Assembly: GCF_002269385.1 (NCBI RefSeq) | Contig: NZ_CP022957.1 | Location: 4,517,001 to 4,581,000, forward strand | Reading direction: 5' to 3' | From: Maribacter cobaltidurans | GTDB lineage: Bacteria > Bacteroidota > Bacteroidia > Flavobacteriales > Flavobacteriaceae | DNA length: 64,000 bases | In this document: piece after piece, positions 1-64,000 of the stretch | How the letters are laid out: the number at the start of each line of letters is the position of its first letter | How positions within the stretch are numbered: position 1 is the stretch's first letter | Notes under the pieces: generated by a model | Told to the model about the DNA's origin: nothing | Database searches by the model: none | Seen by the model: the letters and a program-made list of their open reading frames with translations, nothing else | Position numbers and translations under genes: made by a program

Positions 1-745
1 TGGTGGTGCCCGCTGTCACCTCGCCCCCTTTTACCACGCTCCAGGTCTTGAATATTTCCGGTGCCGTGGTCATTATGCCCGTGATGAAAAGGCCTCCCAC
101 GATTTCAGAAATATTTAGGGCAGAAACAATATTTTCGGTCGCCTTCACTATGAAAAAAGCGCCAACTGCTATCGCAAAGGCCCCGGCAATCGATAACCAG
201 ACCTGTTTTTTGTTCCATTCTACTTTTTTGCCCTTTTCCTTGCCTTTTATGATTGCGTGGGTCAAGAACGCAGCATAGGCCGCCAGCATAATCCACCCGT
301 CCACATGTTGCAGGCCACGCCAGGGCTTTGGCAGAGTTAAAATGGCCACAAGGGCGATAATGCCCAGATAAGGAAGGGACAGTACGGAAACCGAACGTTT
401 GTTCAACGCCAGAATGTTTTTATCAAGATGTTCTTGATGTTCCTTGTTGTTCTTGAATTGTTTCCTGGAAGCAAAATAAGCTATGGTCACCATCAAGGGA
501 ATGGAAATAATATTGGAACCCAATAAGTTGCCCAGGCCAATATCGGAAACGTCCCGTGCCGCACTGGTTATATTGATGGCAACTTCAGGACTGGCCGTTA
601 CAAGGGCAAGAAAAGCGGCTCCAGCGGATGCGGTAAGCCCCCATTGCTTGCGGAGCAACTTTAAAGGAGTCAACAATCGATCCGCACCCCAGTGTGCTGC
701 CCAGGCCGCTAGGCCCAAAACGAGTACCCATGGCCATATGTTCAT
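1..745 (-). CDS. CaCA-family Na+/Ca2+ exchanger-type antiporter (partial)
   Basis: The start codon (ATG, 743-745) is present but the C-terminal part is cut off by the window edge; I translated 248 codons by hand. The protein begins MNIWPWVLVLGLAAWAAHWG. It contains an alpha-repeat with TASPEVAINITSAARDV followed by GNLLGSNIISI, and the start of a second repeat, GLFITGIMTTAPEIFKT. This duplicated, PE-containing membrane repeat is typical of the calcium/cation antiporter family (YrbG-like). It is an inner-membrane protein that exchanges a divalent cation for Na+ or H+. The ATG overlaps the TGA of the preceding cation-efflux gene (ATGA), so translation is probably coupled. In this context a role in metal efflux is likely, but the ion is not known. 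Confidence 0.85.
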   Translation of the reverse strand, partial: MNIWPWVLVLGLAAWAAHWGADRLLTPLKLLRKQWGLTASAGAAFLALVTASPEVAINITSAARDVSDIGLGNLLGSNIISIPLMVTIAYFASRKQFKNNKEHQEHLDKNILALNKRSVSVLSLPYLGIIALVAILTLPKPWRGLQHVDGWIMLAAYAAFLTHAIIKGKEKGKKVEWNKKQVWLSIAGAFAIAVGAFFIVKATENIVSALNISEIVGGLFITGIMTTAPEIFKTWSVVKGGEVTAGTT

Positions 746-1653
746 AATTCTGTCATTTTAACATTTCTCTCTTTGCTAGGTTCGATATGGATGTGCACGT
801 CAAGTATCTCGGAATATGACCTGAACAATCTCTCCTTTACTTTGTGTGCAATATCATGGCCCTCGGTCACAGTTAATTCCCCATCGATCCAAATATGCAT
901 ATCGATATGAAAGGCCGTTCCCATCTTTCGGGAATGGCAGCGCTCTACCCTTACCACTTCAGGAACGGCTTCGGCCAGTCGGATAACCTCATTTCGAAAT
1001 TCAGGCTCAACAGCTTCGTCCAGCAACTCCCTTACCGATGACCTAGCTATTTTATAGGCATTGAACAGAATAATGCCCGCTGCAATGAGTGCCGCGAAAT
1101 CATCCGCTATCTCAAACCCTTCGCCACCGATCAATGCTATGGAAATCCCTATAAAAGCGGCTATCGACGTAATGGCATCACTCCTATGGTGAAATGCATC
1201 GGCCTTGACGGCCGAACTATTGATTTCATCACCTGTTTTCATGACATAGCGATACAACGCCTCTTTCGTGAGGACAACAAATACCAGTATGAAGAGTGTG
1301 AAGGGTGCAGGAGTTTTGTGGGGTACCAGAATATGGTCGATGCTGTCCCTTATAATTATACCACCTGCAATGGTTAGGGCTATGGCAATACCCACCGCCA
1401 CCAGGGCCTCTATCTTACCGTGTCCGTAGGGATGGTTTTCATCCGGTGGCCTTGACGACCATCTCAACCCGGCCCATAATAGTGCGGATGTCAACACATC
1501 CGCTCCGGATTCGATCGCATCGGCAATAAGGGCATAAGAATGCCCGAACACCCCGCCCAAACCTTTAATCAATGCCAATAATGCACTGATCAAAATACCT
1601 ACGAGGGTAGTTTTGAGTCCTATTCGGGATATGGCATTTGGATTCCTTTCCAA
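742..1653 (-). CDS. Cation diffusion facilitator (FieF/CzcD-type exporter)
   Basis: A 303-residue inner-membrane metal/H+ antiporter, the usual length for the family. TM2 carries D45 in ADAIESGAD (S49 where FieF has Asp, with a Glu at 48), and TM5 carries HHRSD (H155 and D159), the HxxxD metal-site signature. The C-terminal cytoplasmic domain (about 205-295) has the ferredoxin-like fold with several His residues (CHSRKMGTAFHIDMHIW). It should export Zn, Fe, Co or Cd from the cytoplasm. No ATG lies in frame upstream; the frame opens after a TAA, so a TTG start at 1651-1653 is chosen. It ends in an ATGA overlap with the CaCA gene and follows a second CDF gene by 36 bases. Confidence 0.9.
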   Translation of the reverse strand: MERNPNAISRIGLKTTLVGILISALLALIKGLGGVFGHSYALIADAIESGADVLTSALLWAGLRWSSRPPDENHPYGHGKIEALVAVGIAIALTIAGGIIIRDSIDHILVPHKTPAPFTLFILVFVVLTKEALYRYVMKTGDEINSSAVKADAFHHRSDAITSIAAFIGISIALIGGEGFEIADDFAALIAAGIILFNAYKIARSSVRELLDEAVEPEFRNEVIRLAEAVPEVVRVERCHSRKMGTAFHIDMHIWIDGELTVTEGHDIAHKVKERLFRSYSEILDVHIHIEPSKERNVKMTEL

Positions 1654-1689
1654 AATCTTTCTTTTGCTATTTCTTTTCTTCCCAATACG

Positions 1690-2490
1690 TTATTTGGACA
1701 ATTTTAAAATTCTAATGGCTCCTCGCATCACAAAGGCAAATACAATACCGCCTATGACCAAATCGGGCCATTTACTGTCTAAAAAATAAACCAGCACCCC
1801 TGCCAGTATTACCCCGCCGTTCACAATAATGTCGTTTGAGGTAAAGATGGCACTTGCCTGCATATGCGCTTCCTTGCTTTTGGCCTTGTTTATCAACCAT
1901 AGGGAAACGAGGTTGCCGATAAGGGCGAAAATGGAAACGATAATCATCCATTGGAACAAAGGGGTTTCGCTACTACTCAAAAACCTTCTCACGACTTCCG
2001 AAAATCCCAGAAGGGCCAACGCCATCTGAAAATAGCCACTGAATTTCGCCACTTTCTTTTTTCTGGAAATAGCGCCGCCTACGGCAAAAAGGCTCAATGC
2101 GTACACAATGGAATCGGCCAGCATATCCAGTGAATCGGCAATTAGACCCATCGAGGAAGAAATCCAACCCGTGGTCATTTCGATAACGAAAAACCCAAAA
2201 TTGATGTACAAGACCCACCAGAGTATCTTCTTTTGTTTGGTCTCGTCCTCGGAAATAGGTGTTTCCGCCTTCTCCGTTCCCAAGAGTTTTTCTCCCAGCT
2301 TCAATTCGCCCAGTGCCTTGTTTACTTCTTGGGCATTCCCCTGATGGTACACTTCCAACCTTCTATTCGGAATGTCAAAGTCCAAATATTTGATTTGAGG
2401 GTTTGACTCCAGTTTCATCCTTATCATCTGTTCTTCGGAAGGGCAATCCATTTGACTTACCTTAAAAGTGCTTTTATTTATATCGGACAT
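1690..2490 (-). CDS. HMA-like domain fused to CDF cation efflux membrane domain
   Basis: 266 residues. Positions 1-75 resemble a heavy-metal-associated ferredoxin-like domain (SQMDCPSEEQMIRMKL), but only one Cys (C16) is present instead of the usual CxxC pair. From about residue 88 onward there are six predicted TM segments of a cation efflux domain; TM2 has GLIADSLDMLADS and TM5 has FTSNDIIVNGG. The long cytoplasmic C-terminal domain of classical CDF proteins is absent. This architecture is known in Bacteroidota metal loci; the substrate is unknown. It sits just upstream of the second CDF gene and downstream of a small unknown gene, in one apparent operon. Start ATG at 2488-2490. Confidence 0.85.
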   Translation of the reverse strand: MSDINKSTFKVSQMDCPSEEQMIRMKLESNPQIKYLDFDIPNRRLEVYHQGNAQEVNKALGELKLGEKLLGTEKAETPISEDETKQKKILWWVLYINFGFFVIEMTTGWISSSMGLIADSLDMLADSIVYALSLFAVGGAISRKKKVAKFSGYFQMALALLGFSEVVRRFLSSSETPLFQWMIIVSIFALIGNLVSLWLINKAKSKEAHMQASAIFTSNDIIVNGGVILAGVLVYFLDSKWPDLVIGGIVFAFVMRGAIRILKLSK

Positions 2491-2537
2491 TTAAATAATC
2501 TGTATTAAATTCTACGGTTGGTGTTTTAAATCTTTAC

Positions 2538-2747
2538 TTATTTGTGGGATTCCATATATTTTTCCAAAATCGATTTTAAGCTTTCCAAATAATCGACGAA
2601 CGAATTATAAGTCGGTTTTGCTTCATCATCTACGGAAATCGTTATGGGATTCTCATCCAAATACCGATAGAGTTCGGGATATTCTTGTTCTATCCTTACT
2701 GTCAATTCGTTGATTTCTTGGGTTAGCTTCTGAATTTTCTTCATCAT
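2538..2747 (-). CDS. Small hypothetical protein in metal operon
   Basis: 69 residues, with no signal peptide or membrane segment. It begins MMKKIQKLTQEINELTVRIE, an amphipathic helix that could form a coiled coil, followed by an acidic segment and a second helix at the C-terminus. I do not recognise a family with certainty; small proteins of this type are common beside metal genes in Bacteroidota. It lies 47 bases upstream of the HMA-CDF gene on the same strand. Two tandem ATG codons (2742-2747) are possible starts. It is real by codon usage and operon position, but the function is unknown. Confidence 0.6.
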   Translation of the reverse strand: MMKKIQKLTQEINELTVRIEQEYPELYRYLDENPITISVDDEAKPTYNSFVDYLESLKSILEKYMESHK

Positions 2748-2781
2748 CTTATATTTTATATGGTATTACTTGCCCCAATAT

Positions 2782-2916
2782 TTATATATGCAATGCCCTA
2801 TCTTCGGTAGCGGCCAGAAAGGCTTCCTTAAAGGTTTCTGAAAATGCGGGATGCCCATGCGGCATCCGTGCGATATCCTCTGCCGCTGCCCTGAATTCCA
2901 TTATCGCCAAAACACA
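2782..2916 (-). pseudogene. Relic of dihydrolipoyl dehydrogenase C-terminus
   Basis: Hand translation on the minus strand gives [16 protein letters not shown], then [16 protein letters not shown] and [11 protein letters not shown], then TAA at 2782-2784. This matches the end of the dimerisation domain of dihydrolipoamide dehydrogenases and related flavin disulfide reductases (pattern AEDIAR..HAHP..SE..KEA.LAA...ALH), including the active-site HxHP motif. The frame is closed by a TAA at 2929-2931 and nothing upstream continues the protein, so roughly the first 420 residues are missing. An internal ATG (2899-2901) would give 39 residues, which cannot fold into this enzyme. It is a scar of a deletion, or of an earlier insertion of the surrounding metal genes. 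Confidence 0.75.
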
Positions 2917-2972
2917 AACCAATAATTGTTATATCATATTTTTCTATAGTTGTATTTTTTTTGGTTAAATAA

Positions 2973-3033
2973 GGTGGAAGAACCTTGAACTTGACTCTTA
3001 GGCGCAAGGGTTCAAAGTTCTGGAACTCCCACC
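2973..3033 (-). terminator. Long imperfect hairpin after Fur gene
   Basis: GGTGG at 2973-2977 pairs with CCACC at 3029-3033, and AAGAACCTTGAAC pairs with GTTCAAAGTTCT with one mismatch. On the minus strand the hairpin begins three bases after the stop of the Fur gene and is followed within about 10 bases by a run of eight A, not T. It is therefore a poor intrinsic terminator on this strand. It may cap the transcript or be a recombination scar next to the dehydrogenase relic. Confidence 0.4.
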
Positions 3034-3035
3034 TG

Positions 3036-3470
3036 TTATTTTTCCTTACATTTCACGCATATCCCTTTTAATACCAAGTTGACATCGTTTATTTTATAAT
3101 CACTTGGTAAATTTTCTTCCGGTATTTTATTTGGCAAACAGATTGTTTTCTTACATTCGGTACAATGAAAATGCAGATGTAAATCCGTACCGTATTTACT
3201 TTTTGTATTTTCATCAGAAATCGCAAATTTTGCTACGCCCGTACCATCATTAATCTGATGAATTAGTCCTTTATCCTCAAAAATCTTAAGGTTGCGATAA
3301 AAGGTCGTTCTGTTTGCTGTTTTATTGGTTTCGCTCTTTTCGGCAAAGACCTTTTTTAAATCGGAAAAGGACACGGCACTTTGCTTCCTCCTCAGATACC
3401 TGTATATCTTGGACCTCATTTGAGTAGGGCGAATACCGTGATTTGACAATATTTTTTCCGTTTTGGTCAT
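3036..3470 (-). CDS. Fur-family metalloregulator (first copy)
   Basis: 144 residues, standard Fur length. An N-terminal winged helix (about 1-80) contains GIRPTQMRSKIYRYLRRK and NRTTFYRNLKIFEDKGLIHQ. The C-terminal dimer/metal domain has DLHLHFHCTECKKTICL and a second CxxC near the end (GICVKCKEK), which together form a structural Zn(Cys)4 site; the His cluster is the sensing-site region. It is a transcription repressor responding to Zn, Fe or a related metal. The gene ends the block that begins with the two P-type ATPases and lies 37 bases downstream of the SPC-type ATPase gene, so it may control this sub-operon. A paralogue with the same HLHFHC core lies at 11649-12071. Confidence 0.9.
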   Translation of the reverse strand: MTKTEKILSNHGIRPTQMRSKIYRYLRRKQSAVSFSDLKKVFAEKSETNKTANRTTFYRNLKIFEDKGLIHQINDGTGVAKFAISDENTKSKYGTDLHLHFHCTECKKTICLPNKIPEENLPSDYKINDVNLVLKGICVKCKEK

Positions 3471-3507
3471 TTTAAGCTTGATTCAAAAGCAATCTCCTTT
3501 ATTACAT

Positions 3508-5496
3508 TTATTTCCTATAGGCGAGCAAGCTCAATGCATTGACCACCACTACCAACGTAGAGCCTTCGTGAACCGCCACGGCTATGCCGATACTTGCCCA
3601 GCTCATTATGGTCGCAGGGATTAAAAAGGCTACAACCCCCAAACTTACCCATAAGTTTTGCCTGATAATAGCTTTTGCTTTTCTGCTCAAACCAATGGCA
3701 AAGGGTAGGGTTTCCAGTTTATCGGCCATCAGCGCTATATCTGCTGTCTCTAAAGCCACGTCGCTTCCCGCTGCACCCATTGCAATACCAACGGTACTGT
3801 TTGCCATAGCAGGTGCATCATTAACACCATCGCCCACCATTGCCAGTTTATTTTCCTGTTCCGCAAGTTTTTTGATGGCCTCCACTTTTTCTTCGGGAAG
3901 CAGGCTTCCGCGTGCTTCGGTCAACCCGATTTCCTCGGCTACAGCGTCGGCCACTTTCTGGTTGTCGCCCGTAAGCATTATCATTTTCTTGATGCCTATT
4001 TCCTTTAGTTGGGCCAGGGTTTCCTTGGCTTTTTCCCGTGGGGTGTCCATCAGCCCGAGCATCCCTATAAATTCATCGCCCCTTTTTATTAGCATCGTGG
4101 TCTTTCCTTCCCCTTCAAGTGCTCTTACCTTTTCTGATACATCGCTGGGAACACCTTTATCAATATCCTCAAAAAGCTCAAGATTGCCTATGTAAATGGA
4201 ATTCCCTTGATAGTTTGCCTTTATGCCCTTGCCCTGTACGGCCTCCAAATCATCGGCATCCGGAATCTTGGTGTCCTTCCCAAGCCGCTCCATCCCATCC
4301 CTTACAACTGCCTTTGCCAGGGGATGGTCGCTCAGTTCCTCAACCGCAATAGCAATTTCCAACAGTTCATTTTTATCTATGTTGCCAAAACTTTCGACAT
4401 CGGTAAGTTTTGGTTTTCCTTCGGTAAGTGTTCCCGTTTTGTCAAAAGCGAGAGCGGTAAGTACCCCTAAGTCTTCCAAGGGGCGACCGCCTTTTATCAA
4501 AACCCCGCCTCGTGCTGCTCTTGCCACACCACTCAATACAGCAGATGGCGTAGATATAGCCAAGGCACAAGGACTGGCTGCCACAAGTACCGCCAGGGAA
4601 CGGTACAGGCTTTCATTCCACGTTTCATCAATGACCAGGAAAGCAAAATTCAATAGTATGACCAATAAGATTACCGATGGCACGTAGTACCGCTCAAACT
4701 TGTCGGTCAATAATTGTGTGGGCGATTTTTGGTCCTGGGCCTCTTGAACCATAGTGACCAAGCGGTTGAGGGTAGAATCTTTTGCCTCTTTAATCACCTT
4801 TATTTCGAGGGTGTTGTTGCCATTGATGGTTCCTGAAAAAACACGGTTCTCGTCGGGAATATCGCTTTTTGCTGTATATTCCTTATCGGGATTTTCTATT
4901 GGTGTTTTGTCCACCGGAACGCTTTCCCCGGTAATGGGTGACTGGTCTATACTACTATTGCCCTTTACAATAACACCATCAGCAGATATTTTACTGTTGG
5001 GGCGTACCACGATAGTATCACCTATCTGTAACTCTTCTATACCGACTTCAACGGTATCGTCATCCTTCTTTAATAGTGCGGTTTTAGGCGCAAGGTCTGT
5101 TAACGCTGCAATGGACTTTTTTGCCTTGCCCATTGCGTAGTTTTCCAGTGCGTGACCCAGACTGAAAAGGAAGAGCAACAAGGCACCTTCTGCCCATTCG
5201 CCCAAATAGGCGGCTCCTGCAGCTGCGACCAGCATCAGGAAATCGATTTCAAATTCGCCTTTGGACACTTTGGTAATGGCCTCCTTTAGGGTAAAATAAC
5301 CTCCAAAAAAATAGGCTGCAATATAGAGCCCAAAAGGGATGTTAGCTGAAACCCCTGTATATTTTTCCAACAGGAAACCTGTAATTAGTGTGACCCCACT
5401 TAAAATTGCAAAATAGAGCTCCGTGTTTTTGCCGAAGATGCCGCCGTGGTCGTGATTGTGGCCATCGCCTTTGCTGTGTTTTTCCTTGTCTTTCAT
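3508..5496 (-). CDS. P1B-4-type metal-transporting ATPase (CoaT/CtpD-like)
   Basis: 662 residues, with no HMA domain but a His-rich tail (KDKEKHSKGDGHNHDHGG). P-type ATPase motifs are complete: TGES (189-192), phosphorylation site DKTGTLT (D352), SDHPLAKAVV (the HP motif) and GDGVND. The membrane metal site has SPC (308-310) in TM6 instead of CPC, and HEGST (from 643) in the last TM helix. SPC plus HEGxT defines the P1B-4 class, known members of which export Co2+, Fe2+ or Zn2+. It acts in the inner membrane, from cytoplasm to periplasm. It follows the CPC-type ATPase gene by 79 bases and precedes the Fur gene, so it is probably cotranscribed. Confidence 0.92.
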   Translation of the reverse strand: MKDKEKHSKGDGHNHDHGGIFGKNTELYFAILSGVTLITGFLLEKYTGVSANIPFGLYIAAYFFGGYFTLKEAITKVSKGEFEIDFLMLVAAAGAAYLGEWAEGALLLFLFSLGHALENYAMGKAKKSIAALTDLAPKTALLKKDDDTVEVGIEELQIGDTIVVRPNSKISADGVIVKGNSSIDQSPITGESVPVDKTPIENPDKEYTAKSDIPDENRVFSGTINGNNTLEIKVIKEAKDSTLNRLVTMVQEAQDQKSPTQLLTDKFERYYVPSVILLVILLNFAFLVIDETWNESLYRSLAVLVAASPCALAISTPSAVLSGVARAARGGVLIKGGRPLEDLGVLTALAFDKTGTLTEGKPKLTDVESFGNIDKNELLEIAIAVEELSDHPLAKAVVRDGMERLGKDTKIPDADDLEAVQGKGIKANYQGNSIYIGNLELFEDIDKGVPSDVSEKVRALEGEGKTTMLIKRGDEFIGMLGLMDTPREKAKETLAQLKEIGIKKMIMLTGDNQKVADAVAEEIGLTEARGSLLPEEKVEAIKKLAEQENKLAMVGDGVNDAPAMANSTVGIAMGAAGSDVALETADIALMADKLETLPFAIGLSRKAKAIIRQNLWVSLGVVAFLIPATIMSWASIGIAVAVHEGSTLVVVVNALSLLAYRK

Positions 5497-5575
5497 ATTA
5501 TTAATGGTTTTGTTATTGTTAATTAAGATTTAATCCAGTTTTGGGCTTGTAATTTGTTAAAGGTTAACATTTTTG

Positions 5576-7510
5576 CTATTTCCAATTCATTTTTTGCAAA
5601 CGTATTGCATTGAGAATGGCAACGAACGAAACACCTACATCGGCAAACACAGCCTCCCACATCGTAGCCAAACCGATGGCACCCAAAATGAGAAAAATCC
5701 CTTTTACCCCAAAAGCAAGACCAATATTTTGCCATACGATACGGCGTGTTGAGCGTCCAATTTGGATTCCTCGGGCCATCCTGCTCGGCTGGTCGGTCTG
5801 GATGATAACGTCTGCGGTCTCTATGGCCACATCGCTGCCCAAACCACCCATTGCAATACCCACATCACTGGCTGCAAGCACGGGTGCATCGTTGATGCCG
5901 TCGCCCATAAATGCTACCGTGGATTCAGGTTGTTCCTTGAGCTTTTCGACCTCGTTGAGCTTATCTTCGGGTAGCAAGCCGCCTTTGGCCCAATCAATAT
6001 TCAGTTCCTTGGCAACTTGTTGGGTTATGGAATCCTTGTCTCCTGAGAGCATTATGATTTTAGCTATTCCGGCCTCCCGAATCTGTTGAATGGTGTGATG
6101 TGCGTCTTCCTTAAGTTCATCGGCAATGGTCACATAGCCTGCGAATTTTCCATCGATGGCGACCATCACTATAGATTCGACTATCACATCGGTTTCAGGG
6201 GGAATATCAACACTATTGGAAGTCATCAATGCTTTGTTGCCGACCAAGACCTGCTTATGGTTGACCGTGCCTTTTAATCCCTTACCGGCAACTTCAGAAA
6301 CTTCGGATGCCTTAAAATCAGTACCGTCCGCCTTGTATTCCAGAATTGCCTTTGCAATGGGGTGGGTAGATTGTTCTTCCATCGCCATCAGGTATTTCAT
6401 AAATTCCACTTCCGCAAAAGCGGATGTATTTATCACTTCCTTAATCTTAAAGACCCCTTTGGTAACGGTTCCGGTTTTGTCCATCACCACAGTATTCACT
6501 TTGGTCATTGCATCGAGAAAGGATGCACCTTTGAACAGGATTCCGTTGCGCGATGCCGCACCCAGACCGCCGAAATAGCCCAGTGGAATGGAAATGACCA
6601 AGGCACAAGGGCAGGAAATCACCAAGAAAATTAAAGCTCGGTATAGCCAATCCCTAAACACATATTCATCGACAAAAAAGTATGGTAACAAAGTGAGCGC
6701 GATAGCAAGGAAAACCACGATAGGCGTATAAATCCGTGCAAACTTCCTGATAAATAATTCGGTCTTCGATTTCCGGGCCGTGGCATTCTGTACCATCTCC
6801 AGAATACGGGCGATGGAACTGTCCTTGAATTTCTTGGTGGTTTCTACTTCGATGACACCGTCGAGATTGATGCTTCCCGCAAAGACTTTTTCGTTCTGTG
6901 TTATGGTGTCGGGTTTGCTTTCGCCAGTAATGGCAGCTGTATTGAGCGATGCTTTGTTTGATAACAGTTTGCCATCCAACGGGATTTTTTCGCCCACCCG
7001 TACCTGTATCTTCTCGCCAATATTGACCGTTTCGGGATTGACGGAAACGAAGTCCCCATTACGATAGACCAATGCCTCGTCCGGTCGTGCATCCAGAAGC
7101 GCCCTAATGTTTCCTTTGGCACGGTTTACGGCAGCATTTTGGAACAGTTCGCCCACGGCATAGAACAACATCACGGCAACACCCTCTGGATATTCGCCTA
7201 TGGCAAATGCTCCCAAGGTTGCGATGGACATCAGGAAAAATTCTGTAAAGAAATCGCCATTTTTAATACTTTCCCATCCCTCCTTGATGACGGGAAAGCC
7301 AACAGGGATGTAAGCCACCGTGTACCACACAATCCTGACCCATCCCTTAAAGAAAGGAAAGGCATCGAAATAGTCAATGGCAATACCAACTATGAGCATC
7401 ACAAAGCTGAAAATTGCCGGTAAATAGGTTTTGAGCTTTTTTTCGCTTGCTGAAATTACAGTGGACTGTTTCCCTTTTAGCTCCCGTAGCTGTAGTTTTT
7501 TCTTTTTCAT
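5576..7510 (-). CDS. P1B-2-type Zn/Cd/Pb ATPase (ZntA/CadA-like)
   Basis: 644 residues, with no N-terminal HMA domain; the tail is Lys-rich instead. Motifs: TGES (195-198), CPC (300-302) in TM6, DKTGTVT with D344 phosphorylated, HPIAKAILEY, and GDGINDAPVLA. The last TM helix contains DVGVSFVAILNAIRL (D624), the Asp of the P1B-2 class that exports Zn2+, Cd2+ and Pb2+. Absence of the metal-binding domain is common and not a defect. The ATG overlaps the end of the preceding SpoIIAA-like gene by four bases, indicating translational coupling. With the neighbouring SPC-type pump it gives the island two cytoplasmic exporters of different specificity. Confidence 0.92.
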   Translation of the reverse strand: MKKKKLQLRELKGKQSTVISASEKKLKTYLPAIFSFVMLIVGIAIDYFDAFPFFKGWVRIVWYTVAYIPVGFPVIKEGWESIKNGDFFTEFFLMSIATLGAFAIGEYPEGVAVMLFYAVGELFQNAAVNRAKGNIRALLDARPDEALVYRNGDFVSVNPETVNIGEKIQVRVGEKIPLDGKLLSNKASLNTAAITGESKPDTITQNEKVFAGSINLDGVIEVETTKKFKDSSIARILEMVQNATARKSKTELFIRKFARIYTPIVVFLAIALTLLPYFFVDEYVFRDWLYRALIFLVISCPCALVISIPLGYFGGLGAASRNGILFKGASFLDAMTKVNTVVMDKTGTVTKGVFKIKEVINTSAFAEVEFMKYLMAMEEQSTHPIAKAILEYKADGTDFKASEVSEVAGKGLKGTVNHKQVLVGNKALMTSNSVDIPPETDVIVESIVMVAIDGKFAGYVTIADELKEDAHHTIQQIREAGIAKIIMLSGDKDSITQQVAKELNIDWAKGGLLPEDKLNEVEKLKEQPESTVAFMGDGINDAPVLAASDVGIAMGGLGSDVAIETADVIIQTDQPSRMARGIQIGRSTRRIVWQNIGLAFGVKGIFLILGAIGLATMWEAVFADVGVSFVAILNAIRLQKMNWK

Positions 7511-7875
7511 CCTTTTGTTGAGACCCAGGTCATTGCCTGCTCTTTATTTTTAATATCAAAAAATTTAACTTCAGACTTTATGAAAAAATCAGTTGCCTTC
7601 GCGGCCCATTCCTGCCATTTTTTGTTGCCCACAAAAGCCATCTTGCCATAATCTCCCAAGTGTGCCGAATCAATCTTTAGGTCTTCCCAAAAGCCTTTAA
7701 GGGTATAGCCTTCAAAATCTTCCATTTCAAAATAGAAATCCACTTTATGGCCTTTTTCAATGATGTTGTGGATGAGCGGATGTATCTTTTCCATATCCTT
7801 TTCCGTAAGTTTTCCGCTGATTTTAGCGGCAACAAGGTTCTCTTGCTTTAAATTTAAGATCTGTAACATATTCAT
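7507..7875 (-). CDS. SpoIIAA-like (STAS/SEC14-fold) protein, copy A
   Basis: 122 residues, cytosolic, with no signal peptide. The sequence MLQILNLKQENLVAAKISGK, then EKIHPLIHNIIEKGHKV and FYFEMEDFEGYTLKGFW, is characteristic of the SpoIIAA-like family, an alpha/beta fold related to STAS and CRAL-TRIO domains. The C-terminal half keeps MAFVGNKKWQEWAAK. It lacks the phosphorylatable Ser context of true anti-anti-sigma factors, so a sigma-factor role is unlikely. The molecular function is unknown. It is translationally coupled to the Zn/Cd ATPase gene (ATGA overlap). Copies B (9755-10114) and C (11243-11614) lie in the same island; A and B share MLQI and HPLIH. Confidence 0.85.
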   Translation of the reverse strand: MNMLQILNLKQENLVAAKISGKLTEKDMEKIHPLIHNIIEKGHKVDFYFEMEDFEGYTLKGFWEDLKIDSAHLGDYGKMAFVGNKKWQEWAAKATDFFIKSEVKFFDIKNKEQAMTWVSTKG

Positions 7876-7970
7876 AAATTTTAAATTGTTCTATTGAAGC
7901 TTCGCCGTCAAGCTCAGCAAAGCAGCCCTCCAATCCGGCTATTAGCGTTAATTCAGGTTACACCTTATTA

Positions 7971-8861
7971 TTATAAAACGTAATATGTTTCAGGTTTCTT
8001 TTTCTCGGGGATGTCATCATCACCTGTCATCTCCTTTAGATTAATTTCTATAGTTTGGGCCAAATCGGTCATTGGTGTGTCCATTGGGTTGTTTTCAAAC
8101 GGATCCTGCATTAAAATTGATGTTTTCTCAATGGCTATAAAGATGATAGGGATAGCGACGGTAAGCCCAATTTCCACAGAGAGGTAATTATCAGACAGGC
8201 CGAATGGAAGCATTGTGGCAAATACATAAATGATGAGGTGGATCAACAGGCTATGTGCCTTGGGGAATACCGTGTTTTTAATCCTTTCGCATTTGCCCAT
8301 TGAATCGCATAACCTAGCGATTGTACTATCTATCTGTACTTGCTGATAGTCGTTCACTTGGTTTTCCTTTTTTGCAATTGCCAATGCTTCTGAATGCTTT
8401 AATAGTATAGCATTGGGAACATTTTGGTCATTAATGTCCTGAATTTTTAAATAGCCAGCTACCTTAGGGGAAAAGTCCACTTTCCTTAAGGACTCACCCA
8501 GTGCATAGCACCACACAATTTGTCGTAAAACTATTTCTTTAATCCTAAATTCATACTGACTATCCTGCCGGTCATAAAAGGTTATGCCCTGTCGTACCAA
8601 AGTACGAGAGTCGTTGACAATGGCGCCCCAAATAATACGGGCTTCCCACCAGCGTTCATAGGCTTGATTGGTCCTGAAACCTAACAGTAGTGCCACAGCA
8701 GTCCCGAAAACCCCTGTAACGGCTATAGGTATCGAAATTTTACTTAGAAAACCGAATTGGTCTAAAATACCCATAGTTATGGCATAAAACACAATAAATA
8801 AAATGTCATATTTAATATATTTAAGAAAGGACCAGATGGATATCCGTTTATTTAAGAGCAT
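7971..8861 (-). CDS. Bestrophin-family anion channel (UPF0187)
   Basis: 296 residues. The segment LLGFRTNQAYERWWEARIIW is the signature of bacterial bestrophin homologues, preceded by two hydrophobic helices and followed by cytosolic helices; a second pair of membrane helices lies near residues 210-250 (LLIHLIIYVFATMLPFG). Members form pentameric inner-membrane channels; bacterial ones vary in ion selectivity. The C-terminal tail contains NNPMDTPMTDLAQTIE. It stands between the YceI gene (15 bases upstream) and the SpoIIAA-like copy A. A metal link is inferred only from position; charge balance during efflux or acid stress is a possible role. Confidence 0.88.
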   Translation of the reverse strand: MLLNKRISIWSFLKYIKYDILFIVFYAITMGILDQFGFLSKISIPIAVTGVFGTAVALLLGFRTNQAYERWWEARIIWGAIVNDSRTLVRQGITFYDRQDSQYEFRIKEIVLRQIVWCYALGESLRKVDFSPKVAGYLKIQDINDQNVPNAILLKHSEALAIAKKENQVNDYQQVQIDSTIARLCDSMGKCERIKNTVFPKAHSLLIHLIIYVFATMLPFGLSDNYLSVEIGLTVAIPIIFIAIEKTSILMQDPFENNPMDTPMTDLAQTIEINLKEMTGDDDIPEKKKPETYYVL

Positions 8862-8876
8862 TTTTTATTTGTTAAA

Positions 8877-9419
8877 TTACTGGTTGTCCAATTTTAAAAC
8901 CATTTGTGCAAACTGCACTTCTATGGTATCATCTATACCTTTTATGATGGAATCCAAGCCTGTATCAGCCACCAAAACCTGTCCTCTGGCACTTATCAAA
9001 CACGACATACTTACGCCTTGTTCAATATGTGTAATGGTTGCTTTAAATTGTGATTTAAAGGCTTTTCCTTGATAAGTAACATCTATCAGCCAATTAAAGT
9101 CGATAGGGTCGTGCCGTTTTGACAAAAAATCAACAGAAGGCACCGTACCGGTAAACCGAAGCATTAAGGGGTCTTCCTCCCCTGCCAGCATAGCTTTGAT
9201 TTCAGGGTTGTTGGTCGATAGCGTTTTAAGGTCGAGTACCCCACTGACCACTTTGGAATCATAGTCGAGATATAAGGCCAGTTTGTGGCTTTCTGCCTTA
9301 AAGGGTACACTATCGACCCTTGCCATCATCTCAACGTGGCCTTCTTCGGTCCTGTAAATTTTTTGGGCGTTCGCATTGAGAATACCAAAAAATAGAATTA
9401 TCAATATATAGTACTTCAT
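8877..9419 (-). CDS. YceI-like periplasmic lipid-binding protein
   Basis: 180 residues with a cleavable signal peptide (MKYYILIILFFGILNANAQ). The mature part reads as a YceI-type lipocalin-like barrel: FKAESHKLALYLDYDSK, SGVLDLKTLSTNNPEIKAML and, near the middle, DVTYQGKAFKSQFKATITH. YceI proteins bind polyisoprenoid or other amphipathic ligands in the periplasm. This one is more divergent than typical members, so the ligand is open. It precedes the bestrophin gene by 15 bases and follows the zinc-ribbon gene by 6 bases, in one operon. Homologues are often found in stress or acid-response clusters in Bacteroidota. Confidence 0.7.
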   Translation of the reverse strand: MKYYILIILFFGILNANAQKIYRTEEGHVEMMARVDSVPFKAESHKLALYLDYDSKVVSGVLDLKTLSTNNPEIKAMLAGEEDPLMLRFTGTVPSVDFLSKRHDPIDFNWLIDVTYQGKAFKSQFKATITHIEQGVSMSCLISARGQVLVADTGLDSIIKGIDDTIEVQFAQMVLKLDNQ

Positions 9420-9425
9420 CGGTTG

Positions 9426-9704
9426 TTATTTATTGATGCGTTCAGTACCGCAATTAGGACAAAATTTTGCTTCGACTGGCACACTCTCGTTACAATTGCT
9501 GCAGTTGGACTTGCCTAAAGGTGAACCGCACTTTTTACAAAAGGCTGCATTTTCATCATTTTTCTCACCACAGGCTGTGCAACGAATCATAACCTTTGCA
9601 TCTGAACTATCTTCCCTATAGCCATAACCGCGTTTATTGTGATGCCCACGGGAATGATGGCCTCCGTTTTGAAAGCCTCGAAATAAATGTTTTAAAAATC
9701 CCAT
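9426..9704 (-). CDS. Double zinc-ribbon small protein
   Basis: 92 residues. The N-terminal third is rich in His, Gly and Arg (GGHHSRGHHNKRGYGYRED) and could bind metal. Two zinc ribbons follow: CTACGEKNDENAAFCKKCG and CSNCNESVPVEAKFCPNCG, each with two CxxC pairs. There is no signal peptide. Zinc-ribbon proteins of this kind are usually adaptors or nucleic-acid binders; the function here is unknown. It lies 6 bases upstream of the YceI gene. The His-rich arm is unusual next to a zinc ribbon and fits a metal-island gene, for instance as a metal buffer (inference). Confidence 0.8.
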   Translation of the reverse strand: MGFLKHLFRGFQNGGHHSRGHHNKRGYGYREDSSDAKVMIRCTACGEKNDENAAFCKKCGSPLGKSNCSNCNESVPVEAKFCPNCGTERINK

Positions 9705-9754
9705 ATCAATATATCTTTTAGTTTATTCTTTTATTAACCAGCCAATACCTGTCA

Positions 9755-10114
9755 TCAGTCACTTTCAATCCATATTTTGGCTTCCTGTTTTTGGTCTGAA
9801 CCAAAATATTTGATTTCGGCATTGCAAAATGGTTTCATAAATTGGGTGGCCCACTTTCGCCACTTTTTTTCGCCGACCAATGCTATTTTTTCATACTCCT
9901 TTTCGTGGTCAACATCTTTAGAGAAATCTTTCCATAGCCCATCTATATGCCAGCCTTGAAAATCGTTCATCTCAAAATACCACCGAACCTTTAATCCTTT
10001 TTCAAGAATACTATGGATAAGCGGATGTATTTTTTCAAAGTCGTACTGGTTGAGTTTACCGCTAGCCTTTGTGGTAACCACATTTTCGCTCTTTATGTCT
10101 GTAATCTGTAACAT
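9755..10114 (-). CDS. SpoIIAA-like protein, copy B
   Basis: 119 residues, cytosolic. It aligns by eye along its full length with copy A: MLQITDIKSENVVTTKASGK, EKIHPLIHSILEKGLKV, WYFEMNDFQGWHIDGLW and IALVGEKKWRKWATQF. The family is SpoIIAA-like with unknown biochemical role. It stands between the AlbA_2 membrane protein and the zinc-ribbon gene, so in this island a SpoIIAA-like gene opens or closes each sub-block. The gaps to both neighbours are about 50-70 bases. Confidence 0.83.
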   Translation of the reverse strand: MLQITDIKSENVVTTKASGKLNQYDFEKIHPLIHSILEKGLKVRWYFEMNDFQGWHIDGLWKDFSKDVDHEKEYEKIALVGEKKWRKWATQFMKPFCNAEIKYFGSDQKQEAKIWIESD

Positions 10115-10183
10115 CTTTTAAAATTAATATTATTATTAGTGCATTGTAAGTGCAAATATCCATTGGCTTTACACTTACTTTTT

Positions 10184-10954
10184 TTAATTATAAAGTGCCT
10201 TCTCTTTTCCTAAGTACAAGATGGCTTCGGGCAAATCGAGTTCGTGCGTGGCATTGCCTGTGCGTATATAAAACCGTGACCTCCCGTCCTGACTTAGATA
10301 GACCGGTATTTTGGCCGGGGCTATTTCTATGTAGCACACGTCATTTTCTCCATATCTGTAAAAAGATACATTTACTGCCATACACAAATGGGCACCCACT
10401 TTCAGAGATACCAACTGCATCAGGTATTGCTCAAAACCATCTGTGTCAGGTTTTTTCAAGGTGTCAAAATCCTGGTTTAGACCGAGGATGTTGCCGTTAT
10501 CGTCTACTCCTATAAGCAAATTACCACCGTTGGTGTTCATAAAACCCGCTATGGTCTTGATAATTACAAATTCCAACTGTTTATTCACTTTGGATTGACG
10601 TAAATCCCATCGCAGACTTGATTTGAACTCCACCAAATCATTCTCGCCTTTTTTAATGAGTTCCAGCAGGGTTTGCCCATCCATCCGTTTCCTGTTCAGT
10701 TGAAAAATCTTTTTTCTGAAAAAGACCATCAAGGCAAGGCTGCTTCCCAATATTCCGAACAACAGGTTTTTAAGGACTTGGTCAACATCGGTAAAACCCC
10801 ATACGGTTTCAAAAGCCTCGCCAAGATAGCTTGGCCAGTGACCGGAATCGCCCGACCGGTCAAAGAGAAAAAGGGATAGGCCCAAGGGTTGCAGTATAAA
10901 GACCCCAAAGGCAAAGCCTGCCAAAAGCCATATCCCTATTTTTCTTCTTTGCAT
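10184..10954 (-). CDS. Membrane-anchored AlbA_2 (Schlafen-like) domain protein
   Basis: 256 residues. Two hydrophobic helices (about 7-30 and 62-80) precede a cytosolic AlbA_2 domain (about 95-245). The domain has ENDLVEFKSSLRWDLRQ at its start, then FVIIKTIAGFMNTNGGNLLI and GVDDNGNILGL, the usual core of the AlbA_2/DUF4062-type putative DNA-binding or ATP-binding domain, and YIRTGNATHEL near the end. This domain is normally found at the N-terminus of soluble transcription regulators; here it is tethered to the membrane. Function unknown. In the island it lies between the SHOCT protein and SpoIIAA-like copy B. Confidence 0.82.
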   Translation of the reverse strand: MQRRKIGIWLLAGFAFGVFILQPLGLSLFLFDRSGDSGHWPSYLGEAFETVWGFTDVDQVLKNLLFGILGSSLALMVFFRKKIFQLNRKRMDGQTLLELIKKGENDLVEFKSSLRWDLRQSKVNKQLEFVIIKTIAGFMNTNGGNLLIGVDDNGNILGLNQDFDTLKKPDTDGFEQYLMQLVSLKVGAHLCMAVNVSFYRYGENDVCYIEIAPAKIPVYLSQDGRSRFYIRTGNATHELDLPEAILYLGKEKALYN

Positions 10955-10996
10955 AGATAACGGTGTTATGGTCGTTCGGTCAAAAGCAAAACACTG

Positions 10997-11215
10997 TTAT
11001 TTTTTGTCCTTTAACAGGAACGTCTTGCGTTTCTCAAACTCCTCTTCGTCGATTTCGCCGCGGGCGTACCGCTCCCTCAGGGCTTCCATTGCCCTGTCCT
11101 TTCTGTTTTTCTGTCCCGGTGTGGGGTAGGGAATCAGGAATATCCAGAAGATGAGGATTATCCATAACCCCCACCATATCCAGTGCATTCCCCCAAAATA
11201 CCAATCGTCCATCAT
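10997..11215 (-). CDS. Short membrane protein with SHOCT domain
   Basis: 72 residues. One hydrophobic segment rich in Trp and Ile (HWIWWGLWIILIFWIFLI) is followed by a C-terminal SHOCT motif, LRERYARGEIDEEEFEKRKT. SHOCT is a short helical oligomerisation motif often found at protein ends. Small TM-SHOCT proteins are common in bacterial metal-resistance loci, but their role is not established. It lies between SpoIIAA-like copy C and the AlbA_2 gene, on the same strand. The start is one of two ATG codons at 11210-11215. Confidence 0.82.
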   Translation of the reverse strand: MMDDWYFGGMHWIWWGLWIILIFWIFLIPYPTPGQKNRKDRAMEALRERYARGEIDEEEFEKRKTFLLKDKK

Positions 11216-11242
11216 AATTTTCTAGATTTAAAGATTCATGTT

Positions 11243-11614
11243 TCAGTTACTATTGCTATTGCTTGTTTGTTCGAGCCAGTTGTTGGCCATGTTTCCATCT
11301 TCAGGTCCGAAATATTTTATGTGGGCTTCACTAAACGGCAATAGCGATTCGGTAAACCGTTCTTGCCATGTTTTTTCGCCCACCAAGGCTATTTTCTTAA
11401 GCCGTGCTTCTTCGGGAAAGGAAATATCCAACCTCTCACCGCTGCTTTTCTTCACTCCTTTTTTGCGAGGCTCCATTTCCATATACCAAGCGGCCAGTTC
11501 ATTGCTTTTCAAATGTTCATTCAGGGCCTTGACTAAGGTCGCCCCATCATCGGCATCCAGCTCTTGATCTGCGATGGTATATAAGATTTGGTCTTTTTTA
11601 TAGATTGCTATCAT
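11243..11614 (-). CDS. SpoIIAA-like protein, copy C (divergent)
   Basis: 123 residues. It shares the second half of the family pattern with copies A and B: AWYMEMEPRKKGVK, KKIALVGEKTWQERFTE and AHIKYFGPEDGNMANNWLE. The N-terminal half is diverged and the HPLIH motif is lost (ALNEHLKSNEL instead). It ends in an Asn/Ser tail. It is probably the same fold with a different partner. It directly follows the second Fur gene (35 bases), so it is likely cotranscribed with it. Confidence 0.75.
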   Translation of the reverse strand: MIAIYKKDQILYTIADQELDADDGATLVKALNEHLKSNELAAWYMEMEPRKKGVKKSSGERLDISFPEEARLKKIALVGEKTWQERFTESLLPFSEAHIKYFGPEDGNMANNWLEQTSNSNSN

Positions 11615-11648
11615 CGTCGTATTCTTTTGATATTATTGTCCTTAAAGG

Positions 11649-12071
11649 TTACTCCAAATTGCCATTGCATTTATTGCATACTCCCGTTACGACCAGATTG
11701 ATATCCTCTGCCATATATCCTTGGGGCAGGTTTACCTGCGGGATTTTACGGTCGGTCAAACAAACGGTCTCGTTGCACCTAGTGCAATGAAAATGCAGGT
11801 GCAGGTCGTTGCCCACCTCACATTCACAGTCTTCCTCACAGAGCGCATATTTCATAATGCCCGTACCATCCTCTATCTGATGTACGATGCCTTTTTCCTC
11901 AAATGTTTTCATCGTCCGGAAAAGGGTGCTCCTTTCGGATATCTCGAAAAAATTCTCTAGCTCTCCCAAACTGATGGCTACCTCGCTTTGCAGTAACTTT
12001 TTATAGGTCAACAGTCGCATCGGTGTGGGCCGTATTCCCTTGCTTTCCAGTTTTTTGACAATTTTTTCCAT
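11649..12071 (-). CDS. Fur-family metalloregulator (second copy)
   Basis: 140 residues from the chosen start, ATG at 12069-12071 (MEKIVKKLESKGIRPTPMR). An ORF start 60 bases upstream would overlap the PII-like gene and add residues foreign to the family, so it is rejected. Winged-helix region with RSTLFRTMKTFEEKGIVHQI; dimer domain with DLHLHFHCTRCNETVCL and a closing CxxC (GVCNKCNGN). An extra Cys-rich stretch (CEEDCECEVG) is absent in the first copy and could alter metal selectivity. It lies 10 bases after the PII-like gene, which suggests control of the RND efflux operon (inference). Confidence 0.9.
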   Translation of the reverse strand: MEKIVKKLESKGIRPTPMRLLTYKKLLQSEVAISLGELENFFEISERSTLFRTMKTFEEKGIVHQIEDGTGIMKYALCEEDCECEVGNDLHLHFHCTRCNETVCLTDRKIPQVNLPQGYMAEDINLVVTGVCNKCNGNLE

Positions 12072-12081
12072 TTTAAAAGGA

Positions 12082-12420
12082 TTACAGATCGTAGCGTTTA
12101 AGGGATTTTCCTGTTTTGATCTGGAAGGCATCCTCTATATCCGATAAATAGATGATACCGTCCCCTGGGTCGGGCGTTTTACCGTTTTCCGTAATAATAT
12201 CGATTGCCGCTTGTGCTTCCTCATTTTGGCATACCAACTCCACTTTTACCACCGGGCTATCGGTAATATTAAAATCAAGGGAGGGTCTTGCTCCTTTTGC
12301 CTTGAACGCCCCGGTGCCCTCTGCTTGTGAGAGCGTCATACTTTTAAAACCGTTATCGCTAAGGGCTTCGATGACCCTTTGTATCCTGTTCGGTTTTACA
12401 AATGCTTTTATTTCTTTCAT
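12082..12420 (-). CDS. PII-like signalling protein of the metal-efflux type (PII-NG)
   Basis: 112 residues, the length of GlnB/GlnK. It begins MKEIKAFVKPNRIQRVIEAL, the PII core strand-helix, and has VKVELVCQNEEAQAAIDII and GDGIIYLSDIEDAFQIKTGK toward the C-terminus. The T-loop (SQAEGTGAFKAKGAR) lacks the Tyr that is uridylylated in classical PII proteins. Such variants, described as the PII-NG group, occur beside heavy-metal RND efflux genes, exactly as here (between czcB and a Fur gene). The ligand and partner of the group are not settled; a role in sensing metal or nucleotide and touching the pump is plausible. Confidence 0.87.
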   Translation of the reverse strand: MKEIKAFVKPNRIQRVIEALSDNGFKSMTLSQAEGTGAFKAKGARPSLDFNITDSPVVKVELVCQNEEAQAAIDIITENGKTPDPGDGIIYLSDIEDAFQIKTGKSLKRYDL

Positions 12421-12534
12421 TTTTAAAATTTTTAAATTTTTAATCGATTTTGAACCGAGCCTGTTTTCTAATTTTTAACTAACCAATTAAGACGATAAAC
12501 AAACCCGGAATCAAAACCTTTGATTTTTAGAGAA

Positions 12535-13776
12535 TTAATGTCCGTGCTCCAATTCGCCTTTAACCATTTCCGAAGAAAGGGTATAGGCTCCATTTGTTAC
12601 TATTTTGATATTTTCGGGTGTTCCTGCAGGCAGGTTAACTTCTACAAAGCCCAGATCGTTGACCCCCGTACTCACGGGGATGCGTTTATATTTCATTTTA
12701 TTTTCAACAGGTTCTTCATCCTCATCCACGATGAAGATATAAGACTGTTCACCTTCCTGGACAATGGCTTCCTCGGGAACAGCAAAGCCTGATTTTTCTC
12801 CTTGCACGATTCTTCCCTCCACATACATTCCGGGCAAAAGGTCTTTGTCCTTATTTTCAATATCTGCCAATACCTCTATGGCCTTGGGATCGCTCTCAAA
12901 CGTCTGGCCTATGGAACGCACGGTGGCCTTTAACAATTCATTAGGTTTTGAGGCTGTTGAAAAATATATCTGTTGCCCTTCCTTGACCTGCTTGATGTCC
13001 TTTTCATATACTTTGAAATTGACATAGATTTTTGAATTATCGCTTATCGAGAACATTTTGGATTGTGGGGCCACATAATCGCCCAGGCTTACCATTACTT
13101 CGCCCACATAGCCACTAATGGGCGTAATAATGGGGATGGCAGAATAGATCTCCCCTTCGGCCACTTTGGAAGGGTCCAGTCCCAACAAGCGTAGTTTGGA
13201 CTTTAGGCCGTTTACACTGGAAGTGGTGGAACGAAATTTGGATTGCGCCATTTGGAATTCCTTGCCAGAGGAAACCCCTTTGTCATAGAGGGTCTTTTTG
13301 CGCTCAAAATCCTGCTTTAAAAATACCAGTTCGTCATTCTTTTCCTGGTATTCCTGTTGCATGGCGATGATATCCGGGTGTTCTATATAGGCCAACACCT
13401 GTCCCTTGCGCACAATGTTGCCCGGTACTACCTTGATCGAGCTAACATTTCCACCAATAAAGGGACTAATGTTTGCCCTGTCCTGTGGGAAGAGTTCGAG
13501 TGTTCCTGTTACCTTAATGTTGTTCCCTAAATTACGTTCCTCCAGAGGTTTCGTTTCCAGACCGATGGTTTCGGCCTGTTGTTTTGAGATTGCTACAACA
13601 CCTTCTTCCCCTTCTTCCCCTTCGTGGCCTTCTTCGCCATGCGCATCTTCTCCAGGTGCTTCGGTTTTTGATACGCCTTCAGTTTCGTTATGCCCAAGCT
13701 CGGATTTTGGGGCATCGTTACAGCTCAGAAACATAAGTGTCAATAATACGGTACTAACTAATAGTATATTCTTCAT
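12535..13776 (-). CDS. czcB: Periplasmic adaptor of RND metal efflux (CzcB/CusB-like)
   Basis: 413 residues. A lipoprotein signal ends at LMFLSCNDAP (Cys19). It is followed by a His/Glu-rich linker (GEDAHGEEGHEGEEGEEG) that may bind metal, and the C-terminus is GELEHGH. The body has the membrane-fusion order: a barrel-sandwich strand (GNIVRKGQVLAYIEHPDIIA), an alpha-hairpin (about 145-195), a second lipoyl half (IPIITPISGYVGEVMVSLGD) and beta-barrel and membrane-proximal domains. It links the RND pump to the outer-membrane channel. The gene follows the RND gene by 18 bases, in the same operon. The substrate is Zn/Co/Cd by association with the pump motif. Confidence 0.92.
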   Translation of the reverse strand: MKNILLVSTVLLTLMFLSCNDAPKSELGHNETEGVSKTEAPGEDAHGEEGHEGEEGEEGVVAISKQQAETIGLETKPLEERNLGNNIKVTGTLELFPQDRANISPFIGGNVSSIKVVPGNIVRKGQVLAYIEHPDIIAMQQEYQEKNDELVFLKQDFERKKTLYDKGVSSGKEFQMAQSKFRSTTSSVNGLKSKLRLLGLDPSKVAEGEIYSAIPIITPISGYVGEVMVSLGDYVAPQSKMFSISDNSKIYVNFKVYEKDIKQVKEGQQIYFSTASKPNELLKATVRSIGQTFESDPKAIEVLADIENKDKDLLPGMYVEGRIVQGEKSGFAVPEEAIVQEGEQSYIFIVDEDEEPVENKMKYKRIPVSTGVNDLGFVEVNLPAGTPENIKIVTNGAYTLSSEMVKGELEHGH

Positions 13777-13794
13777 TTTTCTTTCTTTTTAAGA

Positions 13795-16700
13795 TTATAG
13801 ATTGCCCAATTGATATTGTATCTCAATGGCCTGTTGGTTATATTGGTTGATGAAATCCAAATGGTTTATTTTGATGTTGATGGCACTGTTGAGGATGGTG
13901 ATATAGCTAATGTAGTCTATCTCACCTTCCTTGTTTGCCAGTTCGGCAGTGGTCAACTGTTCCTCTGCCAGTGGCAGTGCCGCTTCTTCATAGTACCTCA
14001 ACGACTTCAACGTTTTGTCCTGGGCTTTGTACAGTTGGGAGACCAGGCTCTCGGTGGTCGCCTTTTGTGTCAAATACTGGTTTTCGGCCACCATGGCATC
14101 TGCCTTGGCCGCCCTTACCCTATTTTTTTGCGGAAGGAACCACAAAGGGATGCTGATGCCCGCCTGATAGGCATTGAACCCCGTAACATCATTATACTTG
14201 AGATTGTCATAGCTCAGGCTGAACTTTGGCAGGAACTGGGATTTTTCGACCTTTACGTTCGCTTTGCCCACTGCTGCGTTCTGAAGGTCGAACTGCAGCA
14301 ACGGGTTATTGCTTATATCCAAAGTGTCTACAACCGATATTGGGTTTATGATCCCATAAGGCCCATCCATCGTATCAATGGAACCATCGATTCCCAGATA
14401 TTGCTTCAATGCCCTTTTGGCGATCTCGATATCATCATAGGACTGTTGCTTTAATACCTGTATTTGTTGGTACTCCGAGGTAGCCGAAATATAGGCGAGT
14501 TTTCCGGTCTCACCGCTATCGTACCTCAATTTGGCCGCACTTTCAAAATCGGCATAGATGCTGTCCAGCCTTTCGGCGAGCTTCAGGCGGGCCTTATTGT
14601 AGGCAATCTCGTAATAGGCCTGCATCACATCCCGTAACAGCTGCTGCTCACTAAGGTCATAGAATTTCTCGCCCAGCTTGGTGCGTTCCTTATAGAACCT
14701 GGATTTTGAAAACCCGGAGAGCAGGTCAATGTTGCCCTGTTGTACCCCGAAGGTACGCAGATTTCCCTGATTCAGGCCTTGGTCTTCCCTGCCGGCATAT
14801 AGAAACGTGCTGCCCAGGTCAAAACTGGTGCCCTTCAAGGCCTGTTCCCTGTCTATGAACGCTTGTCCTTCCTTAAGGGTGGGGTAATTTTCCCTTGCCA
14901 TTGCTATAGCTTCATCTAAAGTCAAGGTTTGAGCGATGGGATTGTTTTGGGCCGATAGGTTACCAGATGATAAAAATCCTCCAACCAACAATAAAACTGG
15001 AATGATGGCTTGACTTTTTTTGATATAACCCGTATTGTCACCATTATTTCTACGCTCCTTACGGGATTCCAACCAACTATAAAGTACCGGGACTACCACC
15101 AATGTTAAAAAGGTTGCCGTAATCAAGCCACCAATAACGACGGTTGCCAATGGTCGCTGCACTTCTGCACCACCGGAAGTAGAAATCGCCATTGGGATAA
15201 AGCCCATAATGGCCGCCGTTGCCGTAAGCAATATAGGGCGCAAGCGCTCGTGGGTTGCCTCGTAGATCCTGTCTTTTAAATTTGTCATACCACTTTCTTT
15301 TAAATCATTGAATTTGTTGATCAGTACCAATCCGTTCAATACCGCTACCCCAAAGAGCACGATAAACCCAACACCTGCGGAAATACTGAATGGCATTCCC
15401 CGTATCCAAAGGGCAAACACGCCACCAATGGCTGCCAGGGGTACTGCCATATAAATCATTACCGACTGTGAGAACGAGCTCAAGGCAAAGTAGAGCAATA
15501 TGAAAATTAGGAACAGTGCAATAGGCACTACGATCATTAATCGGTCGGTCGCCCTTTGAAGGTTCTCAAAAGAACCGCCATAGGTTATATAATAGCCCGG
15601 GGGCAGTTTCAACTGGGCATCGAGCTTTTGCTGAACCTCCTCGACCATGGACTTGACATCCCTGCCCCGAACGTTTACCCCCACATAGATTCGCCGGTAG
15701 GTATTGTCCCTGGAAATTTGCATGGGCCCGGGTTTATAGCTGATGTCCGCCAATTCCTTTAGGGGCACTTGGTTACCACTGGGCAGGTCTATGTACAGGT
15801 TTTTAAGGTTGTTGATATCCTTTCGATAGGCCTCGGCCAGACGGATGACCACTTCAAAGCGCTTTTCGCCCTCGAATATGACACTTGCCGATTCCCCTGC
15901 GAAGGCGGCACTCACATAATCGTTGAGCTTGTCAATGGTAACCCCGTATTGCGCCATCTTTGCCCGGTTATAGACAACGGTCATCTGTGGCAGGCCACTG
16001 GTCGCTTCCGCCCGTACATCACCAGCGCCATCTACGGTTTGTATGATTGCCGCCATTTCTTGCGCCTTTTCGGCCAGAACATCCAGGTCCTCACCATAGA
16101 TCTTGATGGCAACATCTTCCCGGACACCCGTCAACAGTTCATTGAAACGGAGCTCTACGGGTTGGGTAAACACAAAGTTCACACCGGGGATAACCGAAAT
16201 CTTTTCCTTTATTTTTTCTATGAGTTCTTCCTTGCTCTCCGCACTGGTCCATTTGCTCTTATCCTTTTCAAGGATGATGTAACTATCGGCAATGTCCATG
16301 GGCATGGGGTCGGTAGGGATTTCTGCCACCCCGATCCTCGAGATCATGGTCTTCACTTCGGGAAATTCATTTACCAGATTTTGTAGTTTTTTTGAAGCTT
16401 CAATGGATTCGGTAAGGCTACTGCCAGGTTTTATCAGGGCCTGCATGGCAATATCGCCTTCATCCAGCTTTGGGATAAACTCCCCGCCCATAGTGCTAAA
16501 AATAAATCCTGCGATTGCCAGTAAAGCAACTGCCCCTAAAACAATACCTGCCTTAAAACGCAATGCAAACGAAAGCAATGGCTTATACGCTTTGTTCAAC
16601 CCTGCCATGATTTTATCACTGAACCTATCGATACTATTTTCAAATTTGGCGAACCAATGGTCCGGGTTTTTTGCAGGTTTCAGGAACAAGGCCGAAACCA

Positions 16701-18195
16701 TAGGTACGTAGGTAAGGCAGAGGATAATCGCCCCAAGTACGGCAAAACCAAAGGTAAATGCCATGGGACGGAACATCTTTCCTTCAACTCCAGTAAGGAA
16801 AAGGATCGGTGTAAATACGATAAGGATGATAAGCTGACCGAAAAAGGCAGAGTTCATCATCGTACTTCCAGATTCGTATGCCATTTCATCCATTTCGGCC
16901 TGACCTATCGCTGCTTTTGATTTTTTCATCCGTTGATGGATATGCAATACCATACCTTCCACAATGATTACCGCACCATCCACGATGATCCCAAAATCGA
17001 TGGCACCAAGGGACATTAAATTTGCCCATACGCCGAACTGTTTCATCAGGATAAATGCGAACAGTAATGATAACGGGATTACCGAAGCGGTAATCAATCC
17101 GCCACGTAAACTCCCCAAGAGCAGTACAAGCACAAAGATCACAATCAATGAACCTTCAATCAAGTTCTTCTCTACCGTACTTGTGGTCCTGGCTATAAGT
17201 TCGGCACGGCTTAAGAACGGTTCAATATAAACGCCCTCGGGAAGCGATTTCTGTATCTCGTCAATTCGTTTTTCTACATTATTGATCACATTACTTGGAC
17301 TTTCTCCCTTTAACATCAAAATCTGACCTCCCACGGATTCGTGGCCATCTTGGGTAAACGCACCATAACGCACCTGGTTGCCATAGCCCACTTTTTCGGC
17401 GATATCCCGTACCAATACGGGAGTTCCGTTTTGGGTGGTAACCACTGTATTTTTCAAATCTTCAAGGCTACGGGCCAACCCCTCGCCACGGATAAAGTTG
17501 GCCTGATGGTTTTTTTCAATATAGGCACCGCCCGTGTTGGCGTTGTTTACTTTCAGGGCTTCAAAAACCTGATTCATTGTAATGCCAAAACTTTTTAGTT
17601 TATCAGGATTTATGGCAACTTCATATTGTTTCACATAGCCCCCAAAAGCATTGACCTCTACCACTCCAGGGACTAATGCCATTTGGCGTTTGACGATCCA
17701 ATCCTGAATGGTACGAAGCTCCATGGCATCGTATTTATCTTCGTAACCTTCTTTTACCTTTAGAGTGTATTGGAATATTTCGCCCAGACCCGTAGTAATG
17801 GGTGCCATAAAAGGCGTACCAAAACCTTCGGGAATTTCCCCGGCGACTTCGGTCAATTTTTCTTGCACCAATTGCCGGGGAAGATAGGTGCCTGCTTCGT
17901 CCTTAAAAACAATGGTAACCACGGACAGCCCAAAACGAGATACCGAACGCAGCTCGATAACGTCAGGAAGGTTGGCCATTGCCAATTCTACAGGATAGGT
18001 AACAAATTGTTCAATATCCTCAGTACCTAAATTTGGGGCTACTGTAATAACCTGTACTTGGTTGTTGGTAATATCGGGGACAGAACCCAGATTTATAGTG
18101 GCCATAGACCAAATGCCCGTACCTACCAGTGCCACTATGAAGAGCCCAATAATAAACTTGTTATTAATGGAAAATGAAATGATTTTGTTAATCAT
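13795..18195 (-). CDS. czcA: CzcA-type heavy-metal RND pump fused to TolC-like channel
   Basis: 1466 residues, about 430 longer than a normal CzcA. Residues 1 to about 1045 are a complete HME-RND pump: MINKIISFSINNKFIIG start, twelve TM helices, and TM4 with AIDFGIIVDGAVIIVEG (D400, D406, E413), matching the D402/D408/E415 proton-relay motif of CzcA (Zn/Co/Cd class, not the Cu/Ag class). After a linker (about 1046-1080) that includes a hydrophobic stretch ending in GNLSAQ, which looks like a former signal peptide, a TolC/CzcC-type outer-membrane factor follows (about 1085-1466; TLTLDEAIAMARENYP). Pump and channel are thus one polypeptide. No stop or frameshift was seen at the junction. czcB follows by 18 bases. 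Confidence 0.93.
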   Translation of the reverse strand: MINKIISFSINNKFIIGLFIVALVGTGIWSMATINLGSVPDITNNQVQVITVAPNLGTEDIEQFVTYPVELAMANLPDVIELRSVSRFGLSVVTIVFKDEAGTYLPRQLVQEKLTEVAGEIPEGFGTPFMAPITTGLGEIFQYTLKVKEGYEDKYDAMELRTIQDWIVKRQMALVPGVVEVNAFGGYVKQYEVAINPDKLKSFGITMNQVFEALKVNNANTGGAYIEKNHQANFIRGEGLARSLEDLKNTVVTTQNGTPVLVRDIAEKVGYGNQVRYGAFTQDGHESVGGQILMLKGESPSNVINNVEKRIDEIQKSLPEGVYIEPFLSRAELIARTTSTVEKNLIEGSLIVIFVLVLLLGSLRGGLITASVIPLSLLFAFILMKQFGVWANLMSLGAIDFGIIVDGAVIIVEGMVLHIHQRMKKSKAAIGQAEMDEMAYESGSTMMNSAFFGQLIILIVFTPILFLTGVEGKMFRPMAFTFGFAVLGAIILCLTYVPMVSALFLKPAKNPDHWFAKFENSIDRFSDKIMAGLNKAYKPLLSFALRFKAGIVLGAVALLAIAGFIFSTMGGEFIPKLDEGDIAMQALIKPGSSLTESIEASKKLQNLVNEFPEVKTMISRIGVAEIPTDPMPMDIADSYIILEKDKSKWTSAESKEELIEKIKEKISVIPGVNFVFTQPVELRFNELLTGVREDVAIKIYGEDLDVLAEKAQEMAAIIQTVDGAGDVRAEATSGLPQMTVVYNRAKMAQYGVTIDKLNDYVSAAFAGESASVIFEGEKRFEVVIRLAEAYRKDINNLKNLYIDLPSGNQVPLKELADISYKPGPMQISRDNTYRRIYVGVNVRGRDVKSMVEEVQQKLDAQLKLPPGYYITYGGSFENLQRATDRLMIVVPIALFLIFILLYFALSSFSQSVMIYMAVPLAAIGGVFALWIRGMPFSISAGVGFIVLFGVAVLNGLVLINKFNDLKESGMTNLKDRIYEATHERLRPILLTATAAIMGFIPMAISTSGGAEVQRPLATVVIGGLITATFLTLVVVPVLYSWLESRKERRNNGDNTGYIKKSQAIIPVLLLVGGFLSSGNLSAQNNPIAQTLTLDEAIAMARENYPTLKEGQAFIDREQALKGTSFDLGSTFLYAGREDQGLNQGNLRTFGVQQGNIDLLSGFSKSRFYKERTKLGEKFYDLSEQQLLRDVMQAYYEIAYNKARLKLAERLDSIYADFESAAKLRYDSGETGKLAYISATSEYQQIQVLKQQSYDDIEIAKRALKQYLGIDGSIDTMDGPYGIINPISVVDTLDISNNPLLQFDLQNAAVGKANVKVEKSQFLPKFSLSYDNLKYNDVTGFNAYQAGISIPLWFLPQKNRVRAAKADAMVAENQYLTQKATTESLVSQLYKAQDKTLKSLRYYEEAALPLAEEQLTTAELANKEGEIDYISYITILNSAINIKINHLDFINQYNQQAIEIQYQLGNL

Positions 18196-18313
18196 AGTAA
18201 AAGTATTAATTCAGTTTAAACATCGCAATGCAATGAGATACAATGCGTTTATAATGTGATGCTTATTTTGAAAAGCATCACGTAAGGATATAGCTATCCT
18301 TAAAAAAACTGAA

Positions 18314-18709
18314 TTATACTTTAGGTGGTTGGAAAAGCGATTCCAAATATCTGGAAGTGAAGTTTACTTTATATAAGTTAAACTGTTCTTTCCCTTCAAA
18401 CTTTAATAGATTAATTAAAGCCGAATTGTTGTTCGCAATAATTAATACTAAAGGGTGGCAACATTGCTGATGGGAATGGATTGGTGTTTTCTGCTTACCA
18501 GAGTCATTATGGTGCCTTTCAGCTTTTGCTACGTTACCAAAGTAATCTTCAACTACATATTCAAGGAAAGAGTCACCATAAACTTTATGGTCTTGGTAAT
18601 GGATTAGGATGCTTGAAATTTCTTTAATGGGTCCACAAAAGTCCATATCAATACTAATTCCCTGAAAAAAGAATAATAGCGACATTGATATGGAAAAAAG
18701 TGTTTTCAT
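18314..18709 (-). CDS. HYC_CC_PP-like secreted small protein
   Basis: 131 residues from ATG at 18707-18709; an upstream TTG in frame is less likely. An N-terminal hydrophobic signal (MKTLFSISMSLLFFFQG) is followed by DFC, a central HQQCCHP and a C-terminal FQPPKV. These correspond to the HYC, CC and PP signature of a Bacteroidota family found upstream of metal RND pumps; here HYC is replaced by DFC. The several His and Cys residues (AERHHNDSGKQKTPIHSHQQ) suggest periplasmic binding of metal, inferred and not proven. It is the first gene of the efflux operon, 118 bases before czcA. Confidence 0.7.
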   Translation of the reverse strand: MKTLFSISMSLLFFFQGISIDMDFCGPIKEISSILIHYQDHKVYGDSFLEYVVEDYFGNVAKAERHHNDSGKQKTPIHSHQQCCHPLVLIIANNNSALINLLKFEGKEQFNLYKVNFTSRYLESLFQPPKV

Positions 18710-18718
18710 AAATTTCAA

Positions 18719-18828
18719 CAAAGGTAAGAATTAATCGATGCACAGGTTGTGCAAAAACTTGAAAGGCTGAAGAATTGGTAGTCTACGCTTTTGCGTCAAA
18801 ACTTAAGAAATAACCTTTTTACCAATTC
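18719..18828 (-). promoter_or_regulatory. Possible promoter/operator of efflux operon
   Basis: On the minus strand TACCTTTG (18719-18726) matches the TAnnTTTG -7 element of Bacteroidota promoters, immediately before the HYC_CC_PP-like gene. Just upstream lies a palindrome GCACA-ggt-TGTGC (18740-18752) and a second, wider inverted repeat GAATTGGTA (18772-18780) with TACCAATTC (18820-18828). Such repeats are fit to bind a dimeric repressor. The -33 TTTG expected 22-23 bases upstream is not clear, so the promoter call is weak. Confidence 0.35.
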
Positions 18829-18852
18829 CAACTACCCTTGGGATACATCATG

Positions 18853-18890
18853 TTTCAATTCAGGATATTTCAATTCAGGATATCAGGATA
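18853..18890. repeat. 15-base tandem repeat, two and a half copies
   Basis: TTTCAATTCAGGATA occurs at 18853-18867 and again at 18868-18882, followed by a partial TCAGGATA (18883-18890). It lies in the gap between the efflux operon and the integrase module, downstream of the last gene of that module. It may be a protein-binding array for excision or replication, or simply a slippage product. Confidence 0.6.
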
Positions 18891-18913
18891 TAGGGTATTT
18901 AGCAATGGTCTTC

Positions 18914-19207
18914 TCAATTGGAAAAGTCTAATCCCTTTCCCATATCCTTATTATTCTTGTTTGATTGAACAATGGCTATATTTTGTGGTTTTACATTTGA
19001 TTCCTGATGTCGGACATTTCCTTTATGTAGATTTTTATTTAGTTCGTTAGAGTATTGCATCATTCCTGCTTGCATAGCATTCATGTGATCGTCGGTTGAC
19101 GCAACGTTTTTGAACATCGGAGTTGTTAGATTTAACTCTTTCGCCAATTCATAGCCAAGATTAAATGCTTTTTTATACTCCTCATCAATTTTAATATTTT
19201 CTTCCAT
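18914..19207 (-). CDS. Hypothetical protein of integrase module
   Basis: 97 residues, soluble, begins MEENIKIDEEYKKAFNLGYE. It is mostly helical in composition with a low-complexity Asn/Lys tail (IVQSNKNNKDMGKGLDF). I do not recognise a family. It lies two bases after the HTH protein gene and is on the same strand as the integrase, so these three genes behave as one module. A role in element maintenance is only inferred. Confidence 0.55.
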   Translation of the reverse strand: MEENIKIDEEYKKAFNLGYELAKELNLTTPMFKNVASTDDHMNAMQAGMMQYSNELNKNLHKGNVRHQESNVKPQNIAIVQSNKNNKDMGKGLDFSN

Positions 19208-19209
19208 GG

Positions 19210-19479
19210 CTAAAAAGTTTCACGAACGTGCGCCTCAATATATTCATTAATAGAATCCCTATCATATAGAATTACTTTCTTTTGAGGTTGGGAAAATCTG
19301 ATTTTACCTTCGTCCCTAAGCTTTTGCAAAGTAGTGGTAGACTTTATTTTTAGATGGAACATTGCCTCTTCCCCATCGATCCATTTGTCAGGTTTATCTT
19401 TTCTTTTGGATTCTACATGTTCGATTACCTTATCAAATAAGGCATAGAAAGCTTCTTCTTGTAGGCAAACTACTTGCAT
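19210..19479 (-). CDS. Helix-turn-helix protein, excisionase-like
   Basis: 89 residues. After an N-terminal helix (LQEEAFYALFDKVIEHV), the C-terminal part reads as a MerR/excisionase-type winged helix (HTH_17): DKWIDGEEAMFHLKIKS, then TLQKLRDEGKIRFSQPQ and YDRDSINEYIEAH. Proteins of this type accompany tyrosine integrases in Bacteroidota conjugative and mobilizable elements and act in excision or transcription. It lies between the integrase and the unknown 97-residue protein, on the same strand, 135 bases after the integrase stop. Confidence 0.8.
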   Translation of the reverse strand: MQVVCLQEEAFYALFDKVIEHVESKRKDKPDKWIDGEEAMFHLKIKSTTTLQKLRDEGKIRFSQPQKKVILYDRDSINEYIEAHVRETF

Positions 19480-19614
19480 TGTATTAATTCTTTGCCAAAA
19501 TGGATTACCCCATTTTTTGGGTCTATTATCCCCGTAATTTAAAGATTTTCCGAAATCTGTTCCCCGTAAAGAAGTCCATCGGTCGATTTATTGGTTGTAT
19601 GGAACTTTAGCGAT

Positions 19615-20823
19615 TTAGAAATTGATGACTTTTTCCAAAGCGTCATCAGTTTCTTTGTGCATAAAATTCGATTGATAATTAACCGTAGTTGTAATCGAAG
19701 AATGGCGATACAATTTTTGGAGCATTTGAATAGGTATTTTATCACCGGAAATATTTCCAAAACTATGCCGCGCAATATGCATAGATATCTTCTTCTCAAT
19801 ACCAAGCTTTTCGCCGACAATTTCCAATCGACGGTTTAGATTACGGGTAATGGTCTTAACTCTGGTTGCCACCCTTTTCTCATCTTTCAAATCGGTACCT
19901 TTTAAAAAAGGAAAAACTAAATCATCCTTTCCTGTCTTCTGAGCAGCAAAATATGCTAGTATTTCTTTGGCCTTATCTGGAACGACCAATGAGACAAGTT
20001 TTCTGTTCTTCCCCATACGATAATATAAACGACCATCTTTAAAATCTTTCCATTTTAGCTTTATGAGATCGGCGACACGAACACCTGCAAAGTAAAAACT
20101 AGTTAGCCAAGCGTAGACGGCATGAAGTTGTGCTTTTGTTAAATTATTAGCCGTTTCAAGCAATAGAACCTCTTCCCTATTCAATCCAATCTTTTCGCTT
20201 TCGGGAAATTTGATCTGTATTTTACCTTTACCAAATGGATAATTGCCATCATCTACATGATATTCCTTTCTGGCAAAATTATAGATGGTTCGAATAAGCA
20301 TTAGGTAATTTATCGCAGTCCTTTCAGCAACCTTTCTATCATACAAGAGATATGCTTTGAAATCCTTTAACAGAGTAACGTCCAGATCCGTAAAAAAAAG
20401 TTTTTTACGCCCTAAAAATGTTTTGAAAATGTCTAGTCTTTTTTCTTGATTGTAGTGCTGATTGAATTTCTTTCGTTTTAAGAGATTGGACAAAAACAGC
20501 TTACTAGCTTCAAAAAAATCCATTTTGGTTTTTCCAATAATCTTTTTCTTTATTTTTTTTGCGGATTGGGAATTGTTTTGATTTTCATTGTCAATTAATC
20601 TGTCGTTTGCTTCTGCTATCTTCTTTGCGACTAAACTATTTAGACGTTTTGAATTGGGATGAGATTTTTTAACGCGTTTAAATTTATCATCCCAAAATTT
20701 GCTTTCAATATACTGTCCAGTGAATAAATATGACGACCTTCTATCTTTGGTAATTCGAATAGCGATTGGAAAAAGGCCAGCGCTATTTGGTTTTTTCATT
20801 AAAAATGATTGTATAGTAGCCAT
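19615..20823 (-). CDS. Tyrosine recombinase (site-specific integrase)
   Basis: 402 residues from ATG at 20821-20823; an upstream in-frame TTG is less likely. An N-terminal arm-binding region (about 1-95) and SAM-like core-binding domain (about 105-205) precede the catalytic domain. Catalytic residues are visible: Arg in FAGVRVADLIKLKW, HxxR in SMHIARHSFGN, His in LYRHSSITTTVNYQSNF and the nucleophilic Tyr in that same segment. It cuts and joins DNA at the attachment site. The gene's 5' end faces the tRNA 3'-end fragment 174 bases away, the usual arrangement for an integrated element. It appears full-length and intact. Confidence 0.92.
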   Translation of the reverse strand: MATIQSFLMKKPNSAGLFPIAIRITKDRRSSYLFTGQYIESKFWDDKFKRVKKSHPNSKRLNSLVAKKIAEANDRLIDNENQNNSQSAKKIKKKIIGKTKMDFFEASKLFLSNLLKRKKFNQHYNQEKRLDIFKTFLGRKKLFFTDLDVTLLKDFKAYLLYDRKVAERTAINYLMLIRTIYNFARKEYHVDDGNYPFGKGKIQIKFPESEKIGLNREEVLLLETANNLTKAQLHAVYAWLTSFYFAGVRVADLIKLKWKDFKDGRLYYRMGKNRKLVSLVVPDKAKEILAYFAAQKTGKDDLVFPFLKGTDLKDEKRVATRVKTITRNLNRRLEIVGEKLGIEKKISMHIARHSFGNISGDKIPIQMLQKLYRHSSITTTVNYQSNFMHKETDDALEKVINF

Positions 20824-20996
20824 AAACCCCAATTTTATTACCTAAAGATACAAATTTTAGGTAAAACATAGGTAAAACATTTGGTGGTTTTTCTTGAATT
20901 TTTATGGCTTTATTGAGCAAATAGAAATAGTCAAATAACTCATAAACAATTGATTATCAATTCATATTAGACCAAATGGGTTCAAATGTCTCAGGA

Positions 20997-21040
20997 TTCA
21001 CAACCCGGAGGCCGAGGGTTCAAGTCCCTCTCTCGCTACA
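20997..21040 (+). other. Attachment site: 3' fragment of a tRNA gene
   Basis: The plus strand reads GAGGG-TTCAAGT-CCCTC, a perfect T-arm, followed by TCTCGCT-A, a 3' acceptor strand with discriminator base. Upstream are parts of an anticodon arm (CAACCCGG). No matching 5' acceptor (AGCGAGA) or D-arm occurs in the preceding 80 bases, so this is not a whole tRNA. It is the displaced half left by integration at a tRNA (possibly tmRNA) 3' end. The isotype cannot be assigned safely. Confidence 0.75.
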
Positions 21041-21061
21041 AGGCTCAAAGTCAACAAAATC

Positions 21062-21089
21062 AACGGTTTGTGTTCACAAACCGTTTTTT
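21062..21089 (+). terminator. Intrinsic terminator after tRNA fragment
   Basis: Perfect 11-base stem AACGGTTTGTG / CACAAACCGTT with a 2-base loop, followed by a run of T, on the plus strand. It was probably the terminator of the original tRNA gene and marks the chromosomal side of the junction. Confidence 0.85.
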
Positions 21090-21168
21090 ATGTCCATGAT
21101 TTCCCTACTTTTAATCTCATTAAACGATTCGACTCATAATTAAAAGCATAAATACAGAGGATTACTAG

Positions 21169-23382
21169 CTAAAATTTCGCTTTTATTTTAAATGGACGGA
21201 TTTCATGATGGCCCATACCCTCAAGAAGGGAATAGGCCTCGTCTACGGACTTTACGGGCAATCTGCAAACGTTATTCTTACAAACATAAATAGACGTACC
21301 GTCATCGAAAAAGCGATCTTTATACAAAGCCAAATTACTTGACTTTGTACTTCCTGCCAATAATGTATTTACAAGATAGCCACGGTTCATTTCATTAATT
21401 ATTTTTGGGGCATCTTCACCTACAACGGCCACCTCGTAATATGGAAAGGATTCATTTAATAACAAAAAACCCCAGCTTGCATTACCTAATGCATGATTTG
21501 TAAAATCCTCCATTACCAGCGCAGCCATATCTTTAGTTTGTTTTAAATAAGCTTTATTATACTCCAAATGTCCCAGTTTAAATAAGTTTAGGGCCATTAC
21601 CGCGTTTGCAGAGGGTATTTCCGTATCTATTGTATTCATCAGTTTAGGGGTCAGGTCACTTGCCTTATTATAAAAATACATTCCGGATGTACTTCCAAAC
21701 TCTTCCTCAGTAGACGCTATCAGCTCCTTGGCCAGATTTAGGTATTTTAAATCTAAAGTTACTTCATAAAGTCCGAGTAATCCTTGAATGAAAAAGGCGT
21801 AATCCTCTAAAAATACCTGTTTTTGACCTTGATTCCCAATATAGGAATGAGCCAACTTTTTGCCTTGGTAATTGTTCTTTACGAAAAAATCATGAATAGA
21901 AAGGGCTTCATTTAAATAGATCTCTTCACCAAATGCCTTATATGCTTCCAAAAGTGAATTCATTAATAAAGCGTTCCAAGAAGTGATTATTTTGGTATCC
22001 TTGGCTGGTTCTTTCCTTTTACGCCTATATTCCAAAAGAATTCTCTTCCATTGCCCTATTTTTTTTCTCATTTCTTCTTTACCTAACTGCTCGCTTTTGG
22101 CAAAATCATCAGATGAAAATGGTGTAAATAGCACAAACTTGCCATTATCCAACTTCTCACTTTCTTCTATACCATAAAATCTGGAAAACAGTTCAAAATC
22201 TTCTCCCAACAATTCTTGTAATTCACTTTTGGTCCACAAATAATACATACCTTCACTTCCTTCTGTATCGGCATCCATGGCAGCATAATAACCACCTTCG
22301 GCATTTCGCATTTGAGCTCTTAAAAATTGAAAAGTTTCCTCTGCCCTATTTTTATAAACATCAAATTCGGTGATTTTGAAAGCTTTTGATAAAAGGGAAA
22401 TCATCTGTGCATTATCATAAAGCATTTTTTCATAATGGGGAACCTTCCATTCGGTGTCCGTACTATATCTAAAAAAACCTCCGCCGATATGGTCGTATAT
22501 ACCTCCCGCTAATGCCCTATCCAAAGTTTTAAACACATGGTTTCTAGCGCTATCATCTTTTTGAAGGAAAGAATAATCCAGTAACATGTTCAATGCCGTA
22601 GGGCTAATAAATTTTTCCTGTCCTATGTTCCCTCCCCTATCAGTATCCCATGAGTTGGACCAATTTTGAATACCTTCGTTTATTTTTTCCGTAGAAACCA
22701 AGTCTTCTAGGTTATCCGTTGGAGGAGCATAATAATCCTGTACTCCTTGTGCTAACAAACTTGCGTATTCGGCCATTTTCTCAGGATTTCTCAGGTACTC
22801 TTCCATGAATTTTTCCAAAACTGCCATCCAGTCCTCCTTTGAGTGATATGTTCCCAAATAAACTGGTTTTCCATCAGGCAAGATAATAGCGTTCATGGGC
22901 CATCCTCCGGTTCCATTTACCAACTGCAAAGCCGTTTGGTACACTTTATCCAAATCGGGCCTCTCTTCCCTATCCACCTTGATACTAATGAAATTATCGT
23001 TCATCAATTTGGCTACCTCCAAATCCTCAAAGGATTCTTCCTCCATTACGTGGCACCAGTGACATGTAGAATATCCAATACTCAATATGACAAGCTTGTC
23101 ATTTGTTGAGGCATCCTTAAAAACCGATTCATTCCAAGGGCGCCAGTTAACCGGGTTTTTGGCATGCTGCAATAGATATGGGCTGGTTTCGTTGATCAGT
23201 TCATTAGAATAGACAGATTCTTTAGGTTCAGTTATATTCTTCTCTCTCGGTTTTGAACGCTCATTACAGGATGGGAACAGGAAAAGCAGGAGTATTAACG
23301 AAAAGGTTATCGTCTTTTTAAAAAAAATCCCATAAATCTTAGAATCATCGGTAATATCCCAAAATATTTTTTTTACCATCAT
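21169..23382 (-). CDS. Thioredoxin-domain lipoprotein of the YyaL/DUF255 family
   Basis: 737 residues, full family length. The N-terminus has a long hydrophobic signal ending [10 protein letters not shown], a lipoprotein site. The thioredoxin-like domain (about 58-215) begins with [17 protein letters not shown] and holds the active-site motif [14 protein letters not shown]. The remainder is an (alpha/alpha)6-type domain resembling N-acylglucosamine 2-epimerase ([29 protein letters not shown]). The family is widespread but its reaction is unproven. It is the first chromosomal gene beyond the island. It is divergent from the GH67 gene (107 bases apart) with no obvious metabolic link to it. Confidence 0.9.
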
Positions 23383-23489
23383 TTTGTTTTATCCAAAATT
23401 AGTTGCCCAATATTATTATTTAACTTGCTTTGCCGCTTAAGAATTACCAATTTGTTCTATTCTAATAATTATACGCAAAAATAAGCCAA

Positions 23490-25667
23490 ATGAGAATATT
23501 TAAATGGACGCTCTTCTTTATATGCATTTCCGTTCTTGAAACGAGTGGCCAGCAGCAATTGGAAGATTATAAGCTTTGGTTAAAATATCAAACCATTACA
23601 AATACAGATTTAGCCATCAATTACAATGCTTTGGTCAAGCACGCCTATATATCACAAGGCAGTCCAACCTTACGGAACGCCAAAAAGGAAGTAGAGCTTG
23701 CCCTTTCTAAAATGCTAGGAGATGACATTACTTTCACCAATGAATGGGTTCCTGAAAATACCTTGGTCGTAGATGTTTATGATAACCTTTCAAAAGATTT
23801 AAAGTCATTGATTGCCGAGGAAATAAAAAATGTAACCCATGAAGGTTTTTTACTAAAATCAGTTAATTACAAAAACAAAAAAGTAACCATCATCAGTGCA
23901 AAGAAAGACATAGGGGTGCTTTATGGGGTGTTCAGGTTTTTAAACATGATGCAAACCCATAGTAATCTCAACAACTTAAATCTAGTGGACAACCCCAAAC
24001 TAGATATTAGAATGCTAAATCATTGGGATAATTTAGATCGTTCCGTTGAAAGGGGTTATGCCGGATTTTCCCTTTGGAACTGGCAAAAATTACCGGAATA
24101 CATTGATGAACGCTATATTGATTATGCAAGGGCAAATGCCTCGATTGGGATAAATGCCACGGCGCTGACAAATGTAAATGCGAATGCACTAATTCTTACC
24201 CCAATGTATTTGGAAAAAGTAAAGGCACTGGCCGATACTTTTAGAAGTTACGGTATTAAGGTATACTTAACCGCAAGATTTTCCGCTCCCATAGAAATTG
24301 GAAATCTGGATACCGCAGACCCTTTGAATGCGGATGTAAAGCTGTGGTGGAAGAATAAAACCAAGGAAATCTATGAAATTATACCGGACTTTGGCGGTTT
24401 TTTGGTTAAAGCCAACTCAGAAGGACAACCTGGACCACAAAACTATGGAAAAGACCACGTAGACGGTGCCAATATGATGGCAGAGGCACTCAAGCCTTAC
24501 GGAGGCAACGTAATCTGGCGTGCCTTTGTGTACTCTGAACATGATGAAACAGATCGTGCCAAGCAGGCCTATGATGAATTCCTTCCGTATGATGGTAACT
24601 TTATGGACAATGTTTTGGTACAGGTAAAAAATGGACCTATCGACTTTCAACCAAGGGAACCCTTCCATCCTATGTTTGGAGCAATGAAAAAAACACCTTT
24701 GATCATGGAGTTTCAGATAACCCAGGAATATCTTGGGTTTAGTACCCATTTGGTCTATTTACCAAAACTTTTTGAGGAGGTTCTGGATGCCGATACCTAC
24801 CAAAGAGGTGAAGGTTCTACCGTTGCCAAAGTCATTGATGGGAGCCTTTACGGTAATGAAATTACGGGCATGGCCGGCGTCAGTAATATTGGAAATGATA
24901 TCAACTGGACCGGACATCCCTTTGCTCAGGCCAATTGGTACGGTTTCGGTCGCTTGGCTTGGGACCCTTACCTAAGTTCCGAAGTGATTGCCGATGAATG
25001 GTTAAGGGCAACGTATTCCAATGACAACAAATTTGTGGAACCTGTAAAGAGCATGATGCTGACCTCCAGGGAGGCCGTTGTAAATTATATGAACCCATTA
25101 GGTCTTCACCATATCTTTGATACAGGCCATCACTATGGACCGGGACCTTGGGTAGATAATTTGGGAAGACCAGATTGGAACCCCGTTTACTATCACAAAG
25201 CTGATTCTTTGGGAGTTGGCTTTGACAGGACCCCCAGTGGAAGTAATGCTACAGAGCAATATGCACCAGAAATTGCTCAAAAATATAATGATGTAAAAAA
25301 AATTCCTGAAGAGTACCTATTATGGTTTCACCATCTTCCTTGGGACTATAAGTTAGATAATGGAGAAATTCTATGGGACGGGATTGCATTGAAATACCAG
25401 GAAGGAGTAGATCAAGTAAAGGATATGATCAATACATGGGATAATATGAAACCTTATCTTTCGGAAAGCGAATACAGGGAAGTGGCCATGCTATTGGAAA
25501 TACAACTGAAAGAAGCAAAATGGTGGAGAGATGCCTGTTTGCTTTACTTTCAAACCTTTTCCAATAGACCTTTACCCGAAGGTGTTGAAAAGCCAACAAA
25601 ATCTTTGGAGTATTTTAAATCTCTTAAATTTCCATTTGCGCCGGGTATACGCCCCAGATGGGATTAG
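23490..25667 (+). CDS. aguA: GH67 alpha-glucuronidase
   Basis: 725 residues, full length for GH67, with a signal peptide (MRIFKWTLFFICISVLETSG). The N-terminal alpha/beta domain (about 25-150) is followed by a (beta/alpha)8 barrel with MLNHWDNLDRSVERGYAG, VKANSEGQPGPQNYG, VQVKNGPIDFQPREPFHP and LIMEFQITQEYLG, which carry the conserved acidic residues of the family. It releases (4-O-methyl)glucuronic acid from the non-reducing end of xylo-oligosaccharides; a periplasmic location is inferred. It is separated from the main xylan locus by the carbamoyltransferase cassette, and its own upstream gap shows no ACAATCGGTTGC-type site. Confidence 0.95.
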   Translation: MRIFKWTLFFICISVLETSGQQQLEDYKLWLKYQTITNTDLAINYNALVKHAYISQGSPTLRNAKKEVELALSKMLGDDITFTNEWVPENTLVVDVYDNLSKDLKSLIAEEIKNVTHEGFLLKSVNYKNKKVTIISAKKDIGVLYGVFRFLNMMQTHSNLNNLNLVDNPKLDIRMLNHWDNLDRSVERGYAGFSLWNWQKLPEYIDERYIDYARANASIGINATALTNVNANALILTPMYLEKVKALADTFRSYGIKVYLTARFSAPIEIGNLDTADPLNADVKLWWKNKTKEIYEIIPDFGGFLVKANSEGQPGPQNYGKDHVDGANMMAEALKPYGGNVIWRAFVYSEHDETDRAKQAYDEFLPYDGNFMDNVLVQVKNGPIDFQPREPFHPMFGAMKKTPLIMEFQITQEYLGFSTHLVYLPKLFEEVLDADTYQRGEGSTVAKVIDGSLYGNEITGMAGVSNIGNDINWTGHPFAQANWYGFGRLAWDPYLSSEVIADEWLRATYSNDNKFVEPVKSMMLTSREAVVNYMNPLGLHHIFDTGHHYGPGPWVDNLGRPDWNPVYYHKADSLGVGFDRTPSGSNATEQYAPEIAQKYNDVKKIPEEYLLWFHHLPWDYKLDNGEILWDGIALKYQEGVDQVKDMINTWDNMKPYLSESEYREVAMLLEIQLKEAKWWRDACLLYFQTFSNRPLPEGVEKPTKSLEYFKSLKFPFAPGIRPRWD

Positions 25668-25723
25668 ATTTTATGGAAGGGTCGACCCTGAGTTTACATA
25701 ACATCAATCTATAATTTTAAAGA

Positions 25724-27523
25724 ATGAAAATCCTTGGTATTTCTGCATATTATCATGATTCCGCTGCTGCTATCATAGACAATGGCAAGGTCTTGTTCGC
25801 AGCACAGGAGGAAAGATTTACCAGGATTAAAAATGATGCATCTTTTCCAGATAATGCCATTCAATTTTGCCTGCTTGAGTCTGGGTTAACGCTCAATGAT
25901 GTCGATGCCATAGCCTTTTACGATAAACCTTTCTTAAAGTTTGAAAGGCTCTTGGAAACATACTACGCTTTTGCCCCTAAAGGTTTTAAATCCTTTTCCA
26001 AAGCGATGCCCTTATGGTTGAAGGAAAAGCTTTTTATAAAACAGTTTATTCGGAAAAAATTGAAAGAATTGGGTGCATCCCATCCTAAAAGCACTCAAAT
26101 TTATTTTCCAGAACATCATCTATCCCACATTGCCAGTGCATTTTACACCTCTCCCTTTAAGAAATGTGCTTTTCTAACGGTTGACGGTGTGGGGGAATGG
26201 GCTACAACGTCCTATGGAATCGCCGATGGTGAAAATGGAATAAGGGTTCTTGGCGAACTTCATTTTCCCCATTCTTTAGGACTTTTATACTCTTCCTTTA
26301 CTTATTTTTTGGGTTTTGCAGTAAACTCAGGAGAGTATAAACTAATGGGATTGGCCTCCTATGGAAATTCTAAATCCAACGAAGTATCCGTTTATATGGA
26401 TATCATAAAAAAAAGGCTTGTTGATATAAAATCGGACGGATCCATAGAACTCAACATGGAGTTTTTTGAATACCCTTACGGGTTGCGAATGGTAAATCCC
26501 AAAAAGTGGGAAGGCTTATTTGGATTTAAAAGAAGACAAGCTTCGGAAAAACTTGAACAACGTCATGCCGATTTAGCCTATGCCGCCCAAAAAGTGCTAG
26601 AAGATATTCTATTAAAGTTGATTGGTTTTATTCAGAAGGAAACGGACCAAAAGTTCCTCTGTCTGGCAGGTGGAGTTGCACTCAATTGCGTGGCTAATTC
26701 GGCATTACATAATCAAAACGTGTTTCAGGATATTTATGTTCAACCGGCCGCGGGTGATGCCGGGGGGAGTTTAGGAGCGGCTTTGGCGGTGTGTCATTTA
26801 AAGGAAAAAATGGAATTTTCGGGGTTAGAAAAACCTTTTAATGTATATCTAGGCCCAAAGTTTTCCAATTTGGATGTCGAAAGGGTATTGCGCAAAAACA
26901 ATTGTAATAGTCAATTTTTTGAAAATATAAATGAATTAAATCAAGTTGTTGCCCAATACTTGGCGGATAACAAAGTGGTTGGGTGGTTTCAAGGCAGAAC
27001 CGAATTCGGCCCAAGAGCATTGGGTAACAGAAGTATTTTGGCAAATGCTTCAGACCCGGAAATGCAACATATTTTAAATGAAAAAATAAAGTTTAGGGAA
27101 GGCTTTAGGCCATTTGCACCGGCTGTTTGTGAAGAAGATTACGCTAACTACTTTGAGGGCGGAAAAGAATCGCCTTATATGCTATTTATCAGCAAAGTAA
27201 AACAAAGACATCGAAAAAAATTGCCACATAACTTTGAAACCTTAAATCTGGAGCAAAAACGGGAGATTGCAAAATCTGACCTGCCTGCCATTACCCATAT
27301 CGACTATTCCGCTAGAGTCCAAACAGTCAATAATGAAATGAATCCGCGCTTTTGGAATCTGATTCAAGCCTGTAAACAAATAACGGGTGTTGGTGTAATC
27401 ATTAACACCAGTTTCAATCTTAAGGATGAGCCTATCGTTAATAGTCCGGATGATGCCTATATTTGTTTTATGAAATCGGGAATGGACGTACTGGTCCTTG
27501 AAAATTATGTAATTGTAAAGTGA
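25724..27523 (+). CDS. Carbamoyltransferase (NodU/CmcH family)
   Basis: 599 residues. The N-terminal Kae1-like ATPase part starts MKILGISAYYHDSAAAIIDN and has AAQEERFTRIKND and HHLSHIASAFYTSPF, the metal-binding His region. The C-terminal part has GWFQGRTEFGPRALGNRSIL, the signature of the O-carbamoyltransferase domain. The reaction is carbamoyl phosphate plus ATP giving carbamoyl-adenylate, then transfer to a hydroxyl of an acceptor. The acceptor here is unknown, probably a glycan or lipid. The stop overlaps the start of the DUF5989 gene (TGATG), and SxtJ follows, a conserved cassette. No signal peptide, so cytosolic. Confidence 0.92.
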   Translation: MKILGISAYYHDSAAAIIDNGKVLFAAQEERFTRIKNDASFPDNAIQFCLLESGLTLNDVDAIAFYDKPFLKFERLLETYYAFAPKGFKSFSKAMPLWLKEKLFIKQFIRKKLKELGASHPKSTQIYFPEHHLSHIASAFYTSPFKKCAFLTVDGVGEWATTSYGIADGENGIRVLGELHFPHSLGLLYSSFTYFLGFAVNSGEYKLMGLASYGNSKSNEVSVYMDIIKKRLVDIKSDGSIELNMEFFEYPYGLRMVNPKKWEGLFGFKRRQASEKLEQRHADLAYAAQKVLEDILLKLIGFIQKETDQKFLCLAGGVALNCVANSALHNQNVFQDIYVQPAAGDAGGSLGAALAVCHLKEKMEFSGLEKPFNVYLGPKFSNLDVERVLRKNNCNSQFFENINELNQVVAQYLADNKVVGWFQGRTEFGPRALGNRSILANASDPEMQHILNEKIKFREGFRPFAPAVCEEDYANYFEGGKESPYMLFISKVKQRHRKKLPHNFETLNLEQKREIAKSDLPAITHIDYSARVQTVNNEMNPRFWNLIQACKQITGVGVIINTSFNLKDEPIVNSPDDAYICFMKSGMDVLVLENYVIVK

Positions 27524-27672
27524 TGGATTTTATCGGGGATTTTTTTCTTTTTTTAAAAGAGCGAAAAAAATGGTGGCTCATACCGTTAATAATCATATTC
27601 TTAATATTTGGAATATTAATTTTCCTTACCAGTAGCTCAGCTTTGGCCCCTTTTATATATACCTTATTTTAA
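27523..27672 (+). CDS. DUF5989 small membrane protein
   Basis: 49 residues, read by hand. It begins MDFIGDFFLFLKERKKWWL, continues with one hydrophobic helix (IPLIIIFLIFGILIFL) and ends SALAPFIYTLF, the typical ending of the DUF5989 family. The ATG overlaps the stop of the carbamoyltransferase, so translation is coupled. The gene is too short for most ORF callers. Members of this family are found directly after NodU-type carbamoyltransferases and before SxtJ in many bacteria; their function is unknown. Confidence 0.88.
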   Translation: MDFIGDFFLFLKERKKWWLIPLIIIFLIFGILIFLTSSSALAPFIYTLF

Positions 27673-27673
27673 A

Positions 27674-28033
27674 ATGACCAAGGAAAAAGGACTTGAGACC
27701 GTACTCGTATTAGCCTTAGTATCTCTTTTGGTATATGTCAAATTTGATTTAGATTGGCTACTTTACGTTGTTTTTATACTGCTCGCCATAGGCATTTTAT
27801 CCAAAAAACTAACCTTGCTTATCGGTAAAGCATGGTTTACATTTTCGCAATATTTCGGTATGGTGATGAACTACCTGATTATGGCGCTGATTTTTTATAT
27901 CGTCCTAACTCCCTTATCTTTTTTCCAAAAGTTATTGGGTAAAAATCAAATTCTTAAAAAAGGAACATCGGAATCTTACTTTCATCATCGCAATCATACC
28001 TTTTCCTTAAAGGATATTCAGAAACCCTGGTGA
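27674..28033 (+). CDS. SxtJ-family membrane protein
   Basis: 119 residues with three predicted TM segments (about 10-40 as two short helices, and 60-85), containing GKAWFTFSQYFGMVMNYLIM, the central pattern of the SxtJ family. The ATG lies one base after the DUF5989 stop. SxtJ was first named in saxitoxin gene clusters but is widespread beside carbamoyltransferases in organisms that make no toxin, so no toxin role is implied. It probably forms a membrane complex with the two upstream products. The next gene (SGNH) is convergent, four bases away. Confidence 0.87.
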   Translation: MTKEKGLETVLVLALVSLLVYVKFDLDWLLYVVFILLAIGILSKKLTLLIGKAWFTFSQYFGMVMNYLIMALIFYIVLTPLSFFQKLLGKNQILKKGTSESYFHHRNHTFSLKDIQKPW

Positions 28034-28037
28034 GATA

Positions 28038-29828
28038 TCAATCCAGAGATGTCGTTATTTCCTTTTTAATTTCGGATAAACTTCGCACATTTAAGCCCTT
28101 ATTTCGTGCGACGGATAAAACCTTCTCGGCCCGTTGACCCATTTGAAGTTGAATGTATGCTTTAGCCAATCCTTCAGCGCTTTTAACACTGCTATCCAAG
28201 TAATTGGATTTTGAAAAATAGTATGCCGCATTTTTGAATTCCTCCAGTGCCAGAGATATTTCGCCTGCCATTTGATATACCCTACCTTGTTCCGGATATT
28301 CAAAAATCAAGGATTCCGCCACATGCAAGGCTTTTCTAAACTTACCATCTGCCTTATACGTATTATAGGCCAAGGCCATAGCGTTATCCCATGTGGCCTT
28401 CTTTTGATGAATGTCCTGCGCCAAAAGTTCATCAAAGGAGGTCGATTCATTGAAGCTGGAAGTTGGTCGCATACCGGACATTTCCAGATCATATGGCCAA
28501 GATCGCTTTAACTCTTCCACAACTAACTGTCCTTGAAGAGAATCTATTCTGGTTACCGGAATATCATTGAAAGCTTCATCATACCCAATGTTATTTTCCC
28601 AATCTTCCAACAAGTCCAACTGCTTTATCTGATTGTAAAATGCATCCGCCATTAAAAATTGGCCCTTAATATTCGGGTGTACATGTTCCGTCATCAATTC
28701 GTCACCAATTATAGATTGTGGTGAATATGATCTAAAGACCGCCTCCATATCTACTAGAGCGACATGATACTTTTGGGACAAATCCGTTATTATCGTATTT
28801 ATTTCTTCAGGAGCCCTGAACCTAAGAAAATCTAGTTCCTTGGCCATGCTTAAATATTTATTGGCAGAATCCTGGTTTTTCTCTAGATAATGTTTTCCCA
28901 ACAAGAAAGCTGCCTTTGCATTATTCCGAGCCAATTTTTTGGACGTAATGGATTCTTGTTCTATGCCATTTAAAAAATTCAAAGTATCCGGTATACTATC
29001 ACTTATAAAGGGTTCTATATCCTTTTCATTGCTTACCACGGTGGATAAAATCACTGGTATGTCATGGTCTGCATATTTGGACAACACTTTCCCCAAATTA
29101 GCTTCAAATTGTTCCAGTCCTTCCTCGTACTTGGCAGAGCGATAAGGAATTCGTTGATCCTTGGCCAAAACTTCCATGAGTGTTGTATTTCTTTCGGAAG
29201 GTTTTTGCGCGTTGGATGAAACCAACTTTTGGATTCCATTTTCAAAAAGCTGAAATACCCGCAATTCCTTCAAACTTAAGTAAAGCCTAATAAAACTTGG
29301 GTGGGAACCATAGGTAATAGAAGAGCCGGCTCCAAGGGCTCCGTAATATTCATTATGTCCTGCATAGATTATGACAACATCTGGCTGTTGAGCGATAATA
29401 TCATCGGTTAAATCCCAAAGGGTATAGGAGTTAACAGCGGTGATTCCGGTATTGACCACCTCAATATTTTTTTCAGGAAATGTAAGCGATAGTCTATGCT
29501 TCAACATTCTAGGAAAGGAGCCACCCTTATAAAAAGGATACCCAACGACAGTTGAGGCTCCCTGAACAAAAACCCGAAAGGTACTATCTGTCTTGGTTCT
29601 AAGAAATAAATCGGATTGGTTATCCGCACGAAGTCCGTTCTCCTTAAAATACTTCCCAGCAATGCGCTTGTTCATTACGAGATAATCCGGCTTATCGGCC
29701 ACTCGGACTACATTGAACAAATTATAGTTGGAACCGTAGTCTGCCAACCTAAGCACAATTTCTACAATAAACAAAAAAATAATCGGAAGTAAAATGCTTA
29801 TTATTTTAAACAGTGTATTTTTCTTCAT
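28038..29828 (-). CDS. SGNH/GDSL hydrolase with C-terminal TPR-like repeats
   Basis: 596 residues. One N-terminal TM anchor (LFKIISILLPIIFLFIVEIV) is followed by an SGNH esterase domain (about 75-400): FVQGASTVVGYPFYKG (nucleophile Ser block), VNTGITAVNSYTLWDL, IIYAGHNEYYGALGAG and MTEHVHPNIKGQF with the catalytic His. Residues about 450-590 form helical TPR-like repeats (LIFEYPEQGRVYQMAGEISL). It probably deacylates a glycan or lipid at the periplasmic face. It converges on the carbamoyltransferase-DUF5989-SxtJ genes; such SGNH proteins commonly accompany that cassette, so all four likely modify the same polymer (inference). Confidence 0.85.
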   Translation of the reverse strand: MKKNTLFKIISILLPIIFLFIVEIVLRLADYGSNYNLFNVVRVADKPDYLVMNKRIAGKYFKENGLRADNQSDLFLRTKTDSTFRVFVQGASTVVGYPFYKGGSFPRMLKHRLSLTFPEKNIEVVNTGITAVNSYTLWDLTDDIIAQQPDVVIIYAGHNEYYGALGAGSSITYGSHPSFIRLYLSLKELRVFQLFENGIQKLVSSNAQKPSERNTTLMEVLAKDQRIPYRSAKYEEGLEQFEANLGKVLSKYADHDIPVILSTVVSNEKDIEPFISDSIPDTLNFLNGIEQESITSKKLARNNAKAAFLLGKHYLEKNQDSANKYLSMAKELDFLRFRAPEEINTIITDLSQKYHVALVDMEAVFRSYSPQSIIGDELMTEHVHPNIKGQFLMADAFYNQIKQLDLLEDWENNIGYDEAFNDIPVTRIDSLQGQLVVEELKRSWPYDLEMSGMRPTSSFNESTSFDELLAQDIHQKKATWDNAMALAYNTYKADGKFRKALHVAESLIFEYPEQGRVYQMAGEISLALEEFKNAAYYFSKSNYLDSSVKSAEGLAKAYIQLQMGQRAEKVLSVARNKGLNVRSLSEIKKEITTSLD

Positions 29829-29956
29829 ACCATTTTATTGTATATGGGGTTTATCTCCTTCCTTTAACAAGTGCTCAAAATACAAAATCCGTACGCTTCT
29901 ATTCATTATTGGTACCTACTGTACGTGGATAAATTACCGAGGAATATGTATGTATG

Positions 29957-32900
29957 TTACCTAAACTTGAATATCGTGAGGGGCCTATTATTGTTTGCGA
30001 TAAATACATACGGTTCTTCCTGTAGCATAACCAAATCCATTTTTTTGGCATTTAGTCCGTTGTAGAAGCTGATATCCTTATAGGGTGCTAAGCCTCCCTT
30101 GGAATCGCCCAAGAGTATGTACCCAATGTTAGAATCGTATTTGACAGTCTCCACCTCGGATTCATGGATAGCCCCAACCCCGATGACATCTAAATGACCA
30201 TCGTTATTCACGTCCGTAAAAGCGAAGGACATGGTTGGGCCTAATTGCGCACTTACAGGCAAATGATGTACGGAAAACGCTCCGTTGCCTTGATTTTCAA
30301 GATAAACCGACTCAAATTCGGTCACCTGCTTATGAAAGGAATTCTCAATCTCCTCTTCCCCGTAAATGTCCGTAAGGGTTGAATTGGCGAATTCCTCGTA
30401 GCTTTTTATTTTTTGACTAACAAAAGGGTTCTGGGTGGTGGAACATTCCTTTCCACGAACCGGTACCAACTTTCCGTTGTAAATTTTACTTAAAATCATA
30501 TCGTAATGCCCGTCACTGTCAAAATTGTTCCCATAAACATGTAAAGGCTTTTCCATTGAGGGATGGAATTTATTGTTGGCACCCAAATTCCCAACGAAGT
30601 AATCCATATCACCGTCGTTATCAAAATCAATTTCAGAAACAGTGTTCCACCAACCTTGGGTATCTGCTAAACTACTTAGTTCCTGTTTTTGAAAGACTCC
30701 ATTTTCAGTTTTGAAAATAGTTATGGGCATCCACTCCCCCACTACAATCAAATCTTTTTGTCCATCGCCATCATAATCCGATACTATCATGTCATTTACA
30801 AGGCCTATTTCCCTAAAATCGGGCGCAATGTTTTCCGTTTCATCGGTGAAGCACCCATTAGAATTATTCAGGACGTAAGATGTGGGCGATAGCGGATATT
30901 TACCGGGAATTACCCTTCCGCCAACAATCAAATCTTCATCTCCATCCTTATCATAATCATACGAAACTACAGCTTTTGTACTTGTAAGCATTTTAGGCAA
31001 ACCATTGGATTTTGTAAACTGGGCATTCCCACCGTTTATATACAATCTATCCTGTAGAAGAATACTGTTTTCATTTAACTCGTACCCTCCACTGGTCACA
31101 TATAAATCCATATCGCCATCACCGTCCGCATCAAAGAAATGGGCTCCATTATCTTCATAATCTTTGTCCTCAACAAATACGTTCTGTTCACTTTCTACAA
31201 ACTTACCTTTATTGTTCTGAACATATAAATGTGCTGGTTGACCTGGTCCGCCACCCAAAAACATATCGGAAAGGCCATCATTGTTAACATCCCCGGTAGC
31301 GAATGCCGGACCCTGTTGTGATTGCTTTTGGGGAAGAAGGACTTGTTTAGAAAAGTCATTAAAATTATTCTCATCGTGCTTGTAGGATATCCCTAAGGAT
31401 TCGGGATTAATTTGAGTAAAGTTTGCCGGCCTTTCGTAGGCAGTCTCACTTTCAGGTTTAGCATCTTTTTTATCCAAGTTTAATGTTTGGTTTACAGCAA
31501 CGTCTTCCAAAGTTGAAATGGCTCCGTCTGCCCAAACGACTTCTACGCGATTGATTCTCTCCTGATTACCCAAACCAAAATTCATTATTGGTGAAACCGA
31601 AGATTGATATCCACGGGACAAAAAGAGTTCCTGAAGTTGCTCCGTACTATCTGTATATACCTTTACCTTGGAGCCAATGGCATTAATGTTTTTTGAGTCA
31701 CCCACTAAATTGATATTCAAAAAATTACTGGTGCTGTTATTCTCATAAATACTGGCTTCATCTTCGAGATTGTTTATCACCAAATCCAAATCCCCATCAT
31801 TATCCAGATCACCGTAAGCCGCTCCATTGGAGTTAACCGCCTGATCCAACCCCCAATCTTCAATCACTTTTGCAAAGGATAGATCTTTCTTATTCTTAAA
31901 AATATAGTTCTGGAGTTTATCCGAAGGCATTTCACTTAAAATTTGATCTATTGGCATTCTCTCCAGCGAATCTTGGTGGGCATCTAAAAAATTACCAAAA
32001 TCTTGATTTGCTATTTCCCGTTTAATCCCATTGGTAATAAAAACATCCTTGAAACCATCCCCGTCATAATCGGCAATCAATGGGGCCCAACTCCAATCTG
32101 TTTTGGATATACCAGAAACCTGGGCAATATCACTAAAGTATCCATTGCCATTATTCAAATTCAAAACATTGGACATGTAGGGGTAGTGAAAGCCAGCCTC
32201 TACGATCCACCAAAACCCTTCGGTGTTCATACTGGCCATATTCTGCTTGCCTCGCCTATGGTCCTCCGCGGACATGTCCAACACAAGAAGGTCCGGTAGA
32301 AAATCATTGTTGATATCCGCAAAATCAGACCCCATACTACTATAGGAAATATGCTTTAACCTTGTATTTATCTCATTTGAAAATGTACCGTTCTTATTGT
32401 TAATATAGAGTTTATCGGGTGTTATGAAATCGTTGGCCACAAAAACATCTAACCAGCCATCATTATTAAAATCACCAATAGATGCGCTAAGACTAAATTC
32501 CTTATTTACGATTCCACTCTCACGGGTTACATCGGTGAATTTTTCACCATCATTACGATACAGATGATCAGAAGTCTGGGGATAATATGCTTTGTCCTCA
32601 ACAATCTCCTTAAGGTTAACCGAGTTCAAAAAATCTATCCTATGGTTTATTAGATACATGTCCAAATCCCCATCTTTATCGTAATCGAAGAAATAGGCCT
32701 GTGTAGAAAAACCATCATCGTCCAGCCCCCATTTTAGTGCTTCCTCTTTAAAAGTGCCGTTCTTTTGGTTTACAAACAATTTATTTTTTCTGAGCTCATT
32801 ATTTTCGATGGATGCCGATTTACAAACGTAGATATCCATCCACCCATCATTGTTAATATCAATCATGGAAATTCCGGTTGTCCAACCCTCCTGATCATTT

Positions 32901-33253
32901 ACCTCTGCAACATTTGTTACGTCCTCAAATTTAAATCCACCCTTATTGACATATAATTTGTTAGATTGTTGATTTGAAGAAAAATAGATATCCTGCAGAC
33001 CATCATTGTTGACATCTCCTATTGCCACTCCGCCCCCATTATACATATCATAATAGTTTAGAATGTTGAATTCCGAGGTTTCTTCTACTGTATTTTTAAA
33101 ATGAACATTAGTCTCTTCATTGGGTAGTAGGGAAAAGAGGGTTTTTGCCGTTGTTCTTTTTTTGGTTACCTCATTTTGAGTGCACGAACCGAGAACTGTT
33201 AAAAACAATCCAAAAATTATAATTTTTGACAAGTGTAAAGTGATACTATTCAA
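29957..33253 (-). CDS. FG-GAP/VCBS repeat lipoprotein with ASPIC/UnbV domain
   Basis: 1098 residues. A lipoprotein signal ends FLTVLGSCTQNE. Many FG-GAP/VCBS repeats carry Ca-binding loops such as GDVNNDGLQDIYF, DYDKDGDLDMYL and DYDGDGFKDVFI, giving beta-propellers. Between them is an ASPIC/UnbV (CRTAC1-like) domain with GYQSSVSPIMNFGLGNQ and VEVVWADGAIS (about 535-590). It is probably a cell-surface binding protein. The start is TTG at 33251-33253; the frame has no suitable ATG. It is divergent from the LacI gene and shares with it a site of the proposed operon-wide operator (33275-33286). Homologues are often part of polysaccharide loci, with unknown ligand. Confidence 0.88.
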   Translation of the reverse strand: MNSITLHLSKIIIFGLFLTVLGSCTQNEVTKKRTTAKTLFSLLPNEETNVHFKNTVEETSEFNILNYYDMYNGGGVAIGDVNNDGLQDIYFSSNQQSNKLYVNKGGFKFEDVTNVAEVNDQEGWTTGISMIDINNDGWMDIYVCKSASIENNELRKNKLFVNQKNGTFKEEALKWGLDDDGFSTQAYFFDYDKDGDLDMYLINHRIDFLNSVNLKEIVEDKAYYPQTSDHLYRNDGEKFTDVTRESGIVNKEFSLSASIGDFNNDGWLDVFVANDFITPDKLYINNKNGTFSNEINTRLKHISYSSMGSDFADINNDFLPDLLVLDMSAEDHRRGKQNMASMNTEGFWWIVEAGFHYPYMSNVLNLNNGNGYFSDIAQVSGISKTDWSWAPLIADYDGDGFKDVFITNGIKREIANQDFGNFLDAHQDSLERMPIDQILSEMPSDKLQNYIFKNKKDLSFAKVIEDWGLDQAVNSNGAAYGDLDNDGDLDLVINNLEDEASIYENNSTSNFLNINLVGDSKNINAIGSKVKVYTDSTEQLQELFLSRGYQSSVSPIMNFGLGNQERINRVEVVWADGAISTLEDVAVNQTLNLDKKDAKPESETAYERPANFTQINPESLGISYKHDENNFNDFSKQVLLPQKQSQQGPAFATGDVNNDGLSDMFLGGGPGQPAHLYVQNNKGKFVESEQNVFVEDKDYEDNGAHFFDADGDGDMDLYVTSGGYELNENSILLQDRLYINGGNAQFTKSNGLPKMLTSTKAVVSYDYDKDGDEDLIVGGRVIPGKYPLSPTSYVLNNSNGCFTDETENIAPDFREIGLVNDMIVSDYDGDGQKDLIVVGEWMPITIFKTENGVFQKQELSSLADTQGWWNTVSEIDFDNDGDMDYFVGNLGANNKFHPSMEKPLHVYGNNFDSDGHYDMILSKIYNGKLVPVRGKECSTTQNPFVSQKIKSYEEFANSTLTDIYGEEEIENSFHKQVTEFESVYLENQGNGAFSVHHLPVSAQLGPTMSFAFTDVNNDGHLDVIGVGAIHESEVETVKYDSNIGYILLGDSKGGLAPYKDISFYNGLNAKKMDLVMLQEEPYVFIANNNRPLTIFKFR

Positions 33254-33274
33254 AGCAAAGATTTTGATTAAAAT

Positions 33275-33286
33275 GCAACCGTTTGT
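33275..33286 (-). promoter_or_regulatory. Candidate operator site A
   Basis: On the minus strand ACAAACGGTTGC followed by ATTTT, close to the other three sites (ACAATCGGTTGC/T). It lies in the divergent gap between the LacI regulator and the FG-GAP lipoprotein. On the plus strand TTTG at 33282-33285 is 23 bases before TAAAATAT (33305), a possible LacI-gene promoter, which would give autoregulation. Confidence 0.5.
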
Positions 33287-33437
33287 CTCAAATGTAAAAA
33301 AAGATAAAATATTTAAGGCAAGAATTTCGTTTTTAAAAAGTTACTAAAGTTTTCGTAGTATATAAATGTATTGTTGAACGGTACTATTTGCTGCCAAACC
33401 AAAACACTTATATTTGAACTTTACCAATCAACTTCAA

Positions 33438-34469
33438 ATGAAAACCAATAAGGAAGTTACGATTTATGATATAGCGAATAAACTGAATTTAGCCACTTCA
33501 ACTATTTCTAGAGGTTTAAAAGGTCATCATACCATAAATAAAAAGACCGTTGAGAAAATAAAAAAAACCGCCGCGGAAATGGGATATAGCCCAAATAATC
33601 TAGCGGCAAGCCTCAGAGGAAATAAAATGAAAACTATTGGAGTTCTGCTTCCCATGGTTACCCCATTTATTTCTTCTCTAATAAGTGGAATTGAGATAGT
33701 TGCTCAGAAATCGGGCTATACTATTTTAATCATGCAGTCCCATGATTCCTATGAAACCGAAGTTAATCTGACCCAATCTTTATATGATAACAGGGTAAGT
33801 GGCGTAATTTGTTCTTTGGCTTTGGAAACCAAGAATACCGATCATTTTAAAAGATTCACGGATAATAATACGGCTTTAGTTTTTGTGGACAGGGTCCCCG
33901 AAAATTTTGACACTTATAATGTGGTCATTGACAACTATAGAGCTGGGTATAAAGCAACAAAACACTTAATTGAACAAGGTTGTAAACGTATTGCCTATAT
34001 AACCGCCGGAATCGATTTTAGCGTTTATCGCGAAAGAAAAAAAGGGTATTTGGCAGCACTTCAAGAACATAATCTACCTATTGAGGATGAACTTGTGGTT
34101 AGAGCTGATTCTATTAAATATCAAGACGCGGCAAGGGCCAGTGAAAAATTGCTTCAATTAAAAAATCGTCCCGACGCCATATTTGCACCGGGAGATACCA
34201 TCGGTGTCAGTGCCATACAAACAGCTAAAAAAATGGGTATAAAAGTACCTGAAGAACTTGCTGTGGTTGGCTTTAACGACGATTCTATTTCCAGCATAAT
34301 AGAACCCAATTTATCAACTGTTACCCATCCTGCTTTTGAAATGGGGAAAACCGCAGCAGAAATTATTCTGAAAAGCATTAAAAATGCCAAGCGAAAAAGT
34401 GAAATTGTAAAACAAATAACTTATTTGAACACCGAGGTTTTGGTGAGACAATCTTCCAAAAGAAAATAA
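33438..34469 (+). CDS. LacI-family transcription regulator of the xylan locus
   Basis: 343 residues from ATG at 33438; a start eight codons upstream is also open but adds residues before the family start. HTH: VTIYDIANKLNLATSTISRG, hinge helix PNNLAASLRGNK, then the periplasmic-binding-protein-like domain (KTIGVLLPMVTPFISSLI, VFVDRVPENFDTYNVVIDN, GFNDDSISSIIEPNLSTV). It should bind a palindromic operator as a dimer and respond to a sugar, here probably a xylan or glucuronate breakdown product (inferred from neighbours). A near-palindrome centred on CG recurs upstream of the lipoprotein/LacI pair, the esterase/GH115 pair, SusC and the haloperoxidase-like gene. Confidence 0.93.
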   Translation: MKTNKEVTIYDIANKLNLATSTISRGLKGHHTINKKTVEKIKKTAAEMGYSPNNLAASLRGNKMKTIGVLLPMVTPFISSLISGIEIVAQKSGYTILIMQSHDSYETEVNLTQSLYDNRVSGVICSLALETKNTDHFKRFTDNNTALVFVDRVPENFDTYNVVIDNYRAGYKATKHLIEQGCKRIAYITAGIDFSVYRERKKGYLAALQEHNLPIEDELVVRADSIKYQDAARASEKLLQLKNRPDAIFAPGDTIGVSAIQTAKKMGIKVPEELAVVGFNDDSISSIIEPNLSTVTHPAFEMGKTAAEIILKSIKNAKRKSEIVKQITYLNTEVLVRQSSKRK

Positions 34470-34473
34470 AAGG

Positions 34474-36426
34474 CTACTCCGTCTCAAAAGGAGATGCCGG
34501 CAAACCATCCTTATTATAAAGATTAGGATTATCCGGGTTGTCCGCCCAGGCATAACGTACAAATTTTGGATTGGGTACTTCTTCACTCCATACCACTACA
34601 TGGTCTCCTTCTATTTTAGCTTGAGCCCAAACAAATTCTTTGTCCTCGCCAGCAATAGCAAACTCGCTTAATGGTTCTCCGTCATCCGTAACAAGGCCAC
34701 TACCAACATGTTCAAAAGAAACAATTATCTTATCCCCTTTCATTTCATAATCCTTAAATATAGGTCCGGAATAAACAAGGTCTTGGCCATATGCCAAATG
34801 AAGCGCTGCCAAGGCCATACGTTCACCAACATCCTTTTTATTGTCCGGATGAATATCGTTCCACTCCCCTAGTTCAATATTTACGGTCATGGCGGTATTG
34901 GGTATATCCAATGCGTTTAATTGTGATTGCCTCAACTCCGCCCAATTACTTTCTGTTGGAAGATAAGTCACATCCATAAAATTTGGCAGTTGGGCATATA
35001 TAAATGGAAGTTCCGAATCGTTAAAAACAGTTCTGAGACCTTTTACTAGAGCATGTAAATAATCATCGTAAATTTCCGGTTGCTCTGTATTACTTTCACC
35101 TTGATACCACAAAACACCTTTCATAGGGAAATCCTTATAGGGTGCGACCATGGCGTTATATAATGATGTCGGTTCATTCTGTGGGTTGATTCGCCGTTGT
35201 GTAGGTTGATTCCCATTCTCAGAGGAAAAATCAAATGGTTTGTATACTTCCCCAACTTTATATTGCCAATAGCCTTTTAAATCTACAGTATCCTTTTCCG
35301 TAAAAATGTAATATGGCTTATCCGGCACAAAGCCACCCTTTCCCTGCGTATTCGTAACACGTACTACAAAGGTATTTTTACCTGCTTTTAAAAGCGTGTC
35401 CGGTACAGCATATCGACGCTGTGGATATTGATATGTTTTATTACCGACCAAAACACCATTAATATAAAGTTCATCGGCATCTACAATTCTTCCTAAAAAT
35501 ACCCTTGACTTTTTACCGACCATGGACTCCGGAATTTCAATTTCCCTTCTATACCAAACCACACCGTTCAAATCTCTGGCACCTTGGTCCTCCCAATAAC
35601 CGGGTATATTTATTCTACGCCATTCTTTGGGCTCAAAGTTGACATCATACCATTTTAAATCCCCAGTAAGACCTTTGTCCAAAACCTTGGATTCCCTATT
35701 TAAATCAGGTCTATTTTCCATAAGACTGTTCACCAAAGCGGTATCCTTATTCTCTTCAATAATCTTCAGAATATCCGGAAAATCAGTATAGCCTTCCTCC
35801 GGAATCCATGCCTCTATAGGTGTGCCTCCCACGCTAGCATTTACCAAGCCAATTGGAATTTTATATTGCTCATAAATTTTTTTGGCAAAAAAATAAGCCA
35901 CGGCAGAAAAAGGTCTAACCTCCTCACCAACGGCCTTAATCCATTCACCACCCTTCAAATCCTCTTTAGGTCCCGAAACACTCGTAGTAGTTGGGATTTT
36001 AAAATGTCTTATATATGGGTTGTTGGCGTTCTTTATTTCCTTTTCGTACGGAACATCATGAATATCCAATTGATGTACCATATTGGATTGGCCATTACAG
36101 AACCAAACATCACCAATTAAGATATCCTTTACCTCTACCGTATTGTCTTTACCTGATATTAACATATTGTAAGGTCCACCAGCCTTCGTTTTGCGCAAAG
36201 TCACCCTCCAAATACCATCTTTATCGGATTTTGTTTTATATTTTTTTCCGTTGAAAGAAACTGTTATGTTTTCGTTCGCTCCAGCCCAACCCCAAATAGG
36301 TACTTCCGCATTTCGTTGTAGTACCAAACCATCACTGATCAATCTAGGTAGTTTGATCTGGGCATTCAAAAAAGAACTGGAAAAAGCAAGGCACAAAAAA
36401 ATAATTGAGAGTTGGATTTTCTTCAT
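34474..36426 (-). CDS. SASA-family carbohydrate esterase (acetylxylan esterase candidate)
   Basis: 650 residues from ATG at 36424-36426 (MKKIQLSIIFLCLAFSSSF, signal peptide); an in-frame TTG three codons upstream is less likely. The sialate O-acetylesterase fold holds the nucleophile block CNGQSNMVHQLD, VLWYQGESNTEQPE, and the DxxH block DIHPDNKKDVGERM. A GH2-type jelly-roll sugar-binding domain is inserted (about 265-385: VVWYRREIEIPESMVGKKSR). In a glucuronoxylan locus it most likely removes acetyl groups from xylose (inference). It converges on the LacI gene (4 bases) and is divergent from GH115; operator site B lies between them. Confidence 0.9.
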   Translation of the reverse strand: MKKIQLSIIFLCLAFSSSFLNAQIKLPRLISDGLVLQRNAEVPIWGWAGANENITVSFNGKKYKTKSDKDGIWRVTLRKTKAGGPYNMLISGKDNTVEVKDILIGDVWFCNGQSNMVHQLDIHDVPYEKEIKNANNPYIRHFKIPTTTSVSGPKEDLKGGEWIKAVGEEVRPFSAVAYFFAKKIYEQYKIPIGLVNASVGGTPIEAWIPEEGYTDFPDILKIIEENKDTALVNSLMENRPDLNRESKVLDKGLTGDLKWYDVNFEPKEWRRINIPGYWEDQGARDLNGVVWYRREIEIPESMVGKKSRVFLGRIVDADELYINGVLVGNKTYQYPQRRYAVPDTLLKAGKNTFVVRVTNTQGKGGFVPDKPYYIFTEKDTVDLKGYWQYKVGEVYKPFDFSSENGNQPTQRRINPQNEPTSLYNAMVAPYKDFPMKGVLWYQGESNTEQPEIYDDYLHALVKGLRTVFNDSELPFIYAQLPNFMDVTYLPTESNWAELRQSQLNALDIPNTAMTVNIELGEWNDIHPDNKKDVGERMALAALHLAYGQDLVYSGPIFKDYEMKGDKIIVSFEHVGSGLVTDDGEPLSEFAIAGEDKEFVWAQAKIEGDHVVVWSEEVPNPKFVRYAWADNPDNPNLYNKDGLPASPFETE

Positions 36427-36482
36427 ATCATTCAATTTATTTCAGTGGAAAAAACGTATCGTAACTAATTTCTATATTGAAC

Positions 36483-36494
36483 ACAATCGGTTGC
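36483..36494 (+). promoter_or_regulatory. Candidate operator site B in esterase/GH115 gap
   Basis: ACAATCGGTTGC, near-palindromic around the central CG, in the divergent gap. For the GH115 direction its TTG (36491-36493) is 22 bases upstream of TATCTTCA (36513-36520), which resembles the TAnnTTTG -7 element. A repressor bound here would cover the -33 element. Confidence 0.6.
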
Positions 36495-36660
36495 AAATAA
36501 AGGTATTTTTACTATCTTCACAATAATTGAAGGTATAAATTAAGGGATTTATATTTAAAAGGATAATGAGAGTTGTTTCAGTAGTCAATTTTCTATCTAT
36601 ATCAAATCTTCTCTTACCAAGAGTTTTATATACTTTAAAAATTAACCTTATTGCTTGTAC

Positions 36661-39573
36661 ATGTTAGACCCAATGACCTGGTTAAAAGAAATCAAGAGTA
36701 CTTTTATAAATTTTTTATGCTTCCTTTTTCTTTGCAATAATGTTTTTGCTTCGGATAATGTCCAATACGTTGTAGACCAACCTGTAAAAGGTAGTTTCCC
36801 TCTGGCCACCAAGGGTAATGTGGCTTCCATTTTGTTGAGTGAAAATGATTTTGCCGGTGTTAAACGGGTAGCTGGACACCTTCAAAATGACTTGCTTAAG
36901 GTAACCGGTCTAAAACCAAGCACTTTGTTGGATAAGACAACCGATGAAGATTATGTTGTCATCGCAGGTACCCTTGGTACTAGTTCCCTTATAGATGAAC
37001 TGGTGAAAAAAGGAAAAATATCCGGAAGGGAGCTTAAAGGAAAATGGGAGAAGTTTATTACCAAAGTGATAAAAAACCCAATGCCTGGTATCAAAAATGC
37101 CTTGGTCATTGCCGGAAGTGACAAAAGAGGTACCATCTACGGTATCTATGACCTATCCAATCAGATTGGTGTTCATCCTTGGCATTTCTGGGCAGATGTT
37201 CCTATTGTAAAACAAAATGAACTTCATGTACTTCCTGGTAAACACACAAAAGGGGAACCAAAGGTAAAATATCGTGGTCTGTTTATAAATGATGAAGCTC
37301 CTGCGCTTACCGGTTGGGTAAATGAACATTATGGTTCATTTAATTCAGATTTTTACGATAACGTTTTCGAACTTATTTTAAGGATGGGAGGAAACTATGT
37401 ATGGCCTTCCATGTGGAGACCAAGAATGTTCTACGAAGATGACCCAAGAAATGGAGAGTTGGCAGAGGAATATGGTATCGTGATGGGCACTTCCCACCAC
37501 GAACCGTTGACAAGGGCCCATGAAGAATGGTCCCATTTTGGAAGTGGACCATGGAATTTCGAAACCAATGCTGAAGAATTAAAGAAATTTTGGAGAAATG
37601 GTATCGAACGCATGGGAGAAAAAGAAACATTGGTCACCATAGGCATGCGGGGCGATGGAGACGAATCCATGAGCGAAGGTACCGCGATTGAATTGTTGGA
37701 AAACGTGGTGAAAACACAACGTGAAATTATTGAAGATGTGACTGGAAAACCTGCTGAGGCCACACCCCAAATCTGGGCACTCTATAAGGAAGTACAGGAT
37801 TACTATGATAATGGCATGGAGGTACCAGAGGACGTGACCCTCCTCTTGTGCGACGACAATTGGGGCAATCTTAGAAAGCTGCCTAGTTTGGATGCCAAGC
37901 CTAGAAAGGGAGGATATGGTATTTATTATCATTTCGATTACGTTGGCGGACCTAGGAACTATAAATGGCTTAACACCAATCAAATAGAAAGAACTTGGGA
38001 GCAAATGCATCTTGCCTACGAGCACAACGTCGATCAAGTATGGATTGTAAATGTTGGCGACATCAAACCTATGGAGTTTCCACTACAATTTTTCATGGAT
38101 TACGCTTGGAACCCAGAAGCATGGAATGCGGATAACTTGAATGACTACTACAACCATTGGGCGAGTGAGGTTTTCAACGGGATAGAAACTCATGTCATAG
38201 CTGATATAATGAGAAAATACACCAAATACAATGCAAGAAGAAAGCACGAACTCATTGACCCAAATACCTTTAGCCTTACCAATTATAACGAAGCCGACCG
38301 TATAGTAGATTCTTATAACTCGCTTGCCGAAAAGGCAGAAGAAATCTACTCTAAACTTCCAATAATTTATAAGGATGCCTTTTACCAATTGGTCTTGTTT
38401 CCGGTTTTGGCCAGCGCAAACTTAAACGAACTCTATATCAGTGCTGCTAAAAACAATTATTACGCCAAACAAGGCAGGGTCTCTACGAATCAATACGCAG
38501 ATAGGGTTGAAGAACTTTTTAAGAAAGATGCAGAGCTCACCAAATTTTACCATACGGAATTGGCAAGTGGTAAATGGAACCATATGATGTCCCAAACCCA
38601 TATAGGATATAATAACTGGCAGGAGCCAAGATTCAACAGGATACCAGAAACGATAAAGATAGACCCATCGGACAATGCCGAGATGGGATTAACTATTTCA
38701 AACTCGGAGGATTGGTGGTCCGGTGATAATGAAGATGCCGTACTACCCATTTTTGACCCCGTTAACAATCAAGAATATTTTGTGGAAATATTCAATCGGG
38801 GTAAGAAAAGTTTTGAATTCGATATTAAAAAGGATGCCGAATGGATAAAACTTTCTGAGACCATAGGCAATCTCCAAGACCAAAAAAAGATAAGTGTCAC
38901 TATTGATTGGAAAAAAGCTCCAAAAGGAAAAAATACCGCGACTATACTAGTTTCTGGTGCCCAAAAGCAAATTCCTGTATTAATCAAAATCAATAATTAT
39001 CCTAAAGACAATATAAAAGGTTTTGTAGAAAATAACGGATATATCGTTATAGATGCAGAGAATTTCACGAATAAAAAAGAACCAAGGGATTTTGAATGGA
39101 AAACAGTGGAAAACCTTGGTAAGACGGGTACTTCGATGATATCATTACCTATTCAAAAAGGTCGGGTTGAACTAACTGCAAAATCCCCAAAACTATCATA
39201 CGATATTCACCTTGCAAGTGCGGGGAAAGTTAAGGTTCAAATGCTTTTTTCACCTACTATCAACTACGCTTCACGGCAAGGAATGTATTTTGGACTGTCA
39301 TTTGACAATCAGTCTCCAAGATTGATCAATTATGACGCCGACCCTACCATTTTTAATTATAATGGAAAAGTACCAGAAAATTGGCATAATGATGTTGGAA
39401 ACAATATTAAAACAATCACAGCTGAATTTGATATAGAAGCACCTAGCAACCACACTTTGAATTACTTTAGAGTGGATGAAGGTTTGGTGCTCCAAAGAAT
39501 TATTATAGAAACGGAAAACAGTAATTTAAAAGAGTCTTACTTAGGACCCAGGGAGAGTGCAAAATTAGATTAG
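36661..39573 (+). CDS. GH115 alpha-glucuronidase
   Basis: About 970 residues; ATG at 36661 is chosen over an in-frame TTG six bases upstream. The signal region includes FINFLCFLFLCNNVFAS. The family core is clear: GLFINDEAPALTGWVNEHYG, GGNYVWPSMWRPRMFYEDD, GIVMGTSHHEPLTRAHEEW and GMRGDGDESMSEGTAIELLE. The C-terminal beta domain (about 800-960) contains GYIVIDAENFTNKKE. GH115 enzymes remove (methyl)glucuronic acid from internal positions of polymeric xylan, complementary to the GH67 enzyme, which acts only on chain ends. The first of three genes read rightward (GH115, GH10, symporter), probably cotranscribed from the site-B promoter. Confidence 0.95.
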   Translation: MLDPMTWLKEIKSTFINFLCFLFLCNNVFASDNVQYVVDQPVKGSFPLATKGNVASILLSENDFAGVKRVAGHLQNDLLKVTGLKPSTLLDKTTDEDYVVIAGTLGTSSLIDELVKKGKISGRELKGKWEKFITKVIKNPMPGIKNALVIAGSDKRGTIYGIYDLSNQIGVHPWHFWADVPIVKQNELHVLPGKHTKGEPKVKYRGLFINDEAPALTGWVNEHYGSFNSDFYDNVFELILRMGGNYVWPSMWRPRMFYEDDPRNGELAEEYGIVMGTSHHEPLTRAHEEWSHFGSGPWNFETNAEELKKFWRNGIERMGEKETLVTIGMRGDGDESMSEGTAIELLENVVKTQREIIEDVTGKPAEATPQIWALYKEVQDYYDNGMEVPEDVTLLLCDDNWGNLRKLPSLDAKPRKGGYGIYYHFDYVGGPRNYKWLNTNQIERTWEQMHLAYEHNVDQVWIVNVGDIKPMEFPLQFFMDYAWNPEAWNADNLNDYYNHWASEVFNGIETHVIADIMRKYTKYNARRKHELIDPNTFSLTNYNEADRIVDSYNSLAEKAEEIYSKLPIIYKDAFYQLVLFPVLASANLNELYISAAKNNYYAKQGRVSTNQYADRVEELFKKDAELTKFYHTELASGKWNHMMSQTHIGYNNWQEPRFNRIPETIKIDPSDNAEMGLTISNSEDWWSGDNEDAVLPIFDPVNNQEYFVEIFNRGKKSFEFDIKKDAEWIKLSETIGNLQDQKKISVTIDWKKAPKGKNTATILVSGAQKQIPVLIKINNYPKDNIKGFVENNGYIVIDAENFTNKKEPRDFEWKTVENLGKTGTSMISLPIQKGRVELTAKSPKLSYDIHLASAGKVKVQMLFSPTINYASRQGMYFGLSFDNQSPRLINYDADPTIFNYNGKVPENWHNDVGNNIKTITAEFDIEAPSNHTLNYFRVDEGLVLQRIIIETENSNLKESYLGPRESAKLD

Positions 39574-39755
39574 TTCAGAATTTGAAATTATGTTTATGAA
39601 CTTAGTCTTTTTAACAACTGAACATTTTTTAATAATTGAAAATAAATAGGTGGAAATATAAAATTCAGATTTTACGAAACCAAAAGTTAAAAAGCGCCTT
39701 TTATTCTATCCAAAGAAATTTAACTCACAAAGCCATAAAGAAAACTGAAAAATCA

Positions 39756-40913
39756 ATGAAAATAACCATGGGAAAATCAGCATTTTATTTAATGATAACA
39801 GCCATAATGCTTACGGCAGTCGGCTGCAACAAAAAAGCAGAAGAACCGTCCACTTCAAAAACGCTAAGGGAAACCTATGAGGATGCCTTTTACATAGGAA
39901 CTGCATTGAACCGTTTTCAGATTGAGGAAACAGATTCTACTATGGCTAGCATTGTAGGTGAAGAGTTCAGCAGCATTACTGCGGAAAATATCATGAAATC
40001 TGTTAATATACACCCGAGTAAGGATACGCTTAATTTTGAATTGGCGGACAAGTTCGTGGCTTTGGGGGAGAAATACGATATGTTTATCCATGGACACACC
40101 CTAATCTGGCACAGCCAATTGTCTCCATGGTTCGGCTCAATAGAGGATAGTCTTGAATTTGCTACGTTTACAGAGAAACACGTAAAAGATATTGCATCGC
40201 ACTATAAGGGTAGAATTGATTCCTGGGATGTCGTCAATGAAGCACTTAATGAGGATGGCACATTGCGAAACTCCATTTTTTTGCAGAAAATGGGAGAGGA
40301 TTATTTAGCGTCTGCCTTTAAGTGGACTGCGGAAGTGGCTCCAGATGCGGATTTATATTACAACGATTATAATATGACCAATTCCGATAAAAGACAGGGA
40401 GCTATAAAAATGGTAAAGAAGATATTGGATCAGGGCATAAAGGTCGATGGTATTGGTATGCAGGGTCATTGGCATTTGAACTATCCATCTATAGAAGAAA
40501 TAGAACAAAGTATTTTGGATTATGCGGCCCTTGGCGTAAAAGTGGCAGTAACGGAATTAGATATCAGCGTTTTGCCCAACCCTTGGGATTTAGAGGGTGC
40601 GGAAATAAGCCAAAATTTTGAAAACGGGGAAGGAATGAATCCGTATGCGGAAGGTTTACCAGACTCTGTCCAGTTAAAACTAGCAAATAGATATAAGGAT
40701 ATATTTGCACTTTTTCTTAAGCATAAGGATAAAATAAGTAGGGTTACTTTTTGGGGTGTAAGCGATAGGCAATCTTGGTTGAACGGCTTTCCTATTAGAG
40801 GTAGGACTAATTATCCGTTGCTGTTTGACAGAGACTTGAAGCCCAAGGCAGCTTATGACAGTATAATTTCCTTGAAAAGACAGTTTGACAAAAGTAGAAT
40901 ACCAACCAATTAA
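39756..40913 (+). CDS. GH10 endo-1,4-beta-xylanase lipoprotein
   Basis: 385 residues from ATG at 39756 (MKITMGKSAFYLM); upstream in-frame starts would bury the signal sequence. A lipoprotein signal ends MLTAVGCNKK. One GH10 (beta/alpha)8 barrel: IHGHTLIWHSQLSPWF, acid/base Glu in WDVVNEALNEDG (about residue 161), DLYYNDYNM, GIGMQGHWHL and nucleophile Glu in VAVTELDIS (about 267). It cuts xylan chains internally, either at the cell surface or in the periplasm. It lies between GH115 and the symporter on the same strand; it stops seven bases before the symporter ATG. Confidence 0.95.
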   Translation: MKITMGKSAFYLMITAIMLTAVGCNKKAEEPSTSKTLRETYEDAFYIGTALNRFQIEETDSTMASIVGEEFSSITAENIMKSVNIHPSKDTLNFELADKFVALGEKYDMFIHGHTLIWHSQLSPWFGSIEDSLEFATFTEKHVKDIASHYKGRIDSWDVVNEALNEDGTLRNSIFLQKMGEDYLASAFKWTAEVAPDADLYYNDYNMTNSDKRQGAIKMVKKILDQGIKVDGIGMQGHWHLNYPSIEEIEQSILDYAALGVKVAVTELDISVLPNPWDLEGAEISQNFENGEGMNPYAEGLPDSVQLKLANRYKDIFALFLKHKDKISRVTFWGVSDRQSWLNGFPIRGRTNYPLLFDRDLKPKAAYDSIISLKRQFDKSRIPTN

Positions 40914-40920
40914 CTTTTAA

Positions 40921-42354
40921 ATGAACAACGATTCTCAAAAATTGTCCGTAAGGGAAAAAATTGGATATAGTTTAGGCGATCTAGCTGCCAATTTGGTTTT
41001 CCAGACCTTAGTTACTTATCTGGCCTATTTCTACACTGATATTTATGGGCTTAAAGCCAACGATGCTTCTGCTGTAACATTAATAGTAGGGCTTATTGCC
41101 GCTTTCGCATTTAACCCTCTAATGGGCTTGATAGCGGACCGTACAACAAGCAGATGGGGTAAATTTAGACCATGGATTCTATGGACCGCCATACCACTGG
41201 GCGTTACGGCGATGCTGGCTTTTAGTACGCCTGATTTCTCCTACAAGGGCAAAGTAATCTACGCAGTAGTTACCTATACACTTTTACTATTATTATATGC
41301 CGCTAACAACTTACCATATTCCGCACTAAGCGGAGTAATCACTGGTAACATGAAAGAACGGAACAGTTTGTCCGCATACCGGTTCATCGCCGTAATGGGC
41401 GCACAGTTCTTTGTACAAGTATTCATGTATGACCTAATCCTCAAGGCCGGAGATGGAAATAAGGCCGCTGGTATGGAAACGGTTATGACCTGGTTGGCTA
41501 TTATTGGTACTATAATGTTGCTCATAACCTTTTTTACTACCAAAGAGCGGGTAGTACCCAAGCCGGATCAAAAATCGAGCATTAAGGAAGACCTAGGCGA
41601 CTTGGTCAAAAATAAACCCTGGATTATAATGTTAACGGTGACTACATTGGTTTTTGTGACCTTGGCCATGAAGGGAGGCTCCTATGTATACTATTTTGAA
41701 AATTATGTGGACCAACAAAGCCTAAATGGATTTTTAAACCCTTTAAAAGGTTTTTTACCAACATTTGAAAATGACACTTCACTAGGATTGGGTGTTTTTA
41801 ATGGTGGGGGGATATTAATAGGATTAATAGGCATTGGTCTTTCAAAAGGACTTGCGGATAAATATGGCAAGAGAAACGTTTTTGCTGCGTCTCTGTTTAT
41901 TTCAACTTTGTTTATCATCGCATTTTACTTTTTTCCGCCAGAAGCCATAAGTATAATTTACGGGGCACAAATATTACATATGTTCTTTTATGGTATTAGC
42001 ACTCCTATTCTTTGGACAATGATTGCAGATGTGGCCGATTTCTCTGAATGGAAAACAAATCGTAGAGCCACCGCAATAATTTTTTCGGCCATGATGGTGG
42101 GCCTAAAAGGTGGATTAAGTATTGGAAGTGCCTTGGTCGCATGGATTTTAGGTCTATATGGATATATAACCAAAGAAGCAGCCGTTTCCGGTATAAACAC
42201 AGTGCAACCTGAAAGTGCCATTGAAGCGACAAAACTCTTGGTAAGTATATACCCAGCAATACCCTTTCTGATAGGGGTAGGCTTGTTGTTTTTCTATGAA
42301 ATCAACAAAAAAATGGAACTGCAGATTGAAAATGAATTGAAACTTAGAAGATAA
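40921..42354 (+). CDS. GPH-family sugar:cation symporter (xyloside/glucuronide)
   Basis: 477 residues, twelve predicted TM helices. It begins MNNDSQKLSVREKIGYSLGD and has ANLVFQTLVTYLAYFYTDIY and DRTTSRWGKFRPWILWTAIP, the conserved first-third pattern of glycoside-pentoside-hexuronide symporters (XynP, UidB). The second half has ADVADFSEWKTNRRATAIIF, the equivalent conserved loop. It takes up xylo-oligosaccharides, xylose or glucuronides across the inner membrane with Na+ or H+; the exact sugar is inferred from neighbours. Cotranscribed with GH10 (seven bases between). Confidence 0.92.
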   Translation: MNNDSQKLSVREKIGYSLGDLAANLVFQTLVTYLAYFYTDIYGLKANDASAVTLIVGLIAAFAFNPLMGLIADRTTSRWGKFRPWILWTAIPLGVTAMLAFSTPDFSYKGKVIYAVVTYTLLLLLYAANNLPYSALSGVITGNMKERNSLSAYRFIAVMGAQFFVQVFMYDLILKAGDGNKAAGMETVMTWLAIIGTIMLLITFFTTKERVVPKPDQKSSIKEDLGDLVKNKPWIIMLTVTTLVFVTLAMKGGSYVYYFENYVDQQSLNGFLNPLKGFLPTFENDTSLGLGVFNGGGILIGLIGIGLSKGLADKYGKRNVFAASLFISTLFIIAFYFFPPEAISIIYGAQILHMFFYGISTPILWTMIADVADFSEWKTNRRATAIIFSAMMVGLKGGLSIGSALVAWILGLYGYITKEAAVSGINTVQPESAIEATKLLVSIYPAIPFLIGVGLLFFYEINKKMELQIENELKLRR

Positions 42355-42432
42355 TTAATGCTCATAAGTAATAGCTGAAGATTCTACTGAACACATCGAT
42401 TTTGAACTTTTAAACAAAAAAAGCTATTTCGC

Positions 42433-43129
42433 AACCCATTGTATCCCAAATTTAAACAGCAGACCCTTCTGCTTATTACTTCAATTGGGAAATATACATT
42501 AAGCCATCCCATGATATAGATGAAGGTGTAGCCTTTGATTATTTCGATAGTCATTTTTGCAATTGAAGATTATCATTTGTTTTACATGTACGAGGTACAT
42601 ACAGAGGCCGTGAACCATGGGATTCCATTACATGTTGACAATGTCCCTTGGGCTGCCAAACAGATGTGTACAATAAATGCAATAAAAAGAGTTTTTTAAT
42701 AGATTACGAGGTCCTTGAAGGCGAAGACGACACTTACTCTATGTATTTTGGTGGTTAATGGGGTGGACAGATACAACGATGGAGAATTGGTAAATTCAAT
42801 AGTTAAAACCGGAAGGCCCTACAGCTCATATACCGGGTAATAATGAAATAGCCCTTAAGCCAAAGATTGTGAAAATGATTTAAAATCTTATCGAATTTTC
42901 GGAAGAACCTAAAGACGTCCTTATATAGGAGGAAAACTGAAATCCTTTGTCAGCAGTTGATTACAAAAGTAGGTTTCTTCAAGCTGCTTGGTTACATGAA
43001 AACAATGACAAATATTATTTCTCTTATTCAACAGGTGACATACATTGAATTTGTTATGTAATCGGTGATAAATCCTATGGACCATTTACCTATTGGGAAA
43101 TATTTTGGAACTGGTTGTTGAGTAGATAA
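42433..43129 (+). pseudogene. Decayed GH43 glycosidase gene
   Basis: Hand translation across several frames gives consecutive GH43 blocks: ADPSAYYFNWEIYIKPSHDI then DEGVAFDYFDSHF; after a frameshift near 42560, EDYHLFYMYEVHTEAVNHGI and VDNVPWAAKQM; then DDTYSMYFGG-stop-WGGQIQRW (TAA at 42756-42758); then IEFSEEPKDVLI, NPLSAVDYKSRFLQAAWLHE, KYYFSYSTGDIH-stop-ICYVIG and SYGPFTYWEIFWN. The blocks are in the order of intact GH43 xylosidase/arabinofuranosidase-type enzymes. At least two frameshifts and several in-frame stops make it non-functional; the C-terminal part after GPFTY is absent. It lies between the symporter and SusC genes. Confidence 0.85.
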
Positions 43130-43411
43130 CCCGTCATTCCGTTTGGAAGATCAATAATTAATAGTATTAATTCTATCGTGACTCTAGTTTGTCGAAGGGC
43201 GTCACCCAATTGCGGTCTATAAAAATGCACGAAATTATTAATGACGAAAATGATTTAATTAAACTCTTTACTCCATATAAGGCTTAAAATCAGATTTTTA
43301 AAATTCACAATATACAATGCACTAAGAGAATATATAAAGCTTTGTTCCTTGGATTGAAGTTATAATTATATCATTTTAAGAAATAGTTATGATTTTTTTT
43401 GCGAAATCTTC

Positions 43412-43450
43412 ACAATCGGTTGTTTTTAATAAATGTATTATTTACATTTG
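43412..43450 (+). promoter_or_regulatory. SusC promoter overlapped by operator site C
   Basis: ACAATCGGTTGT (43412-43423), near-palindromic, overlaps the TTG of a -33 element (43420-43422). The -7 element TACATTTG (43443-43450) fits TAnnTTTG and begins 23 bases downstream of that TTG. The same 23-base spacing is seen before the E1 dehydrogenase gene. A repressor at site C would block the promoter; this supports LacI control of SusC/SusD. The leader to the SusC ATG is about 170 bases. Confidence 0.6.
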
Positions 43451-43625
43451 TTAATATACCACATATTCAAGATAATATAGAACAGATATACAATGGACTA
43501 AAATTCGTTTACAAACAACAGCTTTCAAGACCATAGGGCTGCCATTGGATACAAAGAATATGCATTAGGGAATATTAATAACTCAATTATATGAAAATTA
43601 AATTTCAAACTTTAAACTCAATTTT

Positions 43626-46600
43626 ATGACGAACTTTCTATTCAATCAAGGTAGAAACTTAAGATGGTGGGGTCTTTTTGTTCTGGCGATGTTGTTATCA
43701 TCGGGACTAAATGCCCAAACATCAGTTTCTGGTACGGTATCAGATGATGGCGGACCAATACCGGGCGTAAACGTTATCCTTAAGGGAACTACAAAGGGCA
43801 CATCAACTGATTTCGACGGAAACTTTTCCATCGATGCACCTTCAAACGGAGTTTTGGTTTTTAGCTATTTAGGTTACAAATCACAAGAAGTGTCCATAAA
43901 TGGGCAAAGCCAAATTAACATAGTTATGGAAGAGGACTTACAATCCTTGAGCGAGGTGGTAGTAATTGGCTACGGTACACAAAACAAAGAGTCCGTAACG
44001 GGTTCCGTTGTGTCCATTAAGGGTGATGAACTAAACAAGGTTCAAGCGGCGAACTTTCAAGAAGCTTTACAAGGTCGTGCACCCGGTGTTAACATTACCA
44101 CTACGGATACAAGGCCTGGTAGTGACAATACACAAATTAGAATACGGGGTGCAAGGTCTTTAACGGGAAGTAATGATCCACTCATAGTATTAAACGGAAT
44201 ACCGTTTGCAGGAGGTTTTAATGATATAAATGTTAATGACATTGAAAGTCTGGAAATACTTAAAGATGCTTCCGCAACCGCTATTTACGGTTCCAGAGGT
44301 GCCAACGGTGTTGTTTTGATTACTACAAAAACGGGGAAAAAAGGTCAAAAGGCGGAGTTTACATACAACACCTATTATATGACCAAAGAGGTTTTCGCCA
44401 AATTTCCTATGATGAACTCCGAGCAATTTAATGCTTTAAGACAGGCAACTGGCCTATTTAATAATGGTGACCCGTTGAATGCTACTGGAGTTGATGAAGA
44501 TCCAAGTGTTAACACGGATTGGCAGGATTTACTATATGGTTCCGGTTTGCAAACGACCCATGACATTGGTGTGTCCGGTGGTAGTGAAAATGGTACGTAT
44601 AGCATTGGTGGTTCCTACCTGAAGGACACTTCGGTTTTACCTATAGAATCTTTTCAAAGATATTCGCTCCGTGCCCAGGTGGACCAGCAAATTGGTGCTT
44701 TCAGATTTGGTCTGAATTCCGTTATGAATTATAGTTTGACCAACGGTGCCGGTCCGGGATTGTACAATACCTTGGCTGCAACACCTATTTTGGACCCCTA
44801 CAATCCAGATGGCTCCATTAAAAGAGTGGTTAGCATGCCTCAGGATGATATTTGGACGCCTACCAGAAGTACATTTGGCGCTATAGGAAAAGGTAGGGTA
44901 AATCTCCAGAAAGATTTTGGTTCCTATAATAACTTATATGGTGAAGTAGAAATACCTGGTGTCGAAGGTCTAAAATATAGGCTTAATCTCGGTCTTAATT
45001 TTAGAACAAGTAGAGATGGTGATTTTACAGGACAAGGAGTTGCAAACGTGAATGATGTAGCACCAAACGTTGCCGGAGTAAGTAGCAGCCAAACCACTGA
45101 TTACGTAATTGAGAATCTTTTGACGTATGATAGAACATTTGCGAATAAACATCAGGTAAATATCGTTGGTTTGTTTTCTGCCCAGAACACTAAATATGAT
45201 GACACCAACTTAAGGGTCAGGAATTTGGCCAATGAGCAATTCCTTTATTATGATTTAAGTGCTGCCCTTGTAGAGGATATAACGGGCTACGGCGGTCAAT
45301 ATCAAGAAAACAGTCTTATTTCCTATATGGGTAGGGCCATGTATCAATATGATAACCGATACCTGCTTACAGCTACAGTACGATCGGACGGATCCTCAAG
45401 ACTGGGGCCTGGAAATAAGTTTTATACGTATCCCGCTGTTTCCCTAGGGTGGAATATAGCAAATGAAGCCTTTATGGATAATGTAGAGTGGGTCAATTTG
45501 TTAAAGCTACGTGCCGGTTATGGCGAAACTTCCAACCAAGCAATTGACAATTATGCAACGCTGGGTAGACTGGGGGTAAGGGAGTATAATTTCAACGATG
45601 TTTTTGCCGTAGGGTATTTTGTTGAGGAGTTACCCAATGCAACTTTAGGTTGGGAATTTTCGGAAACCTATAATTATGGTTTGGATTTTGGTCTATTTAA
45701 CAATCGTTTATCCGGTTCGGTAGAATATTATACCACGGAAACCAATGACGTTTTATATCGCGTAGGGCTGCCTGCATCTTCTGGTGTGGACTCATATGTC
45801 GGCAACATTGGTTCTACTTCCAATAAGGGTTTTGAAGTTGCCTTAAATGCTGCAATCATTGACAACCCAGACGGATTCAGTTGGGACTTTGGAGTGAACT
45901 TTTATACCAATAGAAACGAAATAACTTCTTTGGCTAGTGGGGAAGACCGCAACGAAGGAAATCTTTGGTTTGTAGGTTCTCCAATCAATGTAATTTACGA
46001 CTTTAAGAATATAGGATTATGGAACGAAACCGATGAGGATTTCCAATACTTACAGACATTGGAACCTGGAGGAAATGTGGGAATGATTAAGGTAGAATAC
46101 ACAGGCGAATTTAATCCTGACGGTTCTCCGGTTAGGGAAATAAATGCAGAGGATAGACAAATTATTGATCCTCAACCTGATTTTCAAGGAGGTTTCAATA
46201 CGCGTTTGGCCTATAAAAATCTAGATTTGAATATTGTAGGTGCTTTTAGAAGTGGGGGAATCGCAGTAAGTACCTTATATTCTTCCAATGGATATTTGAA
46301 CTTATTGACGGGTAGAAGAAATAACATTGATGTTGATTATTGGACTCCTACCAATACCGATGCCAAATATCCTGCACCTGGTGGGGCACAAGAAGGGGAT
46401 GGACCAAGATACGGATCAACCATGGGCTATTTTGATGGATCTTATTTAAAAATACGCGCTATGACCCTAGGCTATAACTTTGACCAAAAATTGGTCAATG
46501 ATTTGGGTATGTCCAATTTAAGATTATATGCTACTGTACAGAATCCTTTTGTACTTTTCTCTCCTTTTCATAAGGAATCCGGTATGGATCCAGAAACAAA

Positions 46601-46739
46601 CTCAGGAGTAGATAGCAATGGTAACCGTCAAAATTCTGCAACGGGCACGAATGGTACTATTTCTCAAGGAATCGCAACAATCGGAGCGAATGCACCTACC
46701 ACGCGCAATTTTATGGTTGGATTGAATTTAACATTTTAA
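43626..46739 (+). CDS. SusC-like TonB-dependent outer-membrane transporter
   Basis: 1037 residues. Signal peptide (GLFVLAMLLSSGLNAQ), then a carboxypeptidase-D-like domain (SGTVSDDGGPIPGVNVILKG), the SusC-type region VVVIGYGTQNKESVTGSV, the plug domain with QEALQGRAPGVNITTTD and IEILKDASATAIYGSRGANG-like sequence (SLEILKDASATAIYGSRGA), and a C-terminal barrel ending FMVGLNLTF. It imports oligosaccharides through the outer membrane with the SusD partner, using TonB energy. Substrate by context: glucuronoxylan oligosaccharides. The gene stands first of the SusC/SusD pair, 13 bases before the SusD start. Confidence 0.96.
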   Translation: MTNFLFNQGRNLRWWGLFVLAMLLSSGLNAQTSVSGTVSDDGGPIPGVNVILKGTTKGTSTDFDGNFSIDAPSNGVLVFSYLGYKSQEVSINGQSQINIVMEEDLQSLSEVVVIGYGTQNKESVTGSVVSIKGDELNKVQAANFQEALQGRAPGVNITTTDTRPGSDNTQIRIRGARSLTGSNDPLIVLNGIPFAGGFNDINVNDIESLEILKDASATAIYGSRGANGVVLITTKTGKKGQKAEFTYNTYYMTKEVFAKFPMMNSEQFNALRQATGLFNNGDPLNATGVDEDPSVNTDWQDLLYGSGLQTTHDIGVSGGSENGTYSIGGSYLKDTSVLPIESFQRYSLRAQVDQQIGAFRFGLNSVMNYSLTNGAGPGLYNTLAATPILDPYNPDGSIKRVVSMPQDDIWTPTRSTFGAIGKGRVNLQKDFGSYNNLYGEVEIPGVEGLKYRLNLGLNFRTSRDGDFTGQGVANVNDVAPNVAGVSSSQTTDYVIENLLTYDRTFANKHQVNIVGLFSAQNTKYDDTNLRVRNLANEQFLYYDLSAALVEDITGYGGQYQENSLISYMGRAMYQYDNRYLLTATVRSDGSSRLGPGNKFYTYPAVSLGWNIANEAFMDNVEWVNLLKLRAGYGETSNQAIDNYATLGRLGVREYNFNDVFAVGYFVEELPNATLGWEFSETYNYGLDFGLFNNRLSGSVEYYTTETNDVLYRVGLPASSGVDSYVGNIGSTSNKGFEVALNAAIIDNPDGFSWDFGVNFYTNRNEITSLASGEDRNEGNLWFVGSPINVIYDFKNIGLWNETDEDFQYLQTLEPGGNVGMIKVEYTGEFNPDGSPVREINAEDRQIIDPQPDFQGGFNTRLAYKNLDLNIVGAFRSGGIAVSTLYSSNGYLNLLTGRRNNIDVDYWTPTNTDAKYPAPGGAQEGDGPRYGSTMGYFDGSYLKIRAMTLGYNFDQKLVNDLGMSNLRLYATVQNPFVLFSPFHKESGMDPETNSGVDSNGNRQNSATGTNGTISQGIATIGANAPTTRNFMVGLNLTF

Positions 46740-46751
46740 AAGAAATTGATT

Positions 46752-48680
46752 ATGAAAAAACTTAAAACAAGGCTAATCGTTACTGGGATATTATCAGTAG
46801 CATTGTTTCTAGCTTCTTGTACCAAGGAAATTTTGGAAGAGGAACCAAGGAGTGTCTTTACTCCTGATTTTTTCTCTACAGAGCTTGGGGTACAGGGAGG
46901 AATAACGGCACTATACGGACATCTACGTTTTCTCTACGGTGCATGGAACTTCTATAATTCCACGGAAACCGGAACCGATGAATATACTTGGGCTCAAAGT
47001 GCAGATGGAAACTTTAAGGACATGGACTTATCCGGCGTAGGTTCCATTACCTCACAAAATGCACCATCTGCTGGACCTTGGTTTAGCTGTTTTGGCGCTA
47101 TCAACACGGCAAGCGGAATCATTGAGAATGCCGAAGCTGTTGGCATTAACGAATCACTAGTTTCGGAGGCAAGATTTTTTAGGGCGTTCGATTACTTTCT
47201 TTTGGTTCAAACCTATGGAGGTGTACCTTTGGATTTGGGCGCTGGGGAATTAAAGTTTAATACTTCAACTAACAGAAGTTCTGTACGTAACACTGTTCCA
47301 GAGGTGTATACCAAAGCCATTTTTCCTGACCTATTGACCGCAATCGAGAATTTACCTGAAACACCAAGACTTCCAGGTACAGTAACGAAAAATGTTGCCC
47401 GTTTATACTTATCAAAAGCCTATTTAACATATGCTTGGTGGTTACAAAATCCGAACGGTATACCAACATATCCCGAGGCACCGAGAACGGACCCGGATGG
47501 TCGTGATGCCTCTTATTATTTCCAACAAGCCTACGATATTGCAGCATCAGCAATTGATAATCCAGGGCCTTACACACTCTTAGAACATTTCTACGACGTA
47601 CATTGGGCACCCAACGATAGACATGCGGAAATGCTTTTATATGCGGACCATACAGAGGAAAGTGCTATTTATAATGGTGCGGATCTTGGATGGGGTATCT
47701 CAGGTGCAGAAGATAATGCCTCTGTTTGGATGGTTACTTGGAACTATACCAATATTAGAAGTTCTGGAGCCAGTACCGTACAAAGGGAAGCAGCCCAAAC
47801 CTACGGACGTCCTTGGACCAGAATGGCACCCACAATCAATGTGCTTGAAGAAACTTTTGAAGAAAAAGATTTGGATTCTCGATACGATGGTACCTTTGCT
47901 ACTACTTATCGTGGAAATTGGGACAAAGCAGGCGATGACACCCCTAGTTATCCAAATGCCAATGACTTACCTGTTGAGCCGGGCGACGCTATCCTGAGTT
48001 TCTTGGACGAAAACAATCCGGCTGTCGTGTATCCAGATGGTGCCGGTGAAAGCAACGTTGGAGCTGGAGTACTTCCAGGAAGGGCCGATTTTGTTATCGA
48101 ACCTGGTGCAGTTAGCAGAATCGTATATCCAGGTTTGTGGAAATTGGGAACCTATAGAACAGATAACGACGGAGGCCTTGGCTCACCAAATGCCGGTCTC
48201 ACACGCCCATTTCCAATTGCAAAATTCTCTGAGTTTTATTTTATTGCTGCCGAGGCTGCTGTTAAAGGGGCCGCAACTCAAAGTGGCAAGAGTGCTAGGG
48301 ATTTGATGAACGTAATTAGGTCCAGAGCCGGAAAATGGCGTTTCGACAATGGTGAACAGGAAGAAAGGATAGAGGATAATAGTGATGCACTTGTAGCACA
48401 AACACCTGCTACTATTGACATCAACTTTATATTGGCGGAACGTTCAAGGGAGTACTTTGGAGAAGGTTACCGTTGGTATGATTTAGTTCGTACCCAAAAA
48501 TGGGAAGAGCTGGCAGGAAGCTATAGGATAGCCGGACCTAATTACGGTGAACACACACCGCAAACGGTTGAAAGAACTATTGAGCCTTATCATTATTTAC
48601 GTCCTATTCCGCAAGGTCAATTAGACTCGATGGAAGGATCTGATGAGGTAAAATCTACTTACCAAAATCCTGGTTATTAG
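46752..48680 (+). CDS. SusD/RagB-family surface glycan-binding lipoprotein
   Basis: 642 residues from ATG at 46752; the in-frame TTG at 46746 is less likely. Lipoprotein signal VALFLASCTKEILEEEP. SusD-type helical core: SEARFFRAFDYFLLVQTYGG, PRLPGTVTKNVARLYLSKAY and, near the C-terminus, FILAERSREYFGEGYRWYDL and HYLRPIPQGQLDS. It caps the SusC barrel and captures glycan at the cell surface. It is longer than many SusD proteins, with an insertion in the middle (about 370-460). A strong terminator follows. Confidence 0.95.
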   Translation: MKKLKTRLIVTGILSVALFLASCTKEILEEEPRSVFTPDFFSTELGVQGGITALYGHLRFLYGAWNFYNSTETGTDEYTWAQSADGNFKDMDLSGVGSITSQNAPSAGPWFSCFGAINTASGIIENAEAVGINESLVSEARFFRAFDYFLLVQTYGGVPLDLGAGELKFNTSTNRSSVRNTVPEVYTKAIFPDLLTAIENLPETPRLPGTVTKNVARLYLSKAYLTYAWWLQNPNGIPTYPEAPRTDPDGRDASYYFQQAYDIAASAIDNPGPYTLLEHFYDVHWAPNDRHAEMLLYADHTEESAIYNGADLGWGISGAEDNASVWMVTWNYTNIRSSGASTVQREAAQTYGRPWTRMAPTINVLEETFEEKDLDSRYDGTFATTYRGNWDKAGDDTPSYPNANDLPVEPGDAILSFLDENNPAVVYPDGAGESNVGAGVLPGRADFVIEPGAVSRIVYPGLWKLGTYRTDNDGGLGSPNAGLTRPFPIAKFSEFYFIAAEAAVKGAATQSGKSARDLMNVIRSRAGKWRFDNGEQEERIEDNSDALVAQTPATIDINFILAERSREYFGEGYRWYDLVRTQKWEELAGSYRIAGPNYGEHTPQTVERTIEPYHYLRPIPQGQLDSMEGSDEVKSTYQNPGY

Positions 48681-48716
48681 ATTAAAATAAGTTGTTTGAG
48701 TTAGTTAGTTTCATTA

Positions 48717-48757
48717 AACACTGCCAGGATTCAAAACCCATGGCAGTGTTTTTTTTT
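48717..48757 (+). terminator. Intrinsic terminator after SusD
   Basis: Stem AACACTGCCA (48717-48726) pairs perfectly with TGGCAGTGTT (48741-48750), followed by a run of T to 48757. It ends the SusC/SusD transcript. Confidence 0.9.
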
Positions 48758-49310
48758 GTAAAATCTAGTAGACCATATGGGAATTCTTGAGGTGAATAGG
48801 AAAAATATTTCAAGAAACCTATTGGCTTCGGTTACGGCTAATATTCATGAATAAAAAGTATCACTCAACAATGTGCCAAACCCAAGTGCTCCTATACCTT
48901 AGACGATGCCCAAATACTGTGCAAGTCAAATACAAAAAATTTGTAAATTTGAAATAGCAAAAGCATCTTTAAAATAATATGTCCAGGCTTGTTTCTAAAA
49001 ATTTTCTAAATGTTTCCATAGTATTCTTTTTGGTTAAACATATATCTGATAAATGAAAAACTAGTGATTGGCATAGTCGAAAATTCAAATTTTACTCAAA
49101 TTGAGGTACGAATTGAACTACCTAAAACTTTACTGAAAATTTCGGAAAAGGGTTTAAATCTGGTTTCTCGGTTCGGATTTGATTCGCTCCCAAAAGAACT
49201 GAAAAGTTATTCTTTTATTCTTTATTGCCATATGAACCCCTTTAAAACGAAAAGCATTTCCGAGTAGGTTGGTGCAATGCTATCCAAGCTCTCAAAATCA
49301 CCCAAACAAA
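48758..49310. other. Gap without a supported gene
   Basis: About 550 A+T-rich bases. A 67-codon frame with a GTG start (49064-49267) and shorter frames are open but match nothing I recognise and have no ribosome-binding or promoter support. A TAAATTTG (48944-48951) matches the -7 consensus by chance or marks an unseen short transcript. I see no RNA gene. Confidence 0.5.
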
Positions 49311-49314
49311 TTAT

Positions 49315-49345
49315 GCAACCGATCTAAAAAATACTAATACTTTTA
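49315..49345 (+). promoter_or_regulatory. Candidate operator site D and promoter
   Basis: GCAACCGATC (49315-49324), the reverse complement of GATCGGTTGC, matches the core of sites B and C (ATCGGTTGC). A -7-like TACTTTTA starts at 49338, 23 bases downstream, so the site would coincide with the -33 element, as at sites B and C. The gene start follows at 49365. Confidence 0.45.
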
Positions 49346-49364
49346 ACCATAAATCTTGAATTCA

Positions 49365-50852
49365 ATGTTTCTAAAAATCAAAAGAATAACAAGGAACAAA
49401 ACGTATCTAATTCTTCTAATTGTATTTTCTTTCCTTGGATGTAAAAATGCTAATAAGGCTGACAGACCAGAAACCAAGGAACCCACGGGAACGGAAAATG
49501 TTGCCTACAAATGGGGGAAAATGGCACTTAAGGCAACCGCGAACGACACCGAGCGTTTCAAACCTAGACCTACGATTACTTCAAGATATTTAGGGTTGAT
49601 ATTCGTGTCAGTCTTTGATGCGTGGTCAAGATACGATGAAAAGGCAACGCCCGTTTATCTTGAAAATGTTGAAAGAAGGCCTGCAGACGAACAAACATTA
49701 AGAAACAAGGAAATAGCCATTAGCTATGCCGCGTTAAGGGCAATGAACGAGTATTATTTTTCGGACAAGGAAATGTTCGAGGATTTTATGGTTGAAATGG
49801 GCTTAGATCCTAATGATGAAAGTCTAGACCCAAATACACCTATTGGAATTGGCAACCTTGCGGCAAAGGCTGTAATTGAAGCAAGGAAAGGAGATGGTTC
49901 CAATCAATATGGCGAAGAAGAGGGGTCTAATGGAAAAGCTTATTACAATTATGTAGGTTATGAACCCATCAATTCAGCAGACAAAAGTGTGGACCCAAAT
50001 CGTTGGCAGCCAAAATATTTTTCAGATGGAAAAGGTGGAACTTATGCTCCAGAATGTCTTACTCCCTATTGGGACAAGGTAACTCCCGTTTCCTTGACAT
50101 CAGGAGATCAATTTAGACCGGGACCACCACCTATGATTGGTTCAAAGCAATTAGAGGAAGAAGTTAAAGAGGTGATTGAGTTACAGGCAAATCTAACGGA
50201 CTATCAAAAAGCTCTAGTGGAATTTATGCGCGATGGGCCTCAGTCAGTACAACAGGCAGGCCACTGGCTAAAATTTGCGCAGGATGTTTCAGAAAGGGAC
50301 AACCATACCCTAGATCAAGACGTGAAAATGTATTTTTATAATCAAGTTGTTGCCATGGACGCCTTCATTGCTTCATGGGATTCCAAAATGTTCTATGATT
50401 ATGCTAGACCATATGCATTGGTTCATGAATATTATGACGACCAGAAAATAAAAGCATGGGGAGGCGAAGGAAAGGGCATGATAGAGATGAATGGTGGACA
50501 ATGGAGACCGTATTCCCCTGAAACATTTCTGTGCCCTCCATTCCCCAGTTATGTATCAGGTCATAGCACAATAAGTGGAGGATGTGCCGAAGCTTTGAGA
50601 TTATGGACAGGAAACGATGAATTTGGTTCCACTGCCGAACTCGTTGCAGGTGCAATGACGGAACCGGATTATATGGGCGATACCATTTTACTGGATTTCC
50701 CTACTTTCACTGAAACAGCCGAAATGGCTGGAATTTCCAGAGTTTTGGGTGGATATCATATTCAATCGGATAACATTGCCGGATTAAAACTGGGAAGGGA
50801 CGTAGCGCAGGAAGCCTGGAAATTCTATAAGACACATGTAGGAGAGGAATGA
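49365..50852 (+). CDS. Vanadium-haloperoxidase/PAP2-family lipoprotein
   Basis: 495 residues from ATG at 49365; an in-frame TTG nine bases upstream is less likely. Lipoprotein signal IVFSFLGCKNAN. The phosphatase/vanadate-binding pocket is complete: KMFYDYARP fits K-x6-RP, PSYVSGHSTISGG supplies the SGH, and SRVLGGYHIQSD fits SR-x5-H-x3-D exactly. It could be a halide-oxidising enzyme or a phosphatase of the same fold; sequence alone does not decide, and nothing seen here proves vanadium binding. It lies downstream of SusC/SusD with its own candidate operator, so it may belong to the xylan regulon, for example in handling phenolic or oxidative side products (inference). Confidence 0.88.
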   Translation: MFLKIKRITRNKTYLILLIVFSFLGCKNANKADRPETKEPTGTENVAYKWGKMALKATANDTERFKPRPTITSRYLGLIFVSVFDAWSRYDEKATPVYLENVERRPADEQTLRNKEIAISYAALRAMNEYYFSDKEMFEDFMVEMGLDPNDESLDPNTPIGIGNLAAKAVIEARKGDGSNQYGEEEGSNGKAYYNYVGYEPINSADKSVDPNRWQPKYFSDGKGGTYAPECLTPYWDKVTPVSLTSGDQFRPGPPPMIGSKQLEEEVKEVIELQANLTDYQKALVEFMRDGPQSVQQAGHWLKFAQDVSERDNHTLDQDVKMYFYNQVVAMDAFIASWDSKMFYDYARPYALVHEYYDDQKIKAWGGEGKGMIEMNGGQWRPYSPETFLCPPFPSYVSGHSTISGGCAEALRLWTGNDEFGSTAELVAGAMTEPDYMGDTILLDFPTFTETAEMAGISRVLGGYHIQSDNIAGLKLGRDVAQEAWKFYKTHVGEE

Positions 50853-51075
50853 TAATCCACCTTTTGGTAAAGCAAAACTATTCCGTTGAATTCTTGAGTT
50901 TTTAGTGTTCAACTAAGGAGTCAGCTATGAGTCGTTAACTTTAATACTCACCATTTCGTAGCAACAATAAGTACTATGTTCTTTGTGTACTTCACTTAAA
51001 AATGATATGGTTAGAGTTAGTTAAATAGAAGGCTTTTAAGTAATTTCAGCCAAAACTTCTGGAAGATATAGAACA

Positions 51076-51978
51076 ATGGATTTTATAGATTATTATAAAG
51101 TTTTAGGAATTGACAAATCTGCGACCGAAAAGGAAATAAAGTCGGCCTATAGAAAACTGGCTAGAAAACATCATCCAGATTTAAACCCTAATAATACCGA
51201 AGCCGAAGAAAAATTTAAAAAAATCAATGAGGCCCACGAGGTTTTAAGTGATCCCGAGAAAAGAAAAAAATACGACCAATACGGAAAAGATTGGCAACAT
51301 GCGGAGGAGTTTGAGAAAACTAAATCCCAAAGGCAAAGCAGACCATCAGGTGGAGGTTACAATGAATATACCTACTCAAGTGGGCAAGACGGGGATTTTT
51401 CAGATTTCTTTGAATCTATGTTTGGAGGCGGAGGTAGATTTGAAAGACAACAGGGCAGGGCAAAGTTCAGGGGGCAAGATTTTAATGCAGAACTTCGACT
51501 AAACCTTTCGGAAGTCAAGGAGACGCATAAGAGAACCCTAACGGTAAACGGAAAGAATATAAGAATAACCATACCCGCGGGTATAGAAGACGGACAAACG
51601 ATCAAAATAAAAGGGTATGGCGGTGAAGGCGTTAACGGAGGACCCCATGGTGACCTATACATCACCTTTTCTATTTTAAACGATACTTCCTTTAAAAGGG
51701 AAGGTGCCAATCTTTATAAAACCATTGAAATTCCTTTGACCACGGCGGTATTGGGAGGAGAAATTGTAGTAGAAACCCTAACGGGAAAAGTAAAATTAAA
51801 TGTAAAACCTGGCACACAAAATGGCACTACGGTTAAACTCAAGGGCAAAGGATTTCCTGTATATAAAAAAGATGGATTTGGAGATTTATATATCACCTAT
51901 AGCCCTAAAATACCCACAAAAATTACGGAAAAGCAAAAAAGCCTTTTCATGGAACTGGAAAAAACCGATCTCAAATAA
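51076..51978 (+). CDS. cbpA: CbpA-type DnaJ-domain co-chaperone
   Basis: 300 residues. J-domain (about 1-70): [20 protein letters not shown] with the HPD motif in [13 protein letters not shown] Gly-rich linker ([17 protein letters not shown]) follows, then the two C-terminal substrate-binding domains ([40 protein letters not shown]). There is no Cys-rich zinc domain, so it is class B (CbpA) not DnaJ. It stimulates the ATPase of DnaK in the cytosol. The CbpM gene follows after six bases. Confidence 0.95.
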
Positions 51979-51984
51979 GAAATC

Positions 51985-52278
51985 ATGGAACAATCCACCT
52001 ACATATCTATCGAAGAATTTTGTACTCATTACAACATAGACGTTTCGTTGGTGCATCAACTTGAGGAGTTTGAGTTACTTTCAATTGAAATAACGGATGA
52101 AAAGGAGGTCATAAGAACAACCGAACTCCCAAAACTGGAAAAAATGGTACGCCTCAATCAAGAATTGGAAATTAATCCCCAGGGACTGCAGGCCATCCAT
52201 CATCTACTGGAGCAGATTACCCACTTACAAGAAGAAGTATTGTCTTTGCGAAGGAGGCTCAATAGGTTTGAAAATTAA
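51985..52278 (+). CDS. cbpM: CbpM-like chaperone modulator
   Basis: 97 residues. It begins MEQSTYISIEEFCTHYNIDV, a MerR-like helix-turn-helix used for protein binding, with LPKLEKMVRLNQELEINPQG in the middle and a C-terminal coiled coil (ITHLQEEVLSLRRRLNRFE). CbpM binds the J-domain of CbpA and inhibits it. The gene pair, close spacing and order match the known cbpA-cbpM operon. Confidence 0.9.
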   Translation: MEQSTYISIEEFCTHYNIDVSLVHQLEEFELLSIEITDEKEVIRTTELPKLEKMVRLNQELEINPQGLQAIHHLLEQITHLQEEVLSLRRRLNRFEN

Positions 52279-52528
52279 TACTTGGTTTACATCCAGCATC
52301 TGAACACTTTTTCTATTCAATTTTAAAATTCTTTAACGCAATCGGGATTTTTTTGGTAAATCATCGTTATGCATTCTTAACCTTGCGTATATGGGATTGC
52401 GCTAAACTAAAAGGGTGTAAATCCCCGCTAAGTTAACTATATCAGTACTTAAGACTTATTAAACAGAAAAATATTAAAAAATAATTTTATTTTTAGGTCT
52501 TTACTTAACAGTACTTTTTGACACTAAC

Positions 52529-53977
52529 ATGCTCTATATAAATTTTGAACATCCTTTCGATCAATTAAGAAAATTGGCCTTAAGCTTGAATGCAGATTTC
52601 AAGGAATTCCAAGATTCTGCAATATTGACCCTTAATAATGATTTGGGCAAGGGCCATGTAACCACATACAATGTTTTGGAAGGCCTCAATGTAAGAATCT
52701 ATGATATAACCTTCAATGAGGAATTTAAGCTAACCAAAATGGAGCAGGACCCCTCCATAATCTATTTTCTGTATTGTATTAAAGGGCATTTTTTTCACAA
52801 ATTTGAAAATCAAGAAGATTACACTAAAATTTACCCCAGACAAAATGTAATATATTCAAGTGCCCCAAAATCCCCTAATATTGTCACCTTTCCGGCAAAT
52901 GTTCATTTAAGGCTAAGTGCTATTTTCGTAAAGAGTGTGACAAAACCTTCCAACTCCAAAAGAAGGACAATTTTGGAATCTGCACTGGATGATATTACTT
53001 CTTTTATTCAAAAAGATAACCCCTTTAGTTATTATGGCGAGATCAGTCCAGTGACATCCAAATATGCCAAGATATTGATTGATAATAATCGTACGGATGC
53101 CGTTGGAAAACTTTTGGTGGAGGGAGCGGTAATAAATACCCTTGCTTCACAAGTAGAGCACCATGATGCTGCCAAAGAAGAGGCCCAAATAGGGTTTCCT
53201 CTAACCAATAGCGAAATTCTGAAGATATCCGAGGTTGCTGAATATATTGCAGAAAATATAGATCAATCCCTTAATATAGACCATCTATCCAAAACTTTTG
53301 GGTTATCGCCAAAAAAACTTCAAGCCGGTTTTAGGCATCTATTTGGGGAAAGCCTAGGTAATTTCATAACACATTTACGCCTGGAAAAGGGAAAAGAACT
53401 ATTGCAGCATACGGATTTAAATATATCTGAAGTTTGTTATAAAATTGGGTTTTCCAGTAGAAGCTATTTCTCAAAGACATTTTCAGAAAGGTTTGGACTT
53501 TTGCCCAGTAAATTTAAAAACTCACTTTCCTCGGATGATTTAGTATATGAACTGACCTATAAATCTACCATGTCCGATGGTATTCAACTTTCCGATATCG
53601 AGGATATTATTGAGGAGGCAGAACCAAGAAATCAAGAACACAACATTACGGGCTGCCTTGTTTGTCAAAATAACAATTTCTTTCAATTGTTGGAAGGGCC
53701 TAAATCCAATGTGCTGTATATCTATGAAAAAATTAAAAAAGACCCAAGGCACTATGATCTGGAAATTCTTACCCGTAAAATAAATTCCAATCGCTTTTTT
53801 CCACAGTGGAGCATGGCCTTGCTTTCCGAAAAGGACGAATTGAAGGACACCTTTAAGGACAGGGCAGTAGATTTAAATTTGGATACGGAGAGTATTCTGC
53901 AAGGTGACAATTTACATATAAGTAGCACGGTCTTTTGGAGAAGGGTCCTAAATATGATAAAGGCTTCAAAAGCCTAA
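52529..53977 (+). CDS. AraC-type regulator with C-terminal BLUF blue-light sensor
   Basis: 482 residues. The N-terminal sensor part (about 1-225) has no clear family match. The AraC HTH (about 233-331) has NIDHLSKTFGLSPKKLQAGF and ISEVCYKIGFSSRSYFSKTF. A BLUF flavin domain follows (about 334-434): YELTYKST, EPRNQEHNITGCLV, FFQLLEGP and FFPQWSMALL. By my count the flavin-site residues are Y344, N368, Q386, W427 and M429. The spacings of 24, 42, 83 and 85 equal those of AppA Y21, N45, Q63, W104 and M106, so the domain should be photoactive. It is likely a light-controlled DNA-binding protein. It lies 157 bases before the uvrA start, same strand. Confidence 0.9.
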   Translation: MLYINFEHPFDQLRKLALSLNADFKEFQDSAILTLNNDLGKGHVTTYNVLEGLNVRIYDITFNEEFKLTKMEQDPSIIYFLYCIKGHFFHKFENQEDYTKIYPRQNVIYSSAPKSPNIVTFPANVHLRLSAIFVKSVTKPSNSKRRTILESALDDITSFIQKDNPFSYYGEISPVTSKYAKILIDNNRTDAVGKLLVEGAVINTLASQVEHHDAAKEEAQIGFPLTNSEILKISEVAEYIAENIDQSLNIDHLSKTFGLSPKKLQAGFRHLFGESLGNFITHLRLEKGKELLQHTDLNISEVCYKIGFSSRSYFSKTFSERFGLLPSKFKNSLSSDDLVYELTYKSTMSDGIQLSDIEDIIEEAEPRNQEHNITGCLVCQNNNFFQLLEGPKSNVLYIYEKIKKDPRHYDLEILTRKINSNRFFPQWSMALLSEKDELKDTFKDRAVDLNLDTESILQGDNLHISSTVFWRRVLNMIKASKA

Positions 53978-54089
53978 ATAGATAGCATTTGGATAAAGCT
54001 AACCCATAAGTTTGTCATTAGGGATTTTTCAATTTTACCCAATTAGGACATCGAGTCACATTAATCCAAATATAAGGGAAGGCAGGTAC

Positions 54090-54117
54090 TTGTTTCGAGA
54101 TCAAAATCGTAATTTTG
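54090..54117 (+). promoter_or_regulatory. uvrA promoter
   Basis: TAATTTTG (54110-54117) matches the TAnnTTTG -7 element, with TTG at 54090-54092 as a possible -33 element about 20 bases upstream. The uvrA ATG follows 18 bases later (54135). This supports 54135 as the true start over a longer open frame that begins at 54012. Confidence 0.6.
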
Positions 54118-54134
54118 CACCTTTGCCAAATGCT

Positions 54135-56969
54135 ATGATCAATTACGAAGAAAATATTGAGGTAAAAGGAGCGCGCGTCCATAATCTGAAAAATATAGAT
54201 GTAACTATTCCAAGGGAGAAACTTGTCGTGATAACGGGTCTTTCCGGTAGTGGTAAATCATCCTTGGCCTTTGACACGATTTATGCCGAAGGACAGCGTA
54301 GATACATAGAGACATTTTCCGCGTATGCCCGTCAGTTTTTGGGTGGATTGGAAAGACCGGATGTAGATAAAATAGATGGATTATCCCCTGTAATTGCCAT
54401 AGAACAAAAGACTACCTCAAAATCTCCTAGATCTACCGTTGGTACCATCACGGAAGTTTACGATTTCCTTAGATTGCTTTTTGCCCGTGCGGCCGATGCG
54501 CATAGCTATAATACAGGAGAAAAAATGGTAAGCTACAGTGATGAACAAATCAGGAATTTGATTATCGATACTTATAAGGATAAGAAAATTAATGTTCTGG
54601 CTCCGATTATAAAATCGAGAAAAGGACATTACAGGGAACTGTTCGAGCAAATTGCCAAGCAGGGATTCGTAAAGGTTCGGGTAGATGGTGAGATAAGGGA
54701 CATTGTCAAGGGCATGAAGGTCGATCGATACAAGACCCATGATATTGAAATAGTTATTGACAGACTAAAAGTTCAGGAAAGCGAGGAGTTGCATAAGCGA
54801 CTGGCAGAAACCATCAATACTGCCATGTATAGCGGTGATAATGTTTTGATGGTACTTGAGGAAGGTTCTGATGTTCCAAGATATTTTAGTAGAGACCTTA
54901 TGTGCCCAACCACAGGTATCTCCTACCCCACCCCGGAACCTAATACATTTTCCTTTAACTCCCCAAAGGGAATGTGCCCCAATTGTAGCGGTTTGGGCCA
55001 TGTTTATGAAGTCAATGAGGACAAAATATTCCCCAACAAAAAACTCTCCATAAAAAACGGAGGTATAGCGCCATTGGGGGATTATAAGAAATCATGGGCT
55101 TTTAAACAGATTGAGACCATCGCACAGCGATATGGATTTGAGCTCACGGACCCAATCAATAAATTACCAACAGAGGCCATTGAAATTCTCCTGAACGGGG
55201 GAAATGAAAGTTTTGAGGTAGATTCCAAATCATTGGGCGTAAAAAGAACATATAAAATTGATTACGAAGGAATTTCCAATTTTATCAAAAGCCAGTATGA
55301 CCAAGCGGAATCAACATCCATAAAGCGATGGGCCAGGGAATACATGGATAAAATAAAATGTCCCTCCTGTGAAGGAACCCGTCTCAAAAAGGAATCACTA
55401 TATTTTAAAATTGATGACAGGAATATTGCAGAATTGGCCAATATGGATATTGCCGAGTTGGCCAATTTTTTTGAAGGTCTTGAAAAGACCCTCGAAGGGA
55501 ACCAATTGAAGATTGCGGAGGAGATCATCAAGGAAATTCGCACCAGAATTCGCTTTCTTTTAGATGTAGGCCTGGATTACCTTTCCCTGAACCGTAGCTC
55601 AAAATCATTATCTGGCGGTGAGGCACAAAGAATCCGCTTAGCGACCCAGATAGGCTCTCAATTGGTAGGTGTACTTTACATTTTGGACGAACCTAGCATC
55701 GGCTTGCACCAAAGGGACAATTCCCGTCTTATTAAGTCCTTGGAGTCCTTGAGGGACATTGGTAACTCCGTTATTGTTGTGGAGCATGATAGGGACATGA
55801 TCGAGCGTGCAGACCACGTTATTGATATAGGACCAAAGGCAGGTAAGCATGGAGGGGAAATAATTTCCCAGGGAACGCCAGAAGACCTTAAAAATCATCA
55901 TACACTTACTGCGGACTACATTACCGGAGTAAAAGAAATAAAAGTTCCTAAAAAGCGGAGAACGGGAAATGGTAAAAAGATAGTTCTTTCTGGTTGCACA
56001 GGAAATAATTTAAAAAATATTAAGGTTGAATTTCCATTAGGGAAAATGATAGGGGTTACTGGAGTATCCGGAAGTGGTAAATCCACCTTAATCAACGAAA
56101 CCCTCTATCCTATCATGAACGCCCATTATTTCAATGGTGTTAAAAAACCAATGCCTTATAAAAAAATTACGGGCCTTGAGCATATAGATAAGGTAATCGA
56201 CATCAACCAATCTCCAATTGGCAGAACACCGCGCTCCAATCCGGCCACCTACACTGGGGTATTCAGTGAGATTCGGTCGTTGTTCACCAAAACTCCCGAA
56301 GCGTCCATACGAGGCTATAAACCGGGTAGATTCAGTTTTAATGTGAAAGGAGGAAGATGCGAAACTTGCCAAGGTGGAGGGTTAAGGGTAATTGAAATGA
56401 ATTTTCTGCCTGATGTCTATGTAGAATGTGAAACCTGTAATGGTAAGCGATTTAATAGGGAAACACTAGAGATACGATACAAGGGTAAATCCATTTCCGA
56501 TGTATTGGAAATGACCATCAACGAGGCAGTGGATTTTTTTGAGGCCATACCCAAAATACATAGAAAGCTAAAAACCATTCAAAATGTGGGATTGGGGTAT
56601 ATTTCCTTGGGTCAGCAATCAACAACACTTTCTGGTGGTGAAGCACAAAGAATTAAATTGGCCACTGAACTATCCAAAAGGGATACGGGAAATACCTTTT
56701 ATATTTTGGACGAACCAACAACAGGTTTGCATTTTGAGGATATAAGGGTACTTATGGAAGTATTGAACAAGCTGGTGAATAAAGGGAATACGGTTTTGGT
56801 TATTGAACATAACTTGGATGTAATAAAAATGGTAGACCACGTTATTGATATAGGATATGAAGGTGGTCGATCAGGTGGCAAGTTGATTGCTACCGGAACC
56901 CCGGAAGAAATTTGTGAGGTTGAAGACAGTTATACGGCAGAGTTTTTGAGAAAAGAATTAAAAATATAA
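54135..56969 (+). CDS. uvrA: Excinuclease ABC subunit A
   Basis: 944 residues from ATG at 54135, normal UvrA length; the reading frame is open 41 codons further upstream but that stretch holds the promoter and is not conserved in the family. Two ABC ATPase halves: Walker [13 protein letters not shown] and [13 protein letters not shown]; signatures [13 protein letters not shown] and [13 protein letters not shown]. Zinc fingers: CPNCSGLG with CPSCEGTR, and [10 protein letters not shown] with CETCNGKRF. It recognises bulky and UV lesions in nucleotide excision repair with UvrB. The LOG-family gene follows after nine bases. Confidence 0.97.
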
Positions 56970-56978
56970 AGGATACAA

Positions 56979-57665
56979 ATGAGAAACGAAAAACACCACA
57001 AAGGGTGGAACGAAATTAAGACAAACGATTCTTGGGCCCTTTTTAAAATCATGGGCGAATTTGTGAACGGATTCGAAAAAATGAGCAAAATAGGCCCATG
57101 TGTTTCCATTTTTGGTTCTGCAAGGACCAAGGAAGGCAATAAATACTATGAGCTTGCCGTAAATGTCTCCAAAAAAATAGCGGAAGCTGGTTATGGCGTA
57201 ATTACCGGAGGTGGGCCAGGTATTATGGAAGCTGGTAACAGAGGCGCAAATTTGGCAGGGGGCACTTCTGTGGGCCTCAATATAGAACTTCCTTTTGAGC
57301 AGCATGACAATCCTTATATCGATGAGGACAAAAGCTTGGATTTTGACTATTTCTTTGTAAGAAAAGTCATGTTTGTGAAGTATTCCCAGGGGTTTGTAGT
57401 CATGCCGGGTGGATTCGGAACCTTGGATGAATTGTTTGAAGCTATCACACTGATACAAACCAATAAAATTGGTAAATTCCCTATCATCCTTGTAGGTAGC
57501 GACTTTTGGAACGGTTTATTTGATTGGGTTAAAAACACAATGCTATCCTTTGGCAACATTAGCTCAGAAGATTTAGATCTGATTAAAATAGTGGATACCG
57601 AAAATGAGGTAGTGGAAATAATAGATGCATTCTATAAAGGCCATACCTTAAGTCCTAATTTTTAA
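56979..57665 (+). CDS. LOG-family nucleotide phosphoribohydrolase
   Basis: 228 residues, Rossmann fold. The signature is clear: VITGGGPGIMEAGNRGANLA and MPGGFGTLDELFEAITLIQ, the PGGxGTxxE motif of LOG proteins. Such enzymes release adenine-type bases from nucleoside 5'-monophosphates; in plants and some bacteria they activate cytokinins, and many bacterial members have no settled substrate. Old annotations call them lysine decarboxylase, which is wrong. Cytosolic; nine bases after uvrA and nine bases before the next gene, so it forms an apparent operon. Confidence 0.9.
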   Translation: MRNEKHHKGWNEIKTNDSWALFKIMGEFVNGFEKMSKIGPCVSIFGSARTKEGNKYYELAVNVSKKIAEAGYGVITGGGPGIMEAGNRGANLAGGTSVGLNIELPFEQHDNPYIDEDKSLDFDYFFVRKVMFVKYSQGFVVMPGGFGTLDELFEAITLIQTNKIGKFPIILVGSDFWNGLFDWVKNTMLSFGNISSEDLDLIKIVDTENEVVEIIDAFYKGHTLSPNF

Positions 57666-57673
57666 AATTCAAA

Positions 57674-60523
57674 TTGAAAGGTCACTTGCAGTTTAAGAAG
57701 TCACTCCTTGCCTTACTATATTTGTTGGTGAGCTGGGGAGGATTGGCCCAATACGAAACCAATCTTACTGTAAGACTAAATGATTTTACCAAGGAATTGG
57801 ACATAAAGCAAGAGTTCAATTACTACAACGACTCCAACTATAACCTTGGGATTATCTATTTTAACGATTGGGCGCATGCCTATTCGAATAAAAACACGGG
57901 GCTGGCCAAAAGATTCGCCCAAGAATTCAAGAAAAGCCTTCATTTGGCAAAAAAAAATGAGCGAGGTTACACGACCATAATAAGTGCAGTCGATGGACAG
58001 TATGAAGGTTTGGAATGGGAACGTACACAGGATGATGACATCATAAAATTTCGGTTGAACAAGCCTCTATTACCAAGAAAAACGGTCAAGCTTATTATTA
58101 CTTACAAGGTCAAGCTTCCACCAAATAAATACACGGACTACGGTTACGACAACAAGGGCAATTATTACCTAAAGGATTGGTATCTTACTCCGGCCGTCTA
58201 CGATGGAAAGTGGCATCTCTATTCAAATAAGAATTTAGAAGATCTCTATACCAATATCACTAAAACTTCGATTGACTTCACCTACCCCAAAGGCCTATTT
58301 TTAAGTTCCAACTTTAAGGAAAATAAAAAAACGGAAACGAGTAGCAGCCAGCAAGTGGAGTTAATTGCTGAGAATCAAAAAAGTGCTGAAATAATCTTAA
58401 GTGTTCAAAATCTTTTTACCACACATATTACTCCACATATGAAGGTGGTGACTGATATTTCTGCACCAAGATATGACCCTATTGCCCAAGGAATTTCAAT
58501 TAACAGAATTACCGATTATATCGAAAGGAATTTAGGTGAGTATCCGCACGACAAATTATTGGTCAGTGAAATGGACTACAATAAAAATCCGCTGTACGGT
58601 ATAAATCAATTGCCTTCATTCATTCGCCCTTATGAACAACAGTTTCAATTTGAAATGAAATTCTTGAAAACGGCCTTAAACAGTATCCTTAGGGAAACCA
58701 TGTTTTTGGACCCTAGAAAAGAACAATGGCTGAACAGTGCTATTGCCAATTACCTTATGATAGGCTATGTTGAGGAGTTTTATCCCAATCAAAAATTGTT
58801 GGGAAATTTATCACGTATTTGGGGGTTAAGAAGTTTTAATCTGGCAAAAATGGGTTTTAATGAACAGTATCCTTTTTTGTACAATTTAACCGCTAGGAAA
58901 AATTTAGATCAGGCACTTACCACACCAAACGATTCCTTGATAAAATTTAACCAAAAAATCGCCAATAAGTACAAGGCTGGTCTAGGTTTGGCCTATTTAG
59001 CCGATTATATTGGAAAGGAAAAGGTGGATGAGAGTATTAAGACTTTTTTCAAATATTACCAGCTAAACAAAGTTAAGGTTCTGGATTTTGAGTCCATTCT
59101 TAAACGTTCCACGGAAAAGGACATAAATTGGTTTTTCAGTGAATATGTATCAACGGATCGTAAGATAGACTTTAAGATAAAAAAAGTGGATAAAACCGAA
59201 GATTCCCTAAAGGTTACCATAAAAAATAAGGAAGGAACCAATGTACCCATAAGTATGTTCGGACTTAAAAATGATTCCTTGGTTTCAAAATATTGGTTTA
59301 AGGATATTAAAACCTTGGAAACATTTACGGTGCCCAACAATCAAGAAGATCGATTGGTCCTAAATTATGATCAAATCATACCGGAATTCAACCAAAGGGA
59401 TAACTGGAAGTCCCTTAAAGGCTTCTTGTCCAGTAACAAAAAATTGAAGTTCTCATTTTTCAAGGATTCCGAAAACCCCTATTATAATCAGGTTTTCTAT
59501 GTGCCGGTTTTAAATTTTAATATATACGACGGATGGGTTCCCGGAATGAGACTTTATAACAAAACTTTGTTGGAGCGCCCCTTCGTTTATGACTTTGCCC
59601 CCTCCTATTCCTTCAGGGAAAAAGCATTCGTTGGCTATGGAAAATTTACCTACCGTAAATATTTGAGCAAAAGTGGTCTTTACGTGGCCAATTATTCACT
59701 AGGAGGCTCAACATCCCACTTTAATGTAAATTCCAGATATTCATCAATTACCCCTGCTTTAAGCTTTGGATGGCGCCCGGAGAACTTAATTTCCAACAAA
59801 AGGCAGGTATTGTCTTTTAGGTTTGTAAATATTTTAAGGGATTTTGATGAAAGCCTTAGTGATTTGGCCAACGATCCGGAAAATCCCGACTATAGTGTAT
59901 TCAATGCAAGATATCTCAACAGGGACAATAATATTCTAGATTATAAATCGTGGTTTTTGGACTTTCAATTGGCTGGAAAATTCAGTAAACTTTCTTTTGA
60001 ATACGAATACAGAAAATTGTTCGAAAATAATAGGCAGTTTAATTTTAGATTCTTTGCCGGTAAATTTTTGAGTAATAATACCGATTCCAATTTTTTTAGT
60101 TTTGCGCTGGACCGTCCAACTGACTATCTGTTTGACTATGGTTATTTGGGTCGTTCAGAAGATAGTGGCATATATAGCCAGCAAATTATTATAGCAGAAG
60201 GAGGGTTCAAATCCTTTTTGGATGAACGCTACAGATTTTCTGATAATTGGATGGCCACCGTTAACACAAGCTTCAACCTTTGGAAGTGGATAGAATTGTA
60301 TGGCGATGCCGGTTTGGTGAAAAATAACGGGTTTAAAGAAAAATTTGTTTACGACTCTGGCGTACGGCTAAATTTAGTTACCGATTATTTTGAACTTTAT
60401 TTCCCATTGTATTCCAATAATGGGTGGGAAATTTCACAACCGGATTATGGGGAAAAGATACGTTTCATCATTACGGTAAGTCCAAAAACACTGACTGGGT
60501 TGTTTACGAGAAAATGGTTTTGA
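57674..60523 (+). CDS. Peptidase M1-like protein lacking the catalytic motif, with barrel-like C-terminus
   Basis: 949 residues; start TTG at 57674, since no ATG lies close. Signal peptide LLALLYLLVSWGGLAQ. The N-terminal part (about 20-510) has the layout of an M1 aminopeptidase beta domain and catalytic region, but where HExxH and its downstream Glu should be there is LRETMFLDPRKEQWLNSAIA, with WLNSA in place of WLNEG. The zinc ligands are therefore lost. The C-terminal part (about 600-949) is rich in alternating strands with aromatic ends, ending KTLTGLFTRKWF, like an outer-membrane barrel (inference). Bacteroidota have such long proteins near housekeeping genes; role unknown. Confidence 0.7.
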   Translation: MKGHLQFKKSLLALLYLLVSWGGLAQYETNLTVRLNDFTKELDIKQEFNYYNDSNYNLGIIYFNDWAHAYSNKNTGLAKRFAQEFKKSLHLAKKNERGYTTIISAVDGQYEGLEWERTQDDDIIKFRLNKPLLPRKTVKLIITYKVKLPPNKYTDYGYDNKGNYYLKDWYLTPAVYDGKWHLYSNKNLEDLYTNITKTSIDFTYPKGLFLSSNFKENKKTETSSSQQVELIAENQKSAEIILSVQNLFTTHITPHMKVVTDISAPRYDPIAQGISINRITDYIERNLGEYPHDKLLVSEMDYNKNPLYGINQLPSFIRPYEQQFQFEMKFLKTALNSILRETMFLDPRKEQWLNSAIANYLMIGYVEEFYPNQKLLGNLSRIWGLRSFNLAKMGFNEQYPFLYNLTARKNLDQALTTPNDSLIKFNQKIANKYKAGLGLAYLADYIGKEKVDESIKTFFKYYQLNKVKVLDFESILKRSTEKDINWFFSEYVSTDRKIDFKIKKVDKTEDSLKVTIKNKEGTNVPISMFGLKNDSLVSKYWFKDIKTLETFTVPNNQEDRLVLNYDQIIPEFNQRDNWKSLKGFLSSNKKLKFSFFKDSENPYYNQVFYVPVLNFNIYDGWVPGMRLYNKTLLERPFVYDFAPSYSFREKAFVGYGKFTYRKYLSKSGLYVANYSLGGSTSHFNVNSRYSSITPALSFGWRPENLISNKRQVLSFRFVNILRDFDESLSDLANDPENPDYSVFNARYLNRDNNILDYKSWFLDFQLAGKFSKLSFEYEYRKLFENNRQFNFRFFAGKFLSNNTDSNFFSFALDRPTDYLFDYGYLGRSEDSGIYSQQIIIAEGGFKSFLDERYRFSDNWMATVNTSFNLWKWIELYGDAGLVKNNGFKEKFVYDSGVRLNLVTDYFELYFPLYSNNGWEISQPDYGEKIRFIITVSPKTLTGLFTRKWF

Positions 60524-60558
60524 TTTAAATTTTTTCAATTTACACTCCAATAAGGCCA

Positions 60559-60585
60559 ATTATTCTGTGAATTTCACAAAATAAT
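60559..60585. repeat. Inverted repeat upstream of E1 gene
   Basis: ATTATTCTGTGAA-t-TTCACAAAATAAT, a 13-base arm with one mismatch and a single central base. It lies between two genes read in the same direction, 68 bases before the E1 -7 element. There is no U-run, so it is more like an operator than a terminator. Confidence 0.5.
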
Positions 60586-60629
60586 AGATTTTAAATAACA
60601 TTTTCGCAACAGATAAAGCATGGACCGGA

Positions 60630-60660
60630 TTGCTAAAACGATTTCTATTCGGTACTTTTG
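60630..60660 (+). promoter_or_regulatory. Promoter of the E1 dehydrogenase gene
   Basis: TACTTTTG (60653-60660) matches the -7 element and TTG at 60630-60632 the -33 element, 23 bases apart. The ATG follows at 60678, giving a leader of about 13 bases. Confidence 0.6.
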
Positions 60661-60677
60661 TGAAAATTTGAAAAAAC

Positions 60678-63092
60678 ATGAAAGTTTCTTCCAAGACTAG
60701 CAATGATATATCATTTGAGGATTTTAAAGAACAAATACTTAGTGACTATAAAATTGCATTTTTAAGTAGAACCTGTAGTCTGCTTGGAAGAAAAGAGGTG
60801 CTTACCGGTAAGGCCAAGTTTGGAATTTTTGGTGACGGAAAGGAACTACCTCAATTGGCCATGGCCAAATCCTTTCAAAACGGTGATTTTAGAAGTGGAT
60901 ATTACAGGGACCAGACCTTTATGATGGCCATAGGCCATTTAAAACCTAAAGACTTTTTCCACGGCCTGTATGCCACCACGAATATAGAAAAGGAGCCCAT
61001 GAGCGCTGGTAGGCAAATGGGCGGACATTTTGTGACCTATAGTCTAAATGAGGACGGTAGCTGGAAGAATTTGACCGAACAAAAAAACAGTAGTTCCGAT
61101 ATTTCATGTACTGCGGGTCAAATGCCACGATTATTGGGCTTGGCACAGGCTTCAAAGGTGTATCGGGAATTAAAGGATTTGGATAGTTCCAAATTTTCAG
61201 ACAACGGAAACGAAGTCGCTTGGGGAACAATTGGAAACGCAAGTACCAGCGAGGGAATGTTCTGGGAAACCATTAATGCTGCGGGAGTCCTTCAGGTTCC
61301 CATGGTTTTAAGTATTTGGGATGATGAATACGGAATTTCGGTTCCTGCAAAATACCATACCACCAAAGAAGATATTTCAAAAGTCCTATCGGGTTTTCAA
61401 AGGGATGAAAACAACCCGGGAATTGAAATTCTCAAAGTAAAGGGATGGGATTACACGGCACTTATGCATACCTATGAAAATGCCGCCGATATTGCCAGAC
61501 AAGAACATGTACCCGTAGTAATCCACGTTACCGAACTGACCCAGCCACAAGGACATTCTACCTCTGGCTCTCACGAACGCTATAAAGATGATGAACGCTT
61601 GGCATGGGAAAGGGATAATGATTGCAATAAAAGGTTCAGGGAGTGGATATTGGAATCCGGGATTGCCAGGGAAGAAGAGCTGGCCAATATTGAAAAGCAA
61701 ATAAAGAGAACTGTAAGGGAAGCCAAAAAGGAAGCCTGGACGGAATACCTTGAGGAACACCTCTCGCTGAAAAAAACTTTAGTACAACTCATCAATGAAG
61801 CGGCAAACGTTAGTTCAAATAAAAATTTCCTGGCAAAGATTAAAAACGACCTGATTGCAACCGATGAGCCCGTAAAAAAGGATTTGGCTGTGGCAGCTCG
61901 CAAGGCATTACGTTACCTTGTGGGGGAAAGTTCGAAGGAACGGGAGGATTTGGCGAATTGGTTGAATAAATTTCTTTCTGAATCCCAACCAAAGTTTAGT
62001 TCCCACCTGTATAGTGAGAATGACAATCGGGCTACCAAAATAAAGGCCATCCCACCAAAATATGATTCTGAAAAAACTGAAAAAGTAGATGGGCGCGTAC
62101 TTCTACGGGACAATTTCGATAAACTATTTGAACGATATCCCAATGCCCTCGTTTTTGGGGAAGATACTGGTGCCATCGGCGATGTAAACCAAGGTTTGGA
62201 GGGTTTACAAGCAAAATATGGCAACACCAGAATTGCGGATACCGGAATACGGGAAACCACCATTGTAGGCCAAGGAATTGGCATGGCGTTAAGAGGGTTA
62301 CGACCTATCGCGGAAATTCAATATCTAGATTACATATTCTATACCTTGGCCACCCTTACAGATGACTTGGCCAGTCTTCTTTACCGAACGTACGGCAAAC
62401 AAAAGGCACCATTGATTATAAGGACCCGTGGACATCGTTTAGAAGGAATATGGCACTCCGGCTCAGAAATGGGCGGACTTATTCATGTTCTTAGGGGAAT
62501 CTATATCTTGGCTCCAAGAAATATGACCCAGGCGGCAGGTTTTTATAATACCCTAATGAAAAGTGATGAACCTGCCTTGATTATTGAAAGTTTAAATGGG
62601 TATCGCTTAAAGGAAGATAAACCAAACAACCTTGGGGAATTCTGTACGCCCATTGGTGTCGTGGAAAAAGTAAAGGAGGGAACGGATATCACCTTAGTGT
62701 CCTACGGATCTACACTGCGCATTGTGGAACAGGCCGCAAAAGAGCTGTTGGAAGTAGGTATTGATGCCGAAGTTATCGATGCCCAGACCTTGCTACCTTT
62801 TGATATACACGGCGATACCGTAAAAAGCCTTCAAAAGACAAATCGCCTTTTGGTAATCGATGAAGATGTGCCGGGAGGATGTTCGGCGTATTTGCTTACA
62901 GAAATCATTGAAAAGCAGGGTGGGTATAAATATTTGGATAGTGCCCCACAAACCCTTACCGCACAAGCACATAGACCTGCGTATGGCACAGATGGGGATT
63001 ATTTCTCAAAACCCAATGTTGAGGATGTTTTCGAAAAGGCATATGCAATTATGAATGAGGCTAATCCTTCGGACTATCCTCGCCTTAGATAG
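60678..63092 (+). CDS. 2-oxoacid dehydrogenase E1, fused alpha and beta subunits
   Basis: 804 residues. Residues 1-420 are the E1-alpha part (GQMPRLLGLAQASKVY; GTIGNASTSEGMFWETIN, the thiamine diphosphate region; VLSIWDDEYGISVPAKYHTT). Residues 460-804 are E1-beta (LVFGEDTGAIGDVNQGLEGL, IAEIQYLDYIFYTLATLTDD, VIDEDVPGGCSAYLLTE). Elsewhere these are two genes; the single-chain form is usual in Bacteroidota. It decarboxylates 2-oxoacids, probably branched-chain ones (2-oxoisovalerate type), as part of a large cytosolic complex; E2 and E3 genes are not in this window. Read rightward with its own promoter. Confidence 0.92.
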   Translation: MKVSSKTSNDISFEDFKEQILSDYKIAFLSRTCSLLGRKEVLTGKAKFGIFGDGKELPQLAMAKSFQNGDFRSGYYRDQTFMMAIGHLKPKDFFHGLYATTNIEKEPMSAGRQMGGHFVTYSLNEDGSWKNLTEQKNSSSDISCTAGQMPRLLGLAQASKVYRELKDLDSSKFSDNGNEVAWGTIGNASTSEGMFWETINAAGVLQVPMVLSIWDDEYGISVPAKYHTTKEDISKVLSGFQRDENNPGIEILKVKGWDYTALMHTYENAADIARQEHVPVVIHVTELTQPQGHSTSGSHERYKDDERLAWERDNDCNKRFREWILESGIAREEELANIEKQIKRTVREAKKEAWTEYLEEHLSLKKTLVQLINEAANVSSNKNFLAKIKNDLIATDEPVKKDLAVAARKALRYLVGESSKEREDLANWLNKFLSESQPKFSSHLYSENDNRATKIKAIPPKYDSEKTEKVDGRVLLRDNFDKLFERYPNALVFGEDTGAIGDVNQGLEGLQAKYGNTRIADTGIRETTIVGQGIGMALRGLRPIAEIQYLDYIFYTLATLTDDLASLLYRTYGKQKAPLIIRTRGHRLEGIWHSGSEMGGLIHVLRGIYILAPRNMTQAAGFYNTLMKSDEPALIIESLNGYRLKEDKPNNLGEFCTPIGVVEKVKEGTDITLVSYGSTLRIVEQAAKELLEVGIDAEVIDAQTLLPFDIHGDTVKSLQKTNRLLVIDEDVPGGCSAYLLTEIIEKQGGYKYLDSAPQTLTAQAHRPAYGTDGDYFSKPNVEDVFEKAYAIMNEANPSDYPRLR

Positions 63093-63242
63093 CCGTATCC
63101 TTTTTATCCAAATCCTTTCACTTCTCATTAACCATATCATCGATTTTTACTGACGCACTAATTCATCGGCGTACTCTAAAATCGATTTATAAATTATTAT
63201 CTTGTTTTCAAAATTCGCAGGCGAAAATCGATAGTATTCAGA

Positions 63243-64000
63243 ATGGGAAAGCAACCTAAATCAATCCTAAAAATACTTCAAACACATTTTGATGTTTCCA
63301 ACCCTACTATACAGGAAATGGAAGGGTATGAAAGTAACAATTACAGGATTGAGACGCCATCCAACCGTTTTGTCTTAAAAGTATATGGTGCAAATAGGGA
63401 AAACCGAACTATCATCGAAGGAGAAATTGAGGTTTTGGAGCAATTAAAAACCATTGTGGCTTATGATTTTCCCGTTCCGGTTAGAACGAAGAACCATAAA
63501 CCTTGGGTTGAGGAAAATGGCCATATTTATAGAGTATTATCTTATGTAGAGGGCACTTTTCTCGGGCATGTTGATCGCTCCAAAAATTTGGCATACGACC
63601 TTGGTGTTTTTCTTGGCCGTATGGATAAGGTCACAATGCCGCTGTACGAAGCTCCGGTGTATGCCAAACAAACGCAATGGGATATTAGGCAATTGTCCAA
63701 AAACAAAAAGTATATAAAATATATTCCAGATTCAAAAGACCGGAGTTTGGTTGAATATTTTCTTTTACAATTCAAGGAACAGATAATTCCATTCGAAGAA
63801 GAATTAAGAAAGGGAATTATCCATAATGACGGGAATGAGTGGAACGTGCTAACCCGTAAGGATTCTATCTCCGGAATCATAGACTTTGGGGATATGTGCC
63901 ATACTTGGCTTATCAATGAATTGGCAGTTGCACTTACCTATTTTATGATGGAAAAGGAGAAGCCTTTGGACTATGCCATTGAGATGATAAAAGGCTACCA
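63243..64000 (+). CDS. APH-fold kinase / phosphotransferase (partial)
   Basis: Starts ATG at 63243 and runs off the window (252 codons read by hand). It begins MGKQPKSILKILQTHFDVSN, and has IETPSNRFVLKVYG (ATP-binding Lys region), GIIHNDGNEWNVLT (catalytic loop, HxDxxxxN) and GIIDFGD (DFG-like metal site). These are the aminoglycoside-phosphotransferase/choline-kinase fold marks. It may be a stand-alone small-molecule kinase, for example hydroxylysine or homoserine kinase-like, or the first domain of the large flavobacterial protein that joins such a kinase to a class III aminotransferase. The part beyond 64000 would decide. Confidence 0.85.
   Translation, partial: MGKQPKSILKILQTHFDVSNPTIQEMEGYESNNYRIETPSNRFVLKVYGANRENRTIIEGEIEVLEQLKTIVAYDFPVPVRTKNHKPWVEENGHIYRVLSYVEGTFLGHVDRSKNLAYDLGVFLGRMDKVTMPLYEAPVYAKQTQWDIRQLSKNKKYIKYIPDSKDRSLVEYFLLQFKEQIIPFEEELRKGIIHNDGNEWNVLTRKDSISGIIDFGDMCHTWLINELAVALTYFMMEKEKPLDYAIEMIKGY

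Follow-up and report, generated by a model that had tools for sequence, protein, structure and literature searches.

A gene of Maribacter cobaltidurans that lies directly before uvrA encodes an AraC-type transcription factor carrying a BLUF photosensor domain at its C-terminus. The locus raises two questions: whether blue light acts on gene expression through a single polypeptide, and whether excision repair is among the functions controlled. We analyzed it within the window, a stretch of 64,000 nucleotides, together with related loci from the genus, the family and the phylum (Table 1). Of the possible readings of the sequence and the modeled fold, blue-light control of gene expression by a single polypeptide is the best supported, and uvrA is most likely a bystander of the regulator.

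Table 1. Features of the regulator locus, with positions in the window. Counts out of 81 refer to fused proteins distinct by sequence, including near-copies and three short fragments (P0038, P0040, P0046).
Feature	Position	Strand	Remark
cbpA-like DnaJ co-chaperone	51076..51978	+	Upstream neighbor in the orthologue group
cbpM-like MerR_2 protein	51985..52278	+	MerR_2 above cut-off; CbpM model matched below its cut-off
Upstream block A, TTAACGCAATCGG, candidate operator half	52333..52345	+	At -196; 13-nt motif identity 0.79, 7 orthologues
Upstream block B, TTAACTATATCAG, candidate operator half	52433..52445	+	At -96; window identity 0.88
Cupin-AraC-BLUF regulator gene, 482 aa	52529..53977	+	Intact ORF, ATG start
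N-terminal cupin barrel and helices, residues 1-224	52529..53200	+	Resembles the N-domain of AraC-type regulators
AraC-type double helix-turn-helix DNA-binding domain, residues 228-335	53210..53533	+	
BLUF core, residues 338-437	53540..53839	+	
Tyr344, BLUF photochemistry	53558..53560	+	Kept 81/81
Asn368	53630..53632	+	Kept 80/81
Gln386, BLUF photochemistry	53684..53686	+	Kept 81/81
Trp427-Ser-Met429	53807..53815	+	W 74/81; position 429 M 50, L 31 of 81
Helices C-terminal to the BLUF core, residues 439-481	53843..53971	+	W470 kept 79/81
uvrA core promoter-like block	54101..54125	+	Present also without AraC-BLUF
uvrA, neighbor only	54135..56969	+	TIGR00630, 1328 bits

Domain architecture and the BLUF pocket

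Pfam profiles place HTH_18 at residues 253-331 (E 3e-20, 72.7 bits against a cut-off of 33.6) and BLUF (PF04940) at residues 340-430 (E 2.6e-27, 95.2 bits against a cut-off of 25), which confirms the preliminary description of an AraC DNA-binding domain fused to a C-terminal BLUF domain. By fold, the DNA-binding part matches the DNA-binding domains of AdpA, MarA and AraC, and it has the two helix-turn-helix (HTH) motifs with the HTH_18 profile that characterize AraC/XylS proteins. A third domain had been overlooked: residues 1-224 model as a cupin-type fold, which is found in a subset of AraC/XylS regulators. The best NCBIfam match of the protein scores 61.2, far under its cut-off of 850. With a photosensor and a DNA-binding domain on the same polypeptide, the protein has the composition of a light-regulated one-component transcription factor.

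In a phmmer alignment, residues 340-442 run gap-free against residues 4-106 of Tll0078 (PDB 1x0p), so that Y344, N368, Q386, W427 and M429, counted on the alignment, fall on Y8, N32, Q50, W91 and M93. These residues had also been said to reproduce the spacing of AppA, whose corresponding positions we take to be Y21, N45, Q63, W104 and M106; the spacing is the same, in agreement with the Tll0078 alignment. The Tyr-Gln pair and the Asn of the flavin pocket are therefore at the spacing conserved in the BLUF family. Across a 29-row alignment that reaches down to 29% identity with the window protein, Tyr344, Asn368 and Gln386 are among 23 invariant columns, which indicates that the BLUF pocket is under selection.

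A BLUF domain could instead be a structural element, or a sensor of redox state or temperature, with no physiological role for light. Relatives without BLUF do exist, and the same residues could serve flavin redox chemistry; however, Tyr and Gln, which serve the BLUF light reaction according to the relevant passages of PMC4844311, are both kept in every one of the fused proteins compared, and we judge this explanation to be quite improbable. We favor, with a probability of about 0.72, a dual-input, blue-light-responsive one-component regulator (cupin, residues 1-224; AraC, 228-335; BLUF and C-terminal helices, 338-482) that is perhaps autoregulatory and has uvrA as a bystander. The blue-light red-shift of BLUF proteins is usually 10-15 nm, as given in a passage of PMC11011852.

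The regulator can be set against known systems, each of which shares part of its design. AppA, BlrB and PixD-type BLUF photosensors are short or act on partners, EL222-type regulators have a LuxR-type HTH and no cupin domain, and the E. coli repressor YcgE (BluR) is MerR-type. Unlike in AppA, BlrB and PixD, the BLUF domain here sits on the DNA-binding protein itself. As in the cupin-bearing AraC/XylS regulators AraC, BgaR, CuxR and ToxT, a cupin and helices precede the double HTH, but a BLUF domain has been added after the DNA-binding domain. EL222-type LOV-HTH regulators likewise combine a light sensor and a DNA-binding domain in one chain (passages of PMC4844311), although their sensor is LOV rather than BLUF and the photochemistry differs. 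The same passages describe BLUF input to transcription for E. coli YcgF (BluF)/YcgE (BluR), where, in contrast, two polypeptides share the task, an EAL-linked BLUF protein and a distinct repressor, and they state that HTH proteins are quite frequent among flavin blue-light receptors.

Each part of the regulator belongs to a known kind; their combination appears to be new. No natural AraC-type transcription factor with a built-in BLUF domain is described in the titles and abstract starts among the matches listed from the open PMC library. The fusion is likewise undescribed in the relevant passages of PMC9614035 and PMC9020721, which are among the 18 papers containing both words BLUF and AraC, and in those of PMC4844311, PMC4603819, PMC3164672 and PMC11011852. 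Supplementary lists may hold an earlier listing. PMC4603819, on Aquimarina longa, mentions a single BLUF protein and the occurrence of a similar domain among other marine Flavobacteriaceae. The cupin-AraC-BLUF family appears to be little studied.

Distribution and origin of the fusion

The earlier remark that most BLUF proteins are short or EAL-linked holds for published figures (64% short and 34% EAL, in the part of Losi et al. 2014, PMC4844311, that treats them) and for our phylum sample. BLUF is present in 46 of 395 phylum genomes, with 73 matches (one below cut-off), of which 69 lie in frames of 114-250 aa. The other four, in frames of 489-499 aa (one each in G000 and G489, two in G154), are all AraC-BLUF.

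A protein search returned 240 relatives, and the same three Pfam hits occur in 47 among the 120 matches listed; 44 of these proteins have 478-489 aa and three are shorter, with identity down to 31%. Their source names, where given, are BLUF domain-containing, helix-turn-helix domain-containing or AraC-like DNA-binding proteins. In the bacterial family, at least 11 of 397 genomes encode full-length cupin-AraC-BLUF proteins, at no fewer than 14 loci, a lower bound with at most a few candidates scored per genome. Within the genus they are found in 9 of 36 genomes, namely seven orthologues at 72% or more (including this genome) and two distant members at 34-36%. When one genome per species was scanned with a single peptide pattern, 35 loci were obtained; 25 carry a whole AraC-BLUF gene (L004-L028) and 10 the BLUF part only. 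Of the whole loci, 24 are labeled as Bacteroidota members; the remaining one (L014) is labeled as an Algicola MAG, and its BLUF groups with that of a Dokdonia MAG. Nine of the BLUF-only loci were read, L032 at a contig end being left out, and they comprise eight short BLUFs and one BLUF-EAL (EAL by eye).

Tandem AraC-BLUF genes were observed at L098 (9001-12099), and a second such pair at L011 (10001-13161) lies 3' of a mutS-like gene (by eye). The single loss of the pocket Asn among the 81 fused proteins concerns the second copy at L098 (10648-12099), which is perhaps a light-blind partner.

Two trees bear on the origin of the fusion. In the AraC-part tree (73 rows, with the three short fused fragments of Table 1 left out), the fused state needs four changes, at least three of them forced by starred branches; P0055 and P0054, long branches that meet in this tree, were not relied on. 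Two groups without BLUF, P0026/P0031 and P0049-P0053, branch within the fused proteins and probably represent BLUF losses, at least two in number. The BLUF-part tree has 96 rows and few columns, its fused BLUFs being thinned at 75% identity to 53 and its short rows being the 43 short BLUFs of the fetched loci, not all 69 short phylum frames. Here 96% of bootstrap trees place all fused rows on the same side of a branch, whose support (94/67) is modest. The 11 short BLUFs next to them come almost entirely from the same family, and both short BLUFs of this genome are among them. A single fusion followed by losses fits both trees.

No BLUF gene was found within about 4-5 kb of three BLUF-less relatives (G396, G336 and G188), which were not placed in the AraC-part tree. 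Together with the BLUF-less relatives nested among fused proteins, this indicates that light input is dispensable in some lineages. Fusion of adjoining genes, with a short BLUF beside an AraC paralogue, was rejected as a general pattern: the arrangement was seen at 1 of 18 short-BLUF family loci within about 9 kb and at 0 of 14 controls.

Upstream blocks and a possible mode of action

Two conserved blocks precede the regulator gene, 100 nt apart in this genome. Over the 300 nt upstream, window identity in the alignment of the seven orthologues averages 0.52. It is highest, at 0.91, in a window at -204 that covers ATTCTTTAAC, starts 8 nt 5' of block A and runs into it. A third stretch, near -53 to -44, is conserved as well (identity 0.84), so that blocks A and B may be sites of a different regulator or parts of the promoter. 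Both blocks fit TTAACN6RG at a distance of 97-100 nt in all seven orthologues, provided that one base change is accepted in block A of L025, with the pattern having been chosen after seeing the alignment and the seven orthologues being related. In this genome's version (TTAACN3ATCRG) the pair occurs once in the genome and 0 times in the control, and two TTAACN6RG sites arise in 0.09% of simple shuffles of the window's upstream region. Single sites show no enrichment in the genome (22 versus 24 in the control), and no regulon was drawn from the motif for this reason. Upstream of the more distant AraC-BLUF genes, the motif was found in 0 of 26 cases on the forward strand and in 4 of 26 on the reverse strand. 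We regard blocks A and B as a candidate operator pair, no more, through which the regulator is perhaps autoregulatory.

We propose the following sequence of events. FAD, predicted to occupy the BLUF pocket, would absorb blue light, and the hydrogen bonds between Tyr344, Gln386 and the flavin would switch. The change would then be relayed through the W427/M429 strand and on through the C-terminal helices, reaching either the abutting DNA-binding domain or BLUF-BLUF contacts, and would alter DNA binding or activation, while the cupin domain may add dimerization and a second signal. The regulator would most likely control its own promoter via the two upstream blocks as putative operators, together with distant, probably stress-type, genes.

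A more specific proposal, tentative and rather doubtful as a whole, is a two-input gate in which an AraC-type dimer, responding to a small cupin ligand and to blue light through a BLUF placed beyond the DNA-binding domain, would open or close a DNA loop between two sites about 100 nt apart on its own promoter and drive a stress program gated by light and metabolite in marine Flavobacteriaceae. If true, nature would have supplied a transcription factor driven by BLUF that could be transferred to other hosts for optogenetics. The AraC-BLUF family would provide a compact light switch encoded by a single gene, for which the natural relatives without BLUF could serve as controls, and would give access to the blue-light responses of marine Flavobacteriaceae.

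uvrA and the other neighbors

The preliminary description named uvrA as the next gene on the same strand, which is correct, and the uvrA ATG at 54135 leaves the intergenic gap of 53978-54134 that it gave. It also proposed that the regulator controls uvrA, making excision repair light-induced. This agrees with the presence of uvrA directly 3' of the regulator, on the same strand, in 7 of 7 orthologous loci (7 of the 36 genus genomes), and repair-type genes were recognized by eye near a few other fused loci: mutS (L011), umuDC (L097) and SRAP/YedK (L012, L023). The wider survey of AraC-BLUF neighbors gives a different picture, as uvrA occurs at 0 of 31 loci outside the orthologue group (stretches of 9-21 kb, some from close strains). 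Within the genus, a uvrA-type gene is present in 36 of 36 genomes, with a close orthologue (at least 88%) in 35; in the other, G419 (68% complete), uvrA is matched by a 47% paralogue only. No regulator lies beside uvrA in 28 of the 35. The seven orthologue-group genomes have uvrA similarities of at least 94%, the others of at most 92%; sharing the most similar uvrA, the seven probably form one lineage and count as one event, and the regulator-uvrA adjacency was probably inherited once.

Promoter comparison points in the same direction. Of 30 genus loci examined, 26 carry the core promoter-like block before uvrA under a strict pattern. It is present at all 6 that have the regulator upstream and at 20 of the 24 that lack it there. 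In none of the 30 loci does TTAACN6RG occur on the forward strand within the 300 nt that precede uvrA. In two related genomes (L105 and L106), a curli-like operon (by eye) occupies the place of AraC-BLUF between cbpM and uvrA. With uvrA lacking at the other fused loci and its core block present also without the regulator, the repair link comes down to one adjacency. Genus and wider neighborhoods and the promoter comparison rule it out as a general rule, and control of uvrA by this regulator is highly improbable. Two photolyase-family genes are located elsewhere in this genome, at 4.43 and 3.16 Mb.

The gene order of the orthologue group is cbpA, cbpM, AraC-BLUF and uvrA; the cbpA/cbpM-like genes just 5' of the regulator had been overlooked. 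Of the 36 genus genomes, 10 have a cbpM relative, and in 7 of 7 orthologues it lies directly upstream of the regulator. As partners of the regulator, cbpA and cbpM were rejected, since neither gene was found at any of the 31 other fused loci.

Alternatively, the BLUF domain might sense light while its output is not DNA binding by this protein but goes to another partner, be it an AraC paralogue, a response regulator or a short BLUF; the fused protein would then be an adaptor. An extra AraC-only paralogue with the same N-domain occurs at 9 of the 31 other fused loci, the one at L008 being weak (E 5e-6). None was seen in 14 control stretches, which came from other family genomes and were somewhat shorter and so are unmatched. 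The short BLUF BlsA, for instance, acts through Fur, according to the title of PMC5955987. Set against this are the double HTH, well kept in the fused proteins (K263, Q265, G307 and S312 are invariant in the 29 rows), and the upstream blocks, which may be the regulator's own operator; we consider an adaptor unlikely.

For the favored one-component regulator, neighbors offer limited hints of function. Stress- or light-type genes recognized by eye include catalase and a short BLUF at L022 and L027, a short BLUF at L101, ferritin-like genes at L018 and L108, heme oxygenase at L023, and response regulators at 8 of 32 loci. PAS-type kinases, also named by eye, recur at 6 of 32. The neighbors of distant AraC-BLUF loci vary widely, so that a stress link is suggestive only. 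At L023, a heme-oxygenase-like gene and response regulators (by eye) lie around 14207-15189, near AraC-BLUF, which suggests a bilin light sensor close by.

Elsewhere in this genome, the region at 2.59-2.64 Mb (L069-L071) contains two short BLUFs and five AraC paralogues that have the same N-domain, all as separate genes, in what appears by eye to be a stress-type stretch with Dps-like, UspA-like, cardiolipin synthase-like, mechanosensitive channel-like and SRAP/YedK-like genes. In the window itself, the protein encoded at 49356-50852 has DUF6851, VCPO second-domain and PAP2 matches, which identify it as vanadium-haloperoxidase-like.
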